64,000 nucleotides of DNA from Caenimonas sp. SL110. GTDB lineage: Bacteria > Pseudomonadota > Gammaproteobacteria > Burkholderiales > Burkholderiaceae_C. The notes below the pieces were generated by a model. The model was not told the origin of the DNA. It did not search any database and saw nothing but the letters and a program-made list of their open reading frames with translations. Both the position numbers and the translations under genes were made by a program. Below are positions 1 through 64,000 of the stretch, one piece after another; position 1 is the first letter of the stretch, and every line of letters starts with the position of its first letter. The DNA is taken from positions 62,001 to 126,000 of the forward strand of contig NZ_JANU01000039.1 of the NCBI RefSeq assembly GCF_001044395.1, in the 5' to 3' direction.

Positions 1-511
1 CGAACTCATGCCGCGTGGCCATTTCCTGGATCCAGGGCGCGACGTCACCACGCCTGTGGATTTCGTCCAGCTTGTTGGCCAGCAGCACCACTGGGATACC
101 TGGCTTGAACAGCGCAAGCACCTTCGCGTCGGCCGGCGTGAACTTGCCCGCCTCGACCACGAACACGACCAGGTCCACGTCGCCGACAGCGCCCAGAACC
201 GTCTTGTTGAGCGAGCGATTGAGCGCCGTTGCATGGCGGGTCTGGAACCCCGGCGTGTCGACAAAAACGAACTGCGAATCGGCAACCGTGCGAATGCCGG
301 TGATGCGGTGGCGCGTGGTCTGCGCCTTGCGCGAGGTGATGCTGATCTTCTGGCCGACGAGCGCGTTGAGCAGTGTCGATTTGCCCACGTTGGGCTTGCC
401 GATGATGGCGATCAGGCCGCAGCGCTGGGAATCCGTGTTGGGCGTGGCCGGTTCAGCCGAGTCCGTCGGCGGCACGGAATCATCATCAGGAATGGAAGAA
501 GCTTCGGTCAT
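1..511 (-). CDS. era: GTPase Era, N-terminal part (cut by window edge)
   Basis: Era is a membrane-associated GTPase that binds 16S rRNA and helps 30S subunit maturation. Only the first 170 codons are present; the rest, including the KH domain, lies beyond the left edge. After a short acidic, Pro-rich N-terminal extension the GTPase motifs are seen in order: P-loop GKPNVGKS (residues 38-45), DTPG (85-88) and NKLD (146-149). The ATG start overlaps the rnc stop codon in an ATGA arrangement, so the two are translationally coupled. The rnc-era pairing is highly conserved in proteobacteria. The identity is very safe. Confidence 0.96.
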
Positions 512-1191
512 TTGCCCTTGGATCTGAGGGAGAGCAGCATGGCGGCCGCGGCCGCCTGCTCTCCGGCCCGGCGCGAAGCGCCAATGCCTCGCTCGACCGT
601 GTTGAGTTCTGGAATTTCGCATTCCACGTCGAAAGTCTGCTTGTGCGCAGCACCCAGCGTGGCGGCCACGCGATAGACCGGCAGCTTCATCTTGCGACCC
701 TGGAGCCACTCCTGCAGCTCTGTCTTGGGGTCTTTCGCAGCGGCGGCCATGCCCGGATTCATCTCGACATCCTTGTACAGGCGGTGCACCAGCGCTTCGG
801 CCGGGCCGTAACCGGCATCGACATACACCGCGCCGATCACCGCCTCCAGTGCATCGGCCAGGATGGACGGGCGCTTGGTGCCGCCCGAGCGCATCTCGCC
901 TTCACCGAGCTTGAGGATGTCGGGCAGGCCGAGGCCGACGGACAACTGGTGCAGTGTTTCCTGCTTGACCAGGTTGGCACGCACACGAGACAGATCGCCT
1001 TCAGCCAACGTACCCAAACGGGCGTAGAGGAGCGAGGAAACCGCCAGGTTCAGCACCGAGTCGCCGAGAAACTCCAGGCGCTCGTTGTGGTCGGACGAAA
1101 AACTTCTGTGGGTCAGCGCGCGCGAAAGCAGGCCCGCGTTTGCAAACTGGTGCTGCAAGCGGGTTTGTAATGCGGCAAGCTGTCCATCCAC
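508..1191 (-). CDS. rnc: Ribonuclease III
   Basis: RNase III cleaves double-stranded RNA and processes the rRNA precursor. The 227-residue protein has the usual length. The signature ERLEFLGDS lies at residues 37-45, with the metal-binding Asp44, and the second catalytic acid is Glu116 in the ALEAVIG segment; a double-stranded RNA-binding domain fills roughly residues 155-225. The start is GTG, two bases after the stop of the DUF4845 gene, with only a weak ribosome binding site, and the stop overlaps the era start. It sits in the lepA-lepB-DUF4845-rnc-era transcription unit. Confidence 0.97.
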
Positions 1192-1193
1192 GG

Positions 1194-1547
1194 TTACTTT
1201 GACTGGCCCTGGTACTTCAGGAGCAGGTGGGCGGGACCGAACATGTGGATCTCGCGGTTGTAGGCGAAAGACACGACCACTTTGTCGTTGACCTTGGAGA
1301 TCACGAGATCCTTGCCGGTGATGGACTTGATGTCGTCGATCTGCGCGGCCTTGTCAAAGATCTGCCTGACCTCAAGGACCGTGTTTCCGGCCGACGCCTT
1401 TTGCGCCGCCTTCAGCGTTGCCTGGTATTCCACGACGGTCGGGAAGGCCTGCGCGCCGAGCACGCCAAGGCAGGCCAGCACGCCGACCACGAAGAGCAGG
1501 CCGATGAAGGAAATGCCCCGCTGCCCAGTTCTGATTCCACGTTTCAT
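1194..1547 (-). CDS. DUF4845 family protein with pilin-like N-terminus
   Basis: A 117-residue protein of the DUF4845 family, whose gene habitually sits between lepB and rnc in betaproteobacteria; its function is unknown. The N-terminus reads MKRG, a short polar stretch with RGISFIGLL, then one hydrophobic segment ending near residue 33. This looks like a type IV pilin or pseudopilin leader, although the usual Glu five residues after the cleavage point is not evident. The start at 1547 was chosen because GAGGG lies about nine bases upstream; an in-frame ATG at 1553 is the alternative. The remainder is a small soluble alpha/beta region, probably periplasmic. Confidence 0.8.
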   Translation of the reverse strand: MKRGIRTGQRGISFIGLLFVVGVLACLGVLGAQAFPTVVEYQATLKAAQKASAGNTVLEVRQIFDKAAQIDDIKSITGKDLVISKVNDKVVVSFAYNREIHMFGPAHLLLKYQGQSK

Positions 1548-1583
1548 GCTCATTACCCTCGATGCCTTCAATATCAACCAGAC

Positions 1584-2540
1584 CTATTCAAACGACCCGA
1601 TGCGCTTGAAGCTGCCGAAATTCATCCAGATGAAAAAGGCCTTCCCCACGATGTTGCGATCGGGAACGAAGCCCCAGTAGCGCGAGTCGAGCGAATTATC
1701 GCGGTTGTCGCCCATCATGAAATAGTGGCCCTCGGGGATCTTGCAGACAACCCCCTCGACACTGTAACGGCAATTCTGTTTACCCGGAAAGTTCTCGGCG
1801 CCGGGAATGAATGCGGGCCGCCGGTCGTCGTTGAGGATGCGGTGCTTGCGCCCGAGCAGGTCTTCTTCGAATTGCTTGAAATACTCCATCGAGTCTTCTT
1901 CGAAGAAATCGGCAACCGCCGTCTTGGTGACCGGCTGGCCGTTGATCGCAAGCTGCTTGTTGAGGTAAGACACTTCATCGCCCGGCACACCGACCACGCG
2001 CTTGATGTAGTCCAGGCTGGGCTTGGGCGGGTAGCGAAACACCATCACGTCGCCCCGCTTGGGCGCTGTGCCATCGGTGATCTTGGTGTTGAGCACGGGC
2101 AGGCGCAGGCCGTAGGTGAATTTGTTGACCAGGATCAGGTCGCCCACGAGCAGCGTGGGAATCATTGAACCCGATGGAATCTTGAACGGCTCGAACAGAA
2201 AGGACCGCAGGACGAAGACCGCGATGATCACGGGGAACAGGCCGGCAGTCCAATCGAGCCACCAGGGCTGCTGCATCTGACGGTGTTCGACGACCGCACG
2301 GGCCGACTCGCTGACCTGGCCCCCGCGGGCAAGCTGCTCGCGCTCCCATTGACGCACGACTTCTTCGGCGGCACGCCGCCTCTGCGGCAGGAAATACAGG
2401 CGCTCGGCCACCCAGAAAAGTCCGGTGACGACGGTGGCCAGGAAAAGCAGGAGCGCGAAGTTGCCTTCGACAAAACCGAAGTACCAGGCACCCGCGTACC
2501 CGAGAAAAGCCGCGAGTACCGCAGCGGTGAGAAATGGCAT
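1584..2540 (-). CDS. lepB: Signal peptidase I
   Basis: Leader peptidase that removes signal peptides from exported proteins at the outer face of the inner membrane. The 318-residue protein has two N-terminal membrane segments (about residues 5-20 and 28-46), a basic cytoplasmic loop, a third membrane segment (about 100-117), then the periplasmic catalytic domain. The Ser/Lys dyad is visible: Ser125 in PSGSM and Lys180 in DYIKRVVG. The box MGDNRDNS, typical of the family, is near the C-terminus. It starts seven bases after the lepA stop, so lepA and lepB are co-transcribed as in many proteobacteria. Confidence 0.97.
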   Translation of the reverse strand: MPFLTAAVLAAFLGYAGAWYFGFVEGNFALLLFLATVVTGLFWVAERLYFLPQRRRAAEEVVRQWEREQLARGGQVSESARAVVEHRQMQQPWWLDWTAGLFPVIIAVFVLRSFLFEPFKIPSGSMIPTLLVGDLILVNKFTYGLRLPVLNTKITDGTAPKRGDVMVFRYPPKPSLDYIKRVVGVPGDEVSYLNKQLAINGQPVTKTAVADFFEEDSMEYFKQFEEDLLGRKHRILNDDRRPAFIPGAENFPGKQNCRYSVEGVVCKIPEGHYFMMGDNRDNSLDSRYWGFVPDRNIVGKAFFIWMNFGSFKRIGSFE

Positions 2541-2547
2541 GTTTGCT

Positions 2548-4359
2548 TTAATCCTCGACTTGCAGGATGGCGAGGAACGCTTCCTGTGGCACTTCGACCG
2601 AACCGATCTGCTTCATTCGCTTCTTGCCTGCTTTTTGTTTTTCAAGGAGCTTGCGCTTGCGGCTGATGTCGCCACCGTAGCATTTTGCCAGCACGTTCTT
2701 GCGCAACGCCTTGATGGTTTCGCGCGCAATGATATTCGCGCCAATGGCCGCCTGGATCGCCACGTCGAACATCTGCCGGCTGATGATCTCGCGCATCTTG
2801 GCAACCACCGCGCGCGACCGGTACAGCGACTGGCTGCGGTGCACGATGATCGAGAGCGCATCGACCTTCTCGCCGTTGAGCAGGATGTCCACCTTCACGA
2901 CATCGGAAGCGCGGAACTCCTTGAAGGTGTAGTCCATCGAGGCGTAGCCGCGACTCACCGACTTGAGCTTGTCGAAGAAGTCCAGCACGATCTCGCCGAG
3001 TGGCAACTCGTACGTCAGCATGACCTGCTTGCCGTGATACGCCATGTTGAGCTGGACGCCGCGCTTCTGGTTGGCCAGCGTCATCACCGGACCCACGTAT
3101 TCCTGCGGCATATAGAGATGCACCGTGACGATGGGCTCGCGGATTTCTTCGATGCGGCCCTGGTCCGGGATCTTGGAGGGGTTCTCCACCATGATGGTTT
3201 CGCCGTCGGCCTTGACCACCTCGTACACAACGCTGGGTGCGGTGGTGATGAGGTCCTGGTCGAACTCGCGCTCGAGCCGCTCCTGGACGATTTCCATGTG
3301 CAACAGGCCCAGAAAGCCGCAGCGAAATCCAAAGCCCAGCGCCTGGCTCACTTCGGGTTCGTAGTGCAGCGATGCGTCGTTGAGCTTCAACTTTTCCAGC
3401 GCGTCGCGAAGCGAGTCGTACTGGTTGGCTTCGGTTGGATAGAGTCCCGCGAACACCTGCGGCTGGATTTCCTTGAAGCCGGGAAGCGCCTCGGTGGCCG
3501 TGAACGCCGCGCCGCCTGTGCCCGGCTTGATCAAGGTGACGGTGTCGCCCACCTTGGCAGCCTGCAGCTCCTTGATGCCGGCGATGATGAAGCCCACCTC
3601 GCCGGCTTCAAGTGCCTGGCGCGGCTCGCTGCCCGGCGTGAACACACCCAGGTTGTCGGCGTTGTACATCGCGCCGGTGGCCATGAGCTTGATGCGGTCG
3701 CCGCGCGCCAGGCGCCCGTCGACCACACGCACCAGCATCACGACGCCGACGTAGGTGTCGAACCAGCTGTCGACGATCATCGCGCGCAGCGCACCGTCGG
3801 GATTGCCGCGCGGCGCCGGAATGCGCGCGACGACGGCTTCGAGAATGTCGTCGATGCCCATGCCGGTTTTGGCCGAGCATGGAATCGCGTCGGTTGCGTC
3901 GATGCCGATCACTTCCTCGATCTCGGCCTTCGCGTTGTCGGGGTCTGCGTTGGGCAGATCCATCTTGTTCAACACCGGCACCACTTCAACACCGAGGTCG
4001 AGTGCGGTGTAGCAGTTGGCAACGGTCTGCGCTTCGACGCCCTGGCTTGCATCGACAACGAGCAATGCGCCTTCGCATGCGGACAACGAACGCGACACTT
4101 CATATGAGAAGTCGACGTGACCCGGTGTATCGATCAGATTGAGGTTGTAGATCTGTCCGTCGCGCGCTTTGTAGCGCAGCGAAGCGGTCTGCGCCTTGAT
4201 GGTTATCCCACGCTCTTTTTCAAGATCCATCGAGTCGAGCACCTGCTCTTCCATCTCTCGATCAGACAGACCGCCGCAGCGTTGAATCAAGCGATCAGCG
4301 AGCGTCGATTTGCCGTGATCGATGTGCGCGATGATTGAAAAGTTTCTGATGTGATTCAT
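2548..4359 (-). CDS. lepA: Elongation factor 4 (LepA)
   Basis: Ribosome-associated translational GTPase with a role in initiation or back-translocation. The 603-residue length fits the family. The N-terminus [19 protein letters not shown] carries the P-loop at residues 12-19; DTPGHVDF and NKMD follow, and the C-terminus keeps the family-specific lysine-rich tail. ATG at 4359 is chosen over an in-frame TTG at 4362 because homologues begin MNHIRN. There is no strong Shine-Dalgarno sequence. A hairpin followed by six T residues lies only about 45 bp upstream on the same strand (4405-4435), so transcripts entering from upstream may be attenuated before lepA. Confidence 0.97.
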
Positions 4360-4404
4360 CAACGGGAACGCTTAAGTGATTGAATTCAAAAGGCAGTGGA
4401 CAAG

Positions 4405-4435
4405 AAAAAAGGGCGCGTCGAGTAGTGACGCGCCC
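4405..4435 (-). terminator. Strong rho-independent terminator just upstream of lepA
   Basis: On the minus strand a perfect 9-bp GC-rich stem (arms 4427-4435 and 4411-4419, seven-base loop) is followed directly by six T residues (4410-4405). It sits between the degP-type gene and lepA, 45 bp before the lepA start. It could end a short RNA made from the spacer or act as an attenuator of lepA. Confidence 0.8.
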
Positions 4436-4469
4436 TAAACCAACAATCTATGGCAACTGCGATAGTTGG
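4405..4469 (-). ncRNA. Candidate short structured RNA / leader ahead of lepA
   Basis: The minus strand has a -10-like TACAAT at 4481-4476. About seven bases on, the segment from 4469 begins with CCAAC and closes at 4440 with GTTGG; CTAT and ATAG pair inside it, and the strong terminator 4405-4435 follows. A transcript of about 65 nt would thus be an irregular stem-loop plus intrinsic terminator. No good -35 box was found and no known RNA family was recognised. It may equally be a lepA leader read from further upstream. This is an inference from structure only. Confidence 0.3.
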
Positions 4470-4551
4470 AGCTTCATTGTAGGCAAAAAGCCCCGGACGT
4501 ACAGCCAGTGCCATGCTCAAAAGGGGTCGTTGCAGACCAGCAACACGATTT

Positions 4552-4619
4552 TTATACACAAGTTATCAACAGAATCAGGGGGCAAGGTTTGGGACAACAT
4601 GTGGGCGATCTGTGGACTG
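4552..4619. promoter_or_regulatory. Cluster of DnaA-box-like sites in the lepA upstream spacer
   Basis: TTATACACA (4552-4560) and TTATCAACA (4563-4571) each match the DnaA consensus TTATCCACA in 8 of 9 positions and are spaced 11 bp apart on the same strand. Two weaker inverted matches starting TGTGG follow (4600-4608, 4611-4619; about 6 of 9). The 515-bp spacer 4360-4874 is visibly richer in A and T than the surrounding genes and contains no convincing ORF. This may be a DnaA-binding regulatory or titration site. Confidence 0.4.
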
Positions 4620-4813
4620 ACTGTGCACGTCGCAGATTTGTCCCGTATCGTGGATTTCGAGCTGGCCGATATGCCGGTAATGGCCAATCTGGTTGCCCGA
4701 TTCTATCCAAAAAGGTCGTTAGGCTCCGAAAAAGTTAGCGTTCGCAAACTTATCAGCCCGAAATACCGGCACCAAAATTTCGAGTCGAGCACCGTCTTTT
4801 TTTTCTGACTCCC

Positions 4814-4852
4814 CAAAATAAAGCCCCAAACCCGACTCCGGGATGGGGCTTT
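4814..4852 (-). terminator. Terminator after the DegP-type protease gene
   Basis: Minus-strand hairpin 22 bp beyond the protease stop codon. A 9-bp outer stem pairs 4844-4852 with 4820-4828, and an inner CCCG/CGGG stem pairs within the loop. It is followed by the T-rich ATTTTG (4819-4814). It probably ends the rpoE-rseA-rseB-protease transcript. Confidence 0.7.
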
Positions 4853-4874
4853 GTCTCAAGGTGGACCCGGTCTG

Positions 4875-6377
4875 TTACCGTGCCGGCCGGATCAGCAGGT
4901 AGGTTGCCAGCTCGCCGCGGCGAAGCAGAACCGGGATCGCCTTGGTCTTGTCGGCCTTGGCGACTACGGCGTCAAACTCTTTCACGCTGCCTACTTCGGT
5001 GTTGCCGATAGCGACGATCACATCGCCTTCGCGGATGCCGGCGCGCGACGCGCCTTCTGCCACAGCCTCGACCTTCACACCGCCCTTGATCTTGAGTTCC
5101 TTGCGCTGTGCGTCCGTGAGGTCGCTGACCGTGAGACCCACCGACTGCGCGGCCGGCGACGACTTCGGCTTTTCTTCCTTGGCTGCCTGGGCTGTGCGCG
5201 CTGGCTTCTCGGGCTCGACTTCTGCAATCACCACAGCCAGGTCCTTGAATCCACCACGGCGGAACACGGTCACGCTGCTGCGCGTGCCCGGCTTGACGCT
5301 GCCCACCAGGCGCGGCAGGTCGGTTGCACGATCGATCACCTTGCCGTCGAACTTCGTGATGATGTCGCCGGCTTCGACGCCCGCCTTGTCAGCGGGCGAG
5401 CCGCTTTCGACGCTGCGCACCAGCGCGCCCTGCGCCCGTCCCAGACCGATGGACTCGGCGACGTCCTTGGTCACCTGGTCGATCTGCACGCCGATGCGTC
5501 CGCGCTGGACGCGTCCCGACACACGCAGTTGCTCACTCACGCGCATTGCTTCATCGATGGGGATCGCAAACGAGATGCCCATGAAGCCGCCCGAACGTGA
5601 ATAGATCTGGCTGTTGATGCCGACCACCTCACCTCGCATGTTGATGAGCGGTCCGCCAGAGTTTCCGGGGTTGATCGCCACGTCAGTCTGGATGAACGGC
5701 AGGTAGTCGCCGGTGTCGCGGCCCTTGGCGCTCACGATGCCGGCAGTCACGCTGTTCTCAAGGCCGAACGGCGAGCCGATGGCCATTACCCATTCACCGA
5801 CCTTGAGGCGATTGTTGTCGCCGATCCGCACCGCCGGAAAACCCGCGCCTTCGATCTTCACGACAGCAACATCGGTGCGCTTGTCGGCGCCGATGATGCG
5901 CGCCTTGAATTCACGCTTGTCAGGCAGCGTGACGACGACTTCGTCGGCGCCTTCGACCACATGGGCGTTGGTCATCACGAAACCGTCGCTGCTCAGGATG
6001 AAACCAGAGCCCACGCCGCGCGGTTGCGTCTGCTCTTCATCCTGCTGCGGACGATTCGGGCGCGGCGCCTGTCGCGGCTGGCCGGGCGTTCCCGGCATGG
6101 GCTGGCCGAAGAAGCGCCGGAAAAACTCCTGCATCTCTTCGTCCATGTTGCCGGGAAGGCCGGAAGCGGAGCTGCTGCGAACGCGCTCCACGGTACGAAT
6201 GTTGACCACCGATGGCCCGACCTGTTCGACCAGGTCGGTGAAATCGGGAAGGCCACGAACTGCCTGTGCGGAGACCGGCCGGGCTGGGACCAGCGCGATG
6301 GTCGTGCCCACTGCGAGCGCGGCCACGACCGCATACGCGCGAATTTTTTTCAAGTCGATCGTCTTCATGCTGGACAT
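4875..6377 (-). CDS. DegP/MucD-type periplasmic serine protease
   Basis: HtrA-family protease and chaperone that degrades misfolded envelope proteins. The 500-residue protein has a signal peptide (about residues 1-38, ending PVSAQA), a trypsin-like domain with His139 (TNAHVVEG), Asp169 (RTDVAVVK) and Ser240 (GNSGGPL), and two PDZ domains (about 290-380 and 405-495). A Gln/Pro-rich loop near residues 92-120 precedes the catalytic core. It lies downstream of rpoE-rseA-rseB, as mucD follows algU-mucA-mucB in Pseudomonas, so sigma-E control is expected. AAGGA lies just before the chosen ATG; a second ATG three codons on is possible. It could be named mucD, degP or degQ. Confidence 0.93.
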   Translation of the reverse strand: MSSMKTIDLKKIRAYAVVAALAVGTTIALVPARPVSAQAVRGLPDFTDLVEQVGPSVVNIRTVERVRSSSASGLPGNMDEEMQEFFRRFFGQPMPGTPGQPRQAPRPNRPQQDEEQTQPRGVGSGFILSSDGFVMTNAHVVEGADEVVVTLPDKREFKARIIGADKRTDVAVVKIEGAGFPAVRIGDNNRLKVGEWVMAIGSPFGLENSVTAGIVSAKGRDTGDYLPFIQTDVAINPGNSGGPLINMRGEVVGINSQIYSRSGGFMGISFAIPIDEAMRVSEQLRVSGRVQRGRIGVQIDQVTKDVAESIGLGRAQGALVRSVESGSPADKAGVEAGDIITKFDGKVIDRATDLPRLVGSVKPGTRSSVTVFRRGGFKDLAVVIAEVEPEKPARTAQAAKEEKPKSSPAAQSVGLTVSDLTDAQRKELKIKGGVKVEAVAEGASRAGIREGDVIVAIGNTEVGSVKEFDAVVAKADKTKAIPVLLRRGELATYLLIRPAR

Positions 6378-6492
6378 ACTTTCCTTGGGAGATGGCGGGC
6401 TCGGGCAGCCCTCTCTGCTGAGAATGAAAACCTGCGAAATGGTTCAGCGGCTGATGTGCGAAACCTGGGTCGCATGGGGCCTAGATGGGGGC

Positions 6493-7542
6493 TTACTTGC
6501 GCCGCTCAAGGCTCTGCGCAAAGGCATTGAGCGTCTGCGAGGGCACTTCACCCACGGCAGTGAGCCACCAGTCCTGGATGCGGCGAGTCAGCGTCTGGGT
6601 CGCGCCGGAGGCGAAGATGCCTTCCTGCGCGTGACGCTTGGCGTCGTATTGCTCGACGAAAAGCGAGACAGCTGCAAGACCATCCGAAAAAATCCAGTGA
6701 ATAGCGCCATCGCTGCCCGCACCGCCAGCGCCAACGGGACGCTTGTAGCAATTGATGGGCTTGAAGCCGGCAATCGCCGACTTCAGGTGCCATCCTTCAG
6801 CGGCTGCAGTGGTCTTGAGCGCTTCAGCCTTTTCAATGCGCCAGCCTTCAGTGGCCGACATCATCTGGTTCAACTTGTCGATGCGCACCGGCGCATCGAG
6901 CTGAAGCTCCGAGAAAGCGGCCTGCTCCAGCACTGTGCCGTCGGCATCGATGGTTTGAAGTTTCACCACCAGGCCCGACTTGCGTTCGCTCCAGATGCGG
7001 TAGCCGTAGCGCAGGTTGTCTTTGGGCGCCAACTGCACCACGTCGGCAGCGAATCCGGCCACACGGTCGCCACCCAGACGGCGTGCCGAGTAGAAATCAG
7101 GGATCGAACTGTCGCTGGACTTGATCAGGTTGGGAAACAGCCCGAGCGACTCGCGCTTTTCGGTACGCGCGACGCGCAGCTCCGGCAGGAAGGTCACGAC
7201 TTCGTTGTTGCGACGGAAGGTCGAACGGGGTGCGCCGGTCAGCGACTCGACGCGCTCGACCTGCTGGTCGCCCTCGCACGCATGCCAGATGCGGGCACTG
7301 GACATGCTGCCGTTGTTGGAGAGCACCACAAACGTCCCGATGTAGCTTCGAAGCTTCGAGGCCTCGTGCATGCGAAGCAGCCACTCGCTGACACTGCGCT
7401 CGGGATAATGTGCGGCCGACGAAGCCTGCTGTCCGTGTGCAGGCGCCTGTGCCAGGACCAGGGCCTCTTCGGCCTGGGCCATTGCTGCGCCGCCTGTCAG
7501 CAGCGCGGCCATGATGAATGAGGTCCGTGGGAAGATTTCCAT
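6493..7542 (-). CDS. rseB: Sigma-E regulatory protein RseB/MucB
   Basis: Periplasmic partner of the anti-sigma factor RseA; it protects RseA from proteolysis and senses lipoprotein or LPS signals. The likely product is 349 residues, starting MEIFPRTSF with a signal peptide cleaved after AMAQA (about residue 24), followed by the MucB/RseB N-terminal lipoprotein-like domain (LRSYIGTFV region) and the C-terminal domain. The frame stays open upstream into rseA; the start at 7542 gives a proper signal peptide, while a start at 7578 would add 12 codons. It lies between rseA and the protease gene, as in the mucABCD layout. Confidence 0.9.
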   Translation of the reverse strand: MEIFPRTSFIMAALLTGGAAMAQAEEALVLAQAPAHGQQASSAAHYPERSVSEWLLRMHEASKLRSYIGTFVVLSNNGSMSSARIWHACEGDQQVERVESLTGAPRSTFRRNNEVVTFLPELRVARTEKRESLGLFPNLIKSSDSSIPDFYSARRLGGDRVAGFAADVVQLAPKDNLRYGYRIWSERKSGLVVKLQTIDADGTVLEQAAFSELQLDAPVRIDKLNQMMSATEGWRIEKAEALKTTAAAEGWHLKSAIAGFKPINCYKRPVGAGGAGSDGAIHWIFSDGLAAVSLFVEQYDAKRHAQEGIFASGATQTLTRRIQDWWLTAVGEVPSQTLNAFAQSLERRK

Positions 7543-7558
7543 GCGCGAGCAGCCGCCT

Positions 7559-8167
7559 TCAGCGGCCCGCACCCTCATAGGTGGCGTTACGCAGGAAGCC
7601 TGCTGGCATTTGCAGCGCCGATGCGCCGCCGAGCTGGCGATGGGCCGCGAGGAATTCATCGAGCTTCGGGTCGCGCAACATCACGCCGCCCTTGGTACCG
7701 ACCGCGCTCGCCAGCACTGGCACCGCCGATGCCGCCGGCGCAGCCGCAAGCTGCGCTTGCCCGGCAGACCCGGCGCCGGAGCCGGTCGCCATCGACCAGC
7801 CAATGGCGGCCACCGCAGTCACAGAAGCGAAGCCCGCAACCATCTTCCAGCGAAAGTTCGAGTCGTTGGCGGCCGGGCCATTGGACATCGCTGAAGCCGC
7901 CAACGCAGGCACAGGCTTGACTTCGACAGCCGGCAACGCGTGCTCCTGCTGCAAACGCATCTGCAAGCGGCCCATGAACACCGACGGCAAGGTGCCTGCC
8001 GCGTGCTCGCCCGATCGCAGGACGTCACCGATCAGGTGATAGCGGTGCCAGAGCTCGCGTGAAGCCTGATCGCCGCTAGCCAACGCCAGCCCCTCGTCGA
8101 ACTCGACGCCCTGGAGTTGTCCGTCGGCCAATGCCGAGATGATTTCGTTTTTCTGCATGTCGTCCAT
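7559..8167 (-). CDS. rseA: Anti-sigma-E factor RseA/MucA
   Basis: Inner-membrane anti-sigma factor that holds RpoE until regulated proteolysis under envelope stress. It has 202 residues: an N-terminal cytoplasmic domain typical of RseA (KNEIISALADGQL then ELWHRYHLIGDVLR), one membrane segment at about residues 109-127 (MVAGFASVTAVAAIGWSMA), and an Ala-rich periplasmic tail that would contact RseB. ATG at 8167 has GAGG six bases upstream; a GTG one codon earlier fits less well. It sits between rpoE and rseB and is presumably co-transcribed with both. Confidence 0.92.
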   Translation of the reverse strand: MDDMQKNEIISALADGQLQGVEFDEGLALASGDQASRELWHRYHLIGDVLRSGEHAAGTLPSVFMGRLQMRLQQEHALPAVEVKPVPALAASAMSNGPAANDSNFRWKMVAGFASVTAVAAIGWSMATGSGAGSAGQAQLAAAPAASAVPVLASAVGTKGGVMLRDPKLDEFLAAHRQLGGASALQMPAGFLRNATYEGAGR

Positions 8168-8217
8168 CACAAACCTCGATCCCCTCGATTCCCTGATTTA
8201 CCTATACCCATCTGGAC

Positions 8218-8859
8218 TCACCAGCGCTTGCCTGTCTGGTTCTCCAGCATCGGTTTCACCTTCGCCGAAATCGACTCGCGTGCGCGAAAAATCCGCGACC
8301 GTACCGTGCCGATGGGGCAGTCCATCACTTCCGCAATCTCTTCGTAACTCAGGCCTTCGATCTCGCGAAGGGTCACGGCCTGGCGAAGCTCTTCAGGCAG
8401 CGCTTCCATGGCGGCATTGACCGCATTGGCGATTTCCTTGGCGGCCAACACCGTTTCCGGGGTCTCCGAGGTGGTTAGTTCGTTCTCGACGGCGGAAGTT
8501 TCATCTTCGTCGTCACCACTGCCGCCTCTCAGCGCAGATTCAGACACCGTCGGGTCGCGCTTCATGTCCACCAGCGCCTTTTTGGCGGTGTTCACTGCGA
8601 TCCGGTACAGCCAGGTGTAGAACTGCGCTTCGCCCCTGAACTGCGCGAGTGCACGGTATGCGCGAATGAAGGTTTCCTGTGCGATGTCTTCGACCAGGTC
8701 CGAGTCTCGCACCATGCGGCCGATGAGCCTTTCGATACGCCGCTGGTACTTGAGCACCAACAATTCGAACGCCCGCTGGTCACCCGCGACCGTGCGCTCG
8801 ACAAGCATGAGGTCGGTGTCGGCGGGACTGGGGGGTGGTGCTGGAGGAATCTTCGTCAT
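8218..8859 (-). CDS. rpoE: RNA polymerase sigma-E factor (RpoE/AlgU)
   Basis: ECF sigma factor for the envelope stress response. The 213-residue protein has sigma-2 at about residues 25-95 (DLVEDIAQETFIRAYRAL is the characteristic 2.2-2.3 region) and sigma-4 at about 150-205 (LREIEGLSYEEIAEVMDCP, the -35 recognition helix-turn-helix). The linker contains an acidic stretch DDEDE. The start codon overlaps the stop of the upstream YgfX-like gene (ATGA), and rseA, rseB and the protease follow. No clear sigma-E autoregulatory promoter was found directly upstream, perhaps because transcription enters from fabF. Confidence 0.96.
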   Translation of the reverse strand: MTKIPPAPPPSPADTDLMLVERTVAGDQRAFELLVLKYQRRIERLIGRMVRDSDLVEDIAQETFIRAYRALAQFRGEAQFYTWLYRIAVNTAKKALVDMKRDPTVSESALRGGSGDDEDETSAVENELTTSETPETVLAAKEIANAVNAAMEALPEELRQAVTLREIEGLSYEEIAEVMDCPIGTVRSRIFRARESISAKVKPMLENQTGKRW

Positions 8860-9299
8860 GATGCCGCCGCGCCTGGCGCTTGCGGTCTGGGGCGCGAATA
8901 TACCGCACGGCGCATGTCATCCCAGCGCTCAGGCCTTGCGCGGCGTTCAACCCACAACCATTGCGAGCCGGCTTCGGCCCGCCATTGCAGCAAGATCCAC
9001 TGCTGCAGGTCGAGCGCCACTGCGACCGCGCCACCCGACGGCGTCTGGTGGGCCGACAGGTTCCATTTCTCGCCGTCCCACGCCATGCTACCGACCGGAC
9101 TGCTTCGCCAGGTGATCGCTGCCAGACAACCGCTCCCTGCCACGAGCAGGCAGGCCACGACTGTGCGCCAACCCGGTGTTTGCGCCTGTAGCCACCACGC
9201 GCCAACAGCGGCCGCGCCGAGCAGCCACAACGCAATCATGGCAAAGCCTGCAAAGCGCGAACGCCCCACCGGATAGGTCACCGATGGGGCGCTGTGCAT
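8856..9299 (-). CDS. Small membrane protein, YgfX/CptA-like
   Basis: 147 residues. Two closely spaced membrane segments (about residues 17-38 and 44-63) are followed by a soluble C-terminal part with GEKWNLS and, near the end, LWVERR...ERWDDMRRAVY. This layout and the C-terminal pattern resemble E. coli YgfX (LWLAADS...EWRDLRRIL), the partner of the SdhE/YgfY protein. The match is a remote one made by eye. The gene lies 25 bp after fabF and overlaps the rpoE start by four bases, so it is translated with rpoE. No SdhE homologue is seen nearby. Its function here is not known. Confidence 0.6.
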   Translation of the reverse strand: MHSAPSVTYPVGRSRFAGFAMIALWLLGAAAVGAWWLQAQTPGWRTVVACLLVAGSGCLAAITWRSSPVGSMAWDGEKWNLSAHQTPSGGAVAVALDLQQWILLQWRAEAGSQWLWVERRARPERWDDMRRAVYSRPRPQAPGAAAS

Positions 9300-9324
9300 G
9301 GATGGCTGGATTTCAGGACAGCTG

Positions 9325-10578
9325 CTACTGGAGGCGCTTGAACACGAGTGTGCCGTTCGTGCCGCCGAAGCCGAAGTTGTTCTTCACTGCGATATCGATC
9401 TTCATCTCCCGCGCCTCATTGGCGCAGTAGTCCAGGTCGCACTCGGGGTCCTGGTTGAAGATGTTCATCGTTGGGGGACTCTTTTGCTCGTGCAAGGCGA
9501 GTACGGTGAAGACGGATTCGATTCCACCTGCGCCACCGAGCAAATGCCCCGTCATCGACTTCGTGGAATTCACCACGAGCTTCCTGGCGGCATCGCCAAA
9601 GGCTGCCTTGATCGCATTGGTCTCGTTGAGGTCACCCAGCGGTGTCGATGTGCCGTGCGCGTTGAGATAGTTCGCCTGGTCCATGTTGAGACCTGCATTG
9701 CGCATCGCATTCACCATCGAACGGCGCGGGCCGTCGATATCGGGTGCCGTCATGTGAAACGCATCGGCGGTCATGCCGAAACCGACCAGCTCCGCATAGA
9801 TCTTCGCGCCGCGCGCCTTTGCGTGCTCGTACTCTTCGAGAACGACAACGCCAGCACCCTCACCGAGAACGAATCCGTCGCGGTCCTTGTCCCAGGGACG
9901 GGACGCCGTGGCGGGATCGTCATTGCGCGTGGAAAGTGCACGAGCGGATGCAAAGCCGCCAATACCCAGGGGGGAGATGGCGGCCTCGGAACCACCGGCG
10001 ATCATCACGTCCGCGTCACCTGCCTGAATGAGGCGGGCAGAAAGACCGATCGCATGCAGGCCGGTTGTGCAGGCCGTGACAACGGCGATGTTGACGCCCT
10101 TGAAACCATACTTGATCGACACGTGACCGGAGATCATGTTGATGATCGAAGCCGGCACGAAAAACGGGGAAATGCGGCGCGGTCCGCGATTGGTAAGCTC
10201 GGCGTGCGTGTGCTCGATCATCGGCAAGCCACCGATGCCCGCACCGATGTTGCAGCCGATGCGGGTCGCTTCCTCCTCGCCCAGCGCATCGCCGGTGGGA
10301 AGTCCCGAGTCAGCAACGGCCTGGCAGGCCGCAGCCATCCCAAGATGGATGAAGCGATCCATGTGACGGGCTTCCTTCTCGGGAATGTAGTCCCCGATAT
10401 TGAACCCCTTGACCTCGCCGGCAAACTTGCACGCAAAGTTCGACGCATCGAACAATGTGATCGGGGCAATGCCCGACTTGCCCGCCAGCAGGTTAGACCA
10501 GGACTCGCCCACCGTGTTGCCCACGGGGCTCACACAGCCCAGTCCCGTAACGACGATCCGGCGTCCGGTTCCAGTCAT
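9325..10578 (-). CDS. fabF: Beta-ketoacyl-ACP synthase II
   Basis: Elongating condensing enzyme of type II fatty-acid synthesis, joining malonyl-ACP to acyl-ACP. The 417-residue protein carries the thiolase-fold catalytic triad: Cys170 in VTACTTG, then His residues in [11 protein letters not shown] and [15 protein letters not shown] at 10578 gives the normal N-terminus [14 protein letters not shown]; an in-frame TTG two codons upstream is ignored. It follows acpP by ten bases, the usual acpP-fabF pair, and closes the fab cluster before the sigma-E genes. Confidence 0.97.
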
Positions 10579-10588
10579 CGGCAATCCG

Positions 10589-10909
<321 letters not shown>

Positions 10910-10937
10910 TCAACCGGTGGGGAAAATCAATGCATCG

Positions 10938-11681
10938 TCACATGTACATGCCGCCGTTGACGTGTATTTCTTGTCCGGTTACGTAGCCGGCCTGCGGCGA
11001 TGCCAACCATGCCACGGCATGTGCAATGTCGGCTGGCTTGCCCAGGTGCCCAAGGGGGATCTGGCCTAGCAATGCCTTTTGCTGCTCTTCGGGCAGGCTG
11101 GCTGTCATGTCGGTTTCTATGAAGCCGGGTGCAATGCAATTGACGGTGATGCCGCGGCTGCCCAGCTCCCGGGCGAGCGATCGGCTCATTCCCGCGACGC
11201 CGGCCTTCGCAGCCGCATAGTTCGCCTGCCCCGGATTTCCTGACGCACCGACCACCGACGTGATGCTGATGATGCGGCCGTAGCGCTGCTTCATCATCGT
11301 GCGCATCACCGCGCGACTCATCCGGAACACGGCCTTCAGGTTGGTGTCGAGCACCGCGTCCCAGTCGTCGTCCTTCAGGCGCATGGCAAGCATGTCGCGC
11401 GTAATGCCGGCGTTGTTTACCAGAACCTGCAGGCCGCCGTGCTCCTTGGCGATGGCGTCGATCACGGCTTCGGCAGCCTTTGCATCATTGACGTCGAGGG
11501 TGGCTCCCCTGCATCCCGCGTACGCCGACAAAGCAGCCGAAATCTTCGCGGCGCCGTCGTCGGTGGTTGCAGTGCCGATCACCTTCAGGCCGCGATGCGC
11601 CAGCTCCAGCGCGATGGCAGCGCCGATCCCACGGGAGGCGCCGGTGACCAGGGCAACCTGCCCTTCAAATTGGATACTCAT
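10938..11681 (-). CDS. fabG: 3-oxoacyl-ACP reductase
   Basis: NADPH-dependent short-chain dehydrogenase that reduces beta-ketoacyl-ACP. The 247-residue protein shows the cofactor motif TGASRGIG (residues 13-20), NNAG (89-92) and the catalytic Ser142, Tyr155 and Lys159 (YAAAK). The C-terminus ends with the family pattern GQEIHVNGGMYM. Its start overlaps the fabD stop by four bases (ATGA), so the two are translationally coupled. Confidence 0.97.
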   Translation of the reverse strand: MSIQFEGQVALVTGASRGIGAAIALELAHRGLKVIGTATTDDGAAKISAALSAYAGCRGATLDVNDAKAAEAVIDAIAKEHGGLQVLVNNAGITRDMLAMRLKDDDWDAVLDTNLKAVFRMSRAVMRTMMKQRYGRIISITSVVGASGNPGQANYAAAKAGVAGMSRSLARELGSRGITVNCIAPGFIETDMTASLPEEQQKALLGQIPLGHLGKPADIAHAVAWLASPQAGYVTGQEIHVNGGMYM

Positions 11682-12628
11682 TGAACCAGGCCCTTCACTT
11701 CGGCCAGCGACGCCGGATCGAACATCGCTGCGCCTGTCAGCTCCCCATCAATTCGCTTGACCATGCCCGCCAGCACCTTGCCCGGACCGCACTCGACAAT
11801 CGTCGTGATGCCACGTGCCTTGATGGCCTGAACGCACTCGACCCAGCGCACGGGGCCAAAGGCCTGCGCGTAAAGCGCCGCGCGAATGCGGTCAGCATCG
11901 GTCTCGACCTTGACCTCGATGTTGTTGATCACCGGAATTTGCGGTGGCGAGAAAGACGTCGCAGCCAGTTTCTCACGCAGTTTTTCAGCCGCCGGTTTCA
12001 TGAGGCTGGAGTGAAAAGGCGCCGAGACGGCCAGCGGCAGTGCTCGCTTGGCGCCGTTGGCCTTGAGCACCTCGCACGCCCTGTCCACTGCCGCCTTGCT
12101 GCCGGCAATGACCGTCTGCGCCGGATCATTGAAATTCACGGCCTCGACGACTTCCGGGGTGCCGGGCCCGAAGCTGCGAACAACTTCTGCGCAACCTTCA
12201 ATGACCTTCTCGGCGCCCATGCCAAGGATGGCAGCCATCGCACCCGTGCCCACTGGCACCGCCTCCTGCATCGCCTGCGCCCGAAACCGCACCAGCGGCG
12301 CGGCCTGTGCGAGTGTCAACACACCAGAAGCAACCAGCGCCGAATACTCACCCAACGAATGACCGGCGACAACCGAGGGAACTGAACCGCCTTCAGCCAA
12401 CCATGCGCGATAAGCGGCGACGCCAGCTACCAGCATCACAGGCTGCGTGTTCGTGGTGAGGCCCAGCACTTCCTTGGGCCCAGCCTTGATGAGCTGGCCA
12501 ACGTCCTCACCCAGCGCGTCCGATGCTTCCCTGACAGCTTCCGTGACCGCCGGATGGTCGCCCCATGCGTCAAGCATGCCGACGGATTGGGAGCCTTGCC
12601 CCGGAAAGACAAATGCGAACGGTTTCAT
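11678..12628 (-). CDS. fabD: Malonyl-CoA:ACP transacylase
   Basis: Transfers malonyl from CoA to ACP to supply fatty-acid elongation. The 316-residue protein begins MKPFAFVFPGQGSQ, the usual N-terminus; the open frame extends far upstream into fabH-adjacent sequence but that part is not homologous. The catalytic Ser91 is in GHSLGEYSAL and the His in SAPFHSSLM. It lies 37 bp after fabH and overlaps fabG. Confidence 0.97.
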   Translation of the reverse strand: MKPFAFVFPGQGSQSVGMLDAWGDHPAVTEAVREASDALGEDVGQLIKAGPKEVLGLTTNTQPVMLVAGVAAYRAWLAEGGSVPSVVAGHSLGEYSALVASGVLTLAQAAPLVRFRAQAMQEAVPVGTGAMAAILGMGAEKVIEGCAEVVRSFGPGTPEVVEAVNFNDPAQTVIAGSKAAVDRACEVLKANGAKRALPLAVSAPFHSSLMKPAAEKLREKLAATSFSPPQIPVINNIEVKVETDADRIRAALYAQAFGPVRWVECVQAIKARGITTIVECGPGKVLAGMVKRIDGELTGAAMFDPASLAEVKGLVQ

Positions 12629-12665
12629 GAATGGAATGTGATTTGGGTTGGGGGCCGGGACAACG

Positions 12666-13643
12666 CTAGAAATCAACCAGCACCGCGCCCCAGGTGAAGC
12701 CGCCGCCCACGCCTTCGAGCATGAGCGTGTCACCCTTTTTGATCTTGCCACTGCGCACTGCAGCATCGAGTGCCAACGGAATCGAAGCGGCTGATGTGTT
12801 GCCATGCTGGTCCACCGTGACAATCAATTTGTCCAATGGGAGCTTCAGCTTCTTCGCCGTGCCCTGCATGATGCGGATGTTGGCCTGGTGCGGGATCAGC
12901 CAATCGATATCTTCTGCCGTCCGGCCAGCTTTGGCGAGCGTTGCACGCGCGGCATCCTCCAGCACGCCGACCGCGAGTTTGAACACGGCCTGGCCATCCA
13001 TTTTCAGGAGCGGGTCGCCCATGACTTTGCCACCAGAGACCGTTCCCGGGACGCACAGGATGCCGACGTGCTTGCCATCGGCGTGAAGGTCGCTGGCCAG
13101 GATGCCCGGTGTGTCGGAAGCCTCGAGCACCACGGCACCAGCCCCGTCTCCGAAAAGCACGCAGGTTGTCCGGTCGGTGAAATCGAGAATGCGCGAGAAC
13201 ACTTCCGCGCCGATAACCAGCGCCTTGCTGGCTGCACCTGTCTTGATGAGGGAGTCGGCCACCGTCAGCGCATACACAAAGCCACTGCAGACGGCCTGCA
13301 CATCAAATGCAGCGCAGCCGGCAATGCCGAGCTTGTTCTGCAGGATGCACGCCGCCGATGGAAACACCATATCCGGCGTCGACGTCGCAACGATGATGAG
13401 GTCTATCTCACCTGCGGCGATTCCCGCCGCTTCCAGCGCGTTGCGTGCTGCTTGCGCACCCAGATCGCTGCTGGTGACATCGGTCGCTGCGAAGTGCCGG
13501 GCGTGAATCCCGGTTCGGTCGACGATCCACTGGTCTGACGTTTCGACGCCGCTTGCCCCAAGTTCGGCCGCAAGGTCGGCATTCGTCACGCGGCGCGGCG
13601 GCAGGTAGCTGCCAGTGCCGGTAATTCGCGAATATCTGTTCAT
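12666..13643 (-). CDS. fabH: Beta-ketoacyl-ACP synthase III
   Basis: Initiates fatty-acid synthesis by condensing acetyl-CoA with malonyl-ACP. 325 residues. The active-site Cys119 is in VQAVCSGF, and the His and Asn partners are in IPHQANIRI and [10 protein letters not shown]. The C-terminal [13 protein letters not shown] closing motif is intact. It starts five bases after plsX ends, consistent with one plsX-fabH-fabD-fabG transcript. Confidence 0.97.
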
Positions 13644-13648
13644 GTAAG

Positions 13649-14698
13649 TCAGGTGACGACGGCATCGGCCGTTGCTTGGGTCTCTTCACTGGCTGCCAGC
13701 AAGGGCCGCGCATGGGCGATCCGGGCCTGCACACGTTCCAGCAGCTTGTTTCGGGCCGCATCATACGCCCGGTTCAAAGCCTGCTCGAAAGCAAACTCAT
13801 CTGCAGAGCCGTGACTCTTGAAGACAAGCCCCCGCAGGCCCAGCAATGCAGCTCCATTGTATCGACGGTAATCGACCCGGTTTTTAAACGCAGATAGGAT
13901 GGGATAAGCAGCAATTGCCGCAATTTTCGTCAATGCGTTACGGGAAAACTCTTCCTTGAGGAACCCTCCGATCATTGAAGCCAGGCCTTCGCTGGTTTTC
14001 AGCGCGACGTTTCCGACAAAACCGTCACACACCACGATTTCGGTCGTTCCCTTGAAGATATCGTTACCTTCGACGTTGCCGTAAAAATTGAGATCGCCAT
14101 TGTTGGCGGCAGATCGAAGCAATTCACCTGCCTTTTTGATCACTTCGCTACCCTTGATGATTTCCTCACCAATGTTGAGCAGACCCACGCTGGGCGACTC
14201 CACATTGTTCAGCGCAGAAACCAGGGCGGACCCCATGACCGCAAACTGCAGCAGATGATGCTCCGTGCAGTCCACATTGGCGCCGAGGTCCAGCACAGTG
14301 GTAGACCCGCCTTTGGCGTTCGGCAACGGAGATGCAATGGCTGGGCGATCAATGCCGTCTTCAGTCTTCAGGAGATAGCGAGCCAGCGCCATGAGCGCGC
14401 CGGTATTGCCCGCTGAAACGGCGACCTGCGCGTTGCCATCCTTGACCTGCTGGATCGCGACGCGCATGGATGAATCTTTTTTTCGCCGCAATGCCACTTC
14501 GACGGAGTCATCCATGGCAACCACTTCGGTCGCTGCGATGACTCGAGCGCGGGAGTGCTTGAAAGCGGCCAGCCTGTCGGCTGCACCCACCAGAAGCAGT
14601 TGGGCTTGCGGGTGATGATCCAGGAAATTCTTGCAGGCGGCGAGTGTGACGACAGGGCCGTGGTCACCACCCATGCAATCGACGGCCAGAGTAGTCAT
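13649..14698 (-). CDS. plsX: Phosphate acyltransferase PlsX
   Basis: Makes acyl-phosphate from acyl-ACP, the first step of the PlsX/PlsY phospholipid pathway. The 349-residue protein begins [15 protein letters not shown], the family hallmark, and includes [10 protein letters not shown] and [18 protein letters not shown] at 14698 is used; an in-frame TTG nine codons upstream lacks similarity. It is the first gene after a hairpin (14727-14760) that separates it from rpmF, so part of its expression may depend on read-through. Confidence 0.96.
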
Positions 14699-14726
14699 GG
14701 CACTAAATGTAATCGCGACTGACAAA

Positions 14727-14760
14727 TGAAAAGGCCCGCACTGCGAGGCAGTCGGGCCTT
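14727..14760 (-). terminator. Hairpin between rpmF and plsX (partial terminator)
   Basis: On the minus strand an 8-bp outer stem (14753-14760 with 14731-14738) encloses a 5-bp inner stem with a three-base loop, and four T residues follow before CATTTG. The short T tract suggests an attenuator rather than a full stop, letting some transcription through to plsX and the fab genes. Confidence 0.55.
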
Positions 14761-14778
14761 AATCGATGCCTGTCAGGT

Positions 14779-14961
14779 TCAGGCGTCGTGCTTTGTTTTG
14801 AGCACCTTGCGGCCACGATAAAAGCCGGTGGGGCTGATGTGGTGGCGAAGATGGATTTCGCCGGTGGTCGGCTCGACTGCAATGCCTGGCGTCACCAGGG
14901 CATTGTGCGAACGGTGCATGCCGCGCTTGGACGGCGATTTCTTGTTTTGCTGGACGGCCAT
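14779..14961 (-). CDS. rpmF: Ribosomal protein L32
   Basis: 60-residue basic protein of the large ribosomal subunit. It begins [20 protein letters not shown], the standard L32 N-terminus. The Cys pairs found in some L32 proteins are absent, as in other zinc-free versions. AGGAG lies just before the ATG. The yceD-rpmF-plsX order links ribosome and lipid synthesis and is conserved across proteobacteria. Confidence 0.97.
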
Positions 14962-15075
14962 GATGGGCTCCTGGATTCAAGGCCCAGTGCCATGAAACAT
15001 GACGCAAGGGCGGTTGGTTGGTGATTGCTGGGCGAAGCCCGCGATTATAGCCCACCGTCTCCCGCACGGCCATCA

Positions 15076-15627
15076 CTAGCCCTTCTTGACCCCGGACTTG
15101 AGCGTCTCCAGGACGGCAAACGGGTTTTCCCGCGCGCCCCCAGCCTCCTCAAAACCGTCATCGACTGCAGACAATTGCACGCTTTCCGGGCAGATTTCAT
15201 GGAACGGGGCGATTGGCATCTCCATCAGGATTTCGTCCTCGATGAGCTCCACCAGGTCGAAAGTCCGGCTCAGCGCGAGCACGTCTTCTTCCGACTCGTC
15301 ATCCTGCGTGGCGGCGGTTTCCTCGTCGGCGACAAAGCGAAAGGACCGGTCGAAAGCAATGGGCACGTCCACCGGGCCCATGCATCGCTGGCAGGTCAGG
15401 GGCAGCTCGGTCGAAGCCTTCAGATGCAGCCAGACCTGCGGATTCACGTGACCAGGGTTGCGCAACTCCCCTTGGGCGCTCCAGGCCACCTGCGAATCGA
15501 CTGCGCGACCTTGCGTTTCCGCAAAAATGCGCGCGAACTCGCGCACCGGGACTTCACCGTGGAGTGACGATCCATCTTCCGCAAAAGACTTCACATCGAG
15601 CCGACCTGCCGAGAACTGCCTTGTCAT
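15076..15627 (-). CDS. yceD: YceD/DUF177 family protein
   Basis: 183-residue protein of the DUF177 family, encoded upstream of rpmF in most proteobacteria; it has been linked to 23S rRNA maturation. A CxxC pair (LTCQRCMGP) in the middle and an acidic segment (QDDESEEDV) are visible, with a typical C-terminus ENPFAVLETLKSG. ATG at 15627 is chosen although the frame runs nearly 100 codons further, because homologues start MTRQFSAG-like. There is no Shine-Dalgarno sequence; TACACT lies seven bases before the ATG and could be a -10 box giving a leaderless mRNA. It is divergent from maf with only 26 bp between. Confidence 0.9.
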   Translation of the reverse strand: MTRQFSAGRLDVKSFAEDGSSLHGEVPVREFARIFAETQGRAVDSQVAWSAQGELRNPGHVNPQVWLHLKASTELPLTCQRCMGPVDVPIAFDRSFRFVADEETAATQDDESEEDVLALSRTFDLVELIEDEILMEMPIAPFHEICPESVQLSAVDDGFEEAGGARENPFAVLETLKSGVKKG

Positions 15628-15653
15628 GCGGCCCAGTGTAAGAGAATCGAACG

Positions 15654-16259
15654 ATGCCTGAAGCCGCCACCATGCCCACCAACCGCTCCATCGTGCTGGG
15701 TTCGAGCTCCATTTACCGCCGTGAGCTGCTGTCGCGCTTGCGATTGCCATTCGAGGTCGCAGTGCCTGACGTGGACGAATCGCCACTGCAAGGCGAGTCG
15801 CCGCGCGAGCTGGCCTTGCGGCTGGCGCGCGCGAAGGCTCTTGCAGTCGCAGCACGATTTCCGGATGCGGTCGTGATCGGGTCGGACCAGGTCGCAGATC
15901 TGGAAGGCGAGCCACTGGGAAAACCCGGCAATCACGCCAACGCAGTTGCCCAGCTCGGACGAATGAGCGGCCGCAGGGTCGTCTTCCAGACGGCGGTCGC
16001 GGTGGTTTGCAGCGCTACCGGGTTTGAGGCGGTCGACCTTGCGCCGGTCGAAGTGCGTTTTCGCGACCTCGGCGCTGCCGAGATCGAAAGTTACCTGAGG
16101 GCAGAGCAGCCCTACGACTGCGCAGGCAGCGCCAAGAGTGAAGGCCTGGGCATTGCACTGCTGGAATCGATCGAAAGCGACGACCCCACAGCGCTGGTCG
16201 GCTTGCCGCTCATCCGCACCTGCCAGATGCTGCGCGAAGCCGGCATCCGGCTGTTCTGA
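15654..16259 (+). CDS. maf: Maf-family nucleotide pyrophosphatase (YceF type)
   Basis: Hydrolyses non-canonical nucleoside triphosphates; the YceF branch prefers 7-methyl-GTP. The 201-residue protein has the N-terminal substrate loop LGSSSIYRRELL, the catalytic Asp78 in IGSDQV, and CAGSAKSEGLG late in the sequence. GSDQV, rather than ADT, fits the YceF rather than the YhdE subgroup. The start could also be the ATG six codons further on. It is divergent from yceD and followed 12 bases later by the RsmI-like gene. Confidence 0.9.
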   Translation: MPEAATMPTNRSIVLGSSSIYRRELLSRLRLPFEVAVPDVDESPLQGESPRELALRLARAKALAVAARFPDAVVIGSDQVADLEGEPLGKPGNHANAVAQLGRMSGRRVVFQTAVAVVCSATGFEAVDLAPVEVRFRDLGAAEIESYLRAEQPYDCAGSAKSEGLGIALLESIESDDPTALVGLPLIRTCQMLREAGIRLF

Positions 16260-16271
16260 ATTCAGCCCCCC

Positions 16272-17027
16272 ATGCCACACGGCAAACTCTTTCTCGTCCC
16301 CGCGCCCCTGGATTTCGGCACCGGCTCACCGGGGCCCCTGTCGGGCGTGATGCCCGACAAAACACTGCACACGGCCTCGCTGGTCACGCACTGGATCTGC
16401 GAAAACGCCAAGAGCGCGCGGGCTTACCTCAAGCGCATTCATGAGGTTCATCCGCTCGCGCTGTCCCTGCAGGAGCAGTCAATCGTTGAACTCCCGCGCG
16501 AGGTGCACAAAAAGGGCGACCACGGCGGCGAATTCGATGCGCGACCCCTGCTTGCCGCAGCCCTGCAAGGCAGGGACATGGGACTGCTGAGCGAAGCCGG
16601 AATGCCTGCAGTGGCCGATCCGGGCTCGTCGGTCGTGCGCGCCGCTCACGACCTCGCCATCGACGTGGTGCCGCTGGTGGGTCCGGTCTCGCTCCTGCTG
16701 GCGCTGGCTGCCAGCGGATTGAACGGGCAGAACTTCGCCTTTGTGGGCTATCTGCCCCAGGATGCAACGCAGCGCGCCCAGCGCATTCGGGAGCTGGAGG
16801 CGGCGGCGTTGAAAGGACAAACCCAGATGTTCATCGAGACGCCCTACCGCAACCTCGCGATGTGGGAAGCGCTCGTGAAGACGCTGCAGACCCAGACCCG
16901 GCTTGCCGTGGGCAGCGCCCTGACGCTGCCAGCCGAGGTCACCGCAAGCCGCGCGGTGAAAGCATGGCGGGGCGCCCCCTGCCCGGTCGCCAACGATACG
17001 CCCGCCGTCTTCCTGATTGGCCGCTGA
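16272..17027 (+). CDS. SAM-dependent methyltransferase, RsmI-like
   Basis: 251-residue protein of the tetrapyrrole (corrin/porphyrin) methylase fold, related to the 16S rRNA 2'-O-methyltransferase RsmI. The motif LLSEAGMPAVADPG (around residues 105-118) is the RsmI-like SAM-binding loop, followed by VVPLVGPVSLLLALAASGL. The N-terminus differs from true RsmI (FLVPAPLDFGTGSPGPLS), so this is the paralogous subfamily usually found beside maf in Burkholderiales; its RNA target is not certain. It is convergent with the sppA-type gene, 22 bp apart. Confidence 0.85.
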   Translation: MPHGKLFLVPAPLDFGTGSPGPLSGVMPDKTLHTASLVTHWICENAKSARAYLKRIHEVHPLALSLQEQSIVELPREVHKKGDHGGEFDARPLLAAALQGRDMGLLSEAGMPAVADPGSSVVRAAHDLAIDVVPLVGPVSLLLALAASGLNGQNFAFVGYLPQDATQRAQRIRELEAAALKGQTQMFIETPYRNLAMWEALVKTLQTQTRLAVGSALTLPAEVTASRAVKAWRGAPCPVANDTPAVFLIGR

Positions 17028-17049
17028 AGGGCCGGCCCGGCTACAGCAA

Positions 17050-18054
17050 TCAGCGAATCGCCGGAATTGCCTTGAGGGCGCGCACGGCACCTTCGCCGAT
17101 GGAAGCGCCGAACTTCTTGGCCAGCCGCTCTGCCACATTGTCACGACGGGTGTAGTCCACCAGGTCTTCGGCCTTGACCACTTCGCGGGCCACATAGTCG
17201 AGATTGCCCAACTGGTCGGCCAGACCCATGTCCACGGCCTGTTGGCCGGTCCAGAAGAGGCCGGTGAAGAGCTCAGGTGTTTCCTTGAGGCGCTTGCCAC
17301 GGCCTGCCTTGACGGCATCGATGAACTGCTTGTGAATCTGGTCGAGCATCCCCTGGGCGAACACGCGGTGCTTTTCGGTCTGGGGGCTGAACGGGTCGAG
17401 AAAGCCCTTGTTCTCGCCGGCCGTCATCAGGCGGCGCTCGACGCCAAGCTTGTCCATGAGGCCGGTGAATCCGAAGCCGTCCATCAGCACGCCAATGCTG
17501 CCCACGATGCTCGCCTTGTCGACGTAGATGCGATCGGTGGCTGCTGCGATGTAGTAAGCCGCAGATGCGCACGACTCCTCGACCACTGCATAAACAGGCT
17601 TCTTGTACTTGGCCTTCAGGCGGCGGATTTCGTCGTTGATGATGCCGGCCTGCACCGGGCTGCCACCGGGCGAGTTGATGAGCAACACCAGCGCCTGCGC
17701 ACCGGTGTCCTCGAATGCGCTGCGCATGGCGGCGACCACCGTCTCGGCGCTCGCATCGCTGCCCGAGGCGATCTCGCCCTTGATCTCGATGACGGCGGTG
17801 TGGGGCAGCGACTTGTCGGTGCTCGCGCCACGATGCATCAACGACCAGAACAGCACGACAAAGAACAGCAACCACGCCATGCGCGTGAACAGGCGCCAGC
17901 GGCGGTTCGTGCGCTGCTCTTCCAGCGTCGCAAACATGAGCTTTTCGAAGGTGGCGCGCTCCATGGCCAGGAGGCGTTCGGTTTCCCGTGCCGCAGCAGA
18001 TGCCTGCGCGTGCGGCTCCTCCGGATAAGTCGCCGGAGGCTGTGTATCTTGCAT
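17050..18054 (-). CDS. sppA: Signal peptide peptidase SppA-type protease (S49)
   Basis: Membrane-anchored protease that degrades cleaved signal peptides. The 334-residue protein has a cytoplasmic N-terminus, one membrane segment (about residues 59-73) and a periplasmic S49 domain. The Ser-Lys dyad is seen: Ser164 in SCASAAYY and Lys216 in GENKGFLDPF; the oxyanion segment is NSPGGSP. The length matches the short form, a half-size subunit that assembles into a ring. It starts two bases after the Rieske gene, forming a HAD-Rieske-sppA unit. Confidence 0.93.
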   Translation of the reverse strand: MQDTQPPATYPEEPHAQASAAARETERLLAMERATFEKLMFATLEEQRTNRRWRLFTRMAWLLFFVVLFWSLMHRGASTDKSLPHTAVIEIKGEIASGSDASAETVVAAMRSAFEDTGAQALVLLINSPGGSPVQAGIINDEIRRLKAKYKKPVYAVVEESCASAAYYIAAATDRIYVDKASIVGSIGVLMDGFGFTGLMDKLGVERRLMTAGENKGFLDPFSPQTEKHRVFAQGMLDQIHKQFIDAVKAGRGKRLKETPELFTGLFWTGQQAVDMGLADQLGNLDYVAREVVKAEDLVDYTRRDNVAERLAKKFGASIGEGAVRALKAIPAIR

Positions 18055-18055
18055 G

Positions 18056-18451
18056 TCAGAACTCGATCGGTTTTAGGTTGTAGTCAGTATGCCAGTGCAC
18101 CACACCCCCGTGTTCCGAGAGGATGATGCGAACAAGCCCTCCGCGGCAGGGCCCACTGGCACATTCGCCCGTGTCGGGCTGGTACACCGCGCCGTGCGTG
18201 CTGCAAAGCAGCCATCGGCCAGAGTCGTCGAAGAACCGGTTGGGTTGCCAGTCCATTTCCATCGCCACGTGCGTGCAGCGGTTGAGGTATGCATGAACCT
18301 GCCCCTGCCAGCGCACAGCAAACGCCCGGCAGGTCTGGCCGCCATAGGAAACATCAAACGGCACGGCCATGCCGCCATCTGCCAGATCGGTCGAACTGCA
18401 AAGGGGAATGACTTCTTCCATGGGGCTATCGCAGGCGCTGGGGATGGTCAC
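18056..18451 (-). CDS. Rieske [2Fe-2S] ferredoxin-like protein
   Basis: 131-residue soluble protein with a complete Rieske cluster site: CTH near residue 59 and CSTH about 20 residues later, each giving one Cys and one His ligand. No signal peptide or membrane anchor is visible, so it is a cytoplasmic Rieske-type ferredoxin; its partner is unknown. The GTG start overlaps the stop of the phosphatase gene (GTGA); an ATG ten codons downstream is an alternative. The HAD-Rieske-sppA order is common in Burkholderiales but no joint function is established. Confidence 0.88.
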   Translation of the reverse strand: MTIPSACDSPMEEVIPLCSSTDLADGGMAVPFDVSYGGQTCRAFAVRWQGQVHAYLNRCTHVAMEMDWQPNRFFDDSGRWLLCSTHGAVYQPDTGECASGPCRGGLVRIILSEHGGVVHWHTDYNLKPIEF

Positions 18452-19116
18452 GCATTTTCAAGTAGCCAGGCCCGCAGTTCGCTGACGCGGTGCGCGACGA
18501 ACAACGGAGAAAGCGCATCGAATGCAGCGGGTTCGTGCGCGCCATAACTCACGCCGACAGACGCGCAACCGGCGTTCACGGCCATCTGCAAATCGTGCGT
18601 CGTGTCGCCGATCATGAGTGTGCGCTGCGGTGTGCAGCCGAACTCCTGCATCAGCTCCCTGAGCATCAGGGGGTGGGGCTTGCCGGCGGTTTCATCAGCG
18701 GTGCGCGAGCCGTGGAACCGGCCCTTGAGTTGCACGGTGCGAAGCGCGTCGTCCAGGCCGTGGCGCGACTTGCCCGTGGCAACCGCCAGCAGGTGCTGCC
18801 GGCCCCGCAGTTCGTCCAGCATTTCCAGCACGCCGTCGAACAGGACCAGGTCGTCCTGGTGCTGCGCGTAATAGTGCCGATAGCGCTGGCCCAGTTCAGG
18901 GTGTTTTTCCCTGGGCACGTCAGGCGCTGCGTGAGCCAGCGCCTGCGATAGCGCCATGCCGATGACATAGGAGGCGGCCTCCTCGGTCGGCTCGCGTCCG
19001 CCCACGTCGACCACGGCGCGCTGTATGCAGCGCACGATGATCTTCGTGGAGTCGAAAAGGGTGCCATCCCAATCGAATGCAATCAGGTCGAAACGGCGGG
19101 GGCGCGGCTGGGTCAT
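18448..19116 (-). CDS. HAD-superfamily phosphatase, phosphoglycolate phosphatase-like
   Basis: 222-residue HAD hydrolase of the Gph-like subgroup. Motif I is FDWDGTLFDS (nucleophile Asp15, acid/base Asp17), motif II is the Thr of VATGKSR, and motif III-IV is GKPHP...MIGDTTHDLQMA. The substrate cannot be told from sequence; phosphoglycolate or a related phosphate ester is likely. The ATG at 19116 has no Shine-Dalgarno sequence, but GATAAT lies exactly six bases upstream, so the mRNA may be leaderless. It is divergent from the giant TPR-glycosyltransferase gene. Confidence 0.9.
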   Translation of the reverse strand: MTQPRPRRFDLIAFDWDGTLFDSTKIIVRCIQRAVVDVGGREPTEEAASYVIGMALSQALAHAAPDVPREKHPELGQRYRHYYAQHQDDLVLFDGVLEMLDELRGRQHLLAVATGKSRHGLDDALRTVQLKGRFHGSRTADETAGKPHPLMLRELMQEFGCTPQRTLMIGDTTHDLQMAVNAGCASVGVSYGAHEPAAFDALSPLFVAHRVSELRAWLLENA

Positions 19117-19122
19117 GACCTG

Positions 19123-19128
19123 ATTATC
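19123..19128 (-). promoter_or_regulatory. Candidate -10 box for a leaderless HAD phosphatase mRNA
   Basis: GATAAT on the minus strand (5 of 6 to consensus) ends six bases before the ATG at 19116, so transcription would begin at or beside the start codon. There is no ribosome binding site, and the -35 region is unclear. The spacing is the same as at hemA. Confidence 0.4.
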
Positions 19129-19163
19129 AAGGGCGCGCTGTGGCAGCGCTTGCAGGTATAAAG

Positions 19164-22100
19164 ATGCAGCCATTGACACCGCCCTTGAAAAAAGCCCGAC
19201 CGACCGCCCCGACCCCACAAGCAATTGCAACGGACCAGGCAATGAACCTGCTTGCGGGCGCGACTTCAGCACTGCGGGGCGGCAGGTTCGAGCAGGCCCG
19301 AGCAGCGTGCCTGAACGTGCTGGCCGATGACCCGGCAAACCCGCACGCCTGGCATTTGCTGGGCGGCGTGTTACTCCAGTTGGCCGACTTTGCAGGTGCG
19401 CAAGAGGCATTCCTGAAGGCGCTGGCGCTGCGCGACGACCCGCTCTTCCACCTGAACCTGAGCCGGGCGCTCCGGGCGCAAAAAAGACTGGATGCCTGCG
19501 AGAAGGCCCTGCGGCGCGCAATCGAGCTTGCGCCAGCCGCCGTTGAGATGCGGCACGAACTCGCTGACGTCCTGTACCGTGCCGGCCGATTCGAAGCGGC
19601 AGAAGGCGAACTGCGCAAGGCCATCAGGCTCAGCCCGCCATTTGCGCAAGCCTGGTTCCTGCTCGGCCACGTCCTGGGGCGTCGCGGGCGAGTGCGCGAG
19701 TCTGAACAATGCCATCGCAAAGCCCTCGAACTGGGACTCGCCACGGCGCAGTCCTGCCAGGGGCTGGCCGTCGCCTTGCATCGCCTGCGCCGCTGGGACG
19801 AAGCCGAAGCCATGTTCCGCAAGGCGCTGGCCCTCCAGTCCGACTTCGCAGCCGCCCTGAACGGCATCGGGACCTCCCAACGCGAGCGCGGCCAATTCCA
19901 CGAGGCGGAAAGCGCATTCAGGCGTGCGGTCGAACTGGAGCCGGACAATTTCTGGGCCCTGAACAACCTGGGCATCGTGCTCGCGGACATGGGCCGCCGC
20001 GAAGAATCTGAAGCGGTCGTGCGGCGCGCCCTGGCGCTGCGACCGGAAAGTGGCGACTTGCAGCACGACGCCGATGTGCTGCTCAACATGGGAATGCTGC
20101 TGCTGTCGATGGGCCGGATGCAAGAAGGCTGGCCCTACTACGAAGCCCGGCACAAGCCGGACCTGTTCGATGGATCTATCCGTTCACCCGGCTATGCGTT
20201 TCCCCAATGGGCGGGCGAGCCTCTTGAAGGCAAATCGCTCATCGTCTGGAGTGAGCAAGGCCATGGCGACACCCTGCAGGTCGTGCGCTACGTGCCCATG
20301 CTCAAGCAGTTGGGCGTATCGAAGCTGACGTGGGTTTGTGGCGAACCACTGCGCGAGCTGATGGCAGCCGTGCCCGGCATCGACCAGGTGACGACAAGAG
20401 ACACCGCTGCGCAGCCGCACGACTACTGGTGCTACGCGATGAGCCTGCCCATGCGCATGGGGACCACGCTCGAAACGATTCCCGCCCAGCTTCCTTACCT
20501 GCGCGCAGACCCGAACAAGGTGAGGCAGTGGCGCGACAGGATTCCCACAACGGGCATCAAGGTCGGGCTGGCCTGGAAGGGTTCGGCCAGCCATATCAAC
20601 GACGCCCGCCGCTCGCTTGCGGGCCTGGCTGATCTTGCGCCCCTCTGGTCGATACCGGGCATCACCTTTGTGAGCCTGCAAAAAGGCGCGGGCGAAGACC
20701 AGGCGGTGAACCCTCCGCCGGGGCAGACCATCGTGGCGCTCGGTCACCTGTTGCAGGATTTCAGCGACACTGCTGCCGTCATTGACCAACTCGACCTGGT
20801 CATCGGTGTCGACACATCGGTGATTCACCTTGCAGGTGCGATGGGCAAGCCGACCTGGGTGATGCTGCCTTCGCTCGGCGTGGATTGGCGATGGCTCATT
20901 GGCCGGGACGATTCGCCGTGGTATCCGGGCACGATGCGTCTGTGGCGAAATGACGATCAACGCATTTGGGCGCCACTCGTGGAGCGCGTCCGAGCGGCGC
21001 TGGAACAATTTGCGAATGACCGTGCGGCAACGTCTATGAAACCCGTCCCTGCAATTGCTTCCCCCGTCGCAGAAGAATTCAAGGCCGCATTTGCTGCCCA
21101 CCAGGCGGGGCGCGTGGACGAAGCGAAGGCCGGCTACGAAAGAGTCCTGCAAGCCGATCCCTCCCACGCCGATGCCTGGCACCTGCTGGGCGGCGTGATG
21201 CTGCGCGAAAAACGCTACGCCGAGGCCGAGCAGCACATGCGCAAGGCACTGTCGCTTCGCGAAGACCCGGTGTTCCTGAACAACCTGGGCCAGATGCTGC
21301 ACTCGCTGCGACGCGTGGCGGATGCCAGGGCTGTCTTTCACCGCACCCTGGAGATCGACCCACACAATGCCGACGCGCATCACCTGCTGGCGGTGCTGCT
21401 GCTGCAGACCGGCAAGGTCGATGAAGCCCTGGCCGCACTCAGGGCGTCGATCGACTCGCAGGCCGACAACCCATCGACCCATCGACTCCTGGGCCACCTG
21501 CTGGAGCATTGCGGTCGCTTTGACGAATCGGAAGCCGCGCTACGCAAGGCCGAAAGCCTGGACCCCGATTCACTCGATACGCAGCTGTATCTTGGCAACA
21601 CCTTGAACAACGCGGGCAAGCTGCCTGAGGCCGAGGCAGCCTACCGCCGCGCGATCGCGTTGCGGGACGATTCGGCGCCGGCCCACCACGGCCTTGGACT
21701 CGTCCTGCAGAAGCTGGGCCGCATGGACGAGGCCTGCGCTTCGTTTTCCCGCGCGATCGAAATCAGGCCCGACTTCGGCGCGGCAATCAATGGCCTTGGA
21801 ATTGTCTTTCTGCACCGGGGCAAATTCCAGGAAGCCGAAGCCGCTTTCCGGCGCGCCCTTGAACTCTCGCCCAACGACTTCTGGGCCCACAACAATCTTG
21901 GCGTCCTGCTGCAACACACCGAACGCCGGGAGGAAGCGCAGGAGCGGTTTGCAAAGGCGATGAGCATCAAGCCGGGCCCGGACCAGCGCCTCAACGTCGC
22001 CATGCTGCACCTGGGCGACGGCCGGTTTTCCGAGGGCTGGGAGCTGTATGAAGCGCGGTTTGAAGCGCGGGCCGACTTCAAGACCGGCAAGCCCGACCTG

Positions 22101-24998
22101 CCCTTTCCGATGTGGCAAGGCGAGCCCCTGAACGGCAAGAAGCTGCTGGTCTGGCCGGAGCAGGGTTTCGGCGACATCATCCAGATGGCCCGATATGCAC
22201 CCATGCTGCGTTCACTGGGTCTGGCGCGCCTCACCTGGGCCTGCGGCAAGTCACTGCGGCCGTTGCTGCTCCAGTTACCCGAGATCGATGAAGTCGTGGA
22301 CCCGAAAGCAGCCCAGGCAAGCCATGACTACTGGTGTTACGCGATGAGCTTGCCGCTTCGCCTGGGCACCGAACTCGAAACCATTCCTGCGAAACTGCCC
22401 TACCTGCAGGCGCCACCAGACCGGATCGCTCCCTGGAAATCCCGCTTGCCCAAAAAAGGAGTGCGGGTCGGCCTGGTCTGGAAGGGCTCCAAGGTCCACA
22501 AGAACGACCAGAACCGTTCGCTGCCGGGCCTGGCTGCACTGGCATCGCTGTGGACGGTGCCGGGCGTCTCTTTCGTCAGCCTGCAAAAAGGCGCTGGCGA
22601 AGATGAAGCACTGAGCCCGCCCGAGGGCCAGCCGATCACTGCGCTGGGCAAACTGCTGCGGGACTTCGGGGACACGGCTGCGGTGATTGCCGGACTCGAC
22701 CTGGTGATCGGCGTGGACACGTCCGTGATCCACCTGTCGGGCGCAATGGGCAAGCCGACCTGGGTGATGCTGCCCTCGTTCGGTGCCGACTGGCGCTGGC
22801 TGGTCGATCGTGAAGACTCCCCCTGGTATCCGGGCGTGATGCGCGTGTTTCGCGACAAACGCGCGCGCGACTGGGCGCCACTGATAGCGCGGGTGCGAAG
22901 CGAGCTGGAGCAATTCGTGCGCAGCAAAAAGCGTCCGCCCCCGTTCGTCCTCACGCCTGTGGGCGCCGCATCCGCGATTGCCAGCATCGACTCCGAAGAG
23001 GTGACGCCGGAAGTGCCCCTGTTCAAGCTGGTCATCACGTCGGCCATAACGACGCCCGCACCCGTTCCAGCACCAACCACCGCCGAAGAAGTCGTGCGCC
23101 TGGGCAATGAAGGCAGCCGGCTTCGCAAACTCGGCAAGACCGTCGAGGCAGAAGCTGCGTATCGCCGCGCACTCGACCTCGATCCGCAGCACGTCGAGAT
23201 CGCTTTTTCGATGGCCAACCTGCTTCGCGCGCAGGGCCGTCACATCGAGGCCGAGGCGTTCTACCGACAGGTCATCCGGCTCGCACCCCAGCTTGCGAAG
23301 GCACACAACAATCTCGCCGTCTTGCTGCGTGCGATGGGACGCAGCGACGAAGCACAGGCGTCCTATCGCAAGGCCATCGAAACAGCGCCGGACTACGCCG
23401 AAGGCCATGCCAACCTGGGTAACCTGCTCGTCGCGTTGGGGCGCGAGGACGAAGCCGAGCAAAGCTATGAGCGAGCGATACAGGTAAGACCCGGCTTCGC
23501 CGCAGCTCACAACGGCCTGGGTGCCCTCTACATCCGGCAAAAACTCTGGCCGCAGGCCGAAGCGAGCATCCGGCGGGCGCTGGAGCTGCAGCCGGACCAT
23601 GCCGATGCGTGGAACAACCTGGGCACGGTGCTGCAGGAATCCAGGCGCCTGGCCGAATCGGAGATGGCGTACTCGCGCGCGCTTGAACTCAAACCCGATT
23701 TTGCGGATGCAAGCAACAACCTGGGCACCGTCATGCAACGCGCAGGCCGCATCGACGACGCTGGCCAGGCCTACAAGCGCGCGATGGAATTGAAACCGAA
23801 CGATCCGTCGTACGCCAACAATTTCGCCACCGTGCTCATGGACTGGAAAAACTGGGCCGAGGCTGAAGCGGCCTACACCCGCGCGATCGCGCTCAAGCCC
23901 GACTATGCCGATGCACACAGCAACCTGGGTGCGCTCTTGCTGCAGGTCAATCGCGTGGACGAAGCGCAAGCGTCGTTCAGGCGCGCGCTGCAGGTGCAAC
24001 CCGACCTTCCCGAAGCGCGCCTGAACCTGGGTGTGCTGTTGCTGGGTCAGGGTCGATTCGAAGAAGGTTGGGAACACTACGAGTACCGCCATTCGAATCT
24101 GCTCAAGAACGCTGTCATGGCACAAGAGAAACTGCCGGGCCGCGAATGGAAAGGTGAACCACTCGAAGGCAAGACGTTCCTGATCTGGCCTGAACAGGGA
24201 TTTGGCGATTCGATCCAGTTCGCGCGATATGCGAAGCAGTTGAAGGCACTCGGGGTCAAGCACCTCACGCTCGTTTGCCATCAACCGCTCAAGGCCCTGC
24301 TCGAAACGCTGGAAGATGTCGACACGGTGATTTCGGACCTGCGCGAAGTGGGCGAGTACGACTACGGCGCGTATGTCCTGAGCCTGCCGATGCGATTCGC
24401 AACCAACGGCGCCAACATTCCGGCCGCGCTGCCCTATCTGCAGGCGGACCCCGATCGGGTTGCGAAATGGAAGCCACGCCTGCCCGTTGCCGCAAGGCGG
24501 ATCGGCCTCGTCTGGAAGGGCGCGAAGGGGCACCGCAACGACAAGGCCCGCTCGTTGCCATCGCTGGCCAGCCTGGCGCCGCTGTGGGCCGCTGCTGACA
24601 CAGCGTTCGTGAGCCTGCAAAAAGGACAGGGCGAAGATGAAGCGCTCAATCCACCAGCAGGGCAACCCATCACGGCACTGGGCAGCGAAGTACAGGACTT
24701 CGCCGATACGGCGGCAATCATCTCGCAGCTCGACCTCGTCATCTGCGTGGACACGTCCATCGCCCACCTTGCAGGCGCGATGGGCAAGCACACCTGGGTG
24801 CTGCTCCCTTCCATAGGCACAGACTGGCGCTGGCTGACCGAGCGCACCGACTCGCCCTGGTATCCCGGCGTCATGCGGCTGGTGCGCCAGTCCACGCCGG
24901 GCGACTGGACGACCGCCATACAGGAGGTCGCCGATGCGCTGAAGTCAGTGGTCGCCAGCAAACCCCGCAAGACCGGGCGGAAGCGGCGAGGAGAGTGA
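19164..24998 (+). CDS. Giant protein of three tandem TPR + GT9-like glycosyltransferase modules
   Basis: A single 1,944-residue reading frame. Each of three modules has about eight or nine tetratricopeptide repeats (nt about 19,230-20,120; 21,060-22,030; 23,085-24,060) followed by a domain of about 300 residues (20,125-21,030; 22,030-22,925; 24,060-24,950). The domain resembles family 9 (heptosyltransferase-like) glycosyltransferases: EQGxGD near its N-terminus and VDTSxxHLxGAMGKxTWVxLPS near its C-terminus, present in all three copies. Modules 1 and 2 are closest to each other. No signal peptide or membrane segment is seen, so it is probably cytoplasmic. ATG at 19164 (AGG eight bases upstream) is preferred to GTG at 19140. 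It lies between the HAD phosphatase and rluC. Protein glycosylation or a scaffold role is possible; the target is unknown. Confidence 0.85.
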   Translation: MQPLTPPLKKARPTAPTPQAIATDQAMNLLAGATSALRGGRFEQARAACLNVLADDPANPHAWHLLGGVLLQLADFAGAQEAFLKALALRDDPLFHLNLSRALRAQKRLDACEKALRRAIELAPAAVEMRHELADVLYRAGRFEAAEGELRKAIRLSPPFAQAWFLLGHVLGRRGRVRESEQCHRKALELGLATAQSCQGLAVALHRLRRWDEAEAMFRKALALQSDFAAALNGIGTSQRERGQFHEAESAFRRAVELEPDNFWALNNLGIVLADMGRREESEAVVRRALALRPESGDLQHDADVLLNMGMLLLSMGRMQEGWPYYEARHKPDLFDGSIRSPGYAFPQWAGEPLEGKSLIVWSEQGHGDTLQVVRYVPMLKQLGVSKLTWVCGEPLRELMAAVPGIDQVTTRDTAAQPHDYWCYAMSLPMRMGTTLETIPAQLPYLRADPNKVRQWRDRIPTTGIKVGLAWKGSASHINDARRSLAGLADLAPLWSIPGITFVSLQKGAGEDQAVNPPPGQTIVALGHLLQDFSDTAAVIDQLDLVIGVDTSVIHLAGAMGKPTWVMLPSLGVDWRWLIGRDDSPWYPGTMRLWRNDDQRIWAPLVERVRAALEQFANDRAATSMKPVPAIASPVAEEFKAAFAAHQAGRVDEAKAGYERVLQADPSHADAWHLLGGVMLREKRYAEAEQHMRKALSLREDPVFLNNLGQMLHSLRRVADARAVFHRTLEIDPHNADAHHLLAVLLLQTGKVDEALAALRASIDSQADNPSTHRLLGHLLEHCGRFDESEAALRKAESLDPDSLDTQLYLGNTLNNAGKLPEAEAAYRRAIALRDDSAPAHHGLGLVLQKLGRMDEACASFSRAIEIRPDFGAAINGLGIVFLHRGKFQEAEAAFRRALELSPNDFWAHNNLGVLLQHTERREEAQERFAKAMSIKPGPDQRLNVAMLHLGDGRFSEGWELYEARFEARADFKTGKPDLPFPMWQGEPLNGKKLLVWPEQGFGDIIQMARYAPMLRSLGLARLTWACGKSLRPLLLQLPEIDEVVDPKAAQASHDYWCYAMSLPLRLGTELETIPAKLPYLQAPPDRIAPWKSRLPKKGVRVGLVWKGSKVHKNDQNRSLPGLAALASLWTVPGVSFVSLQKGAGEDEALSPPEGQPITALGKLLRDFGDTAAVIAGLDLVIGVDTSVIHLSGAMGKPTWVMLPSFGADWRWLVDREDSPWYPGVMRVFRDKRARDWAPLIARVRSELEQFVRSKKRPPPFVLTPVGAASAIASIDSEEVTPEVPLFKLVITSAITTPAPVPAPTTAEEVVRLGNEGSRLRKLGKTVEAEAAYRRALDLDPQHVEIAFSMANLLRAQGRHIEAEAFYRQVIRLAPQLAKAHNNLAVLLRAMGRSDEAQASYRKAIETAPDYAEGHANLGNLLVALGREDEAEQSYERAIQVRPGFAAAHNGLGALYIRQKLWPQAEASIRRALELQPDHADAWNNLGTVLQESRRLAESEMAYSRALELKPDFADASNNLGTVMQRAGRIDDAGQAYKRAMELKPNDPSYANNFATVLMDWKNWAEAEAAYTRAIALKPDYADAHSNLGALLLQVNRVDEAQASFRRALQVQPDLPEARLNLGVLLLGQGRFEEGWEHYEYRHSNLLKNAVMAQEKLPGREWKGEPLEGKTFLIWPEQGFGDSIQFARYAKQLKALGVKHLTLVCHQPLKALLETLEDVDTVISDLREVGEYDYGAYVLSLPMRFATNGANIPAALPYLQADPDRVAKWKPRLPVAARRIGLVWKGAKGHRNDKARSLPSLASLAPLWAAADTAFVSLQKGQGEDEALNPPAGQPITALGSEVQDFADTAAIISQLDLVICVDTSIAHLAGAMGKHTWVLLPSIGTDWRWLTERTDSPWYPGVMRLVRQSTPGDWTTAIQEVADALKSVVASKPRKTGRKRRGE

Positions 24999-25961
24999 AA
25001 CCGGCTCACCCGTCGCAGGATGGGTGAACGTCAGCTTCCAGGCGTGCAGAAACATGCGCTTCAATCCCGCCTTCTGCAGCGCCTTGTTCAATTCGAAGTC
25101 GCCGTACTTGTCGTCGCCCAGTATCGGGAAGCCTTGTGAAGACAGGTGAACGCGGATCTGGTGGGTGCGGCCGGTCTTGATGGTGACTTCAAGCAGGGAG
25201 GCTGCGCAAGAATCACCCTCACCCCGACCCTCTCCCGCTCGCGGGAGAGGGAGACGAATCCGCTGGGCGACTTTGACCAGTGTGATCGAACGCATCCCGT
25301 CCGGGTCGCCCTGCGCCACCACTTTCACCCGGCGCTCTCCATCGGCCTGCAGGTATTTGTGCAGCGGTACGTCAATCACCTTCTTGTTGGCGGGCCAGTC
25401 GCCTGCCACCAGCGCGAGATAGGTCTTGCCGGTCTCGCGTTCCCGGAACTGGTCTTGCAGGTTGGTGAGCGCTGACCGCTTCTTCGCGATCAGCAGGATG
25501 CCCGAGGTTTCGCGGTCCAGCCGGTGCACCAGCTCCAGGAAACGGGCAGCCGGACGCGCCCGGCGCAATTGCTCGATCACGCCAAAACTCACACCGCTGC
25601 CGCCATGCACCGCCACACCCGCAGGCTTGTCGATGGCCATCAGGTGCTCATCTTCGAACAGCACCGGAAACTCACGGCCTGGCACGACGGCCTCGGCCTT
25701 TTCAGCGACCCTCTCGGAAATCCGGACCGGTGGCAGCCGAACCTTGTCCCCTGCCGCGACGCGTGTATCGGCCTGGGCGCGACCCTTGTTCACGCGCACC
25801 TCGCCACTGCGGATGATCCGGTAGACGTGGGTTTTGGGCACACCCTTCAAGTGCCGGATGAGGAAGTTATCCAGCCGCTGGCCGGCGGAATCTTCGTCCA
25901 CATCCAGCCATTTCACCTGTGCACTTGCGGGGACAGGATCGCCCCCTATAATGTGTTTCAC
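24945..25961 (-). CDS. rluC: 23S rRNA pseudouridine synthase RluC-type
   Basis: Converts uridines in 23S rRNA to pseudouridine. The likely 338-residue product has an S4 RNA-binding domain (about residues 26-80) and the catalytic domain with Asp149 in HRLDRETSGIL and the late motif KTGRTHQIRVHL. About 20 residues rich in Pro, Arg and Gly (about 233-254) interrupt the catalytic domain and are encoded by a palindromic repeat (25214-25253). The start is uncertain: GTG at 25961 is chosen, a GTG at 26024 would lengthen it, and no ribosome binding site is clear. The rne promoter lies inside its first codons on the other strand. Its 3' end overlaps the TPR-glycosyltransferase gene by 54 bp, convergently. 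Confidence 0.9.
   Translation of the reverse strand: MKHIIGGDPVPASAQVKWLDVDEDSAGQRLDNFLIRHLKGVPKTHVYRIIRSGEVRVNKGRAQADTRVAAGDKVRLPPVRISERVAEKAEAVVPGREFPVLFEDEHLMAIDKPAGVAVHGGSGVSFGVIEQLRRARPAARFLELVHRLDRETSGILLIAKKRSALTNLQDQFRERETGKTYLALVAGDWPANKKVIDVPLHKYLQADGERRVKVVAQGDPDGMRSITLVKVAQRIRLPLPRAGEGRGEGDSCAASLLEVTIKTGRTHQIRVHLSSQGFPILGDDKYGDFELNKALQKAGLKRMFLHAWKLTFTHPATGEPVSLSSPLPPGLAGFAGDH
25214..25253. repeat. Short palindromic repeat inserted in frame in rluC
   Basis: CCTCACCCC-ACCCTCTCCC followed by its mirror. Arms of 11 bp at 25228-25238 and 25241-25251 are perfectly complementary with a two-base spacer. A second copy is at 49065-49102 inside pbpC. In both genes it adds a Pro/Arg/Gly-rich peptide without breaking the frame. 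Confidence 0.8.
25925..25952 (+). promoter_or_regulatory. Probable rne promoter
   Basis: A perfect TATAAT (25947-25952) with TTGCGG sixteen bases upstream (25925-25930), in a GC-rich setting. Transcription would start near 25959, giving rne a leader of about 500 nt. The promoter overlaps the first codons of rluC on the opposite strand. Confidence 0.65.
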
Positions 25962-26459
25962 TAGCGTAACGCTGTAAGTGGTTGATTTGCCTTGGAGTTT
26001 AGTCCACGCACTCACCACGGGCACGCTGGAAGGTCGATGCCGCCATCGCGACTGAAGAAGTCGATGGCCAAGCCGGCACTTTGAAACATTTCGGAATATG
26101 AGTACGCCAAACCAAGATTTGGCGGACGGAACGAAGCGAGAACTCCTGTGTTGATGGCGATCCTCCTTGCATGCTGGCGGTGGCTTATGGGCCCTGCTGA
26201 TGTGCCAGTGTCGCCGCTGGTTCGCCTAGCGTGGACCCCACACATCGCGCCACTAGCAGTGGCCACCCGGGCGCGCCCACGCGGCGCACCGCCTCTCGCC
26301 TTACTTCACGCCCCACTCCTCGCCCTGACACCACGCCAGCCCGGCTAACCGCCCGGCTGCTGCGTCGCGCCATCGCGATTCCTTCTCGTTTCAAAGCCGC
26401 CTGCAGGCATCGTTGGCCCGTTTTCGGGCCGTGATGTTTGAAAAGAAAAAGGTGACGCT
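25959..26459 (+). promoter_or_regulatory. Long structured 5' leader of rne
   Basis: The 498-bp gap between rluC and rne has no convincing gene. It begins with a small hairpin AGCGT-A-ACGCT (25963-25973) right at the predicted transcript start, has a 7-bp inverted repeat CGCCAAA/TTTGGCG (26105-26124), and ends with GGCCCG-TTTT-CGGGCC (26415-26430). That last hairpin is enclosed by TTTCAAA (26389-26395) and TTTGAAA (26437-26443), just before the ribosome binding site. RNase E in E. coli controls its own mRNA through a long structured leader, so an equivalent role is plausible here; that is inference. Confidence 0.5.
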
Positions 26460-29400
26460 ATGAAGCGGATGCTGATCAATGCGACCCAGGCGGAAGAACG
26501 CCGGCTCGCCATCGTCGATGGACAAAAACTCCTCGACTACGAAATCGAAATCGAAGGGCGCGAACAGCGCAAGGGCAACATCTACAAGGCCGTCGTGACT
26601 CGCGTCGAGCCTTCGCTCGAAGCCTGTTTCGTCGACTACGGCGAAGACCGCCACGGGTTCCTGCCGTTCAAGGAAATCTCCAGGAGCTACTTCGCGCAAG
26701 GTGTGCCGGTCTCGCAGGCCCGCATCAATGACGTGATCAAGGAAGGCCAGGAACTGCTGGTCCAGGTCGAAAAGGAAGAGCGCGGCAACAAGGGCGCAGC
26801 CCTCACGACCTTCGTGTCGCTGGCCGGCCGCTATGTCGTGCTCATGCCCAACAACCCGCGCGGCGGCGGCGTCAGCCGGCGCATCGAGGGCGACGACCGG
26901 GCCGAGCTCAAGGAGAACATGGACCAGCTGGAATACCCGAACGGTATGTCCATCATTGCGCGCACCGCCGGCATCGGCCGCAGCGCACCAGAGCTCCAGT
27001 GGGACCTGAATTACCTGCTCAAGCTGTGGAACGCCATCGAAGGCGCGTCCAAGGGCGGCAAGGGCGCCATGCTGATTTACCAGGAATCGAGCCTGGTGAT
27101 CCGCGCGATCCGTGATTACTTCAATCACGACATCGGCGACATCCTGATCGACACCGACGACATCTATGACCAGGCGCAGCAGTTCATGGCGCACGTCATG
27201 CCCGAGCACGCAGCCCGGGTCAAGCGCTACCGCGACGACGCACCGCTTTTCTCGCGCTTCCAGATCGAGCACCAGATCGAATCGGCCTACGCACGTGAAG
27301 TGAAGCTGCCGTCCGGCGGCGTGGTCGTGATCGATCACACCGAAGCGCTCGTCTCCATCGACGTGAACTCGGCCCGCGCCATCAAGGGCGGCGACATCGA
27401 AGAGACCGCCACCCGCACCAACCTGGAAGCCGCCGACGAAGTCGCGCGCCAGATGCGACTTCGCGACCTGGGCGGCCTGATCGTCATCGACTTCATCGAC
27501 ATGGAAGAGTCGAAGAACCGCCGCGAAGTCGAAAACCGCCTGCGCGACGCACTGCGGCAAGACCGCGCCCGCGTGCAGTTCGGCACCATCAGCAAATTCG
27601 GCCTGATGGAAATGAGCCGCCAGCGCCTGCGCCCGGCCCTGTCCGAAGGCGCATCGATTCCCTGCCCGCGTTGCGGCGGCCACGGCCACATCCGCGACAC
27701 CGAAAGCTCGGCGCTGCAGATCCTGCGAATCATCCAGGAAGAGTCCATGAAGGACGGCACGGCCGCAGTTCATGTGCAGGTTCCGGTTGAAGTCGCTTCG
27801 TTCCTGCTCAACGAGAAGCGCCCTGAAATCTCCAAGATCGAACTCAAGCAGCGCCTGAACGTGATCATGGTGCCCAACAAGACGCTGGAAACGCCGAACT
27901 ACCGGCTCGAGCGCCTGAAGCACGACGACCCGCGCCTGGACAACCTGCAGGCCAGCTATGCCATGGCCGAGGAAATCGAAGATCCGACGGCCGTGACGCG
28001 TCGCTCGCATGAGCGCACCAACAAGCAGGAGCCCATCATCAAGGGCGTGCTGCCGGACGCTCCTGCTCCCGTCGCAGTGCCCCGGCCTGAAGTCGTGAAG
28101 GTCGAGACCCCAGAGGCCATCAAGGCTGAACCCGCCGCAAAGGCACCGGCCGCCGCACGCGCTCCTGCACCAACGCCTGCGCCGGCTCCTGCCGAGACCG
28201 GTTTCATGGGCTGGCTCAAGGGCTTGTTCGGTGGTGCACCGGCACCCGCTGCAGCACCTGTTGCCGCGACTGTTTCGGATGCAAAGAAGCCGGAGCCGCG
28301 CGACGGCCGTGGCGGCCAGGGCGGCGAGCGCCAGGGTGGACGTGGCGACAGCCGCCGAGGCGGTCGTGGCGGTGAGTCCCGGGGCAATGGCCAGGGCGGC
28401 CAGGGCGGCCAGGGCAGCCGTGATGGCGAGCGCCAGGGTGGACGCCGTTCGGACGGACGCAATGAAGGACGCACCGATGGTCGACGCCCTGAGGGCGAGC
28501 CAAGGCGCGAACGCGTCGCAGCCGAAGGCGACAACCAGCAGCAACAGCGCGCAGGCGAAGGCCAGCGCCAGCGCGAAGGTGGCGAACAACGCCGTGACGG
28601 CCGTGGCGCAGAGCGCCAGGATCGTGGCGGCGAGCGCGGCGGTGATCGGGGCGAAGCCGGACGCGAGCCGCGCGAAGCACGCCCCCCGCGCGAGGCACGT
28701 GAGCCCCGCGAAGCGCGAGGTGACCAACGCGAGCCGCGCGAGCCACGTGAGCCGCGCGAACCCCGCACCGACGCTCGCCCGGACAACCGTGGCGAGCGAC
28801 GCGATGACCCGCGCCAATCTTCCGAAGGCGTGATGCCAATGGACCCGCAGGGAACCGAGGCACAGGGCGAGCAACGTACAGACCGCGCACCGCGTGGTGA
28901 TGGACGCCGTGAACGTGGTGGCCGTGGCGGCCGTGGCGGCGATCGCGGTCCACGTGACTCGGCGCAGCCCAACAGTGCACAAGAGGCCGAGGTCTCCGCA
29001 CTCGCAGGCGCTTCCGGTTCAGTCGGAACCATATCCGAAGTGGGCGATTTCCAGGCACCTGCGGCAAACGCGGTGATGGAGTCGCACACCCACCAGGACG
29101 CCGCGCGACCTGACGCAGCCACCGGCGAAGAGCAGCCACGCGAGCGGCGCTCCCGCGACCGTTATGGCCGCGATCGCCGCGAGCGTGGTGACCGCGCACC
29201 GCGCGAAGAAGGTGCTACTTCACAGCTCGACGCTGAGCAACGTCCTGCCGATGCAGCCGAAGCAGCTCCGACCGGCGAGCGCCTGCGCTACCCGACCGGG
29301 TTCGCCAACGAAGATGCGTCGCACGCGCCGGCCCCAGAGGCGGTGCAGCAGGCAGAGCGCCCGGCTGCTCCTGCCCGTGAGGAGGCAGACGTCGAGCCGG

Positions 29401-29795
29401 CACGCGAGGCAACCCCCGCGCCGCGTGAGGCGATTCAAGCACCTCGCAGCCCAGTGCAAGCACCTGACCGTGCGGCCCCTGCACCGATCCAGACCCAGCC
29501 CCAGACCCAGCCGAAGAGCGGCATGCCCGTCGTGTCGAAGTTCGATCTTCCGGTTTCGGACCTCGCGCAAGTTGCGCAGGGCTCTGGCCTGGAGTGGGTG
29601 AACTCTGACGCCCAGAAGATCGCAGCCGTGCAGGCCGCGATCGCAGCGGAACCCAAGCCGGCGCATGTGCCGCGCGAACGTGCTCCGGCAGTCGTCTCTG
29701 AAGACGGTCCGCTGGTGCTGGTGGAAACCAAGCGCGACCTGCGCGACATGAAGCTGCCGTTCGAGCAGCCCCAGCAAGGGCAATTGCCGCTGTAA
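26460..29795 (+). CDS. rne: Ribonuclease E
   Basis: Endoribonuclease that starts mRNA decay and matures rRNA and tRNA. 1,111 residues. The catalytic half holds an S1 domain (about 35-120), metal-binding Asp301 (VSIDVNS) and Asp344 (VIDFIDM), and the zinc-link CPRC (Cys402, Cys405) that joins subunits. From about residue 510 the protein is disordered: an Ala/Pro stretch, then a highly repetitive Arg/Gly/Glu tail ([14 protein letters not shown]), then a conserved-looking end with [10 protein letters not shown] and [20 protein letters not shown] precedes the ATG. The tail is the expected degradosome scaffold region but shows only compositional similarity to that of E. coli. Confidence 0.96.
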
Positions 29796-29799
29796 GGTG

Positions 29800-29930
29800 A
29801 TGACATGCCGGACTTGATCCGGCATCCACCGCGCAGCGGCGTTGCGCCTGATTGACGATGGATTGCGGATCAAGTCCGCAATGACAGAAAAAACTCCCTG
29901 CCATGCAAGCCCCGGATCGATTCCGGGGCT
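29800..29930. repeat. Long-family palindromic repeats between rne and hemY
   Basis: Fills most of the 149-bp convergent gap. Two palindromes of about 21 bp with reversed sequence relationship (29805-29825, ATGCCGGA...TCCGGCAT; 29862-29882, ATTGCGGA...TCCGCAAT) are joined by a 36-bp linker, and a further 9-bp-stem hairpin follows (29908-29930). No separate terminator was seen, so these hairpins may serve as the end of both transcripts. Related copies are at 36846, 41424, 47572 and 60702. Confidence 0.8.
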
Positions 29931-29944
29931 GCAATTCATCCGGC

Positions 29945-31198
29945 TTACTCGGTAGCCGCGCGCTTCCAGGCCTTCGCGGCTGCGTCTTCATCGCCCCGCT
30001 CTTCCGCCAGTAACGCCAATGCGCGCCACGCGTTGCGGTGGAGGCGCACGTCACGCAGGCCCATCGCGGCCTGTCCCATGAGTTGCTGTGCCTTGCCCCA
30101 GAGCTGGCGCTTCATGCAAGCCATGCCCGCAAGGTATTGAAGCGTGGCATCTCGCGGGTTGGCTTGCTGCGCTGATTCGATACGAGCCAGCCAGGCTGCG
30201 TCCAGCGTATCGAGACCGGCTTCCAGCGCCTGCACCAGCTTCACCTTCACGGAATCGCCCAATTCGGCCTGGCGCTCCCACACCGGCGCGAGCCAGTCAC
30301 GCGCCAACGCCGAATCCCCGCCCAGCGTCGTGAGCCGCTGCGCGGCATGCACGGCGAGTTCAGGCATCAGTCGCTCGGAACCCTCCAGCGAATTCCACGC
30401 GCGCTTGAGCTGCGCGACATCGTGCGCAGCATTGAGCAAGTCGATAGCGAGTCCGCGGATGATGCTCTGCGCAGCGCCGGCTGAAAACGCACGGTGTTTT
30501 GCAAGTAGTCGCGCTGTTTCCATCGCATCGGCCGAACGACGCGCCAGACGTGCCGCCTTCAGCTTGATGCGCAGGGCGATCGTGCGGCGCGACGCACCTT
30601 GCGACAGGCTGTTCAGCCACGTCATCGCGGCATCGGGTTCGCGATCTTCGAGCGACCAGCGCGCCGCACGCATCAGCGCGCCTTCGTGCGTTTCGATGGC
30701 GTCGCGCGCAGAGCTTTGCTCCAGCGCCTGCGTCAAATGCTCTTCGCGCGAGGGCCTGTCCTGCAATGCCTGTGCGCTTTCTGCGGCCAGCAAGTGTGCG
30801 AGCGTTCGCAGTTGCGTACCGTGAGGCACGCGCTGTCCCGCAGCATCCAGCGATTTCTCCTGGGCGAGTGCAACTTCAGCTGACTTGCGCGCACGGATGA
30901 ATCGCCCTGCGAGCAGGTGTGACATGCCATCCAGAAAGGATGCATGCATCGCACGTTCCCTTTGCTGCGCGCGCCACCGCATGGCCTGCCTGGGCAAGTC
31001 GAACAATGCCGACAACGCCCCCAGGGCCAGGTGCAGCAGCACGAAGGCCCCGACCAGCAACAACAGCACCAGGTTCAATGAAAAATCGACACGGTACGGC
31101 GGCCAGTACAGCGTGATCGTGCCCTGGTTGTTGCCGGCGAACAGCGCCACCGCAACCGCGATGGCGAACAGGAGGAGAAGCCAGATGGCGGCGCGCAA
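29945..31198 (-). CDS. hemY: HemY protein
   Basis: 417-residue inner-membrane protein of the proteobacterial HemY family, encoded after hemC-hemD-hemX; it is thought to support late porphyrin synthesis but has no proven enzyme activity, and it is unrelated to the Bacillus HemY oxidase. Two membrane segments (about residues 3-21 and 41-66) precede a long TPR-like helical cytoplasmic or periplasmic domain. The start is TTG at 31198, supported by GGAAGG about nine bases upstream and by the fit of the MRAAIWLLLL N-terminus; hemX ends five bases before it. Confidence 0.9.
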   Translation of the reverse strand: MRAAIWLLLLFAIAVAVALFAGNNQGTITLYWPPYRVDFSLNLVLLLLVGAFVLLHLALGALSALFDLPRQAMRWRAQQRERAMHASFLDGMSHLLAGRFIRARKSAEVALAQEKSLDAAGQRVPHGTQLRTLAHLLAAESAQALQDRPSREEHLTQALEQSSARDAIETHEGALMRAARWSLEDREPDAAMTWLNSLSQGASRRTIALRIKLKAARLARRSADAMETARLLAKHRAFSAGAAQSIIRGLAIDLLNAAHDVAQLKRAWNSLEGSERLMPELAVHAAQRLTTLGGDSALARDWLAPVWERQAELGDSVKVKLVQALEAGLDTLDAAWLARIESAQQANPRDATLQYLAGMACMKRQLWGKAQQLMGQAAMGLRDVRLHRNAWRALALLAEERGDEDAAAKAWKRAATE

Positions 31199-31203
31199 AC
31201 TGC

Positions 31204-32274
31204 TTACCTTCCCGCAGCTGCAGTGGCAATGACTGCCAGCGATTCATCAATGCGCGGCAACTCGACCACGCGCAGCTGCGACTGCATCTGCTGCAATTGC
31301 GCCACCGCCGCCTGGGTCTTTCGAGATGACGGATCGAAATATTTGCGCAGGGCCTGCACGGATGCCTCGACGTCGGTGCGCGCCGACTCCACCTGGCGCG
31401 AAAGCAGCGCCAGGCGCGCATTGAGCAGTCGCAGCTTGAGGTTTTCGCGCAGGAAGAACGATTGCTCGGGTGCCAGCAGGACGGCCTCAGGCTGGTCGAT
31501 GCGGTTCACGCGCACGAGGCTGCGCGCTTCTTCTCGCAGGTCGTTCAGCGCGCGCTCCCACCACTGGGCCGCGCTGGTGACCTCGGCCTTGCGCGGAATC
31601 GGCGGGGGCGCGTTGCTCACCGCATTGGCCAGGGGCATGTCGTCAACTTGCCGCACCAGTTCGTCGAGCTTGACGAGCAGCCCGGGGATATCGGTGGTGC
31701 TGGCGGTGCGGATGCGGTCCATGTCGCGTCCGACGGCACCCCGCACGCGCGACAGGCGCGGCTGGCCCGAACGCTCCAGGCGCTGGTCGGCGGCGCGCAA
31801 TGCCGACATCAGCGGCTCCACGCTGCCGGTGGCAAGCGCCTGCTGCTGCGCAAGCCGCAAGGCCGCCTCGATATCGACCAGGACGTTCTCATCACGGGAG
31901 CGCGACATGCTCTGCACGAGCTCCTCGACCTGCGAGCGCTGCATGGCGACTTCGCTGAGTTTGGTATCGGTCAGGGCTTGCCGCGCCGCGGTCTCGCGTG
32001 CAATTTCCTGCGCCTGCCGCGCCAATGCGCGCGCCTCGATGGCATTGGTTCCGGAGTCCTGGCTTTGGCGCGCGAGCTGCTCCTGGATGTTGGAGAGTTT
32101 TTGCCACAGCACCAGGCTCGTGCCCAGCGCCAGCGCTGCGAGGCCGAGCATGAGATAGAGCGCCCCACGCGAGACCAGCACACCGGCCGGGCGCACGATG
32201 GCGGCAGGCTCGGCGACCTCGATCGCCTGCACTGCTGTCGAGGTTGCGGGCTCGGTGCCGGGCTCTTGAGTCAT
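31204..32274 (-). CDS. hemX: HemX-type membrane protein
   Basis: 356-residue protein in the place of E. coli HemX, often annotated uroporphyrinogen-III C-methyltransferase although it lacks a SAM-methylase fold. It has an Ala/Glu/Pro N-terminus, one membrane segment (about residues 36-60), then a long coiled-coil periplasmic region (about 60-130) and a helical C-terminal domain. The ATG overlaps the hemD stop (ATGA), so it is coupled to hemD. Its role in haem synthesis is presumed from the operon only. Confidence 0.88.
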   Translation of the reverse strand: MTQEPGTEPATSTAVQAIEVAEPAAIVRPAGVLVSRGALYLMLGLAALALGTSLVLWQKLSNIQEQLARQSQDSGTNAIEARALARQAQEIARETAARQALTDTKLSEVAMQRSQVEELVQSMSRSRDENVLVDIEAALRLAQQQALATGSVEPLMSALRAADQRLERSGQPRLSRVRGAVGRDMDRIRTASTTDIPGLLVKLDELVRQVDDMPLANAVSNAPPPIPRKAEVTSAAQWWERALNDLREEARSLVRVNRIDQPEAVLLAPEQSFFLRENLKLRLLNARLALLSRQVESARTDVEASVQALRKYFDPSSRKTQAAVAQLQQMQSQLRVVELPRIDESLAVIATAAAGR

Positions 32275-33026
32275 CGCAAAGATTCTAGGGCCGCGCTCAC
32301 TGCATCCATGTCAGGACGTGACTCGCAAACAACACCGAAACCGGCACTGCGCGCAGCTTGTGCAATGCGTGGATGAGTCGCAACGGCTCGCGACGACGAC
32401 CAGTCGTGCCCGGGCAACAGCGACTGGAGATTGGCGATCGCCTGCGAGCTGCTGAAGAGCCAGACATGCGCCTGCCCTCCTGTGACCAGCGCCGAAATTT
32501 CAGCGCCCAGGCGCGGAGCCCCCCGCGCATAGGCCACGACGGTTCGAACATTCGCCCCTGCCGCTGCCAGCTGGCCCGACAGCCAGTCACGCCCTGTACC
32601 GTCAGCATCCGCGCCGCGAACAATCATGACCTCGTCGCCCTTGCGGACACCGGACGACACCAGCGTCCAGAGCGTTTCCGAATCGAACTGCGCCGAATCC
32701 GCGTCGGGCGATGCGATGAGCGCCTGGGCGACGCCCTCATCGATCAGGGCCTGGCGCGTACCCGGCCCGGTCGCCCAGGCCTGCAGGCCCTGCGGCCACT
32801 CCAGCTTGTGTCCCGCCTCACCAAAGAAATGTCGCACTGCGTTGCCGCTGACAAACATCACAGCGCGGCAAGTCGCCAGCGACGCGCGGGCGGCGTGCAG
32901 CTGCTGTGGATCAGGTGCAGGAAGAATATCGATGAGGGGCAGCGCCACCGCATCGAATCCGCGCTGGCCCAGTTGGGCCACCCAGCGGGGCGCCTCGTGC
33001 CCGGGGCGGGTGACGATGACGCGCAC
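32271..33026 (-). CDS. hemD: Uroporphyrinogen-III synthase
   Basis: Closes and inverts ring D of hydroxymethylbilane to make uroporphyrinogen III. The family is poorly conserved; recognisable are the N-terminal VRVIVTRPGHEA, VMFVSGNAVRHFF and, late, WLFSSSQAIANL. About 251 residues with the GTG at 33026, which gives the usual N-terminus; a TTG at 33044 overlapping the hemC stop (TTGA) is an alternative six codons upstream. It lies between hemC and hemX in one operon. Confidence 0.9.
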   Translation of the reverse strand: MRVIVTRPGHEAPRWVAQLGQRGFDAVALPLIDILPAPDPQQLHAARASLATCRAVMFVSGNAVRHFFGEAGHKLEWPQGLQAWATGPGTRQALIDEGVAQALIASPDADSAQFDSETLWTLVSSGVRKGDEVMIVRGADADGTGRDWLSGQLAAAGANVRTVVAYARGAPRLGAEISALVTGGQAHVWLFSSSQAIANLQSLLPGHDWSSSRAVATHPRIAQAARSAGFGVVCESRPDMDAVSAALESLR

Positions 33027-33040
33027 GGCGCGGGAGCCCG

Positions 33041-33943
33041 TCAACGCGCGCCAGCGGCTTGCAGCTTCGCCGCCACCTCAGCGCCCAGGTCCAGGGCGGC
33101 GCGCTGGTCGGCCACTGCCGAAGCGGACTGCACGCGGATCAGGGCGTCGGCGCGCTCAGGGTCGCCCCAGGCCGCGCGCAATTGCAGGTGCTCACCCGAC
33201 CAGATCGCGTGCGCCGCCAGCGGCATCGAGCAACTGCCGCCCATCGCGCGGCTCACTTCACGCTCGGCGGTAACAGCGAGCCAGGTGGACTGGTGCGCCA
33301 GCGGCTCCAGCGCATCAAGCAGTCCCTTGTGACCGGACCTGATTTCAATTCCCAGCGCTCCCTGGCCTGCAGCGGGCAACATCGCCTCGGGCTCGAACAC
33401 ATGGCGGATACGCGATGCCAGGTCCAGCCGCTTCAAGCCAGCAGCCGCCAGAACGATGCCGTCGTACAACCCCTCGTCGAGCTTGCGCAGCCGTGTATCC
33501 AGGTTGCCACGCAAGGGCTCGATCTGCAGGTCCGGGCGCAGCGCGCGCAACAGCACCACGCGGCGCAAGCTGGACGTGCCCACCACCGCACCCTGCGGCA
33601 AGGCCATCACGTCGGCGTACTTGTTGGAGACAAATGCATCGCGCGGATCTTCGCGCTCCATGACGCAGGCCAGCACAAAACCCTCGGGCAGTTCCATCGG
33701 AACGTCCTTGAGCGAATGAACGGCCAGGTCTGCGCGGCCTTCCTGCAGCGCGACCTCGAGCTCCTTGACGAACAGCCCCTTGCCGCCGACCTTGGACAGC
33801 GAACGGTCCAGGATCTGGTCGCCGCGCGTGGTCATGCCCAGCAACGAAACCTCATGACCGCGTTGCTCCAGCAGCGATCTGACATGCTCTGCCTGCCAAA
33901 GTGCGAGGCGGCTTTCGCGGGTGGCGATGACCAGCTTGCTCAA
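33041..33943 (-). CDS. hemC: Porphobilinogen deaminase
   Basis: Joins four porphobilinogen units into hydroxymethylbilane, a step of haem synthesis. 300 residues, beginning [20 protein letters not shown] as in the family; [15 protein letters not shown] and [11 protein letters not shown] follow. The dipyrromethane cofactor Cys lies in [13 protein letters not shown]. The start must be TTG at 33943 because no ATG or GTG fits the conserved N-terminus; the ribosome binding site is weak. It is divergent from ppc. Confidence 0.96.
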
Positions 33944-34031
33944 TCTCGTAACCTGTCTGTAATGGGTGGGGGGTTGTCGATGCTAGCATGTGCGCTGCTC
34001 AAAAACTAAGCACATCACCGTCTTGCACCCC

Positions 34032-36827
34032 ATGCCGCAAAACCCGGAATCACCCAAGCGAAGAGCCCGAGACAACGAGCGGCCCCTGGTCGAGGACATC
34101 CGGTTTCTCGGCCGTGTGCTGGGTGATGTGATCCGCGAGCAGGAAGGCGTGCAAGCCTATGAGCTGGTCGAGCGTGTGCGCAAGCTCTCGGTGGCGTTCC
34201 GGCGCGATGCCGACCAGGACGCGGACAAGGCGCTGCGCAGCCTGCTGAAATCGCTTTCCAGCGACCAGACGGTGAGCGTGATTCGCGCCTTCACCTACTT
34301 CAGCCACCTGGCCAACCTCGCAGAAGATCGTCACCACATCCGGCGGCGCGCGGTGCATGAGCGCGCGGGCGATACGCAGGAAGGCAGCATCGAAGTTGCG
34401 CTGGCGCGCCTGCGCTGGGCCGGCATCACGACGCGCACCGTGTCGCAGACGCTCGCGCAGAGCTACGTATCGCCCGTGCTGACCGCCCACCCGACAGAAG
34501 TCCAGCGCAAGAGCATCCTGGACGCCGAGCGCGGCATTGCCAACCTGTTGACTGCTCGCGACGAGGTCAAGGCGCAGGCCTTGCCCAAGGACGCGCTGGC
34601 TCCACGCGAACTCGCATCGAACGAAGCGCAGATACGCGCACGCGTCATGCAGCTGTGGCAAACGCGCCTGCTGCGTTTTTCCAAGCTCACGGTCGCCGAT
34701 GAAATCGAGAACGCCCTGAGCTATTACGAATCGACTTTCCTGCGCGAGATCCCCAGGCTGTACGCCGACCTGGAGCGTGCGCTCGGCACGCACCCCGTGG
34801 CGTCGTTCCTGCGCATGGGCCAATGGCCCGGCGGCGACCGCGACGGCAACCCGAACGTCAATGCCGAGACACTGGAATACGCACTGCGTCGCCAGAGCGA
34901 AGTAGCGCTGCGCCACTACCTGACCGAAGTGCACTACCTGGGCGCCGAACTCTCGCTGTCGGCGATGCTGGTGAACGTCTCGCCAGCCATGAAAGCGCTC
35001 GCCGAAAGCTCACCCGACACCAATCAACACCGTCTCGATGAGCCTTATCGCCGCGCGCTGACCGGCATCTATGCCCGGCTGGCCGCGACGCTCAAGGAGC
35101 TCACCGGTGGCGATGCCGCGCGGCACGCCGTCGCGCCGCAAAACGCCTACCAGCGCGCCGAAGAATTCCTGGCTGACCTGCGCATCATCGAAGCGTCGCT
35201 GCTGGCCGAACATGGGGAGGCATTGGTGCAGCAGCGCCTGCATCCGCTCATTCGGGCGGTCGAAGTGTTTGGCTTTCATCTGGCAACGGTGGACCTTCGG
35301 CAAAGTTCGGACCAGCATGAACTGGTGATCGCGGAACTGCTGGCCACCGCACGCGTCGAGGCGAAATATGCCGACTTGCCGGAAGGCGCACGACGCGAGC
35401 TTCTGCTCAAGCTGCTGAGCGATGCGCGCCCCCTGCGCGTGATCGGCGCCGCGTACTCGCAACACACACAGCGCGAGCTGGCGATCTTCGAATCGGCTCG
35501 CCGCATGCGCGATCGCTACGGCGCGCAGGCCATTCGCCACTACATCATCAGCCACACCGAATCAGTGAGCGACCTGCTCGAAGTGCTGCTGCTGCAAAAG
35601 GAAGTGGGCCTCGTGTCCGGCACGCTCGACGACAAGGCTGCAGTGCAGCTGATCGTGGTGCCGCTGTTTGAAACCATCGAAGACCTGCGCAATGCCGCGC
35701 CCATCATGCGCGAGTTCTACGGCCTGCCCGGCATTGCGAAGCTGGTGCAGCGCTCAGGCGCCGAGCAGGACATCATGCTGGGCTACAGCGACAGCAACAA
35801 GGACGGCGGCATCTTCACCAGCAATTGGGAGCTGTACAAGGCCGAGATCGCACTGGTCGCGCTCTTCGATGAACTGGCCAACAGCCACAACATCCAGCTG
35901 CGCATGTTCCACGGCCGGGGCGGCACCGTCGGACGTGGCGGCGGGCCGAGCTACCAGGCGATCCTGGCGCAACCGCCGGGCACTGTGCGCGGACAGATCC
36001 GCCTGACCGAGCAGGGCGAAGTCATCGGCTCCAAGTACGCGAACCCGGAGATCGGCCGGCGCAACCTGGAAACGCTGGTGGCCGCCACACTGGAAGCCAC
36101 GTTGCTGCAGCCCACCAAGCCTGCACCGCGCGCATTCCTGCAAGCGGCAGAAGACCTGTCCGCAGCGAGCATGGCGGCTTATCGCGCGCTGGTGTACGAA
36201 ACGCCGGGCTTTACCGACTACTTCTTCGGCTCCACCCCGATCCGCGAAATCTCCGAGCTGAACATCGGCTCCAGACCGGCCTCACGCAAGGCGCTGGTTC
36301 GCATCGAGGATTTGCGCGCAGTGCCGTGGAGTTTCAGCTGGGGGCAATGCCGCCTGACCTTGCCGGGCTGGTATGGCTTTGGCAGTGCGGTGCAGGCATT
36401 CCTTGCGCCCGCGCCGAAGGAACGTCTCGCGCTGCTGCAGAAGATGTACCGGACATGGCCGTTTTTGAAGGCGCTGCTGTCGAACATGGACATGGTGCTG
36501 GCCAAGAGCGATCTCGCCCTCGCATCGCGTTACGCGAGCCTGGTGACCGACGCGCGGCTTCGCAAGCGCATCTTCGGTGTCATCGAAGCCGAGTGGCACC
36601 TGACGGTTTCAGCGTTGCAGCAAGTCACGGGCGAACGCAACCGGCTCGCGACAAACCCCGCACTGCAACGCTCGATCAAGCATCGCTTTCCGTACATCGA
36701 TCCGCTGCATCATTTGCAGGTGGAACTGGTGCGACGGCATCGCGAAGACGAACTCGACGAGCGGGCCAAGGTCGGCATCCACCTGTCGATCAACGGGATT
36801 GCGGCGGCGCTTCGCAATACCGGTTAG
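34032..36827 (+). CDS. ppc: Phosphoenolpyruvate carboxylase
   Basis: Adds bicarbonate to phosphoenolpyruvate to give oxaloacetate, refilling the TCA cycle. About 931 residues, standard for the bacterial enzyme. Catalytic features seen are [11 protein letters not shown] (catalytic His), [10 protein letters not shown] and [14 protein letters not shown] (mobile loop, PEP binding), and the C-terminal NTG end. ATG at 34032 is preferred; an in-frame GTG lies 14 codons upstream. No clear Shine-Dalgarno sequence. Divergent to hemC, an arrangement common in Burkholderiales. Confidence 0.97.
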
Positions 36828-36845
36828 CAGAGAACTGAAGACCGG

Positions 36846-36940
36846 CTGTCATGCCGGACTTGATCCGGCATCCATGCTGCGACAAATCAGACGCAGCGAC
36901 CGCTTCGCGGTGGATTGCGGATCAAGTCCGCAATGACAGC
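36846..36940. repeat. Long-family palindromic repeat between ppc and the AI-2E permease gene
   Basis: Same design as at 29800: TGTCATGCCGGA...TCCGGCATCCA at the left and GGATTGCGGA...TCCGCAATGACAG at the right, with a 37-bp linker ending CGCTTCGCGG. It fills most of the 128-bp convergent gap and could act as the terminator of both genes. Confidence 0.8.
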
Positions 36941-36955
36941 GGTCCTGTTGAGTTT

Positions 36956-38182
36956 TCAGGTCCCCAGCAACTCCCCAACCGGCTTCAGATCATCCACCCG
37001 GTCACACACCGCCTTGATCACCATCATGATCGGGATGCCCAGCAGCAGGCCCCACACGCCCCACAACCATCCCCACGCCAGCACGCCGACGAACACTGCG
37101 ACCGCGTTCATCTTGCTGGCCTTGCTGGTCACCCACGGCACGATGAGATAGCCCTCGATGGTGTTGATGAACAGGGACGCGCCTGCAACCGCCAGCGCCA
37201 TGTTGACCGAGCCGAACTGCAAAAATGCCACCAGCGCCGCCCCGCCCGTCACGACAAACGAACCGATGTACGGAATCAGGTTGAGCACGGCGGCAGCAAA
37301 CCCCCAGACCGCTGCATGCTGCAAACCGAGCGCCCAGAACGCCAGCCCGGTCGCGACACCCACCACCACACTGGCGAGCACCTGGACCAGCAGGTAGCGC
37401 TGCATCTGCTGCGTGATTTCGTCCAGCGCCTGCACGGTGATCTTCTTGTTTGCCAGCGTAGGACCGGTGATCTTGACCAGCTTTCGTCGGAACATGTCGC
37501 CGGACATCAGCAGGAAGTAAGTGAGAAAGGTGACGACGACCACCTGCCCGATGAGACTGGCAAGGCCCAGCGTCCCGCTCCAGAGATGCTCGCGGATATC
37601 GAAGCGGGGCTTTTCGATCACGACGCGCGTCGCACCGCCGGTGGACGCCGGCGCGCCGCCGGCCTCGGCAGCGGCCTGCTCCAGTTGCGCAGCCGCCTTT
37701 TGCACCGTGACGATGGTGTCGGTTTTGGTGCTGCGCGAGCGCAGTGAATCACGCAGCTTGCGCGCCGCATCCGGCAGCGACTGAACCAGCTCATTGGCGT
37801 CGTCGCTGAAGGCGTACATCGACGCACCCGTTCCGCCCAGGATGCCGAGAATGAGAACCGCCGCGCTGATGGCACGCGGGATATGCATCTTCTGGAGCCA
37901 GTCCACAACAGGTGACAGCGCATAGCTGAACATGAGCCCGACCATCACCGGAATGAAGAATGCCGACGCCCACTTCAATGCGGCCAGCACCGCGAGCACA
38001 GTGAGCACAACCAGCATCGTGCTGCGCACGCTCTGCGGAACATGCAGCAGCACATGCGACGGGTCCTGGGGGTCATGCATCACCGAGGCCTCGATCGGGG
38101 CGCTTTCGGGTGCAGGCGACGCAGATGGTGCCGGTGGGGGAGTGTTTGAGGAATCAGTCGCCGGATTGGTCACATCTGCCAT
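36956..38182 (-). CDS. AI-2E family transporter (UPF0118)
   Basis: 408-residue inner-membrane protein of the PerM/TqsA/YdiK superfamily. A Pro/Ala/Ser-rich cytoplasmic N-terminus of about 55 residues is followed by roughly seven or eight membrane segments, with a cytoplasmic loop between segments 3 and 4 (about residues 145-200) and the typical NLIPYIGSFV late motif. The substrate cannot be assigned; members range from autoinducer-2 exporters to ion antiporters. AAGGG precedes the ATG. It is followed by the convergent ppc and preceded by the response regulator gene, 23 bp away. Confidence 0.88.
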   Translation of the reverse strand: MADVTNPATDSSNTPPPAPSASPAPESAPIEASVMHDPQDPSHVLLHVPQSVRSTMLVVLTVLAVLAALKWASAFFIPVMVGLMFSYALSPVVDWLQKMHIPRAISAAVLILGILGGTGASMYAFSDDANELVQSLPDAARKLRDSLRSRSTKTDTIVTVQKAAAQLEQAAAEAGGAPASTGGATRVVIEKPRFDIREHLWSGTLGLASLIGQVVVVTFLTYFLLMSGDMFRRKLVKITGPTLANKKITVQALDEITQQMQRYLLVQVLASVVVGVATGLAFWALGLQHAAVWGFAAAVLNLIPYIGSFVVTGGAALVAFLQFGSVNMALAVAGASLFINTIEGYLIVPWVTSKASKMNAVAVFVGVLAWGWLWGVWGLLLGIPIMMVIKAVCDRVDDLKPVGELLGT

Positions 38183-38205
38183 GCTTGCCCTTGAAAAAAC
38201 TTCTT

Positions 38206-38946
38206 CTACCAGGCTGCCAACGCCTCACGAACCGCACTGAGCTGGCGGCGCGAAACGGCCAGCAGCTCATCAATGCCGTTGAGCCGCACGGCCCACCCTT
38301 CGCCCTCTTCGGCGTCGTAGTGCTTCTCCAGTGCGCGCATCGCATGCCGGGCAACCAGCGCATTGCGATGCACCCGCAGGAACTGTGCGGCGTGCCGGTC
38401 CTCCAGCTCGCTGAGGGCAGCATCCAGAATATAGCTGCGCGACGCGGTGCGTACGGTGATGTACTTGAGTTCGGCCTTGAAATACAACACTTCCGTCAAT
38501 GGCACGCGCTCCGTGCGCCCGCGGTCCTGGATGAGCAGGACGTCGGCCTGCGCGCCTGCCGGCAACCCGCGCGCATGCACTTGCCGCTCGACCTTTTGCA
38601 GCGCTGCCTGCAGGCGTTCGAGCCGCACCGGCTTGGTGAGGTAGTCAACCGCCTCCAGCTCGAACGCCGAGACCGCATGTTCGGCGTGCGCCGTCACGAA
38701 CACGACGGCCGGCGCATCGAGCCCGTCACGCAGCGCCCGCGCCAGTGCAAGCCCATCGGCCCCCGGCATGTGAATGTCCAGCAGCACCGCGTCGAACCGG
38801 TGGCGGCGCAGCATGTCCATGGCCTGAACGGCATTGGCCGCTTCGGCGCCCACCACGGCGGCCGGTGCAGTGCAACCGGCCAGCACGGTTCTAAGCCTTG
38901 ACCGGGCCAGCGGCTCGTCATCCACCACCAGGACATGAAGCGTCAT
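38206..38946 (-). CDS. LytTR-type response regulator, AlgR-like
   Basis: 246 residues. A receiver domain at the N-terminus (acidic pocket VVDDEP, phosphorylation site Asp57 in LLDIHMPG, switch Lys in LTKPVRLERL) is followed by a LytTR DNA-binding domain (about residues 140-246, ending FLRVHRNALVARHA and WAVRLNG). The start overlaps the stop of the histidine kinase gene (ATGA), so the pair is coupled. Position next to algZ-like kinase and argH matches Pseudomonas algR. Its targets here are unknown. Confidence 0.92.
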   Translation of the reverse strand: MTLHVLVVDDEPLARSRLRTVLAGCTAPAAVVGAEAANAVQAMDMLRRHRFDAVLLDIHMPGADGLALARALRDGLDAPAVVFVTAHAEHAVSAFELEAVDYLTKPVRLERLQAALQKVERQVHARGLPAGAQADVLLIQDRGRTERVPLTEVLYFKAELKYITVRTASRSYILDAALSELEDRHAAQFLRVHRNALVARHAMRALEKHYDAEEGEGWAVRLNGIDELLAVSRRQLSAVREALAAW

Positions 38947-39980
38947 GCGGGCACCTCCACGCGCACCTGATAAAGGCCGTCCTTGAACACCGCCTGGAAC
39001 TGCCCCTGCACATCGTGCAGCAACTGCAGGCGATCGCGCACGTTGTCCTGTGCGACACCGTTGCCGCGCTTGCCCTGGCCCCCAGGGGCCGTGTTGGTGA
39101 CCTTGATGACGACCACGCTGCCACGCTTTTGCGTGCTCACTTTCACCTGCGCGCCTTCTGCGCTGGGCTCGACGCCATGCTTGACCGCGTTCTCCACGAG
39201 CGGTTGCAGCATGAGTGCGGGCACGCGCGCACTACCGGCGGCGGGGTCGAGCTGCCACTCGACCTGCAGGCGATCGCCGAAACGAACCTGTTCGATATCG
39301 AGATACCTGCGCGCCAATGCGACTTCTTCTGCGAGCGTGACCGATTCGCCCTGCTCCATCAATGCGTGCCGGAACAATTCGCTCAGGTCTTCGAGCACGG
39401 CCTCGGCGCGTGCCGGGTCTTCGCGGACCAGCGCAATGGCGCTGTTGAGTGTGTTGAACAGAAAGTGCGGCCGGATGCGCGCCTGCAGTTCCGACAGACG
39501 CGCTGCGGTGTCGGCTGGCATGCGGGCACGCGCGCGCAACACCAGGGCCGATACCAGCGCTGCTGCGAGCACCATGCCAGTCAGCGACGAAGCAATCCAC
39601 GGCAAGCTCGGACTGATGCCGGCCACCGCCAGCACCGCGCAACCGCCCAACCCGGCGAGCCCACCGAGCAGCACACCAAAGACTTTCTGTTTCGGGCGGG
39701 ACATCCGCGACAGGAACTTCTTCAGGCTGCAGGCGACCAGCAACCAGCCCAGCGTGGCTGGCAGCGCTGCGCCACTGAGGATGGAGACACGCACCAGCCA
39801 GTCGAAAGGAGTGGCCGCGCCAAACATCGCGCCCACTGCCATGACGGTTTCGACAAAAAGCACGGCCCGCAGGATCACGCCCAGATGGCACGCGTCGAAG
39901 ACCAGCGCCGGCGATGCGCTGGTCGCGGACGGTGCCGCAGGGGGCCCGTCCTGGAAGGCCGATAATATTTGGGATTCCAT
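38943..39980 (-). CDS. LytS/AlgZ-type sensor histidine kinase
   Basis: 345 residues. Four membrane segments (about 34-56, 65-84, 101-121, 127-149) lead to a His_kinase domain whose phospho-acceptor is His172 in [10 protein letters not shown], followed by an ATPase domain with [10 protein letters not shown] (N box) and [12 protein letters not shown] (G box region). No large periplasmic sensor domain is present. The ATG at 39980 is chosen; the frame continues upstream into the argH start without similarity. Divergent from argH, 46 bp apart, as in the argH-algZ-algR arrangement of gammaproteobacteria. Confidence 0.9.
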
Positions 39981-40026
39981 CAAAGATGCCGCGACGTTCC
40001 GCCGGATTATTGGTGAATCTTCCCTT

Positions 40027-41418
40027 ATGAACCAATTCGACAAAAAATCCGAGGCCTGGTCGGCCCTTTTCTCCGAGCCGATGAGCGACCTCGTCAAGCG
40101 CTATACCGCGAGCGTCTTTTTCGACAAGCGCCTGTGGAAAGCCGACATCGAGGGCTCGCTCGCCCATGCGTCCATGCTCGCGCGCCAGGGCATCATCGGC
40201 GCACAGGACCTGAACGACATCGAGCGCGGCATGGCCCAGATCACCCAGGAAATCGAGGCCGGCCAGTTCGACTGGAAGCTCGACCTGGAGGACGTGCACC
40301 TCAACATCGAGGCACGCCTGACGCAACTGGTGGGTGACGCGGGCAAGCGCCTGCACACCGGGCGCAGCCGCAACGACCAGGTCGCCACCGATGTGCGACT
40401 GTGGCTGCGCGGCGAGATCGACCTGATCTCTGCGCTGCTGGGCGATGTGCAAAAGGCGCTGGTCGATCTGGCAGAGCGCAATGTCGAAGTCATCATGCCG
40501 GGCTTCACGCACCTGCAGGTCGCGCAGCCGGTGAGCTTCGGTCACCACATGCTGGCCTATGTGGAGATGTTCGAGCGGGACCAGGACCGCATCGCCGATG
40601 TGCGCAAGCGCGTCAATCGCCTGCCGCTGGGCGCTGCGGCGCTGGCCGGCACCAGCTATCCGCTGGACCGGGAGTCGGTCGCCAGGGCGCTTGAAATGGA
40701 CGGTGTGTGCCAGAACTCGCTGGATGCGGTGAGCGACCGGGACTTCGCCATCGAGTTCACCGCTGCTGCGTCCATTGCCATGGTGCATATCAGCCGGCTG
40801 TCTGAGGAGCTGGTGCTGTGGACCAGCCAGAACTTCAGCTTCATCAAGATCGCCGACCGCTTCACCACCGGCTCGTCGATCATGCCGCAGAAGAAAAATC
40901 CCGATGTACCGGAACTCGCGCGCGGCAAGACCGGGCGGGTGGTCGGTCACCTCATGGGCCTCATCACGCTGATGAAGGGCCAGCCGCTGGCCTACAACAA
41001 GGACAACCAGGAAGACAAGGAGCCGCTCTTTGACACGGCTGACACCTTGAAGGACACGCTGCGCATCTTCGCGGAGATGATTGGCGGGATCACCGTGCAG
41101 GCAGAGGCGATGGAAAAGGCAGCGCTGCGCGGCTATGCCACTGCGACGGACCTGGCCGACTACCTGGTCAAGAAGGGCCTGCCGTTTCGCGACGCGCATG
41201 AAATCGTCGCGCATGCGGTGAAGGCAGCGACATCGCACAACTGCGATCTGTCGGAGCTTCCGCTCACGGTGCTGCAGGGCTTTCATCCGAAGATCGACAA
41301 AGACGTTTATGACGTGCTGTCGCTGCGCGGCTCGTTGAATGCACGCGATATCCTGGGAGGGACCGCGCCTGCGCAAGTGCGGGCACAGATCGCGCGGCAT
41401 CGCGCGCGACTCGCTTAG
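40027..41418 (+). CDS. argH: Argininosuccinate lyase
   Basis: Last enzyme of arginine synthesis, splitting argininosuccinate into arginine and fumarate. 463 residues with the fumarase/aspartase superfamily signature [12 protein letters not shown] (about residues 282-293) holding the catalytic Ser loop, and [13 protein letters not shown] earlier. ATG at 40027 begins [12 protein letters not shown]; the longer upstream frame overlaps the kinase gene and is not used. GATAAT at 39961-39966 is a possible -10 box about 60 bp upstream, without a clear -35. Confidence 0.97.
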
Positions 41419-41423
41419 GCAGC

Positions 41424-41575
41424 ACTGCCATTGCGGACCTGATCCGCAATCCATGCATTCAACGGCCGCTGCCGCTTCGCGGTGGATACCGGGTCGAGCC
41501 CGGTATGACATCCAGAGAGGCTGTCATTGCGGACTGAGACCGGAGGGCTCCTGCGAATCCGCCGCAATCCATGTC
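41424..41575. repeat. Long-family palindromic repeats between argH and the alpha-2-macroglobulin gene
   Basis: The 226-bp gap 41419-41644 is mostly repeat. It holds ATTGCGGA-CCTGA-TCCGCAAT (41428-41448), a second palindrome ATACCGGG-TCGAG-CCCGGTAT (41484-41504) with the CGCTTCGCGG linker between, and a degenerate third copy (about 41522-41570). The rest holds only the ribosome binding site of the next gene. Confidence 0.75.
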
Positions 41576-41644
41576 TTCGCGGGCCGTCGCCGCTTCGCTC
41601 CCGCGCACATTTCAGCTACGCTCATCCCTCACTGGAGGGCTAGC

Positions 41645-44600
41645 GTGAGTCGCAAAAAGAACATCCTCTCGGGCGCGGTCCTGGCGCTCGCCCTCGGCTG
41701 CGCCCATGCCGTCACGGTCACCAGTCTCACGCCGCAGGGCGAAGTGAGCAAGGTGCGGCAAGTCGTCGCGAAGTTCGACGAACCCGCCATCACCTTCGGC
41801 GACCCAAAAGCCCCGGTGCCCATCACGCTCAGTTGCAGCGACGCACAAGCCACCAAAGGCACGGCGCGCTGGAACAACGACCGCGAATGGGTGTTCCAGT
41901 TCGAGGACGACCTGCCGCCCGGCGTCACCTGCACGCTACAAACCAAAGCCGGATTCAAGTCCCCGAAAGGCGCTGAACTTCCCAAGGGAAACTGGCGCTT
42001 TTCCACCGGTGGGCCGTTCGTGCAGCAGCTTCGCCCCGGCACCTACCAGCGCATCGACGAAGAGCAGTTCTTTGCGATGCAGCTCAATGGCGACGCCACG
42101 CAGCAGAGCATGAAAGACAACCTCTGGTGCTCGATCGAAGGCTTAGGCGAGCGCGTGCCCGCGAAATTCCTGGAAGGCAAGGAGCGGGCCGACTACCTCA
42201 AGTCGCTGGGCATGGACAAGGCCGCAGAGAAACAGCCGCTGCGTTACTTCGCCTTCGCCTGCAATCGCCGCCTGGCTGCAAACGCGCGGGTGCAGATCGT
42301 GTACGGCAAGGGCGTCGCCACGCCCAGCGGCGTCGCCAACGCCCTCGAGCGCCGATTCGACTACCAGGTGCGCGAACCGTTCGCAGCCAGCTTCAGCTGC
42401 GAGCGGGAAAGCGCCCAGTCGTCCTGCCTGCCGGTCCGACCGATAACGCTGTCGTTCAATGCACCGGTCGCGCGCAAGCTGGCAGAGCAGATCAGGCTGA
42501 AGGGCGCGAAGGATTCACTCAAACCGGCTTTTGAAAACCAGGACAGCGACCCGGAAGCGGTGGTGAACGGCGTCACCTTCAAGCCCATGTTTGCAGAGCG
42601 TGCCGCGTTCACACTCGAACTGCCGCGCGACTTCAAGGATGCATCGGGCCGCGTGCTTCGTAATGCCGACAGCTTTCCGCTCAAGGTCGCCACCGGCGCG
42701 ATGCCACCACTGGCAAAGTTTGCCGCCGCGCCCTTCGGCATCGTCGAGCGTTTCGCCGAACCCGATAGCGGGCCGCTGCTGCCGATCACCGTTCGCAACG
42801 TGGAGACCGCGCTGCGTGCGCAGACCTTCACCCCCGGCAAGATCAGCGACCTGCAGCCCAGGACCGACGCCGACATCATCGCGTGGTTTCGCAAGGTGCA
42901 GCAGTACGACGAGTTCAGGGTCAAGCGCTCGGTCGCTGTGCGCGATATCAAGGGCCCGCTTCCCAAGGTCGTCGACAAGGACGACAGTGAGTGGATCCAG
43001 TCCCGCATGGTCTCGCTGTTGGCGGGGCAGAGCGCGGCGAAAACGATGGACATGCCCAAGGCGGCTGAGGGCGACCCCCGGCCGTTTGAAGTGGTCGGTA
43101 TTCCGCTATCGCCCGGCTTCCACGTCGTCGAGATTGCTTCGCAGCGCCTGGGCACATCCCTGCTCGATGAGCGTCACGGCGCGACTCGCACGATGTACGT
43201 GCGCAGCTCTGCGCTGGTCACCAACCTGGCCGTGCACTTCAAGCTGGGACGCGAGAACGCGATCGCCTGGGTCACCACGCTGGACAAGGGCCAGGTCGTC
43301 ACCAATGCGCGCGTTCGCGTCTCGGACTGCCAGGGCAAGGAACTCGCAACCGCAGTCACCGATGCCCGAGGCATTGCGCAGTTCAAGGACCTGTCGCCCC
43401 AGCCACCGCGTTGCAGCGAAGACGACAACATGCGCGAAGCCTACTTCGTCAGTGCACGGGCCAGCGATGCCAAAGGTGGTGAAGACCTCGCCTTCACATG
43501 GAGCGACTGGCAGCGCGGCATCGAGCCGTGGCGTTTCAACGTTCCCACGAGCCGCGAGTCGCGTCCCGATGAGCGCATGCACACCATCTTCGATCGCACC
43601 CTGCTTCGCGCGGGCGAGACCGTGTCGATGAAGCACCTCGCGCGCACCGAGACACGCACGGGCTTCGGCGTGCCCGCCGCCCTTCCCGCTCAGATGGTGG
43701 TGACGCACGTCGGCAGCGGCCAGCAATTCACGCAGGCGCTCAACTGGCGCAAGACGGCAACGGGCGGCCAGAGCGCAGAAAGCGAATTCAAGATTCCGCC
43801 TGCGGCCAGGCTCGGCATGTACAGCGTGCAACTCACCCATGAGGGCGGTCGCGCCACCGATTCAGGCGAGTTCCGTGTCGAGGAATTCAGGCTGCCGGTG
43901 CTCGAGGGCCGGGTGGTGCCGACCGATCGCAAGTCACTCGTCAACGTCAAGTCCGTGCCCAGCGAGGTGCAGGTCAACTACGTCTCTGGTGGAGGCGCTG
44001 CGAACCTGCCGGTACGGGTCACGGCGCAGGTGCGTCGCAAGGGCCTTGCGTTTCGCGACTATGACGAGTTCAGCTTCCAGCCGCCGCGTCAACGTGCCGA
44101 CGCAGCAAAGAGTGGCGAAGACGACGCCGCCACCGACGCGCGAATCATTGCAGACAAGCTGCCGCTCACGCTCGATCGCAATGGCGCAGGCAAGCTGACG
44201 ATCGCGGAAGTACCGCCATCGAAGCAGCCGCAGGACTTGCTGCTGGAAGCGAGCTACGCCGACCCGAACGGCGAAGTGCAAACCCTGCGTAGTGTGTCCA
44301 CCTTGTGGCCCGCCGCCGTCGTCGCCGGCCTGAAGACCGAAGGCTGGGTGTCGGCCCGGCAGAAGATCGGATTCCAGGCACTGGCCCTCGGTCTCGACGG
44401 CAAGCCCGCCGCGGGTGTCCCGCTCGAAGTTCATGCGACCGCTCGCATCGTCACGACCAGCCGCAAGCGCATGGTCGGCGGCTTCTATACCTACGACAAC
44501 AAGACGGAGACCCGGGACCTGGGCAAGGTGTGCAGCGGCAAGAGCGATTCGCGCGGCCTGCTGCTGTGCGAGACCAGGCTCGCCGAAGCAGGCGAGGTGG

Positions 44601-47563
44601 AACTCGTCGTCACGGCGACCGATCCTCAGGGCAACAGCATCCAGGCGGCGAGTTCGGTATGGGTAACCCGCCAGGGCGAACTGTGGTTCGGTGGCGAAGA
44701 CCATGACCGCATCGACCTGTTGCCGGAGAAGAAGGCTTATCAGGCAGGAGAGACCGCGAAGTTCCAGGTTCGCATGCCGTTCCGGTTTGCAACTGCATTG
44801 GTGAGCGTGGAGCGTGAAGGCATCGTCGATACCCGCGTGGTGCAACTCGACGGACAGGACCCGACCATCAGCTTGCAGGTCAAGGAGAGCTGGGGCCCGA
44901 ACGTCTATGTGAGCGTGCTGGCGCTCCGGGGGCGTCTGCGTGAGGTGCCGTGGTACAGCTTCTTCACCTGGGGCTTCAAGGCACCTCGCGAATGGTGGAC
45001 CGCGTTCTGGTACGAGGGCCGCGAGTATGTCGCGCCCACCGCGTTGGTCGACCTGAGCAAGCCCGCGTTCAGGCTGGGCCTGGCCGAGATTCGCGTCGGC
45101 AGCAAGGCGCACGAACTGGCCGTGAGCGTGAAGGCAGACAAGGAAAGCTTTCCGGTTCGCGGACAGGCACGCATCACCATCAGCGCGAAGCTGCCCGATG
45201 GCAAGCCTGCTGCGAATGCCGAAGTTGCGCTGGCCGCCGTCGATCAGGCCTTGCTCGAACTCATGCCCAACAACAGCTGGAACCTGTTGGAGGCGATGCT
45301 GCAACGGCGATCGTGGGGCGTGGAGACGTCGACCGCGCACATGGAGATCATCGGCAGGCGGCACTACGGTCGCAAGGCGGTGCCGGCAGGTGGCGGCGGC
45401 GGCAAGAGTCCTACGCGCGAACTGCTGGAAACCCTGCTGCTGTGGAACCCGCGTGTCGTGCTCGATGCGAACGGCCAGGCCGTGGTGACCGTGCCGCTGA
45501 ACGACGCACTGACTTCATTCCGTATCGTTGCAGTCGCAGATGCAGGCACGGGGCTGTTCGGCACCGGACAGGCCACCATTCGCGCGACGCAAGACCTGCA
45601 GATCATCAGCGGCCTGCCACCGCTGGTGCGCGAAGACGACCAGTTCCGCGCGCAATTCACCTTGCGCAACACAACCGCCAAACCGATGAAGGTCGAAGTC
45701 ACGCCGCGCGCCACGCTGATGACGATGCAGCCGCAGACGGTGGACATTCCTGCAGGCGAAGCCCGCGAGCTTGCATGGACAGTGACCGCACCCGCGCAAC
45801 TCGGCCAGACGCGCGCCGAGGCCTTGCTCTGGGAGATCGAAGCCAAGGATGCCAACACCGGCGCGCGCGATGCCCTCAAGGCGCGGCAGCGCATCGTGCC
45901 AGCGGTGCCGCTCACCGTGCAGCAGGCCACGCTGGTGCAGGTCGAAGGGCCGTACACGCTGGAGGTGGCACCGCCCGCCGACTCGCTTCCCGTCGGCGGA
46001 CCCCGGCGAGGGGGATTGCGCCTGGCCATGCAACCCAGGCTGGCCGAAGGTCTGCCGGCTGTGCGCGACTGGTTCGCGGCCTATCCGTTCGCGTGCCTGG
46101 AGCAAAAGACCAGCAAGGCCGTGGGCCTGCGCGATGCCAGGCTGTGGCAGACCGTCGTGGCGCAACTGCCGACCTACCTCGATAGCGACGGCCTTGCCAG
46201 CTACTTTCCGCCGCGTGACGGCGAGGCGAATCGCGGAAGCGACACGCTGACTGCCTACATCCTGGCCGCGACGCATGAAGCGGCATCAGTCAATCCGGCC
46301 TTCGCGCTGCCAGACGATGCACGCGCGCCGATGGAACGCGGCCTCATCGCTTTCGTCGAAGGCAAGATCCAGCGCGAGTTCTGGAGCCCGCGCAAGGACC
46401 TGGATGTTCGCAAGCTCGCAGCGCTGGAAGCGCTGTCGCGTTACGGCAAGGCTAACGGTCGCATGACGACCAGCATCACCATCGCGCCCAACCAGTGGCC
46501 GGCACATGCGGTCATCGACTGGTTCAACATCCTCAAGCGTGTGGCCGATGTACCGCAGCGTGACCAGCGTCTGGCCGAAGCGACGCAAGTGCTGAAGTCG
46601 CGCCTGTCGTACCAGGGCACCAAGCTCGTGTTCAGCACCGAGCGCGACGACTACTGGTGGTGGCTGATGGCCAATGGCGATGTCAACACCGCGCGTCTCA
46701 TGCTCGCCGTGATGGACGACGCGGCGTGGAAGGACGACATGGGCCGCCTGGCCAACGGCTTCATCGCGAGGCAGCAGCGCGGCGCGTGGCTGACGACAAC
46801 AGCCAATCTGTGGGGCGGTCTCGCGCTTGAGAAGTTCTCTGCGAAGTTCGAAGCCACGCCGGTGGCGGGCACCACACGCGCAGCGCTTGGCGCAAACCAG
46901 GCTAGCGTGGACTGGAGCAAGGTCGAGCGCGTGAAGGCGACCGATGCTGCGGGCCTTGCGCACCAGACGAGCTCGTTTGGTGCGCCCGCATCACCGGGCA
47001 ACCTGCGCGGCAACACGATGTTCCTGCCCTGGGGCAAGGACAAGGAGACGCTCACCGTCACGCAGCAGGGCACGGGCAAGCCGTGGCTCACGCTGCAGTC
47101 GGTGGCAGCCATCGACCTGAAGGCACCGTTCAGCGCCGGCTACCAGCTCACGCGCGCCGTCACTCCTGTCGAGCAGGCGGTGCCAGGCAAATACTCGCGC
47201 GGTGACGTGGTTCGTGTGTCGATCACGATCAATGCATCAGCCGACATGACGTGGGTTGTCGTGACGGACCCGGTGCCGGGTGGCGCGTCGATCCTGGGCA
47301 GCGGCCTCGGGCGTGATTCGCAGATTGCGACCCAGGGCGAAAAGCGTTCGGGCTGGGCAAATCCCGCTTTCGAGGAACGCAGCTTCGAGGCCTTTCGCAG
47401 CTACTACGAATTCGTGCCCAAGGGCGTATTGAAGATCGAGTACACGGTGCGGCTGAACAACGTCGGCGACTTCGCGCTCCCTCCCAGCCGGGTGGAAGCG
47501 ATGTATGCGCCGGAGATGTTTGGCGAGACACCGAATGCGCGCGTCAAGGTGGAAGCCCGATGA
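41645..47563 (+). CDS. Bacterial alpha-2-macroglobulin (YfhM type)
   Basis: Large periplasmic protease-trapping protein. 1,972 residues. A signal peptide (MSRKKNILSG then AVLALALGCAHA) starts at GTG 41645, with GGAGG about seven bases upstream. MG-type beta domains follow, then the thioester motif CLEQ with Cys1484 in YPFACLEQ, so the trap is expected to be active. The signal peptide ends in C-A-H-A: the Cys at about residue 19 is not followed by a clean lipobox, so lipid anchoring is doubtful. It overlaps the start of pbpC by four bases (ATGA); the same pair in E. coli is thought to protect and repair the cell wall after attack. Confidence 0.93.
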   Translation: MSRKKNILSGAVLALALGCAHAVTVTSLTPQGEVSKVRQVVAKFDEPAITFGDPKAPVPITLSCSDAQATKGTARWNNDREWVFQFEDDLPPGVTCTLQTKAGFKSPKGAELPKGNWRFSTGGPFVQQLRPGTYQRIDEEQFFAMQLNGDATQQSMKDNLWCSIEGLGERVPAKFLEGKERADYLKSLGMDKAAEKQPLRYFAFACNRRLAANARVQIVYGKGVATPSGVANALERRFDYQVREPFAASFSCERESAQSSCLPVRPITLSFNAPVARKLAEQIRLKGAKDSLKPAFENQDSDPEAVVNGVTFKPMFAERAAFTLELPRDFKDASGRVLRNADSFPLKVATGAMPPLAKFAAAPFGIVERFAEPDSGPLLPITVRNVETALRAQTFTPGKISDLQPRTDADIIAWFRKVQQYDEFRVKRSVAVRDIKGPLPKVVDKDDSEWIQSRMVSLLAGQSAAKTMDMPKAAEGDPRPFEVVGIPLSPGFHVVEIASQRLGTSLLDERHGATRTMYVRSSALVTNLAVHFKLGRENAIAWVTTLDKGQVVTNARVRVSDCQGKELATAVTDARGIAQFKDLSPQPPRCSEDDNMREAYFVSARASDAKGGEDLAFTWSDWQRGIEPWRFNVPTSRESRPDERMHTIFDRTLLRAGETVSMKHLARTETRTGFGVPAALPAQMVVTHVGSGQQFTQALNWRKTATGGQSAESEFKIPPAARLGMYSVQLTHEGGRATDSGEFRVEEFRLPVLEGRVVPTDRKSLVNVKSVPSEVQVNYVSGGGAANLPVRVTAQVRRKGLAFRDYDEFSFQPPRQRADAAKSGEDDAATDARIIADKLPLTLDRNGAGKLTIAEVPPSKQPQDLLLEASYADPNGEVQTLRSVSTLWPAAVVAGLKTEGWVSARQKIGFQALALGLDGKPAAGVPLEVHATARIVTTSRKRMVGGFYTYDNKTETRDLGKVCSGKSDSRGLLLCETRLAEAGEVELVVTATDPQGNSIQAASSVWVTRQGELWFGGEDHDRIDLLPEKKAYQAGETAKFQVRMPFRFATALVSVEREGIVDTRVVQLDGQDPTISLQVKESWGPNVYVSVLALRGRLREVPWYSFFTWGFKAPREWWTAFWYEGREYVAPTALVDLSKPAFRLGLAEIRVGSKAHELAVSVKADKESFPVRGQARITISAKLPDGKPAANAEVALAAVDQALLELMPNNSWNLLEAMLQRRSWGVETSTAHMEIIGRRHYGRKAVPAGGGGGKSPTRELLETLLLWNPRVVLDANGQAVVTVPLNDALTSFRIVAVADAGTGLFGTGQATIRATQDLQIISGLPPLVREDDQFRAQFTLRNTTAKPMKVEVTPRATLMTMQPQTVDIPAGEARELAWTVTAPAQLGQTRAEALLWEIEAKDANTGARDALKARQRIVPAVPLTVQQATLVQVEGPYTLEVAPPADSLPVGGPRRGGLRLAMQPRLAEGLPAVRDWFAAYPFACLEQKTSKAVGLRDARLWQTVVAQLPTYLDSDGLASYFPPRDGEANRGSDTLTAYILAATHEAASVNPAFALPDDARAPMERGLIAFVEGKIQREFWSPRKDLDVRKLAALEALSRYGKANGRMTTSITIAPNQWPAHAVIDWFNILKRVADVPQRDQRLAEATQVLKSRLSYQGTKLVFSTERDDYWWWLMANGDVNTARLMLAVMDDAAWKDDMGRLANGFIARQQRGAWLTTTANLWGGLALEKFSAKFEATPVAGTTRAALGANQASVDWSKVERVKATDAAGLAHQTSSFGAPASPGNLRGNTMFLPWGKDKETLTVTQQGTGKPWLTLQSVAAIDLKAPFSAGYQLTRAVTPVEQAVPGKYSRGDVVRVSITINASADMTWVVVTDPVPGGASILGSGLGRDSQIATQGEKRSGWANPAFEERSFEAFRSYYEFVPKGVLKIEYTVRLNNVGDFALPPSRVEAMYAPEMFGETPNARVKVEAR

Positions 47564-49863
47564 CCTCACCGGCTGTCATCCCGGGCTCGACCCGGGATCC
47601 ATCCCCTGCCCCGGCTGTCATCCCGGGCTTGACCCGGGATCCATCTGCGAGTGGGTGGCCCAAGCCCGCCATCACCGCCGTCCTGCTTACGGTACTCAGC
47701 GCGGCTGCCCACGCCCTCCCCACCTTCGACGAAGTCAAACGCGCACACCAGCCCTCCGACACCGTCATCCTCGACAGGCAGGGCGAGGTCATCCACCGGC
47801 TGCGCACGGACGCCACCATCCGCCGCGGACAATGGATCGCCCTTTCCGATATTTCCCCCGCCCTTCGCCAGGCAATGGTGCTGTCCGAAGACAAGCGATT
47901 CCACGAACACAGCGGCGTCGATTGGCGTGCCGTTTCGTCCGCCGCATGGGGCAACCTCTGGAACCACAAGACACGCGGCGCATCGACCATCACGATGCAG
48001 CTCGCAGGCCTGCTCGAAGACGACTGGCGAGCCGCCCCGGGTGGGCGTCATGCAGCCCAAAAGCTCGGCCAGGCCGTCGCCGCGCAAGTGCTGGACCGGC
48101 GCTGGCGCAAGGACCAGATCCTGGAGGCTTACCTCAATCTGGTGCCCCTGCGCGGCGAGCTGGCCGGCATCGACGCCGTCTCGCGCACGATGTTCGGCAA
48201 GGCGGCGCACGGACTCGATGAACAGGAAGCAGCGATTGCCGCCGCGCTGGTGCGCGCGCCCAATGCGAAGCCCCGCCTCGTGGCGCAGCGCGCTTGCGGT
48301 GTGCTGCGCGCCATGCGCGGGACCGATGCCAAACCCGATTGCGAAACGCTGGATGTCATCGCAACCAGCGCCTTGCAGCGGCGTGCGTTCGAGCCCGACG
48401 AAGGCATCGCTCCCCACTTCGCGCGACGCGCCGTCGCGCAGCAAACGGGCAAGCCTCCGGCACCGTCGCTGAGGACCCCGCTTCGCGCCGACCTGCAGCG
48501 CTTTGCCTCGCAATCGCTGCAGCAGCACCTGCGCGAACTGCGCCGCCGCAACGTCGAAGATGGCGCCGTGGTCGTGCTGGACAACGCCAGCGGCGAAGTG
48601 CTCGCGTGGGTCGGCTCCTCGGGCGAATTGAGCGGTGCGGCGCAGGTCGACGGCGTGACCGCGCGGCGTCAGGCCGGCTCGACCCTCAAGCCCTTTCTCT
48701 ACGCGCAGGCCATCGTCGAGCGCCGCGTCACAGCCGCGTCGCTGCTCGAAGATTCGCCCGCCCATCTGGCAACGGCTTCGGGCCTCTATGTGCCGCAGAA
48801 CTACGACCGGCAGTTCAAGGGATGGGTCTCGGTGCGAACCGCATTGGGCGCATCGCTCAATGTGCCTGCGGTGCGAACCGGCGTGCAGGTCTCTCCTGAA
48901 TCGTTTGCCCGGCAGCTGCGCAACGCCGGTGTGTCGCTGCGCGAATCGGGCGATTTCTACGGATACAGCCTTGCGCTGGGCAGCGCGGAGGTGACGTTGC
49001 TCGACCTGACCAATGGATACCGGACGTTGGCCAATGGGGGACGGTTTTCTGAACCAGGCACCATGCCCTCACCCCAACCCTCTCCCAGAGGGAGAGGGAG
49101 CAAGGCAGTGATCGATGCGCGCGCGGCCTTCATCGTCAGCGACATCCTGTCCGACCCCAACGCCCGTGCGCGCACCTTCGGCACCGACAGCCTGCTCGCC
49201 ACGCGCTTCTGGTCTGCGGTCAAGACGGGCACCAGCAAGGACATGCGGGACAACTGGGCCGTCGGCTGGTCGCAGCGTTACACCGTGGGCGTGTGGGTCG
49301 GCAACGCCAGCGGCGCTGCGATGCACGACGTGAGCGGCACCAGCGGCGCTGCGCCGATCTGGGCTTCGGTCATGGCCTTCCTGCATGCGCGCGAGCCCAG
49401 CCGCGCACCTTCACCGCCAGCCGGACTCACCCGGGCCTGGGTGCAATTCGCAGACCGCCTGGAGGCGAGCCGCGACGAGTGGTTCATCGACGGCACCCAG
49501 CAGGCGATCTTTGCGATGGCACCCGCGCAGCAACGAAACATCGCCGCGCGCATCACCGCCCCCGCCAACGGCACCATCGTCGCGCTCGACCCCGACATCC
49601 CGCCGAACCGGCAACGCCTGCAGTTCAGCGCCGCAGGCGACAAGCTGCGATGGCTGATCGATGGCAAGGAGGTGGCGCGGGGGCGCCAGGCGCAGTGGCT
49701 GCCGTGGCCCGGCAGGCACAAGGTTCAGATTGCGGGTGAGCGCGGCGAGGTGCTCGACGAAATCCGCATCGAGGTGCGCGGCGCGGGTGTCAGGCCGGTC
49801 GTGATGAACAAATTTTCGCCACCACCGAAGATTCTTCAATCCGCCGCGCCGCCAGTTCGCTAG
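47560..49863 (+). CDS. pbpC: Penicillin-binding protein 1C
   Basis: Bifunctional peptidoglycan synthase. 767 residues. Glycosyltransferase 51 domain with catalytic Glu110 in SEDKRFHEHSG; transpeptidase domain with Ser374 in GSTLKPF and a later VKTGTSKD; and a C-terminal BiPBP_C domain. The first 30 or so residues (AVIPGSTRDP, AVIPGLTRDP) are encoded by two copies of the long palindromic repeat and precede the true signal/anchor segment (KPAITAVLLTVLSAAAHA). No start codon outside the repeat is available downstream. Residues about 502-516 come from a short-family repeat. Coupled to the macroglobulin gene by ATGA. Confidence 0.94.
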   Translation: MTSPAVIPGSTRDPSPAPAVIPGLTRDPSASGWPKPAITAVLLTVLSAAAHALPTFDEVKRAHQPSDTVILDRQGEVIHRLRTDATIRRGQWIALSDISPALRQAMVLSEDKRFHEHSGVDWRAVSSAAWGNLWNHKTRGASTITMQLAGLLEDDWRAAPGGRHAAQKLGQAVAAQVLDRRWRKDQILEAYLNLVPLRGELAGIDAVSRTMFGKAAHGLDEQEAAIAAALVRAPNAKPRLVAQRACGVLRAMRGTDAKPDCETLDVIATSALQRRAFEPDEGIAPHFARRAVAQQTGKPPAPSLRTPLRADLQRFASQSLQQHLRELRRRNVEDGAVVVLDNASGEVLAWVGSSGELSGAAQVDGVTARRQAGSTLKPFLYAQAIVERRVTAASLLEDSPAHLATASGLYVPQNYDRQFKGWVSVRTALGASLNVPAVRTGVQVSPESFARQLRNAGVSLRESGDFYGYSLALGSAEVTLLDLTNGYRTLANGGRFSEPGTMPSPQPSPRGRGSKAVIDARAAFIVSDILSDPNARARTFGTDSLLATRFWSAVKTGTSKDMRDNWAVGWSQRYTVGVWVGNASGAAMHDVSGTSGAAPIWASVMAFLHAREPSRAPSPPAGLTRAWVQFADRLEASRDEWFIDGTQQAIFAMAPAQQRNIAARITAPANGTIVALDPDIPPNRQRLQFSAAGDKLRWLIDGKEVARGRQAQWLPWPGRHKVQIAGERGEVLDEIRIEVRGAGVRPVVMNKFSPPPKILQSAAPPVR
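47572..47643. repeat. Two long-family palindromes translated as the PbpC N-terminus
   Basis: Two near-identical units, ATCCCGGGCTCGACCCGGGAT at 47578-47598 trimmed here to its arms, and ATCCCGGG/CCCGGGAT at 47620-47640, each preceded by GCTGTC and followed by CCATC. They lie directly after the ATG of pbpC and are in frame. Confidence 0.8.
49065..49102. repeat. Short palindromic repeat inserted in frame in pbpC
   Basis: CCTCACCCCAACCCTCTCCC followed by AGA and the mirror GGGAGAGGG; 9-bp arms at 49078-49086 and 49090-49098. It matches the copy in rluC (25214-25253) and encodes a Pro/Ser/Arg/Gly-rich insert within the transpeptidase domain. Confidence 0.8.
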
Positions 49864-49889
49864 CATCGCTCCAACGAAGGAGACAGCCC

Positions 49890-51038
49890 GTGCCCGTCAT
49901 CACCAACATCGAAGACCTGCGAGTGCTCGCACAAAAGCGCGTGCCGCGCATGTTCTACGACTACGCCGATTCCGGCTCCTGGACCGAGAGCACCTACCGC
50001 GCCAACGAGGCCGATTTCGACCGCATCCTGCTGCGCCAGCGTGTGGCGGTGAACATGGAAAACCGCAGCACGCGCACCAAGATGATCGGGCAGGACGTGG
50101 CCATGCCCGTTGCCATCGCGCCGACTGGCCTCACGGGCATGCAGCACGCCGACGGCGAGATCCTCGCGGCGCGCTCGGCAAAGAAATTTGGCATCCCGTT
50201 CACGCTGTCCACCATGAGCATCTGCTCTATCGAGGACGTGGCCAAGGAGACCGACAACCATCCGTTCTGGTTCCAGCTCTATGTGATGCGCGACCGCTCG
50301 TTCATCGAAAGCCTGATCGATCGGGCCAAGGCCGCCAACTGCTCTGCCCTCGTGCTCACCCTGGACCTGCAGATCCTCGGCCAGCGTCACAAGGACCTGA
50401 AGAACGGCCTCTCAGCGCCGCCCAAACTCACGATTGCCAACATCGCCAACATGATGACCAAGCCGCGCTGGTGCATGGGCATGCTGGGCACCAAGCGGCA
50501 CCAGTTCGGCAACATCGTCGGCCACGTCAAGGGCGTGGACAACATGGGCTCGCTCTCGGAGTGGACCGCCAAGCAGTTCGACCCTGCCCTGTCGTGGCGC
50601 GATGTGGAGTGGATCAAGAGCCGCTGGGGCGGCAAGCTGATCTTGAAGGGCATCCAGGATGCGGAAGACGCCCAACTGGCTGTCGACAGCGGCGCCGATG
50701 CGGTGATCGTGTCGAACCACGGCGGCCGCCAGCTCGATGGCGCGCCCTCTTCCATCTCCGCATTGCCCGGCATCGTCGATGCGGTCGGCAGAAAAATCGA
50801 AGTGCACATGGATGGCGGCATCCGCTCCGGACAGCACGTGCTCAAGGCCATCGCGTTGGGGGCCAAAGGCACCTACATCGGCCGCTCGATGCTGTATGGC
50901 CTGGGCGCGATGGGCGAGCAAGGCGTGGATCACGCGCTGCGCATCATTCACCGCGAGCTGGATCTTTCAATGGCGTTTTGCGGACGCACCGACATCGCCC
51001 ATGTCGACAAGGGCATCCTGCTACCGGGCACCTTCTGA
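49890..51038 (+). CDS. lldD: FMN-dependent L-lactate dehydrogenase / alpha-hydroxy-acid dehydrogenase
   Basis: Oxidises L-lactate, or a related 2-hydroxy acid, at the membrane. 382 residues with an (alpha/beta)8 barrel. The catalytic His277 is in SNHGGRQLDG, and PVAIAPTGLTGM and MDGGIRSGQHVLKA are FMN-binding segments. The start is GTG with AAGGAG seven bases upstream. No lactate permease or lldR regulator is nearby, so the substrate assignment is by family only. It is convergent with the diheme cytochrome c, a possible electron acceptor. Confidence 0.88.
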   Translation: MPVITNIEDLRVLAQKRVPRMFYDYADSGSWTESTYRANEADFDRILLRQRVAVNMENRSTRTKMIGQDVAMPVAIAPTGLTGMQHADGEILAARSAKKFGIPFTLSTMSICSIEDVAKETDNHPFWFQLYVMRDRSFIESLIDRAKAANCSALVLTLDLQILGQRHKDLKNGLSAPPKLTIANIANMMTKPRWCMGMLGTKRHQFGNIVGHVKGVDNMGSLSEWTAKQFDPALSWRDVEWIKSRWGGKLILKGIQDAEDAQLAVDSGADAVIVSNHGGRQLDGAPSSISALPGIVDAVGRKIEVHMDGGIRSGQHVLKAIALGAKGTYIGRSMLYGLGAMGEQGVDHALRIIHRELDLSMAFCGRTDIAHVDKGILLPGTF

Positions 51039-51062
51039 CGGGCGCTGTCCGCTGCTATCGGC

Positions 51063-51956
51063 CTATTTGTTTCCGGCGGCGCGCGGCGGCACGGTCTTCA
51101 GGAATTCATAGAGCGCCTGCGCATCGACATCGTTCATCTTGCTGAGCGAATCGAACGGCATGACCTTGATCGGCGTGCCGTCCGGGCGCTTGCCCGATCG
51201 CAGCATCGCGACAAACTGCGCGCTGTCCTTGTAGTTCTTCATGGCCGAACCTTCGCCCGGCGTGATGTTGGCGGCAGCGGGCCAGTCCGGCGGGCCGCCT
51301 GCGATCTTGCCGCCCGAGAGATGCTCGCCGTGGCAGCCGATGCACATGTTCGCGACGTAGGCACCGTGCTTTGCGTTCACCGCCTCGGGAATCGGTTGTG
51401 CAGGGGGCAAGGTGTGATTGATGCGTTCGGCAGCGTCCGGTATCGCGCCGAAACCGTACATCACGCGCGCGGGTAGCGGAAGCCTGATGACCGCCTCACC
51501 CCCTGTGACCGGAGTGAGACTGCGCGCGTAAGCAACCAGTGAGGCCAGGTCCTGGTCGGTGAACCGGTTGTAGTCCTCGCTGGGCATCACCATGGCGGGC
51601 TGCCCGTTGGGTTTGACGCCATGGCGGATGATGCGCACCCAGTCTTCGGGCTTGTAGTTGCCCACCACGCCGGCCGAAGTGATATTGGAGCCACGCAGCT
51701 GCACGCTGTCGGTCTTGACGAAATCGCGTCCGGCGCCATTGGCTCCGTGGCAGTCGACGCAGCCACGCGATTCAAACAGGTACTTGCCGCGAGCAAGGGA
51801 TTGCGCATCGGTCGCATAGGGCACAGCCTTGACGTTGACGGCGACGGTGCGCGACTTCTTGCGTTCGAAGAGCTGGAGACCGGCGGCAATGGCCAGCACC
51901 AGGAGAAGAACCAGCGCGCCAACGCCGGCGGCGGTCCATTTGAGCCATGGCTTCAT
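51063..51956 (-). CDS. Membrane-anchored diheme cytochrome c
   Basis: 297 residues. An uncleaved-looking N-terminal membrane segment (about residues 8-28) anchors a periplasmic region with two haem c sites: CVDCH (66-70) and CIGCH (205-209), each followed by Met candidates for the sixth ligand (MVMPSED, KVMPFDSL). The two-domain layout resembles cytochrome subunits of periplasmic or membrane dehydrogenases. It might take electrons from the neighbouring flavin dehydrogenase, but they are on opposite strands and this is unproven. Confidence 0.88.
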   Translation of the reverse strand: MKPWLKWTAAGVGALVLLLVLAIAAGLQLFERKKSRTVAVNVKAVPYATDAQSLARGKYLFESRGCVDCHGANGAGRDFVKTDSVQLRGSNITSAGVVGNYKPEDWVRIIRHGVKPNGQPAMVMPSEDYNRFTDQDLASLVAYARSLTPVTGGEAVIRLPLPARVMYGFGAIPDAAERINHTLPPAQPIPEAVNAKHGAYVANMCIGCHGEHLSGGKIAGGPPDWPAAANITPGEGSAMKNYKDSAQFVAMLRSGKRPDGTPIKVMPFDSLSKMNDVDAQALYEFLKTVPPRAAGNK

Positions 51957-52047
51957 GAAGTGCTCCTCGGCCTGCCTTGTGGGCGGCCCCTCGTGTTGTT
52001 CGGGTCGAACTCGCGATTCTAGAAACTGGCAGCAAGCTCGTCAGTGA

Positions 52048-53328
52048 ATGATTTCACACGCGCCTGCCGATCCGGTCAAGACGCAAAATCGGGCAGTGCC
52101 GCCAGCCACCCCCATCCGCCGAATTGCCCATCTCGACATGGACGCCTTCTTCGCGTCCGTGGAGCTGTTGCGTTACCCGCAGCTCAAGGGCCTGCCGGTG
52201 GTGATCGGCGGCGGGCGGCGCAAGGTCGACGAGATGATCCGCGAGCGCTACGACGGCCTGCCGTCTGGCGAGATCCCGGCGTCGGCGTTCCCGCTCCTGA
52301 AGGACTATGTGGGGCGCGGCGTCATCACCACCGCCACCTACGCCGCGCGCCAGTTCGGCGTCGGCTCGGCCATGGGAATGATGAAGGCGGCAAGGCTGTG
52401 CCCCCAGGCGCTGGTGCTGCCGGTCGACTTCGACGAAGTGCGCAAGTACTCACGGCTGTTCAAGAGCACCATCGCCGAGATCGCGCCGCTGGTGGAAGAC
52501 AGGGGCGTCGATGAGGTCTATATCGACTTCACCGATGTGCCCGGCGGCCAGCGCGAAGGCGGGCGTGTGCTGGCCCGCCTGATCCAGCGCGCGATCCACG
52601 AACGCACCGGCCTCACCTGCTCCATCGGGGTTGCCCCCAACAAGCTCATCGCCAAGATGGCGAGCGAGTTCAAGAAGCCCAACGGCATTTCGGTGGTGTA
52701 CCAGCAGGACGTGGAGACGATGATCTGGCCTCTGCCAGTGCGCAAGATCAATGGCATCGGTCCCAAGGCGGAGATCAAGCTCACGAAGCTGCACCTGCAC
52801 ACCATCGGTGACATCGCGCGGCAAGAGCGCGACTGGCTGATCGACAACTTCGGCCAGTCGTATGGCGCGTGGATGCACGACGCAGCCTGGGGCCGGGACG
52901 ACCGCCCTGTCGTCACCGAAAGCGAACCCGTGTCGATGAGCCGCGAGACCACATTCGAGCGCGATCTGCACGCCGTGCGTGACCGCGCCGAGCTGGGTGC
53001 CATCTTCACCGACCTGTGCACGCGGGTCGCTGAGGACCTCAGGCGCAAGGGCTACGTCGGAAAGACGATTGGCATCAAGCTGCGCTATGAAGACTTCCGC
53101 ACCGCCACGCGCGACCTGACGCTGCCCCAATTCACCGACAGTGCGAAAACGATCCGCCAGGCGGCCGGTCAATGCCTCAAGCGCGTGGACCTCAAACAGA
53201 AGCTGCGCCTGCTGGGCGTGCGTGTGGGCAAGCTGGCGAAAGCCGGTTCGGACGAAGCGATGGGCATCGCAGCCGAGCCCACCCCGGTCGGGCGCGTGGC
53301 CGAAGCAACGCCCGACCTGTTCGGCTGA
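52048..53328 (+). CDS. dinB: DNA polymerase IV
   Basis: Y-family translesion DNA polymerase. 426 residues, longer than E. coli DinB (351), with about 25 extra residues at each end. Catalytic acids are in HLDMDAFFASVE and DEVYIDF; SIGVAPNKLIAKMAS and the little-finger region follow. The extreme C-terminus (TPDLFG) is a plausible beta-clamp-binding motif. No strong ribosome binding site and no CTG-N10-CAG LexA site were found in the 91-bp divergent gap with the cytochrome gene, so SOS control is not evident. Confidence 0.94.
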   Translation: MISHAPADPVKTQNRAVPPATPIRRIAHLDMDAFFASVELLRYPQLKGLPVVIGGGRRKVDEMIRERYDGLPSGEIPASAFPLLKDYVGRGVITTATYAARQFGVGSAMGMMKAARLCPQALVLPVDFDEVRKYSRLFKSTIAEIAPLVEDRGVDEVYIDFTDVPGGQREGGRVLARLIQRAIHERTGLTCSIGVAPNKLIAKMASEFKKPNGISVVYQQDVETMIWPLPVRKINGIGPKAEIKLTKLHLHTIGDIARQERDWLIDNFGQSYGAWMHDAAWGRDDRPVVTESEPVSMSRETTFERDLHAVRDRAELGAIFTDLCTRVAEDLRRKGYVGKTIGIKLRYEDFRTATRDLTLPQFTDSAKTIRQAAGQCLKRVDLKQKLRLLGVRVGKLAKAGSDEAMGIAAEPTPVGRVAEATPDLFG

Positions 53329-53422
53329 AGCCGAGACCAAAGGGTTCGCGCGGAACGCCACCGTGGCAGTTCGTTACCCAGTCAGGCATCAACGATTCGC
53401 CGCACCGGCCAAGGAATACCCA

Positions 53423-54340
53423 TTGATTCATCTGACTGCCCCTGTCACCGCGCAAGCGCTCGCACCCGCGCCCCAACTGTCTTGCGCCTGCGACGCGCAG
53501 CCGCTCGTGATAACGCTCCCGGGTCATGCCCGGGTCGACGCGCACGCATCCGCCGTACAGCACCCGCCCGAGGGGCTGGACGCTGATCGCGGCGGTGCCA
53601 GTTTGACGCTGCTGGACTTCGTGGACAGGCCCACGACCCAGCTGCTGACCTATGAATTGCGGCGTCTGCTTCGATTTCCGGTGCCGCTTCAACTTTGGGC
53701 CAATGGCGCTCTGGCGCAGGCCGTCAAGGTAGGGAACAGCGAAGCGATCCACTTTTACATGGCGTTCGTTGCCGATAGTGACAAGCTGGCAGAGGGCGAC
53801 AAGCAGCGCCTTCTTTGCGGTCGCTCCCGTTTCGACCAGGGCACTTCGTTACTGCATCAGGCGGCGCGCGGTTTCGGGACGGGGCGGCCGCTCACCCGCG
53901 AGCAAACCTTTTCGGCCGGCATTTACCTGAGCAAACTCCTGTCACTGCCAATGCTGGAAAGCTTCAAGCTGGATGTGATTGGCGAGCTCAGTGTCTACGA
54001 CAACCTTGGACTTCAGACCAGCGCGCGCGCCGCCATGCTCCGAGGCGATCTCGGCCTGGTCACCACAATGATGTGCGCAATCCTTGATGCACGATCGACG
54101 GCGCAGGAACGCGCCGAGCGCCTCGAAGTGCTGGGGGTGCGCCCTGACGCGCTGCTGGAGGCGCTGCAGGGTAGCGGCGATTTTCCGGGTTCGCTGATGA
54201 CGCTCAAATCACTTCTGGGAGAACCTGGACACCGAGCCATCGATGCGCCGGCCCATCCGGCCCCCTGGACCGCGAGGGTGAGCGCCCGGGCAGCAGCCTT
54301 CGTCGCAGGAGCGCGCCGCACATCAGCCCAGGCACGCTGA
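53423..54340 (+). CDS. Orphan protein of unknown family
   Basis: About 305 residues from TTG at 53423, which has AAGGA about seven bases upstream; a GTG at 53363 is an alternative. No signal peptide, membrane segment or enzyme motif is seen. The N-terminal 60 residues are low-complexity and contain CAC; the rest is predicted mainly helical. The pattern GTSLLHQAARG and AAMLRGDLGLVTTMM resembles ankyrin-type helix pairs, though no regular 33-residue repeat is present. The last 40 residues are Ala/Arg-rich. It lies 94 bp after dinB with no conserved neighbours. Function unknown; an effector or host-interaction protein is one possibility, unproven. Confidence 0.65.
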   Translation: MIHLTAPVTAQALAPAPQLSCACDAQPLVITLPGHARVDAHASAVQHPPEGLDADRGGASLTLLDFVDRPTTQLLTYELRRLLRFPVPLQLWANGALAQAVKVGNSEAIHFYMAFVADSDKLAEGDKQRLLCGRSRFDQGTSLLHQAARGFGTGRPLTREQTFSAGIYLSKLLSLPMLESFKLDVIGELSVYDNLGLQTSARAAMLRGDLGLVTTMMCAILDARSTAQERAERLEVLGVRPDALLEALQGSGDFPGSLMTLKSLLGEPGHRAIDAPAHPAPWTARVSARAAAFVAGARRTSAQAR

Positions 54341-54396
54341 CCGCGCTCCTGAAATGTCCGCCACCGGGTCTCGCCCTTGTCCTACGGCCGGTTGAC

Positions 54397-54445
54397 TTGA
54401 CAGTGAACTTACGCGGGACTTACATTGTTCTTACGCGATTCTTAC
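54397..54445 (+). promoter_or_regulatory. Promoter with four 11-bp-spaced CTTAC direct repeats
   Basis: CTTAC occurs at 54408, 54419, 54430 and 54441, exactly 11 bp apart. A promoter, TTGACA (54397-54402) with an 18-bp spacer to TACATT (54421-54426), is interleaved with the first two copies. Direct repeats of about 11 bp are the mark of OmpR/PhoB-family response regulators; PmrA and QseB sites (CTTAA spaced 11) are the closest known pattern. It probably controls the small membrane protein at 54474. Confidence 0.6.
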
Positions 54446-54473
54446 AAACAACACCCGACCTTTTGAGCCCGAA

Positions 54474-54737
54474 ATGACCCTCGACCAGATCCAGCGAATC
54501 AAGAAGTGGCACGTCGCTCATCGCCTGGATCACCCGGTCGAATACCACCTGTGGGACCTGATCCTCACGCTGTGGGTCATGGGGCTGGTCGGTTGGGTTC
54601 CGGGTTATGTTTTCGAGCAGTGGTGGCTGATTCCGCTGAGCGGTATCGCGATGGCCGCACCCAGCCTCTATGTCCAATGGCGCCGGAAGGCCCACCGCGA
54701 ACGCAGGTTGCGTTGCGACTGGATCGGCCACGCCTGA
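54474..54737 (+). CDS. Small inner-membrane protein, unknown
   Basis: 87 residues: a charged N-terminus with IKKWHVAHRLDHPVEYHLWD, two membrane segments (about residues 28-46 and 50-66) and a strongly basic C-terminal end (RRKAHRERRLR). By the positive-inside rule both ends should face the cytoplasm. Family not recognised. Its promoter carries a four-copy 11-bp repeat typical of two-component regulation, so it may answer an envelope signal. No co-transcribed partner is evident; the crotonase gene starts 81 bp later. Confidence 0.7.
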   Translation: MTLDQIQRIKKWHVAHRLDHPVEYHLWDLILTLWVMGLVGWVPGYVFEQWWLIPLSGIAMAAPSLYVQWRRKAHRERRLRCDWIGHA

Positions 54738-54818
54738 CTAGAAGGCTAGCTGTCTCGCAGTTGGCAGCGCTGCGACAACCGCTGCGCTTACATTGGCGCA
54801 CCGAACCGAAGGACCGCC

Positions 54819-55649
54819 ATGCAATGCTTTTCCCTCACCGAACAGGATCACATCGCGCACCTGGTGCTCAATCGTCCCGAAGCGATGAACACCATGCATC
54901 CGCTCTTCTGGCGCGAGCTCGATGAAGCGCTGACGAAGGTGCACAGGGAAGGCTCGGCTCGCGCGCTTGTCATTTCATCCACGGGCAAGCACTTCAGCGC
55001 TGGGATGTCGCTGGACACTTTCTCTGGCAACCACCTGATGGACGACACCACGCCCGCAGGCCGCGCCGCGATCTTCGACGTCGTGACCGATATCCAGACC
55101 ACGTTCACCAAAATCGAGACCTTGCGCATCCCGGTGATCGCGGCAATACAGGGCGGCTGCATTGGCGGCGCGGTGGACATGGTAACAGCGTGCTGCATCC
55201 GCTATGCGACGGCCGATGCCTTCTTCTGCATCCAGGAGATCAACATCGGCATGGTGGCCGACGTCGGCACGCTGCAGCGCCTGCCCAAGCTGATTCCGTT
55301 GGGAGTGGTCAAGGAGCTGGCTTACACCGGACGCCGAATGCCCGCAGCCAGGGCGCGCGAATACGGGCTGGTCAACGAAGTGTTCGACACGCAGGCGGTC
55401 ATGCTGGAAGCCGCCATGCAATGCGCGCGTGAAATTGCAGCCAAGCCGCCTGTTGCCGTATGGGGCACCAAGCAGGTGATCAACTACACACGCGACCACT
55501 CGGTGGAAGATTCGCTGCGCCAGATGGGCTGGGTGCAAGGCGCCATCTGGAGCAACGCGAATGTGCGCGAATCGGTGACGGCGATGAAAGAAAAGCGGGC
55601 CGCAACGTTTGCAGGCTTGCCGCCAGTCGGCTCGTTCCTGGACCTCTGA
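54819..55649 (+). CDS. Crotonase-family protein, dienoyl-CoA isomerase type
   Basis: 276 residues with the crotonase fold. The oxyanion-hole segments are HFSAGMSLD and GGCIGGAVD. The active-site stretch QEINIGMVADVGTLQRLPK closely matches eukaryotic delta3,5-delta2,4-dienoyl-CoA isomerase (ECH1), whose two catalytic acids are eight residues apart; here they are Glu140 and Asp148, also eight apart. So isomerisation of dienoyl-CoA, in beta-oxidation of unsaturated fatty acids, is more likely than simple hydration. AAGGA precedes the ATG. It stands alone, convergent with queF. Confidence 0.85.
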   Translation: MQCFSLTEQDHIAHLVLNRPEAMNTMHPLFWRELDEALTKVHREGSARALVISSTGKHFSAGMSLDTFSGNHLMDDTTPAGRAAIFDVVTDIQTTFTKIETLRIPVIAAIQGGCIGGAVDMVTACCIRYATADAFFCIQEINIGMVADVGTLQRLPKLIPLGVVKELAYTGRRMPAARAREYGLVNEVFDTQAVMLEAAMQCAREIAAKPPVAVWGTKQVINYTRDHSVEDSLRQMGWVQGAIWSNANVRESVTAMKEKRAATFAGLPPVGSFLDL

Positions 55650-55651
55650 AA

Positions 55652-56512
55652 TTACTGCCGTGCGGTGCGTGCGTTGCCCGGCATCGCGCAAGGGTGGCTT
55701 GCGCGAAACGGATTGATGTCCAGGCCGCCGCGCCGCGTGTACCGCGCATAGACCGACAGGCGCACCGGTTTGCAGCGAGCCTGTATGTCCATGAACATCC
55801 GTTCGACGCATTGCTCGTGAAACTCGTTGTGATTGCGAAAGCTCACGATGTAGCGCAGCAACCCGCCCTGGTCGATCTGCGGGCCGCTGTAGCGGATCTG
55901 CACACTGCCCCAGTCGGGCTGGCCGGTGACCAGGCAGTTGCTCTTGAGCAGGTTGCTGGTCAACACCTCGTCGACGGGCTTTTCGTCCGACGCTGCCGAC
56001 AGCAGTGAGGCATCGGGCGTGTATTGGGTGCACTCGATATCCAGGCGGTCGAGACTGAGCCCTTCGAGCTCCTGGGTCTTCTCGCGCTCGAACATGTCCG
56101 GCATCACCAGCCGCACGCCGACAGACGATTGCGAAGGCGCGCCGCGCCAAACCGCCTCGCTGATGTCTGCGCGGATGCGGTCGCGCACTTCATCGGATGA
56201 TTCAAAACGCGTGTTGGTGAAGCTGCCCAGGTACAGCTTGAACGACTTGCTCTCGACGATGTTGGCGGTTTCGCACGGCACCGTGATGTGCGCGATGGCA
56301 ACCTGCGGCTTGCCGCGCGGCGTGAGCCAGCTCAGCTCGAACGCGGTCCACAGATCGGCGCCGAAGAACGGGACCACGGGGCCAAGACCCAGTTCGCCTC
56401 GCGCCGGCGTGCGCGAGATCGGAAAAAGCAGCGATGCGTCGTAGTGATCCGCATAGGCAGCGGGTTTGCCCAGCAGCGAATCCTGCGGCTTGTTGTCGTT
56501 GGTCGTGGTCAT
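55652..56512 (-). CDS. queF: 7-cyano-7-deazaguanine reductase
   Basis: NADPH-dependent reduction of preQ0 to preQ1 in queuosine synthesis. 286 residues, the long two-domain form. The QueF motif ESKSFKLY is at residues 87-94, and the catalytic Cys193 and Asp200 are in [12 protein letters not shown]. The start overlaps the stop of the upstream hydrolase gene (ATGA). The other queuosine genes are not in this window. Confidence 0.96.
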
Positions 56513-57405
56513 CAGGCGAGTTTCATGTGCGGCACGAGCGGCGCGAGCAAGCGCTCCACAACGCCGGGCGGCAGGTCGTGGCCCATGCCTTCGATGCCAT
56601 GGAGCCTGGCACCGGGTATGCGCCGGGCCGTGTCATGGCCGCAGGCGAACGGCACGAGCGGGTCGGCATGTCCGTGCATCACCAGCGTGGGGGCCTTGAT
56701 CGACTGCAGTTCGTCCGCGCGCGCGGCATCGGCGGCAATGGCGACCATCTGTCGCATCGTGCCCTGCGGGTGGAAGTTGCGTTTTGTGGAAAGGCGAATG
56801 CGGTCACGCAGCACTGACTCGTCAACCGGAAATGCGGGGCTGCCAATCACCTGGAACAGCTTGACGAAGTGATCGACGATGGCGTCTTCGGATTTGCCAG
56901 ACGGACGGCTCATCAGCGTCCGCAGCACATGCGACTTCGGCCCCGGCAAGAACCGCGCGCCACTTGAACTCATGATGCTGGTCAGGCTCGACACGCGCGC
57001 TGGAGCAGCCAGCGCGACTCGCTGCGCAATCATCCCGCCCATGCTCACACCCACAACGTGTGCCTTTGCGATGCCCAGCGCATCGAGCACACCGATGGCG
57101 TCGAGCCCCATGTCCTTCAATGCGTAAGGCGGCCTGATCGGAAACCCCACGCGGAACTTGAGGCTTGCCCACACGACATTGGGAACACCCAGTTGATCCA
57201 TCTTCTGCGACAGGCCGATGTCGCGGTTGTCAAAGCGCACCACGCGAAACCCTGCGTCAACCAGCGCCTGGACAAATTCCTGCGGCCAGGCAGTGAGCTG
57301 CATGCCCAGGCCCATGATGAGGAGCACGACCGGGCGAGCGGCCTGGCTGCCATCGGCGCCCGAATCTTCGACTTCGACACGGATGCCGTTGGCCAGGACG
57401 ATCAC
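56512..57405 (-). CDS. Alpha/beta hydrolase
   Basis: About 297 residues with the alpha/beta hydrolase fold: nucleophile Ser in GVSMGGMIA (near residue 121), His in GMGHDLPPG near the C-terminus, and an Asp in [10 protein letters not shown]. The sequence [10 protein letters not shown] is typical of the epoxide-hydrolase/esterase-like branch. The substrate is not known. GTG at 57405 overlaps the dioxygenase stop (GTGA), supporting that start over upstream ones. Coupled to queF downstream. Confidence 0.85.
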
Positions 57406-58265
57406 TCGAACCGCCTCTCGCGCAGCCACTTGGTGGCGATCCACTTTTCGCCGGCCAGCACCGGTGCGCCCCCGTGCAAGGTCTTGGTGGAAGGGTGCGC
57501 GCGCTCGTAGCTGAAAAACACGGCGTTGCCGCGCTTGGGCGCGACTTCAAGGTGGATGTCGGGGAAGCTCGTGCCGCCGCCTTTTTCAGGTTCGCCCAGG
57601 TACATGACGATGGTCGCCACGCGCTGGCCGCCACGCTTGAGGATTGTCGGCGTGCCGGGCTCGTTGGGATCGAAATAATCGTAGTGCGGCTTGTACTCAG
57701 TGCCCGGCTGGTAGTGCAGCACCTGCAGTCCTTCGCCGTTTTCTTCGGGCCACGAGAAGATATGAGCCAGGCGCTTTTCGATCTTGCGAACGATGTCATT
57801 TTCGCCGCGCTGGAAGAACATGCCGTTGCTGGTGCGGTCGGCATTGATTTCTTCGCCGCCGGTCTTGGTCTGCACGGTGAGCGATCGCGCCAGCCGGGGA
57901 CGCGCCGCCGCGATCAGCTCGTCGCATTCCTCATCGGACAAAAGCCCGCCCAAGACGATGACGCGCGGCGAATGCATCACCTGCAAGACACAGACCTTGC
58001 GATCGCCGCCATCGATGTAAAGCGGCGATTCATCCAGGGGTGCATCGGGCACGGGCACAGCCGGTGGAAGCCCCGAATCGACAGCCTTTTGTTCGAGGTG
58101 GCCGCGCAGCGTCGACTCCATCGCCTCGATTGCCACATCCTCTGCCCATCCGGAAGCGAGCATCGACTTGAGGACGGACTCAGCGCTGTGACCAGCCTGG
58201 GCCTGGTCGACGATCCACTGGCGCAACTGGGGCGTGATCTGCTGTGAGGATTGTGTGGTGCTCAT
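57402..58265 (-). CDS. 2OG-Fe(II) dioxygenase, prolyl 4-hydroxylase-like
   Basis: 287 residues. An N-terminal helical domain (about 1-75) precedes a P4H-type double-stranded beta-helix. The iron ligands are His194 and Asp196 (KPHYDYFD) and His264 (TLHGGAPV), and Lys274 (EKWIATKW) should bind 2-oxoglutarate. All four key residues are present. Bacterial relatives act on proteins such as EF-Tu, but the target here is unknown. Its start overlaps the yaaA stop (ATGA). Confidence 0.88.
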   Translation of the reverse strand: MSTTQSSQQITPQLRQWIVDQAQAGHSAESVLKSMLASGWAEDVAIEAMESTLRGHLEQKAVDSGLPPAVPVPDAPLDESPLYIDGGDRKVCVLQVMHSPRVIVLGGLLSDEECDELIAAARPRLARSLTVQTKTGGEEINADRTSNGMFFQRGENDIVRKIEKRLAHIFSWPEENGEGLQVLHYQPGTEYKPHYDYFDPNEPGTPTILKRGGQRVATIVMYLGEPEKGGGTSFPDIHLEVAPKRGNAVFFSYERAHPSTKTLHGGAPVLAGEKWIATKWLRERRFE

Positions 58266-59035
58266 GATGTTCTACGTCGAAAAACAAGACGGTCGGGCCG
58301 CGAGGCGGACCCATCGAAAGCATAGCCTTGCTCGGTAAACCCCTCCAGCTGAGCTGGCAGGGTGACCTTGTTGAGGGTAGCGTAACGCGCCATCAGGCCG
58401 CGTGCCTGCTTGGCAAAGAAACTCACGATGCGCCAGGCGCCCGGCTTGCCCTCTTCAAACACGCAGTCGATGACCGTGGCCTTCAGGCGCTGGCGATCGA
58501 CCACTTTCGCGTACTCCAGCGAAGCGAGGTTCACCACCACCGGCGTGAGGTCGGCCGCCAGGCGCCGGTTGAGATAGGCGGCAACGCGCTCATTCCAGAA
58601 TTCGTAAAGGTTGCGCTTGCCCCCGACTGCAAGCTGCGTACCCATTTCCAGGCGGTACGGCTGCATGCGGTCCATGGGCCTCAGAACGCCGTATAGACCG
58701 CTGAGGATGCACAGATGATCCTGCGCCCATGCGAGGTCGTCGGCCGACAGCGTGCGGGCGGCAAGCCCGTCATAGACATCGCCGTTGAAGGCCAGGGCCG
58801 CCTGCCGCGAATTGTTCGCCGTGAATCGGGGCGACCATGCCTGGTATCGCGCCACGTTGAGTGCCGCCAGCGCGTCGCTGATGTCCATGAGCTTGCCCAC
58901 CTGTAGCGGCGATTTTTCGCGCAGCACATGGATGAGTTCCTGCGATTGATCCACGAAAAGGGGCCGGGTGTGGGGCAGGTCGGCGATCGGGGAGTCGTAG
59001 TCCAGCGACTTGGCCGGCGAGAGCAGAAACAGCAT
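58262..59035 (-). CDS. yaaA: Peroxide stress protein YaaA
   Basis: 257 residues of the YaaA/DUF328 family, which lowers free iron and limits damage under hydrogen peroxide. The start MLFLLSPAKSLDY is the family N-terminus; FNGDVYDGL, HLCILSGLYGVLRPMD and YAKVVD are the conserved segments. ATG at 59035 is used although the frame is open far upstream. It is the second gene of a coupled run ending with queF, next to an iron-dependent dioxygenase. Confidence 0.95.
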   Translation of the reverse strand: MLFLLSPAKSLDYDSPIADLPHTRPLFVDQSQELIHVLREKSPLQVGKLMDISDALAALNVARYQAWSPRFTANNSRQAALAFNGDVYDGLAARTLSADDLAWAQDHLCILSGLYGVLRPMDRMQPYRLEMGTQLAVGGKRNLYEFWNERVAAYLNRRLAADLTPVVVNLASLEYAKVVDRQRLKATVIDCVFEEGKPGAWRIVSFFAKQARGLMARYATLNKVTLPAQLEGFTEQGYAFDGSASRPDRLVFRRRTS

Positions 59036-59043
59036 CCGCCGGA

Positions 59044-59319
59044 TTATCCCTTCCAGGCGCGCCCGGCCAGCCACTGCGCACTGGCGACAGCAAAGACGAG
59101 CGCCGCATAGGTGACCATCTTTCCGTCCACGCCAAAGTACGCAAGTCCCACCACCAGGGCCAGCAAACCTGCTGCGGTATTGATAGCAGCATGTCTCCAC
59201 CACACAAGGGATGCTGCTGCGGGCAGCGCAATGCGGGCGGCAAGCGCGACCATAAGCCCCACCACGGCGGCAGGCGCTGCGAAGGCTGTCAGATGAAGAA
59301 GAAATTCCACGGGGCCCAT
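59044..59319 (-). CDS. Small membrane protein, unknown
   Basis: About 91 residues with three membrane segments (about residues 7-26, 38-56 and 66-82) and a basic C-terminus (GRAWKG). No family recognised. The ATG at 59319 is preferred; a TTG nine codons upstream would extend it into the hemA promoter region. No ribosome binding site is obvious. It ends eight bases before yaaA and is probably the first gene of that operon, divergent from hemA. Confidence 0.65.
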   Translation of the reverse strand: MGPVEFLLHLTAFAAPAAVVGLMVALAARIALPAAASLVWWRHAAINTAAGLLALVVGLAYFGVDGKMVTYAALVFAVASAQWLAGRAWKG

Positions 59320-59369
59320 GAATTGGGGTGTATTGATGTGTCGCAAGTGCTTGTCGTGCTGGCAAATTT

Positions 59370-59375
59370 TATAAT
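59370..59375 (+). promoter_or_regulatory. Consensus -10 box for a leaderless hemA mRNA
   Basis: A perfect TATAAT ends six bases before the hemA ATG at 59382, so transcription should begin at or beside the A of the start codon. No Shine-Dalgarno sequence lies upstream. The -35 region is not clear; the upstream flank is AT-rich (AAATTT). Confidence 0.55.
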
Positions 59376-59381
59376 CCTGCG

Positions 59382-60641
59382 ATGGCAGTCTGGGCTTTAG
59401 GCATTAACCACACCACCGCGCCGCTCGATTTGCGCGGGCGGTTTGCGTTCGCCATCGACCAGGTCGAGCCCACGCTGCGGTCCCTGCGCGAGTCGCTTTC
59501 GCGCCAGCCTGAAGCGGCCATCCTGTCGACCTGCAACCGTACCGAGATCTACTGCGCGGGCGATCACGGCGACATCGACAACACGATCGACTGGCTGGCT
59601 CACAGTGGCGGCGTTTCGCCCGACATGCTGCGATCCCACGCTTACACGATGCAGGGCGGCCAGGCAGCCCGGCACGCGTTCCGGGTTGCCAGCGGACTTG
59701 ACTCGATGGTGCTGGGCGAGCCGCAGATCCTGGGCCAGATGAAGGATGCGGTTCGCGTGGCCGATGAGGCCGGAGCGCTCGGCACCACACTCAACCAGCT
59801 GTTCCAGCGCTCTTTTGCCGTCGCCAAGGAAGTGCGCAGCTCCACCGAAATCGGCGCGCACTCCATCAGCATGGCGGCTGCCGCCGTTCGACTGGCGGGG
59901 CAGCTCTTCGAAGACCTTGGCGAAATCCGCGTGCTCTTCGTGGGCGCAGGCGAGATGATCGAGCTGGCAGCCACGCACTTTGCGGCACGCAACCCCAAGA
60001 GCATCGCCATTGCCAACCGCACGCTGGAGCGCGGCGAGAAACTGGCGTCCCGCTTCGGGGGTGAGGTAATGCGGCTGGCTGACCTGCCATCCCGCCTGCA
60101 CGAATTCGATGCGGTGGTGAGCTGCACGGCGAGCACGCTGCCCATCATCGGACTCGGCGCTGTGGAACGTGCGTTGAAAGCGCGCAAGCATCGCCCGATG
60201 TTCATGGTCGACCTGGCTGTGCCGCGCGACATCGAGCCGGAAGTCAAGGCGCTGGAGGACGTGTATCTCTACACCGTCGATGACCTGGCCAATGTCGTGC
60301 AGACGGGCCAGGCCAATCGCCAGGCTGCCGTTGCGCAGGCCGAGGTGATCATTGATGCGGGCGTCCAGAGTTTCCTTCACTGGATGGACCAGCGCAGCAC
60401 GGTTCCGCTCATCCAGCAGCTCAATGCCCAGGCCGATGAATGGCGATTGATGGAAGTCGCGCGCGCCAGGAAGATGATCGCGCGCGGCGAGAACGTCGAT
60501 GAAGTCCTGGAAGCCCTGTCCAGGGGCCTTACGCAAAAAATGCTGCACGGTGCCATGGCTGAATTGCACACCGGTGACGCAACTGCGCGCGAGCGGGCGA
60601 CGACGGCGATCAAGCATTTCTTCCTGCGCAAGGAACGTTAG
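59382..60641 (+). CDS. hemA: Glutamyl-tRNA reductase
   Basis: First committed step of the C5 haem pathway, reducing glutamyl-tRNA to glutamate-1-semialdehyde. 419 residues. The catalytic Cys51 is in [21 protein letters not shown] and the NADPH-binding region near [14 protein letters not shown] follow, then the C-terminal dimerisation helices. There is no ribosome binding site, but a -10 box six bases before the ATG points to a leaderless mRNA. The hemA-prfA-prmC-grxD order is classic for betaproteobacteria. Confidence 0.97.
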
Positions 60642-60701
60642 CTGGGCTGACATGGGGCGTGCATCGTGGGCTCGCGCCTTCGATGCAGACCTCGCCCTTT
60701 A

Positions 60702-60777
60702 GCTGTCATGCCGGGCTCGACCCGGCATCCATGACCCCTCCCCGGCCCTGTGCACCGACTCAGGTCCGGCATGACAA
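60702..60777. repeat. Long-family palindromic repeat between hemA and prfA
   Basis: GCTGTC-ATGCCGGG...CCCGGCAT-CCATGAC at 60703-60734, then a decayed right half GGTCCGGCATGACA (60763-60776). It makes up half of the 149-bp gap; the rest shows nothing else recognisable. Confidence 0.7.
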
Positions 60778-60790
60778 AGTCTGAATTCCC

Positions 60791-61888
60791 ATGAAACAGT
60801 TTCTCCGCCAGCAACTTGAGCGCTATCCGGTCCGCCTGCAGGAGCTCGATTTTTTCCTGTCGCAAGAAGACATCACCAGGGACATGGAGCGCTATCGCGC
60901 GCTCACCCGCGAGCACGCCGAGGTGAGCGAAGTCGCCGGTGTGTTCGAGCAGTTCCGCCAGCGGGAAAGCGCCCTCGCCCAGGCCAGGGAGATGCTGGAC
61001 GATCCGGAAATGGCCGACATGGCCAAGGACGAGATCACCGCGCTCGAAGCAGAGATCCCCGCATTCGAAGACGCCCTGCAAAAGCTGCTGCTGCCCAAGG
61101 ACCCGGACGATGTCCGCAACACTTTCCTTGAAATTCGCGCGGGCACCGGAGGCGATGAATCGGCGCTTTTCGCGGGCGACCTGCTGCGCATGTACACGCG
61201 CTATGCCGAGCGGCAAGGCTGGCGCTGCGAGATCGTGAGCGAGAGCGAAGGCGAGGTCGGCGGCTTCAAGGAGGTCGTCATTCGTGTCGTGGGCAACAAC
61301 GTCTACGGCAAGCTCAAGTTCGAGTCCGGCGGCCATCGCGTGCAGCGTGTGCCCGCCACCGAAACGCAAGGCCGCATCCACACCAGCGCCTGCACCGTCG
61401 CCGCGCTGCCCGAGCCGGACGAAGCGCAGGCCATCGAGATCAACCCCGCCGACCTGCGCATCGACACCTATCGTGCAAGCGGTGCGGGAGGCCAGCACAT
61501 CAACAAGACCGACTCGGCGGTGCGCATCACGCACATCCCGACGGGCATCGTCGCCGAGTGCCAGGACGACCGCTCCCAGCACCGCAACAAGGCCAAGGCG
61601 CTGCAAGTGCTCGCAGCGCGCATCAAGGAAAAAGACCGCAGCGAGCGCGCAGCCAAGGATGCCGCCATGCGCAAGGGCCTGATTGGCAGCGGCGACCGCA
61701 GCGATCGCATCCGCACCTACAACTTTCCGCAAGGTCGCCTGACCGACCACCGGATCAACCTCACGCTGTACAAGCTGCAGTCCGTCATGGAGGGTGACCT
61801 CGACGAAGTGGTCGAGGCCCTGCTGCTGGCGCGCAAGGCCGAGCAGCTCGAAGAGCTCGAGCTCGGATTGGCCGCGGGCCGGACATGA
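60791..61888 (+). CDS. prfA: Peptide chain release factor 1
   Basis: Recognises UAA and UAG and releases the finished protein. 365 residues. The stop-codon-reading tripeptide Pro-Ala-Thr is at 188-190 and the catalytic GGQ at 233-235, the same positions as in E. coli. Its last bases overlap the prmC start (ATGA). Confidence 0.98.
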
Positions 61889-62712
61889 CGATCGCGCAGG
61901 CGCTCGCCGCTGCCGCTGCACTCGGGCTGGAACGGCTCGACGCGCAGTTGCTGCTGCTGCATGTGCTGGGAAAGGCGCAGTCGGATCGCGGCTGGTTGCT
62001 GGCGCATGACCGCGACGAACCGGATGCCGATGCACAGGCTCGTTACGCCCAGCTTTGCGCGCGAAGGGTGGCAGGAGAACCGCTCGCGTACATCGTCGGC
62101 CGCAAGGAGTTCTTTGGTTTGGACCTTCTGGTGGATGCGCGCGTGCTCGTTCCGCGTCCTGACACCGAGGTGCTGGTGGAGTGGGCGCTGGATCTGCTGC
62201 CGCAGCAGTTGCCTTGCAAGGTGGTCGATCTGGGCACCGGGAGCGGTGCCATTGCACTGGCGCTCAAACACCAGCGGCCGCTGGCCCTGGTGGACGCGGT
62301 CGATTCGAGCGCAGGGGCGCTCGAAGTGGCGCAGGTCAACGCCCGCCGGCTCGGGTTGCAGGTCACGTTTCAACTCGGCAGCTGGCTGAGGGCTTCCACC
62401 AGCCGCTACGACCTCATCGTGAGTAATCCGCCTTACATCCGGGCTGACGATTCGCACCTCGCGGCCCTGGTTGCCGAACCGCTGTCCGCTTTGGCTTCGG
62501 GAACCGACGGGCTTGATGACTTGCGCCAGATCATCGGACAGGCGCCTTCGCACCTCACTGGGGGTGGATGGCTGCTGCTCGAGCACGGATGGGACCAGGC
62601 TCCAGCTGTCCGCGACCTGTTGGCGACCGCCGGATTCACCGAAGTCGCTACCCGCCGCGATCTGGCGGGTCATGAGCGATGCTCCGGCGGACGATGGCTT
62701 GAACTGGGATAA
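61885..62712 (+). CDS. prmC: Release factor glutamine methyltransferase
   Basis: Methylates the Gln of the GGQ motif in release factors. 275 residues: an N-terminal helical substrate-binding domain, the SAM loop [13 protein letters not shown], and the catalytic NPPY at 181-184. Translationally coupled to prfA, its substrate gene. GATAAT within its final codons is a candidate -10 box for grxD. Confidence 0.97.
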
Positions 62713-62713
62713 T
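62705..62713 (+). promoter_or_regulatory. Candidate extended -10 promoter for grxD
   Basis: TGG-GATAAT forms an extended -10 element at the very end of prmC. The start of transcription would be near 62720, giving grxD a leader of about 38 nt that includes its AGGAG ribosome binding site. Confidence 0.4.
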
Positions 62714-62757
62714 CGGCCCCAAGGTATGACGGGCGCTACGCCCCAGGAGACTTATCA

Positions 62758-63084
62758 ATGAGCGACACCCAGCAACGCATCGACGACCTTGTGAAGAACA
62801 GCGACATCGTTCTCTTCATGAAGGGCAATGCCAGTTTTCCCATGTGCGGCTTTTCAGGCCGGGCTATCCAGATCCTGAAAGCGTGCGGCGTGGATCCGAA
62901 GGCGGTCACCACGGTCAACGTGCTTGAAGACGACGCGATTCGCCAGGGCATCAAGGACTACAGCAACTGGCCCACGATCCCGCAGTTGTACGTCAAGGGC
63001 GAATTCGTCGGCGGCTCGGACATCATGATGGAGATGTACCAGAGCGGCGAGTTGCAGCAGGTGTTGACGCCACCCCAGGCTTGA
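62758..63084 (+). CDS. grxD: Monothiol glutaredoxin (Grx4 type)
   Basis: Binds and delivers [2Fe-2S] clusters. 108 residues with the monothiol active site CGFS (Cys30), WPTIPQLY (cis-Pro glutathione loop) and GGSDIMMEM near the end. AGGAG lies nine bases upstream of the ATG. Follows prmC by 45 bp, where it may have its own promoter. Confidence 0.97.
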   Translation: MSDTQQRIDDLVKNSDIVLFMKGNASFPMCGFSGRAIQILKACGVDPKAVTTVNVLEDDAIRQGIKDYSNWPTIPQLYVKGEFVGGSDIMMEMYQSGELQQVLTPPQA

Positions 63085-63132
63085 TCACGCGCGGTGTCGG
63101 CAATTGCTGACATCGCCATAGGTATCGCGCGC

Positions 63133-63176
63133 TAGACGTTGTTCTTGAACTCAGCTTATGCTGGAATCAAGTTCAA
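63133..63176 (+). promoter_or_regulatory. Candidate promoter and inverted repeat ahead of the AAA ATPase gene
   Basis: TAGACG (63133-63138), an 18-bp spacer and TATGCT (63157-63162) form a modest promoter. A 7-bp inverted repeat TTGAACT/AGTTCAA (63145-63151, 63170-63176) straddles the -10 box, as an operator would. AAGGAG follows. The gap 63085-63188 also has a short palindrome TGTCGGC-AATT-GCTGACA (63095-63112). Confidence 0.35.
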
Positions 63177-63188
63177 GGAGTGGCCGTG

Positions 63189-64000
63189 ATGGAAACAGTC
63201 AGTCTCGATCCCCAGCCTGCAGCCTCATTCAAGCTGCCCATAGCGAACCTGCGCAGCGTGTTCCGCACGCACGACGTAGAGCGAAAATTGGCTCGCCTTC
63301 CTGAACGCGAATACGAGAGCCTTCGAACCACCTACGAGCGCATGCTCGAACGCGGTCCCGACCGGTTCCAGGTCAAGCCCAGCGGCGTGCCCGACATGGC
63401 CGAGCTCTATGACCAGCTTCCCAATTTTTCTGATGCCCTTGATGATGTGAAGCGCCATGTTGCGCTGTCATCCGGCTCGGGCGACGGCCTTGATGTCACG
63501 CCCATGCTATTGCTCGGGCCGCCCGGCATTGGCAAGACGCACTTCGCACGCAAGCTGGCGCATCTCCTGGGCACCGGCATGTCCCTGGTTCCGATGAGTT
63601 CGATGACGGCTGGATGGCTGCTGTCTGGTTCGTCTTCGCAATGGAAGGGGTCTCGCCCCGGCAAGGTGTTCGAGGCACTCGTCGAAGGACAGTATGCAAA
63701 CCCGGTGATCGTCGTCGACGAAATTGACAAGGCCAGCGCAGACGCCCAGTACGACCCGCTCGGCTCGCTCTACAGCCTGCTCGAACACGACACGGCCGGA
63801 TCGTTCGTCGATGAATTTGCAGAAGTCGCGATCGATGCCAGCCAGGTCATCTGGATCATGACGGCCAACGACGATCGGTGCATTCCCGAGCCGATTCTCA
63901 ATCGCATGAATGTGTTCGAGATCGAGGCGCCCTCGTTTGACGCTGCGCGACATATCGCCCGCAACATGTACCTGTCCATCAGGGGCGGACATGGCTGGGG
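63189..64000 (+). CDS. Lon-like AAA ATPase, N-terminal part (cut by window edge)
   Basis: First 270 codons of a gene running off the right edge. After about 75 residues that do not resemble the Lon substrate-binding domain comes a AAA module: Walker A GPPGIGKT (110-117), Walker B VIVVDEID (173-180), and sensor-like IMTANDD followed by IPEPILNRM. The stretch NPVIVVDEIDK...DPLGSLYSLLEHD closely follows the Lon AAA pattern. Whether a protease domain follows cannot be seen. AAGGAG lies before the ATG; a GTG one codon upstream is possible. Possibly a regulated stress protein, given the inverted repeat in its promoter. Confidence 0.85.
   Translation, partial: METVSLDPQPAASFKLPIANLRSVFRTHDVERKLARLPEREYESLRTTYERMLERGPDRFQVKPSGVPDMAELYDQLPNFSDALDDVKRHVALSSGSGDGLDVTPMLLLGPPGIGKTHFARKLAHLLGTGMSLVPMSSMTAGWLLSGSSSQWKGSRPGKVFEALVEGQYANPVIVVDEIDKASADAQYDPLGSLYSLLEHDTAGSFVDEFAEVAIDASQVIWIMTANDDRCIPEPILNRMNVFEIEAPSFDAARHIARNMYLSIRGGHGW

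Follow-up and report, generated by a model that had tools for sequence, protein, structure and literature searches.

A three-module TPR-glycosyltransferase gene inserted between rluC and a HAD phosphatase gene in Caenimonas sp. SL110: a candidate multi-site protein glycosyltransferase

The window, i.e. the whole 64,000-nucleotide stretch of Caenimonas sp. SL110 DNA analysed here, contains a forward-strand gene at 19164..24998 that encodes 1944 residues from the ATG at 19164 without internal stop (1952 residues over 19140-24998 (+) if read from an upstream GTG). A sequence-only reading had described it as a single uninterrupted frame of three modules, each a TPR array followed by a GT9-like glycosyltransferase (GT) domain, and the translation agrees. 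Module 1 consists of a TPR array at 19227..20138 (+; extent approximate, from Pfam and a TPR pattern) and a GT9-like domain of class A (classes as defined below) at 20139..21023 (+), with EQGHGD at 20253-20270 and VDTSVIHLAGAMGK at 20808-20849. In module 2, the TPR array at 21057..22043 (+) appears in the structure model as 20 paired helices, i.e. 10 TPRs, and is followed by a second class A domain at 22044..22928 (+; EQGFGD 22158-22175, VDTSVIHLSGAMGK 22713-22754), which was also modelled alone. An Ala/Pro-rich linker, seen in the translation at 22929..23078 (+; limits approximate), leads to the module 3 TPR array at 23079..24083 (+; nine repeats by pattern count) and a class B domain at 24084..24959 (+; EQGFGD 24192-24209, VDTSIAHLAGAMGK 24747-24788). 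EQGxGD (residues 364, 999 and 1677) and VDTSxxHLxGAMGK (residues 549, 1184 and 1862) each occur once per module, as had been claimed, and all motif positions that we checked are present in the three GT domains, making three complete sets.

TPR families are recognised in the whole protein at E-values down to 2.6e-132 (Pfam), and its best PDB sequence match, the TPR domain of human OGT, falls in the module 3 array. A crude custom pattern yields 27 TPR-like units, two of which lie inside GT domains and are therefore false, leaving about 25. On the left, the gene is bordered by a divergent HAD-family phosphatase gene at 18448..19116 (-), whose start lies 47 bp from the array ATG. On the right follows the convergent rluC (RluA-family pseudouridine synthase) at 24945..26024 (-); these coordinates are those of the longest frame, and the true start is probably a GTG at about 25961. 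The 3' end of the array gene (24945..24998, +) overlaps the rluC 3' end in antisense. Tandem Repeats Finder detected no array, a tRNA search of the 64-kb window found none, and an Rfam search gave nothing at gathering scores. Between 18900 and 19400, a promoter scan returned no sigma-70-like match, and two terminator-like sites lie on the - strand (0.4 expected).

The three GT domains score 24.6, 22.9 and 22.5 bits against Glyco_transf_9 (PF01075; Pfam cut-off 22), the best-matching stretch being the C-terminal motif region only, and phmmer of one GT domain against the PDB returned three weak JetA matches and nothing else. Since TPR proteins took up the hit list of a structure search with the complete module, we folded and searched the module 2 GT domain separately. 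The predicted structure is a Rossmann/GT-B fold of GT9 type with heptosyltransferases as the closest matches, so that the earlier enzyme assignment is right at the level of the modelled fold. Across 13 modules, the catalytic and donor motif positions carry two substitutions. Protein identity of the GT domains is 62% between modules 1 and 2, and 51% and 56% for module 3 against these. Five GT-domain pairs involving the window show dN of 0.29-0.48 and dS of 0.97-1.49, and a sixth, within G012 (one of the carriers introduced below), dN of 0.18 and dS of 0.75; the low dN relative to dS in these six measured pairs indicates purifying selection. Modules 1 and 2 have sister GT domains in three trees (94/85, 89/83 and 94/86) and are indeed the younger pair, yet their duplication is old, with 71% DNA identity over 300 nt (64% for modules 1 and 3). 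Altogether, the array gene is real, functional-looking and unusual. The window genome (G000) also holds a single-module paralogue (L046:9069-11261, C26) in which the WK and DSP motif positions are altered (AG, DTR) and which is possibly diverging.

We located rluC in 59 genomes of the genus and mapped its surroundings for rluC, HAD and GT. Three of them (G000, G012 and G008) carry an array between rluC and HAD, each time divergent from HAD and in antisense overlap with the rluC 3' end; in these carriers HAD is thus separated from its usual neighbour. The estimated rluC-HAD gap is -60 to +100 bp in 53 of the 56 array-free genomes, the exceptions being G020 (143 bp), G066 (375 bp, rluC being matched there in two segments) and G052 (1702 bp). 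In G052, the gap is occupied by an unrelated 565-aa gene (L067:2018-3715; no NCBIfam match at 1e-10), showing that it accepts other cargo. GT domains of array strength (at least 442 bits against A1) occur only in the three carriers among 60 genomes, namely the 59 and G075, which has no match of that strength; the next best match reaches 291 bits. The suggested insertion between HAD and rluC is therefore borne out, most relatives having no such gene at this place. No target-site duplication was recognised among the repeats. The GC content of the array (0.641; GC3 0.763) is similar to that of the neighbouring genes, so that it is not recent foreign DNA.

In a tree of the flanks (rluC, HAD and two more genes; 59 rows, quick method), the window and G012 are sisters (SH-aLRT 100) and G008 groups with G016 elsewhere (92); on this tree the insert requires two changes. 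To the GT-domain tree we added 27 domains from named loci, chosen as best matches to the array-site domains. Together with these, the 13 domains at or by the rluC-HAD site form a large clade (100/96) that leaves out the genus's 18 remaining TPR-GT domains in this tree. Owing to the way the named loci were picked, their closeness to the array domains is partly by choice; the exclusion of the genus's own TPR-GT domains is not, and this sequence evidence points to horizontal acquisition of the array GT from outside the genus. A single clade of the 13 site modules, obtained at 97/94 and 99/94 without the named loci, was broken up once the 27 domains were added, although it remains acceptable under an AU test (p 0.395 with 13 rows, 0.245 with 12, the extra G012 copy removed).

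We propose, with about even confidence, that the array, a member of the TPR-GT superfamily to which the FlmG-type flagellar enzymes also belong, acts in the cytosol as a multi-module protein O-glycosyltransferase and carries out multi-site glycosylation of a long exported protein. Each TPR superhelix would grip an unfolded or repetitive acceptor and offer it to its own GT9-fold site, where the EQGxGD aspartate would serve as base and VDTxxxH would bind the nucleotide-sugar donor. Three modules per chain, and six in G012, would place many active sites on each acceptor; by analogy with FlmG and TibC, one long acceptor may be held along some 25 TPRs, glycosylated at several points, and leave the cell modified at many positions before secretion. 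The history would be that of a TPR-GT from outside the genus that settled between rluC and HAD, its modules then being amplified per lineage. We infer that the modules are active, which donor they use, that their acceptor is a protein modified at several sites, and in which direction transfer runs; the processive or multi-step action suggested earlier belongs here too. ADP-heptose or a related NDP-sugar is the most probable donor, judging from a donor motif that resembles, but does no more than resemble, that of heptosyltransferases; the ADP-heptose synthesis marker TIGR02199 is found in 57 of the 59 genus genomes (50 over cut-off) and, being near-universal, is not diagnostic.

The nine array modules of the window and G012 group together (91/78) and fall into two classes: class A comprises window modules 1-2 and G012 modules 1-4 (100/99), class B window module 3 and G012 modules 5-6 (100/97; 99/98 in an earlier tree). 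The module order is A-A-B in the window and A-A-A-A-B-B in G012, whose frame of six modules spans 3590 aa from stop to stop. It follows that an ancestor of the window and G012 carried A-B as a minimum, and that modules were amplified separately in the two lineages. In the three-module array of G008, two modules pair apart (100/99) and the third is unplaced in the tree. It is conceivable, if rather unlikely, that the two classes do different jobs, acting on different acceptor regions or adding the first sugar versus extending it, so that the succession of modules would yield a specific multi-sugar or two-zone modification instead of just more sites. The shared A-before-B order, the amplification of each class on its own, the grouping of modules across the two arrays and the divergence of donor motifs in FlmG-type relatives would all fit such an assembly line. 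However, A and B do not differ at the catalytic and donor motif positions that we checked, and the three modules of G008 show no A/B split.

A further-reaching version of our proposal, which we regard as unlikely, ties module number to the acceptor: three to six modules would be tuned per lineage to the length of a giant RTX-type protein, with processive hyperglycosylation and a conserved A-then-B division of labour. The mapped array neighbours are housekeeping genes (HAD, rluC and rne), with no linked acceptor gene. With up to 106 candidates scored per genome, RTX repeat matches number at least 84 in G000, at least 103 in G008 and at least 91 in G012; the 56 genomes without an array have a median of 25. 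Among the matches listed, the carriers thereby rank 5, 2 and 4 of 59 genomes (one-sided Mann-Whitney p 0.003, in a test set after viewing eight genomes and with two of the three carriers being sisters). The array-free G066 and G062 are equally RTX-rich, with at least 105 and at least 101 matches. TPR-GT and RTX counts, again among the matches listed, correlate with a Spearman coefficient of 0.36 over the 59 genomes, 0.31 with genome size removed and 0.25 (p 0.06) without the carriers. Giant RTX proteins are the leading acceptor candidate for the arrays, if a weak one. As substrate of the whole TPR-GT family we rejected them, because G053, G018 and G006 have TPR-GT but no RTX matches; G053 combines three TPR-GT matches with no RTX and no flagellin match.

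Long frames were also observed elsewhere. At L244:7299-16200 (C27 of G000), two long frames adjoin, the first of which (1583 aa) is RTX by Pfam, PF00353 being found in the second as well; after these two RTX-type frames comes a 1165-aa frame with TPR-only similarity to the array protein. The window itself contains, at 41339-47563, a 2074-aa bacterial alpha-2-macroglobulin (bMG3, MG2, A2M and bMG10; Pfam), followed at 47560 by a 767-aa frame, which we take to be probably an ordinary yfhM-pbpC-like pair.

TPR-GT genes extend well beyond this locus. With no more than nine candidates scored per genome, the GT profile matches at least 66 genomes in a sample of 249 from the phylum; within the genus it matches 44 of 59. 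Among the matches listed, 13 genus loci have a TPR-GT frame; of the ten that we assigned, seven lie in the recA-recX/sucCD region, two by gatCAB/mreB and one by pilBCD. The names sppA, Rieske, recA, recX, sucCD, argC, gatB, mreB and pilB are tentative assignments from N-terminal sequences, not from family searches. The recA-recX/sucCD region (L045, L234, L235 and L240-L243) carries one or more TPR-GT genes, some of them multi-module, with frames of 1674 aa in L235 and 1156 aa in L241, and may be a second TPR-GT hot spot in the genus. Multi-module frames were found in 8 of 76 named loci kept (six from two Magnetococcales bins) and, among picked loci, in G231 (four modules), G258 (three) and G109, G063, G070, G221 and an Azospirillum plasmid (two each), as well as in G075 (at least two modules in a truncated locus); in G083 the second domain is weak. 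Because match strength or frame length guided the choice of these loci, they do not amount to a census. Three modules in one chain, flagged earlier as unusual, are thus uncommon but not unique, given six in G012, three in G008 and two to four in other lineages. The layout is a variant of the TPR-GT kind, and the six-module G012 array is its most striking relative. We found no convincing partner gene by all-against-all comparison of frames from 82 loci (mainly spurious overlapping frames), and no common partner gene in the two plasmid TPR-GT neighbourhoods with a gene table, out of four read from 20 listed records (459 matched). Beside an Azospirillum TPR-GT lies a giant protein annotated as 'calcium-binding', in which Pfam recognised no family at E up to 1e-5.

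In G012, a further single-module TPR-GT frame of 534 aa (L044:4671-6275) starts in the conserved rluC 5' block, apparently with rluC's own GTG and first codons (the start codon being inferred), and rluC has a new start via an ATGA overlap with this preceding frame (L044:6272-7231); it is a possible case of start-codon capture. In trees, this module falls on the class A side without named rows (99/92) and beside a Hydrocarboniphaga domain with them (96/95), a tree joining it to the nine array modules being no worse. The block itself covers 72 bp over the rluC 5' end (about 25941-26012, - strand, of the window) and is 72/72 identical in the window and G012; across 57 genus loci its median identity is 85%, with at least 80% in 35 and a minimum of 43%. 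Read towards rne, it opens with TATAATGTG, has no Rfam match, and may contain the promoter of rne and the beginning of its leader, in overlap with rluC codons.

We consider it quite unlikely that an orphan TPR-GT in a gap prone to capturing genes was amplified neutrally or selfishly, with a functionally meaningless module number. The separate amplification per lineage, the presence of TPR-GT genes at further housekeeping gaps in the genus, the extra G012 module at rluC and the G052 cargo gene would agree with this, whereas dN/dS well under 1 in all six measured pairs, the near-invariant motifs and frames that stay open for up to 3590 aa do not. Similarly, an inactive TPR scaffold whose degenerate GT domains act as spacers or sugar-nucleotide sensors is very unlikely: no activity is known and the Pfam scores barely pass the cut-off, but GT9-type motifs are retained in every array module and the predicted fold is confident.

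FlmG, the Caulobacter flagellin O-glycosyltransferase, glycosylates protein in the cytosol, requires pseudaminic acid and binds flagellin through its TPR domain, as described in PMC7591256. We re-searched 11 genomes, took 13 loci from 10 of them (G174 left out) and inspected eight. A TPR-GT lies beside flbT-flaF and/or flagellin in L277, L278 and L279 and inside a flagellar operon in L288, Pfam confirming flagellin (at three of the loci), FlaF, FlbT and FliW; in L281-L284 no flagellar gene was recognised by eye near the TPR-GT. The window-family GT profile matches the flagellar TPR-GTs with E-values of 4.3e-27 to 2.8e-38, C. crescentus FlmG itself not being among the rows. In their EQGxGD region, E, the first G and D are retained; of the donor motif, the D is replaced by S, G or A and the H by N; this difference suggests that the window group probably uses another donor than FlmG. 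In the tree, four flagellar rows make up a clade of their own (97/96), nested in a deep group that separates at 100/99 and does not contain the window modules. PF00669 finds a flagellin in 12 of the 59 genus genomes and gave no match in G000, G008 or G012, for which flagellin is thus not supported as substrate. NeuB and NeuC genes show a nonulosonate pathway in the window genome, NeuB being uninformative as a donor marker given its presence in 50 of 59 genus genomes. That the array is a functional FlmG orthologue, transferring nonulosonic acid to flagellin, is thus largely refuted and highly improbable despite the shared superfamily, the TPR-GT layout and the Neu genes, as the carriers have no flagellin match and the flagellar rows are a separate clade without the D/H donor motif.

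In the open-access literature (subscription papers and preprints were outside the scope), we found no protein glycosyltransferase with several complete catalytic modules per chain. If active, the multi-module arrays would solve covalently the problem that TibC solves by a ring, offer a natural series of 1, 2, 3, 4 and 6 modules for relating site number to processivity, and supply building blocks for glycoengineering in bacteria. They also suggest that proteins other than flagellin are glycosylated in bacteria where no flagellin gene was found.

Among known systems, FlmG (596 aa) has the same order of an N-terminal TPR and a C-terminal GT-B domain and belongs to the same superfamily as the window modules; it differs in having one module against three to six in the arrays, whose carriers lack a flagellin match, and the window modules retain the D and H of VDTxxxH that the four FlmG-type rows lack. 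TibC forms a dodecamer ring that puts many sites around a repetitive acceptor and depends on a hairpin thumb and on an iron finger with four cysteines (PMC4358343); the array would be its covalent counterpart. Unlike in such BAHT (TibC/AAH) enzymes, the window modules are covalently joined, come with TPR arrays, and have two cysteines per GT domain and no four-cysteine finger. BAHT enzymes have a partner autotransporter gene next door, whereas the arrays adjoin HAD, rluC and rne and no autotransporter. OGT/SPINDLY (GT41) likewise combines a TPR superhelix with a GT-B enzyme and gives the best whole-module Foldseek matches, which are TPR-dominated. WaaC/WaaF share the GT9 fold, their GD and VDTxxxH regions aligning weakly by sequence, and are single-module enzymes without TPRs that act on a lipid acceptor. 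The remaining multi-module TPR-GTs (Magnetococcales 3, Ca. Gallionella acididurans 2, Methylovulum 2, Azospirillum plasmid 2, G231 4 and G258 3) have the same tandem arrangement in one frame, at different loci, and none reaches the module number of G012. Of their domains, three from Magnetococcales and one each from Gallionella and Methylovulum were placed in the GT tree, where they stand apart from those of the window.
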